DNA of 6,596 bases from Methylomarinum sp. (lineage in GTDB: Bacteria; Pseudomonadota; Gammaproteobacteria; Methylococcales; Methylomonadaceae). The position numbers were made by a program, and so were the translations under genes. Location: NCBI GenBank assembly GCA_013139755.1, contig WTAG01000005.1, positions 1-6,596 on the forward strand, in the 5' to 3' direction. This document shows positions 1 through 6,596 of the stretch, one piece after another. Positions within the stretch are counted from its first letter, which is position 1; every line of letters begins with the position of its first letter. The notes under the pieces were generated by a model. The model saw nothing but the letters and a program-made list of their open reading frames with translations. It ran no database searches and was not told the DNA's origin.

Positions 1-289
1 AGGTATCTTAGGGGATAGAGAAGTCAAGGTCACAGGTCGCATGCAAGCCAACATTGCAGCGCCTATTCGAATGGCCGCCACGGAAGGTTTAGGCCTAGTT
101 ATGCTTCCCAAATTTATCGTGGGAAGAGATATCGAAAAAGGCAGACTACAGACCGTATTAGAACAATACAGCATATCCCCCTTAGAAATTCACGCTGTTT
201 ACCCCCACCGTAAATACTTATCAGCGAAAGTACGAGAGTTTCTGGATTTTTTACAAAACTGGATGCCTAATCGGGTAGGTATGGATTAA
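1..289 (+). CDS. LysR-family transcriptional regulator, C-terminal part (5' end outside window)
   Basis: This is the end of a LysR-type regulator. The reading frame is open from the window edge (first full codon at 2), so the Met at 41 is internal and not the start. The 95 visible residues correspond to the second half of the effector-binding (periplasmic-binding-protein-like) domain. They include the stretch VTGRMQANIAAPIRMAA, then EGLGLVMLPKFIV, which is the typical 'G.Gi..lP.f.v' strand and helix, then a charged segment and HAVYPHRKYLSAKVREFLDFL, the usual final strand and helix. Full members are about 300 residues with an N-terminal helix-turn-helix, which is not visible here. The effector and target genes cannot be told; LysR targets are often divergent from the regulator, and that side lies outside the window. 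The gene ends with TAA and faces the YihY operon convergently. Confidence 0.9.
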   Translation, partial: GILGDREVKVTGRMQANIAAPIRMAATEGLGLVMLPKFIVGRDIEKGRLQTVLEQYSISPLEIHAVYPHRKYLSAKVREFLDFLQNWMPNRVGMD

Positions 290-334
290 CGCAAGCCATT
301 CCTTAATCTTAATTTACAATATTAAACACGGGAA

Positions 335-352
335 ATTATGGAGGGCACAGAG
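335..352 (+). repeat. Left arm of an imperfect inverted repeat
   Basis: The 18 bases ATTATGGAGGGCACAGAG match the reverse complement of 560-579 (ATTACATGGAGGACACAGAG) with one mismatch and a two-base insertion. The two arms bound a segment of about 245 bp in the space between convergent genes. GGCACAGAG-type sequences recur between genes in many bacterial genomes, which supports a dispersed repeat, but I cannot see other copies here. No target-site duplication is visible outside the arms. Confidence 0.55.
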
Positions 353-358
353 TTTCAG

Positions 359-389
359 CTTAATCTCTTTAGGGGACCTAAAGATTAAG
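359..389 (+). other. Bulged stem-loop downstream of the LysR gene
   Basis: CTTAATCTCTTTAGG (359-373) pairs with CCTAAAGATTAAG (377-389) across a GGA loop. This gives 13 base pairs with a two-base bulge in the left arm. It is 70 bp after the LysR stop and has no T-run after it, so it is a poor intrinsic terminator. It could protect the transcript end or be part of the enclosing inverted-repeat element. AGGGG (371-375) could instead pair with CCCCT (398-402), which would be exclusive with this hairpin. Confidence 0.45.
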
Positions 390-439
390 TCAGTGGCCCC
401 CTATGTAACAGCAAATCCAAGATATTTTAAGTAAAAAGT

Positions 440-470
440 AAGATGGGCAAAACGATAGTGAGCCCATCTT
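440..470 (-). terminator. Probable bidirectional intrinsic terminator between convergent genes
   Basis: AAGATGGGC (440-448) and GCCCATCTT (462-470) form a perfect 9-bp stem around a 13-base loop. Read on the minus strand the stem is followed by ACTTTTTACTT, a reasonable U-rich tail, so it best serves the YihY/small membrane protein unit, whose last stop is at 610. On the plus strand the tail is TGCTCTGCTT, weaker but possibly usable for the LysR gene. The position between convergent genes fits shared use. Confidence 0.55.
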
Positions 471-480
471 TGCTCTGCTT

Positions 481-498
481 CTCTACATTAATGTAGAG
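481..498. repeat. Perfect 18-bp palindrome
   Basis: CTCTACATTAATGTAGAG is identical to its own reverse complement over all 18 bases. With no spacer it can make only a tight hairpin, so a dimeric protein-binding site or a piece of a dispersed palindromic element is as likely as an RNA structure. It lies 10 bp after the terminator stem and inside the 335-579 inverted repeat. It is not next to any gene start, which argues against a simple operator. Confidence 0.5.
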
Positions 499-559
499 CC
501 AGGGAGATTAGACGATTTTTTGGTGGTTGCTTTTAACAACTTTTACCACCGAAGTTCTT

Positions 560-579
560 CTCTGTGTCCTCCATGTAAT
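560..579 (-). repeat. Right arm of an imperfect inverted repeat
   Basis: CTCTGTGTCCTCCATGTAAT is the inverted partner of 335-352, with 17 of 18 bases matching when a two-base insertion is allowed. It lies 31 bp downstream (in the minus direction) of the small membrane protein stop codon. See the left arm for interpretation. Confidence 0.55.
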
Positions 580-609
580 GCTTTTAAATCCAATAATCCT
601 AACAACAGT

Positions 610-912
610 CTACATCCGAATAAGAAGCAACACACCCGCAACAATTCCTAATATTGCAATCGTCATATCGCTATAAGGAAATGTAAAATGAAACAAAAAT
701 AGACTACTCCGTAACACCAACCAAATACCTAACAATAAAAGACCGACATCACTCAATTTACTTTTGACTGCATGCAAAAACAAAACTAGCCCCGCAACCA
801 ATGCCATTATAGACATCACCAGCTTTTCATAAGGAAAATGTAGATTTGTTAAATCCAGTACACCTTGAGTTATTAACCATAAAGCCAATATTAACAGTCC
901 CCAATATTTCAC
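610..912 (-). CDS. Small four-helix membrane protein made of an internal tandem duplication
   Basis: This 100-residue protein is almost entirely hydrophobic, with four predicted membrane segments at about 5-21, 30-47, 57-74 and 83-98. Residues 5-46 align without a gap to 57-98 (offset 52). I count about 16 identities in 42, including GLL, WL, the strictly repeated FPY (26-28 and 78-80) and VAG (39-41 and 91-93). It therefore arose by duplication of a two-helix hairpin. The start is GTG at 912-910, preceded by a good AGGGAG site at a 5-base spacing. That site overlaps the TAG stop of the YihY-family gene just upstream, so translational coupling is likely. I do not recognise a named family and the function is unknown; co-transcription suggests a membrane role linked to the YihY-like protein. 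No cysteine or metal-binding motif is present. Confidence 0.8.
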   Translation of the reverse strand: MKYWGLLILALWLITQGVLDLTNLHFPYEKLVMSIMALVAGLVLFLHAVKSKLSDVGLLLLGIWLVLRSSLFLFHFTFPYSDMTIAILGIVAGVLLLIRM

Positions 913-917
913 AACAA

Positions 918-923
918 CTCCCT
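918..923 (-). promoter_or_regulatory. Ribosome binding site overlapping the upstream stop codon
   Basis: On the minus strand AGGGAG lies five bases before the GTG start of the 100-residue membrane protein. Its first two bases lie within the TAG stop (924-922) of the YihY-family gene. The overlap explains the use of GTG as start and suggests that ribosomes finishing the first gene feed the second. Confidence 0.7.
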
Positions 924-2211
924 AAATTTCTTTTAATAAAATATGTCCCGAAGCATTACTCAGCTTAGTAAACTGCTCATAAGACTTCATTTCTGGAATA
1001 CAATTTTGCCCTAACACTTCTAGAGCATTGAGTACTGAGTCTATTGTTAAAGCATTAATATCTCTAGCTGGCTGGTAAATATCGTATTCGCCTTCTAATA
1101 CATTTAATTTGACAATAAGATGACACTCAATCAATACCGAAAGTGTTTTTTGCACAACAGAAACAGGTAACAACAAGCCTTGTGCTATCTCCTCTGCATC
1201 AGGTGACTTCTCGCCATTAGCAAAGCGCTGCACAATAAAATGACATACCTGCAAGGCAATATTCTTTTTAAGTGCATTGCTAAGATTAAAAAATTTGTCA
1301 TTATGCTTAAAACTATCAAAGTTTTGCACATAAAATGAAATTTCGCAGCCCAGCAAAACAACAACCCAAACCAATTGCAACCAGATAATAAACAAAGGTA
1401 AAGCGGCAAAACTGCCGTAAATGGCATTATAACTTGATGCGCCCAATTGCAATGTTAAATAAGCCCATTGAACTAAATGATACATAACGCCTGTCACAAC
1501 ACCTGCAATAACACCGGCTTTAATATTTATTTTTTGGTTAGGCATAAATAAAAAAACGAAGCTAAATAGCAATGCCATAATGACTACAGGCGAAAAGCTC
1601 ATGGCATAAATCACTAGCTTCGTGCCTAATTCAGGTAAATGAATTATCTCGACCAACCAGGTTATTTTTGTTTTAACAAAAACGGTCATACTACTAGACA
1701 TAATCAACAAAACAGGAGCCAGCATCATTAGCGACATATAATCGCTCAATTTTCTTGCTAAGGGTCTATTCTCTTTGATACGCCAAATATGATTGAATGA
1801 CTCCTCAATATTGCCAATCACTTTAATCACCGTCCAAAACAGCACTACCACCCCTATTCCTGCAACTACTCCTCCCTTGGTGCTGGATAACATATTCTGC
1901 GAAAATTCAATTAGCTGGAGCATCATAGTATCTTGCTCTGATGCCTTATCTAACAATTGCTGCTCTAGCATTTTTTCGAAGCCAAACCCTTTAGCAACCC
2001 CAAATAACAAGGCAATGATTGGCACGATAGACAGCAATGTATAAAGTGTTAAAGCCGAAGCCCTAAGCTGGCAAAGATCTCGACTGAAACCTTGAACGGA
2101 CAATAAAACAATTTTTATTGCTTTAATAAAAACACTCTGAACTGATGACCTATTTTCATCAGACACCATCCAGATATCCTGTTTTATAAATTTCGTAATA
2201 TTTAAGGTCAT
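922..2211 (-). CDS. YihY/BrkB-family inner-membrane protein with C-terminal winged-helix-like extension
   Basis: The protein has 429 residues. The family signature is clear: RASALTLYTLLSIVPIIALL (50-69), the segment FWTVIKVIGNIEESFNHIW (125-143), and YNAIYGSFAALPLFIIWLQL (261-280) followed by a cytoplasmic exit after FYVQNF. Six membrane segments are visible at about 52-75, 112-134, 155-179, 197-223, 231-255 and 264-292. Residues from about 305 to 400 are soluble and resemble a winged-helix fold (helix SNALKKNIALQVCHFIVQRF, then EEIAQGLLLPVSVVQKTLSVLIECHLI, then a wing). This extension is absent from short YihY proteins but common in longer family members. The family was once mislabelled ribonuclease BN; its real role is not settled. 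The ATG at 2211 has no clear ribosome site, while an ATG at 2169 (residue 15) has AGGA at a 7-base spacing and would give 415 residues. It is first in a unit with the 100-residue membrane protein. Confidence 0.9.
   Translation of the reverse strand: MTLNITKFIKQDIWMVSDENRSSVQSVFIKAIKIVLLSVQGFSRDLCQLRASALTLYTLLSIVPIIALLFGVAKGFGFEKMLEQQLLDKASEQDTMMLQLIEFSQNMLSSTKGGVVAGIGVVVLFWTVIKVIGNIEESFNHIWRIKENRPLARKLSDYMSLMMLAPVLLIMSSSMTVFVKTKITWLVEIIHLPELGTKLVIYAMSFSPVVIMALLFSFVFLFMPNQKINIKAGVIAGVVTGVMYHLVQWAYLTLQLGASSYNAIYGSFAALPLFIIWLQLVWVVVLLGCEISFYVQNFDSFKHNDKFFNLSNALKKNIALQVCHFIVQRFANGEKSPDAEEIAQGLLLPVSVVQKTLSVLIECHLIVKLNVLEGEYDIYQPARDINALTIDSVLNALEVLGQNCIPEMKSYEQFTKLSNASGHILLKEI
2177..2180 (-). promoter_or_regulatory. 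Ribosome site favouring an alternative YihY start at 2169
   Basis: On the minus strand AGGA stands seven bases before the in-frame ATG at 2169-2167 (Met15 of the long form). The upstream ATG at 2211 is preceded only by A/T-rich sequence with no purine block. The first 14 residues of the long form carry no family motif, so the shorter start is credible. Confidence 0.4.
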
Positions 2212-2534
2212 AAATTATTTTAAATTAAGATAAAACGGTGAACAAAATATTAACTTTAATCGTAAAAAAAGCAAGCATTACAGCGCAACCTAAAAAGCAA
2301 CACCTTTACCACTCCCTCAATACTAAATGCTCTTATCTGGAATCTAACTAGGTAGTTCAATTTATTTTAATGCTTACCGGGTACGAACTTAATTGCAGGT
2401 TAAAACACATAGCGACCAAGTTGAGTTACGAATTATAGTCAGTAAAAAACATAACGACTCACTCTATTGCAATTAGTATTTATGTAGATAAAAATAAAAT
2501 TAAAAAGGTTTTAGCCGTAGAAGAATCACCGCTA
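2212..2534. other. Intergenic region without a recognisable gene; YihY upstream region
   Basis: These 323 bp separate two minus-strand genes. I see no reading frame of useful length, no tRNA-like structure and no GC-rich hairpin with a T-run after the SRAP stop. On the minus strand a weak promoter-like pair lies at 2274-2269 (TTGCTT) and 2252-2247 (TAATAT) with a 16-base spacer, about 35 bp before the YihY ATG at 2211. Both boxes are imperfect, so this is only a candidate. Confidence 0.35.
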
Positions 2535-3188
2535 TTACCGCAAACAATTTTCATCATTATGATGTGGACTATTTACCCATGCACTGATCGTTTTTCGCAT
2601 CATCCCTTGATAAGCATCCACAGCCAATAATAACTGCATTGTTTCCAGAGTCGTTTGTTTATCCAACCAACGATTATAATTTTTATTCTCGATAATAACA
2701 GGCATACGCTGATGTATCGGATTTATCAGGGCATTGGCAGAGGTCGTAATAATAGTACAACTATAGATTGTTTCTGTGCCGTGCTCCCAATAATCCCAAA
2801 GTCCAGCAAAAGCGAACAACTGATGATCTTCACGACTAATACAATGGGCCTGTTTGCCTTGCTCAAGTTGTTGCCATTCATAAAACCCCGTAGCAGGGAT
2901 TAGACAACGTCGTTGCTGATAAGCTGATTTAAAAGCAGGTTTCTCTGCCAATGTTTCTGCTCGGGCATTAATAAGATGGCTACTGATCTTACTATCTTTT
3001 GACCAATGAGGAATCAGCCCCCAAAGCAAGTTGACAGCTTTATTACTACCATCATCTAGTTGGACTATCGTCAGTATCTTTTGCCCCGGTGGAATATTGT
3101 AGCTGGTTTCATAGTGTGGCAATCGATGTAACCGAAATGTTTCAATGACTTGTTCAGGTGTTGCTGTTAAATTAAATCTGCCGCACAT
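2535..3188 (-). CDS. SOS response-associated peptidase (SRAP/YedK/HMCES family)
   Basis: This 217-residue protein matches the usual SRAP length of about 220. These proteins form a thiazolidine crosslink with abasic sites in single-stranded DNA through Cys2 after Met removal, shielding the site from cleavage and mutagenic repair. The key residues are present: Met-Cys2-Gly-Arg-Phe at the N terminus, Asn74 and Arg76 in HLINARAET, Glu104 in IPATGFYEW, and His159 in the HQRMPVI motif. WGLIPHW (56-62) is also typical. An AGAGG site at 3198-3194 five bases before ATG supports the start, which is also forced because Cys2 must be exposed. It is a single-gene unit divergent from the lipoprotein operon. 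I saw no LexA-type CTG-N10-CAG box upstream, so SOS control is not supported by the sequence despite the family name. Confidence 0.95.
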   Translation of the reverse strand: MCGRFNLTATPEQVIETFRLHRLPHYETSYNIPPGQKILTIVQLDDGSNKAVNLLWGLIPHWSKDSKISSHLINARAETLAEKPAFKSAYQQRRCLIPATGFYEWQQLEQGKQAHCISREDHQLFAFAGLWDYWEHGTETIYSCTIITTSANALINPIHQRMPVIIENKNYNRWLDKQTTLETMQLLLAVDAYQGMMRKTISAWVNSPHHNDENCLR

Positions 3189-3371
3189 AAATACCTCTTC
3201 AGATAATTTTATATTTAGTCTAACAAAGTAGATCTGAATTTTTCATCTAATAAAATACCAAGGTTTTTTTTGAATTATACCTATTACTTAACCTGAAAAT
3301 TATATTTAAGATATTACGTGCATATTCCTAAAGCTTTGCTAATATTACTTTCTAATCAAGGATAAAATAAA
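3189..3371. promoter_or_regulatory. Divergent promoter region between the SRAP gene and the lipoprotein-heme sensor-kinase operon
   Basis: This 183-bp AT-rich space must hold the promoters for both directions. On the minus strand a perfect TATAAT occurs at 3279-3274, about 86 bp before the SRAP start, but the -35 position is poor. For the plus-strand operon no convincing pair of boxes is seen; TTAACC (3288-3293) with TATTAC 18 bases later is the best weak candidate. The lipoprotein gene has a good AAGGA at 3358-3362, nine bases before its ATG. A run of eight T at 3264-3271 may bend the DNA. Confidence 0.35.
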
Positions 3372-4208
3372 ATGAAAAAACACCTTCCCATATTACTCAT
3401 CTTGGTTTCGTATGGTTGCGCCACTCAACAAGAAAATGTTGTAAAAATGCAGCAACCACCTCATCAACCAGATTCAGTAAAAATTGACTCGAATCAATTG
3501 AGTTCAATCGGCCAAACTGATTCTAAAAAAATTACTACTCAAGCAATTTCCCCAGAAAAGAAAAGAATTAAAATTATTCCGTCAAAACCACGGCTTATTA
3601 TCAAAAAACATAAAGCCGCTAAAGTAACATCTCTGAAAAACATTAATCACAAAACAGCTGTTTTATCCCCCGTACCATCAAGTATTAAGAAGACTGAACC
3701 AACAATTGTTGCAGCGATAGAAGAAAACACCCCATCAATAAAACCGAATAATATTTCTTTTAATCTTGAGCAATTACCACTCAATTTTGGTAGTACCTGG
3801 GTTTTAGATAGAAAGAAAGACAGTGTTTCAAATATCACTCGCTGTCTGCTCATCAGTCATAAGAAAAAATTTAATGATGGCTATAGTGAAGCAACAATTT
3901 CTTTGCAATTAACATCTGATACATTTTTTATAAAAACCAATTCCACAATAGACATGAGTTATCCTGATATCGGCATTTTCATAGATCAAAATGCACCTTT
4001 ACCATTAGAGCAATTATTTGGCGACTCAAGTATACTAATAAAACAAAATACAAAAATAATTACAACGCAACTACTTCAGGGAAATGAACTATCTATTAAG
4101 TTAGGATTCTGGCCAACCTGGCCAAAATCAGAAACCCGTCGTATTGATTTCTCCCTTACTGATTTTGATAAGGCCTATCAGTCTTTTCTAGCTTGCGAAA
4201 AACTTTGA
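3372..4208 (+). CDS. Probable lipoprotein with basic linker and C-terminal cysteine-pair domain, function unknown
   Basis: The 278-residue protein starts with MKKHLPILLILVSYGC, a short lipoprotein signal. Cleavage would leave Cys16 at the N terminus; the box SYGC has an unusual Tyr at -2 but an acceptable Gly at -1. The residue after Cys is Ala, with no Asp at +2, consistent with outer-membrane sorting. Residues 17 to about 125 are low-complexity, rich in Lys, Pro, Ser, Thr and Gln (for example IKIIPSKPRLIIKKHKAAK), probably an extended tether that could cross the periplasm or touch peptidoglycan. Residues from about 130 form a beta-rich domain: FGSTWVLDRKKDS, then Cys158, FFIKTNSTIDMSYPDIG, LGFWPTWP (244-251) and a last helix with DKAYQSFLACEKL. 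Cys158 and Cys275 could form a disulfide. I do not recognise the family; an IalB-like fold is only a thought. It is first in a probable operon, 35 bp before the heme-sensor gene, so a partner or ligand-sensing role in that system is plausible. Confidence 0.8.
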   Translation: MKKHLPILLILVSYGCATQQENVVKMQQPPHQPDSVKIDSNQLSSIGQTDSKKITTQAISPEKKRIKIIPSKPRLIIKKHKAAKVTSLKNINHKTAVLSPVPSSIKKTEPTIVAAIEENTPSIKPNNISFNLEQLPLNFGSTWVLDRKKDSVSNITRCLLISHKKKFNDGYSEATISLQLTSDTFFIKTNSTIDMSYPDIGIFIDQNAPLPLEQLFGDSSILIKQNTKIITTQLLQGNELSIKLGFWPTWPKSETRRIDFSLTDFDKAYQSFLACEKL

Positions 4209-4243
4209 CCTGATTTCTATTCTATTTATCTACAGGCACCATC

Positions 4244-5128
4244 ATGAATTTACGTGTTAAATTTAACCTTGTTCTTGGTTTATCCAGTGCTGCTGGAATT
4301 GCATTCGCCGCATTATTTTCTTACCAACTATTACAGAAAAATGCGCGTGATGAAGTATTAGACAGTGCCCGTATAATGATGGAAAGCGCAATAGCCGTCA
4401 GGAGTTACACCGTAGCTGAGATTAAACCGTTACTCGCACTACAGCAAAAACGTCAATTTATAAAACAAACAGTGCCTGCTTATGCTGCTAATCAATATAT
4501 TGCCAAACTGCAGAAAAAACACCCCGACTATAGTTATAAAGAAGCGACTCTAAACCCTACCAACCCCATAAACAGAGCCATTACCTGGGAAGCAGATATT
4601 ATTAATTGGTTCCGGGGGCATGATGATGAAAAAGAATTAATTGGTGAACGAGATACTCCCACAGGCCCGGTTTTATACCTAAGCCGTCCAATTAAAATCA
4701 GCAATCCCAAATGTCTTGCTTGTCATAATACGCCTGCAACGGCACCAGAAACATTGATAGAAACCTATGGAACAGCTAATGGCTTTGGCTGGAAGCTTAA
4801 TGAAGTAGTAGGCGCACAAATTGTTTCTGTCCCTATGTCTTTACCATTGAAACGCGCTGAAACGACTTTTTATACCTTTTTAACATTGATTGTTAGCGTT
4901 TTCGTATTAGTCGTCATCTTATTAAATATTCTGCTACATTATATCGTTATCAAACCTATCATATTGATTTCCAAACAGGCCGATAAAGTAAGCATGGGCG
5001 AACTGACTATCCCCGAGCTAAATTTAAAAGGAAATGACGAGGTCTGCTCTGCAAGCGAATCATTCAACCGCATGCATCGCAGTCTGGTAAACGCATTTAC
5101 TATGTTAGAAGATGATGAAAACGATTAA
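4244..5128 (+). CDS. Tll0287-like (DUF3365) periplasmic c-heme sensor with HAMP domain and no output domain
   Basis: The protein has 294 residues. A first membrane helix (about 7-29) leads to a periplasmic region of about 180 residues that fits the Tll0287-like heme family: MESAIAVRSYTVAEIKPLL (46-64), a conserved QTVPAYAANQYI segment, NPINRAITWEADIINWF, and the single c-type heme site CLACH at 157-161. Downstream GFGWKLNEVVGAQIVSVPM closes the domain. A second helix (about 209-235) is followed by a HAMP domain, with IKPIILISKQADKVSMGEL (236-254), then the acidic NDEVCSASESFNRMHRSL, and the protein ends 15 residues later with an acidic tail. Relatives often go on to a histidine kinase, diguanylate cyclase or chemoreceptor domain; here nothing follows. 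Heme attachment would need the periplasm and the cytochrome c maturation system. The ribosome site is weak (CAGG, seven bases before ATG). The kinase gene starts 36 bp later and is the natural output candidate. Confidence 0.9.
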   Translation: MNLRVKFNLVLGLSSAAGIAFAALFSYQLLQKNARDEVLDSARIMMESAIAVRSYTVAEIKPLLALQQKRQFIKQTVPAYAANQYIAKLQKKHPDYSYKEATLNPTNPINRAITWEADIINWFRGHDDEKELIGERDTPTGPVLYLSRPIKISNPKCLACHNTPATAPETLIETYGTANGFGWKLNEVVGAQIVSVPMSLPLKRAETTFYTFLTLIVSVFVLVVILLNILLHYIVIKPIILISKQADKVSMGELTIPELNLKGNDEVCSASESFNRMHRSLVNAFTMLEDDEND

Positions 5129-5164
5129 ACCAGCAATATTCATTTATAATCAAAAATCGTAGTT

Positions 5165-6559
5165 ATGTTAACTGATCAACCTAAAAAAATAGATAAATAT
5201 AGTATTCATTCCGTATTAGGTCATGGTGCTATGGGGGTTGTATATAAAGGCTACGATAAAGAAATTGATCGTCATGTTGCAATCAAAGTTCTACACCCTC
5301 ATCTATTAAGCGGCGAAATGGGGGATGAACTTGAGCAACGTTTTAAAAACGAAGTTAAAGCAGCGGCGAAATGTTTACACCCAAACATTGTGACCATCTT
5401 TGATTGCGGTGTTAGTAATGGTTCGCCCTATATGGTCATGGAATATGTACAAGGTATCGACTTAAGGGAAATACTTAAATCTCAGCAAAAATTCAGCCTG
5501 GCACAAACCATAGGAATGACTTGCAACGTACTTGATGCATTATATGCTGCACATGAAATGGGTATAGTTCATCGAGATATAAAACCTGCTAATATCTTGT
5601 TGCTGGATACTGGTGTGGTTAAAGTAACAGATTTTGGTGTAGCCAGAATTGACAGTTCTGATTTAACCCAAATTGGTGATGTGATAGGTACACCTAGTTA
5701 CATGTCACCGGAAGCAAAAGCAGGTGCACTGGTAGATAATCGTTCAGACCTATACTCTGCTGCACTGGTATTATTTGAACTACTCACATTTAAACGCCTT
5801 AAATCAACCCAGATAAACACAGAGACACTTGCCGAGGCATTGGAACATCTGGAGTTATCAAATCCCCAAAAACACCAGCTAATAAAAGTCTTTAATAAAG
5901 CATTAGAAACTAATCCAAAACAACGCTATCAAACGGCTTTACAACAATCTAAAGCATTAACAGAAATGCTTGAAGTATCTATAGACTCATACCAACAGGC
6001 AGATGCACTGGCCGAAACTGTTATTCAGCTAAGAAGCTCTATCAAACCAACTTTAGAATCAGGTAATTCTAATCAACACACCGCATCAAACCTTCCTCAG
6101 CACCCTTCTTCAGATTTAAGTATTGTAGAAAAAAGCCTGACCAAATATTTAGGTCCTATTGCCACAGTACTGGTAAAAAAACAGGCTAAAAAAAATACCA
6201 CTATGGATCAGTTACTCAGTTCACTTTCCAGTCATATTCCCTCTACAAAAGAACGTGAAGACTTTATGCTGAGTCTGGAGTCATCAGGCATTTTAAAAAC
6301 CGGCAACAGCAGAGCAGAAAGCCAAGTTCAAATTAGCTTATATTCTCAAAGTTCTTCTAATAACAATCAAAAATTATTTCTTTCTGAACAAGATATCGAA
6401 AAATTAACCAAAGAATTAATTATCTATCTCGGGCCTATTGCTAAACACATGATTAAATCGGCACTAAAAAAAGCAAGCACGCATGAGGAACTCAACACTA
6501 TACTAGCCGATAAAATACCCGACCTAAAACAACGCCAGCGTTTTTTAGATAATCAATAG
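5165..6559 (+). CDS. Hanks-type serine/threonine protein kinase with duplicated C-terminal module
   Basis: The 464-residue protein has a complete kinase domain at about 12-270. Motifs in order are the glycine loop GHGAMGVV (19-26), catalytic Lys41 in VAIKVL, Glu63 of helix C in KNEVKAAAK, HRDIKPAN with Asp138 and Asn143, DFG at 156-158, GTPSYMSPEA (175-184) ending the activation segment, Asp195 in RSDLYS, and Arg254 in NPKQRY. All residues needed for phosphotransfer are present. A linker rich in Ser, Asn and Gln follows. Then two copies of a helical module with YLGPIA (328-333 and 421-426) align without a gap at an offset of 93. Each ends in an IP...R..F motif. No membrane helix, PASTA or WD repeat is present, so the kinase is cytoplasmic. 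HRD with Arg suggests control through activation-loop phosphorylation; Thr168 and Thr176 are visible candidates. The ATG has no clear ribosome site. It is last in the operon after the HAMP-ended heme sensor. Confidence 0.95.
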   Translation: MLTDQPKKIDKYSIHSVLGHGAMGVVYKGYDKEIDRHVAIKVLHPHLLSGEMGDELEQRFKNEVKAAAKCLHPNIVTIFDCGVSNGSPYMVMEYVQGIDLREILKSQQKFSLAQTIGMTCNVLDALYAAHEMGIVHRDIKPANILLLDTGVVKVTDFGVARIDSSDLTQIGDVIGTPSYMSPEAKAGALVDNRSDLYSAALVLFELLTFKRLKSTQINTETLAEALEHLELSNPQKHQLIKVFNKALETNPKQRYQTALQQSKALTEMLEVSIDSYQQADALAETVIQLRSSIKPTLESGNSNQHTASNLPQHPSSDLSIVEKSLTKYLGPIATVLVKKQAKKNTTMDQLLSSLSSHIPSTKEREDFMLSLESSGILKTGNSRAESQVQISLYSQSSSNNNQKLFLSEQDIEKLTKELIIYLGPIAKHMIKSALKKASTHEELNTILADKIPDLKQRQRFLDNQ

Positions 6560-6596
6560 CTATGCTTCAATGTGACACAGAACAATAAATAACACC
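6560..6596. other. Sequence after the kinase gene, no feature seen
   Basis: The 37 bases after the kinase stop hold no hairpin or T-run, so the transcript may continue beyond the window. Whether another gene belongs to the operon cannot be judged. Confidence 0.3.

Follow-up and report, generated by a model that had tools for sequence, protein, structure and literature searches.

HAMP domains are generally taken as relays to an output domain on the same chain. Receptors that stop at their HAMP domain have puzzled researchers ever since the first HAMP structure, that of Af1503. The accessible text of the preprint PMC12889525 describes a HAMP-terminated sCache_heme protein of P. azotoformans that is dimeric and releases NO slowly; Target 2 from P. 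azotoformans binds NO tightly. At the locus described here, a predicted c-heme sensor ending in HAMP lies beside a Ser/Thr kinase with an LGP/STAC-like tail. The two probably form one receptor in trans, with the kinase docked on the sensor through this tail.

The window, a stretch of 6,596 nucleotides from Methylomarinum sp. (contig WTAG01000005.1), contains three co-directional genes at 3372-6559 for an exported protein, the sensor and the kinase (Table 1). Besides sensor and kinase, the window genes are IalB-like, SRAP, BrkB and LysR; the downstream side of the kinase lies outside the window. An Rfam scan of the window gave zero matches to known RNAs.

Table 1. Features of the window. Positions count from its first nucleotide.
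Feature	Position	Strand	Basis or remark
BrkB/YihY-family membrane protein	922..2211	−	ordinary neighbour
SRAP-domain protein	2535..3188	−	ordinary neighbour
Upstream gene, exported protein, 278 aa	3372..4208	+	ends 35 bp 5' of sensor gene
IalB-like periplasmic domain, C-terminal part of upstream gene	3708..4205	+	AlphaFold2 and Foldseek
HAMP-terminated sCache_heme (Tll0287-like) receptor, 294 aa	4244..5128	+	PF11845 142.4 bits, HAMP 30.2 bits
CLACH c-type heme attachment motif (predicted)	4712..4726	+	residues 157-161
Second transmembrane helix, leading into HAMP (approximate)	4865..4942	+	hydropathy windows, residues 205-244
HAMP domain	4934..5089	+	Pfam, residues 231-282
Post-HAMP tail, 12 residues, receptor C-terminus	5090..5125	+	ending conserved among aligned relatives
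Ser/Thr kinase with tandem LGP tail, 464 aa, no membrane helix	5165..6559	+	starts 36 bp after sensor
Hanks-type kinase domain	5198..5932	+	PF00069 residues 12-256 and catalytic motifs
LGP (STAC-like, PF26309) repeat 1	6116..6268	+	profile match, residues 318-368
LGP (STAC-like, PF26309) repeat 2	6398..6547	+	profile match, residues 412-461

The first-pass annotation had read the locus as a Tll0287-like sensor with a CLACH site, two membrane helices and a HAMP domain, then stopping, followed by an intact Hanks kinase free of membrane segments. Both descriptions were borne out. In the sensor, the Tll0287-like family covers residues 31-197, the HAMP match exceeds its 25-bit cut-off, and no Pfam family follows HAMP. 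Residues 7-27 and 205-244 each contain a hydrophobic stretch. The PF11845 domain with its CXXCH motif places the protein among the sCache_heme sensors. Its cysteines are Cys157, Cys160 and Cys268 only. Cys268 sits inside HAMP, so the sensor has no axial cysteine. With transmembrane helices, HAMP and no axial cysteine, it fits the signalling type (Cluster 2) as defined in the accessible part of PMC12889525.

The sensor was aligned with 18 chosen relatives, 63-90% identical to it. C157, C160 and H161 are invariant in all 19 sequences; each retains CXXCH and stops soon after HAMP, its tail being conserved; the HAMP end SFNRMHRSLxNAxxML is conserved across the 18 relatives. Ending at HAMP is therefore a trait under selection rather than a truncation. 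The 19 sequences have no periplasmic cysteine column besides CXXCH. Of 8000 candidates scored for the sensor family, 7994 are relatives. A genome scan provided 80 loci, the best of 205 relatives found. Among these 80 sensors and that of the window, at most 24 residues follow HAMP in all 81 and at most 15 in 78. A 10-sequence HAMP profile, which may miss other HAMPs, found 81 HAMP ORFs in the same DNA, and these are the 81 sensors.

The kinase matches Pkinase with 163.3 bits. Judged from its sequence, it has the features of a Hanks-type kinase, a Pkinase domain with Lys, HRD, DFG and SPE/APE motifs, and these appear intact (glycine loop GHGAMG at 19, VAIK at 38, HRD at 136, DFG at 156, SPE at 181). 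The best 19-residue hydropathy is 1.27; the kinase thus has no membrane helix. An identity as PASTA kinase (NF033483) was rejected, with 274.5 bits against a cut-off of 450, a match to residues 10-288 only and no transmembrane helix. The C-terminus consists of two repeats of about 50 residues with LGPIA in both (LGP at 329 and 422). The Pfam set scanned here has no model for the tail (E up to 1), whereas precomputed domains place PF26309 (PF26309.1) on 12 of 12 homologous kinases. This family is presumably DUF8082. Foldseek with the LGP tail gave no match at E 0.001 or better. In the literature searched, with most subscription papers outside it, no paper on the sensor-kinase pairing was found and none contains the name DUF8082; PMC8756737, in its accessible part, names both DUF4388 and HAMP, as a gene list only.

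The pairing extends well beyond one genome, a point on which the first-pass annotation had made its reading depend. With the window kinase as query, a kinase ORF was found within 700 bp of the sensor in 74 of the best 80 of 205 loci. It lies downstream on the same strand in 62, upstream on the same strand in 10 and convergent in 2. In the 62 downstream same-strand cases, the median gap is 18 bp, and 51 gaps do not exceed 50 bp. At three loci (L048, L062, L069), a small IalB-like gene lies between sensor and kinase. When cyclases and the tail profile were added, an output gene was present within 1 kb in 77 of the 80 loci, nearly always a kinase. These comprise 64 kinase-LGP proteins, 7 single-chain kinase-cyclase-LGP proteins, 3 cyclase-LGP proteins, a kinase and cyclase-LGP divided between two ORFs (L063), an LGP tail whose head is unseen at a contig end (L043) and a kinase cut by a contig end (L003), the last two counted as outputs. 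Three loci have no output. Two are near contig ends, with 57 bp downstream (L046) and only 191 bp upstream (L065); L078 is a true exception, with no output gene within 1 kb. The Ser/Thr kinase proposed as output in trans is thus the commonest partner, but not the sole one: a cyclase, a kinase-cyclase, or a kinase and a cyclase flanking the sensor also occur.

An iterated profile found LGP tails in 78 ORFs, in 76 of the best 80 of 205 loci and the window. Their distance from the sensor is at most 600 bp, except for the second halves of three split genes (L021, L024, L063). In three cases, the adjacent kinase ORF is tailless, owing to the contig end in L003 and to a split frame in L021 and L063. 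Away from the sensor, the same 1.117 Mb contains 12 kinase-profile ORFs. Three are the second halves just named, and the other nine have no LGP. The marker of sensor pairing is the tandem LGP tail of the kinase, not the kinase domain: the tail stays constant while the catalytic domain swaps between kinase, class III cyclase and kinase-cyclase.

The 80-locus count is inflated by related species, and unselected genomes are the fairer measure. In 274 evenly drawn gammaproteobacterial genomes, the sensor was present in 21 at E < 1e-40 and LGP in 21 at E < 1e-10 (24 at 1e-3). Both occur in 20 genomes, each alone in one and neither in 252 (Fisher p 4e-28); the E limits were chosen after seeing the lists, with an E-value gap at each limit. 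In each of the 20 shared genomes, sensor and LGP share a contig and are no more than about 1.5 kb apart. In G103, the LGP-only genome, the last 43 sensor residues stand at a contig edge. In the sensor-only genome (G286), a kinase-like ORF, by eye, starts 3 bp after one of two sensors and is cut by the contig end. Two genomes (G109, G230) have the sensor flanked by a kinase-LGP gene and a cyclase-LGP gene. Weaker Tll0287 relatives in the same 274 genomes are mostly longer open frames; four were opened, and some have a same-chain output domain by eye, e.g., GGDEF in L153. An out-of-sample test used 149 Acidobacteriota genomes. LGP at E < 1e-10 occurred in 5 of them, exactly the five with a full sensor match; a sixth genome (G358) has a partial sensor match. 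The pair is convergent in three of the five (G362, G410, G428).

Natural fusions of sensor and kinase, which the first-pass annotation had suggested as a check, did not turn up in clean form. Among 1263 candidates scored, 86 sensor-domain proteins of 417-1326 aa were listed, and the 19 of these that were read include no clean sensor-kinase fusion. Four kinase-bearing matches (P0137, P0155, P0209, P0217) were rejected. By eye, the stretch between TM2/HAMP and the kinase is out of frame, so they count as frameshift joins of neighbouring genes. In-frame sensor fusions carry a cyclase (P0138, P0177) or TIR (P0159), and precomputed domains indicate further fusions with histidine kinase and GGDEF.

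TIR and sCache_heme occur together in many proteins within P0159-P0205; in P0159, TIR comes first and HAMP is absent. In P0143 and P0158, TIR and LGP repeats are joined to the heme sensor via apparent frameshifts, hinting at TIR-LGP genes as a further output beside the sensor. P0133, 62% identical to the window sensor, has sensor, HAMP and then an FHA domain on one chain and could be an assembly chimera. FHA binds phosphothreonine; that of P0133 would suit a Ser/Thr kinase pathway.

A single-repeat LGP profile revealed further LGP genes. In Gammaproteobacteria, 12 LGP genes at E <= 1e-3 are not beside a heme sensor, and 9 of them adjoin another HAMP-ended receptor with two transmembrane helices; the other three (G002:C85, G002:C2, G175:C180) have none beside them. 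One match (G178:C13) is a CorA-like protein by eye and was set aside as false. Four rows were dropped, two with E > 1e-3 (G156:C5, G205:C4), one half-length match with no locus (G349:C37) and one with no locus (G352:C112). A HAMP-ended receptor is also beside LGP in G199 (E 1.3e-3) and L097, and a further case, L155, was reached through its HAMP protein. In all nine of these receptors scanned with Pfam, 10-21 residues separate HAMP from the C-terminus; the G171 receptor was assigned by its likeness to L197. The DUF4388 matches of these single-LGP proteins are below cut-off. LGP genes with no receptor are found at L089, L091, L095 and L096 and at L160 (G170:C130), a degenerate repeat detected by profile A2 only. 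In Acidobacteriota, all 15 weak single-LGP loci opened (L214-L228) adjoin a receptor with HAMP 7-10 residues from the C-terminus, and 19 of 20 loci opened overall adjoin a receptor, with G016:C22 as the miss. Of five single-LGP heads scanned in this phylum, four have DUF4388/PATAN above cut-off and one is roadblock-like, just under it.

Two orphan proteins of Hahella (L089:5639-6250, L090:5679-6320) consist almost only of two LGP repeats and have no receptor or enzyme beside them; they are possible competitors or adaptors for the sensor-output system. Two Hahella kinases with one LGP (L094:5847-7133, L095:4806-6098) lie beside a sigma-factor-like gene, with no receptor.

The exported protein encoded before the sensor is a putative lipoprotein, judged by eye, and has no Pfam family above cut-off. 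Its family conserves a cysteine pair and a WPTWP motif. The AlphaFold2 model of its IalB-like domain has a mean pLDDT of 91.8, and the top Foldseek matches are chains of 3dtd (IalB; prob 1.00, E 1.2e-4, TM 0.63 by target). A relative is the first or second gene ahead of the sensor in the window and in 38 of the best 80 of 205 loci (BLAST cluster), or in 39 of 80 by phmmer. In 11 of the 80, a FecR-like group takes this place (e.g., L042:6958-7926 and L078:6982-7998; both were scanned and have FecR scores below cut-off).

In the proposed receptor, a periplasmic cue, NO or redox state, would be sensed by the covalent c-heme Cache domain and passed via TM2 to the terminal HAMP domain. The cytoplasmic kinase would dock on HAMP by its tandem LGP/STAC-like tail, which would substitute for a cis-fused output domain. 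With a dimeric receptor, two kinase chains would thereby be kept side by side, and the HAMP state could gate trans-autophosphorylation. The IalB-like protein may tune the sensor. The physical contact, the direction of kinase regulation and the ligand are what we infer, NO by analogy.

Sensor and kinase could also be linked in function without contact, as parts of a co-regulated pathway in which LGP is a dimerisation or localisation module of the kinase and never touches HAMP. Most pairs do run in one direction with little DNA between the genes (same-strand downstream in 62 of 80, with a median gap of 18 bp), and orphan LGP proteins exist. However, adjacency persists in convergent and reversed gene orders. 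The same tail also occurs on cyclases and PATAN/DUF4388 proteins beside HAMP-ended receptors, which would be unexpected of a module that serves to dimerise kinases, and this explanation is unlikely. LGP/STAC-like tails most likely read the terminal HAMP domain in trans.

The sensor might instead be mainly a redox or electron-transfer protein, while the kinase answers to another input, e.g., the IalB-like protein or cytoplasmic cues. The accessible text of PMC12889525 gives redox-like roles to stand-alone sCache_heme proteins, and an IalB-like gene directly precedes the sensor in 38 of the best 80 of 205 loci. Yet in the same text, sensing is the role given to the TM-HAMP type, that of P. azotoformans, which lacks an axial Cys and is slow to release NO, and the 19 aligned sequences are of this type, CXXCH being their only periplasmic cysteine columns. 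A mainly redox role is thus quite improbable. The least probable explanation, hardly to be expected, is that the receptor joins full-length HAMP receptors, either chemoreceptors or histidine kinases, in mixed assemblies, with the kinase as a bystander. Pairing between HAMP coiled coils is possible in principle, and NCBIfam matches the HAMP region of the sensor to both protein types, but no gene for either recurs beside the sensor. The genes that do recur immediately beside it encode the LGP-tailed output and the IalB- or FecR-like protein.

HAMP-ended sensors are paired across many bacteria with LGP-tailed enzymes, whose small, probably helical tail occurs for the most part beside receptors without an output domain, and sensor and output therefore appear as plug-together proteins. 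On balance, LGP (PF26309, STAC-like) may well be a general HAMP-reading adaptor. Any HAMP-ended Cache-type sensor would then control LGP-tailed effectors in trans, i.e., Ser/Thr kinases, class III cyclases, kinase-cyclases, PATAN/DUF4388 and roadblock-like proteins, perhaps also TIR proteins. The tail is a concrete and common candidate for the module that lets unrelated effectors plug into a terminal HAMP domain, and an uncharacterised Pfam domain gains a testable role. NO-binding c-heme Cache sensors gain a likely output, and Ser/Thr kinases and nucleotide cyclases would be placed under a periplasmic heme sensor. If true, a general adaptor would also explain the role of the archaeal Af1503/Af1502 pair.

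The likeness of LGP to STAC was examined by sequence and fold. The best PDB sequence match to LGP is Af1502 (rank 1, E 0.043), which is also tied for best by fold; both matches are weak. STAC, a helical bundle with its motif between h1 and h2, is defined by the motif LGPx(x)A (PMC4834066, accessible part), found as LGPIA in both repeats, and by either coupling to HAMP-only receptors, for which gene adjacency speaks here, or a place within transporter-kinases. For a comparison with the STAC of SLC5-histidine kinases, six long frames, which we read as such kinases, were found via PF00474 in 94 genomes, four scoring below the cut-off of that family; our own reading also supplies the STAC borders and the labels CbrA-like and CrbS-like, and the landmark for the regional STAC alignment was found in four of the six. 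With hhalign, LGP scored 87-90% against CbrA-like STAC with a preselected region, 44% at full length, and 4-21% against CrbS-like STAC; against one sequence, the value was 21.5%. The best local match of the LGP profile in three CbrA-like proteins is the STAC region. A search for CbrA with a guessed degenerate pattern was discarded, its matches being at chance level.

PknB-type Hanks kinases are among the known systems closest to the pair, and of the solved structures PknB is the one that the window kinase domain resembles most. Unlike these, it has no transmembrane helix and no PASTA sensor, and its tail consists of LGP repeats. The SLC5-STAC histidine kinases CbrA and CrbS also use STAC to couple a membrane input to a kinase, but as an internal linker in one chain with histidine kinases as outputs (PMC13022988, accessible part). 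P. azotoformans Target 2 shares with the window sensor the c-heme Cache domain, two transmembrane helices, HAMP, no fused output and no axial cysteine. The accessible part of PMC12889525 names no trans output, and its main text is without 'serine' or 'threonine', whereas a partner is proposed here. A further parallel is Af1503/Af1502, a receptor with HAMP as sole cytosolic part, as in the window sensor, beside a small helical LGPx(x)A protein (PMC4834066, accessible part). Af1503-like receptors are an archaeal family beside transport genes, whereas the relatives here are bacterial; the window receptor would work like an Af1503-like receptor but is not classed as one. In that system, STAC is a free protein of 60-90 residues near transport genes in archaea, according to the same source. 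In the bacterial system described here, a kinase, a cyclase or another effector ends in two LGP units, and the receptor is a heme sensor.
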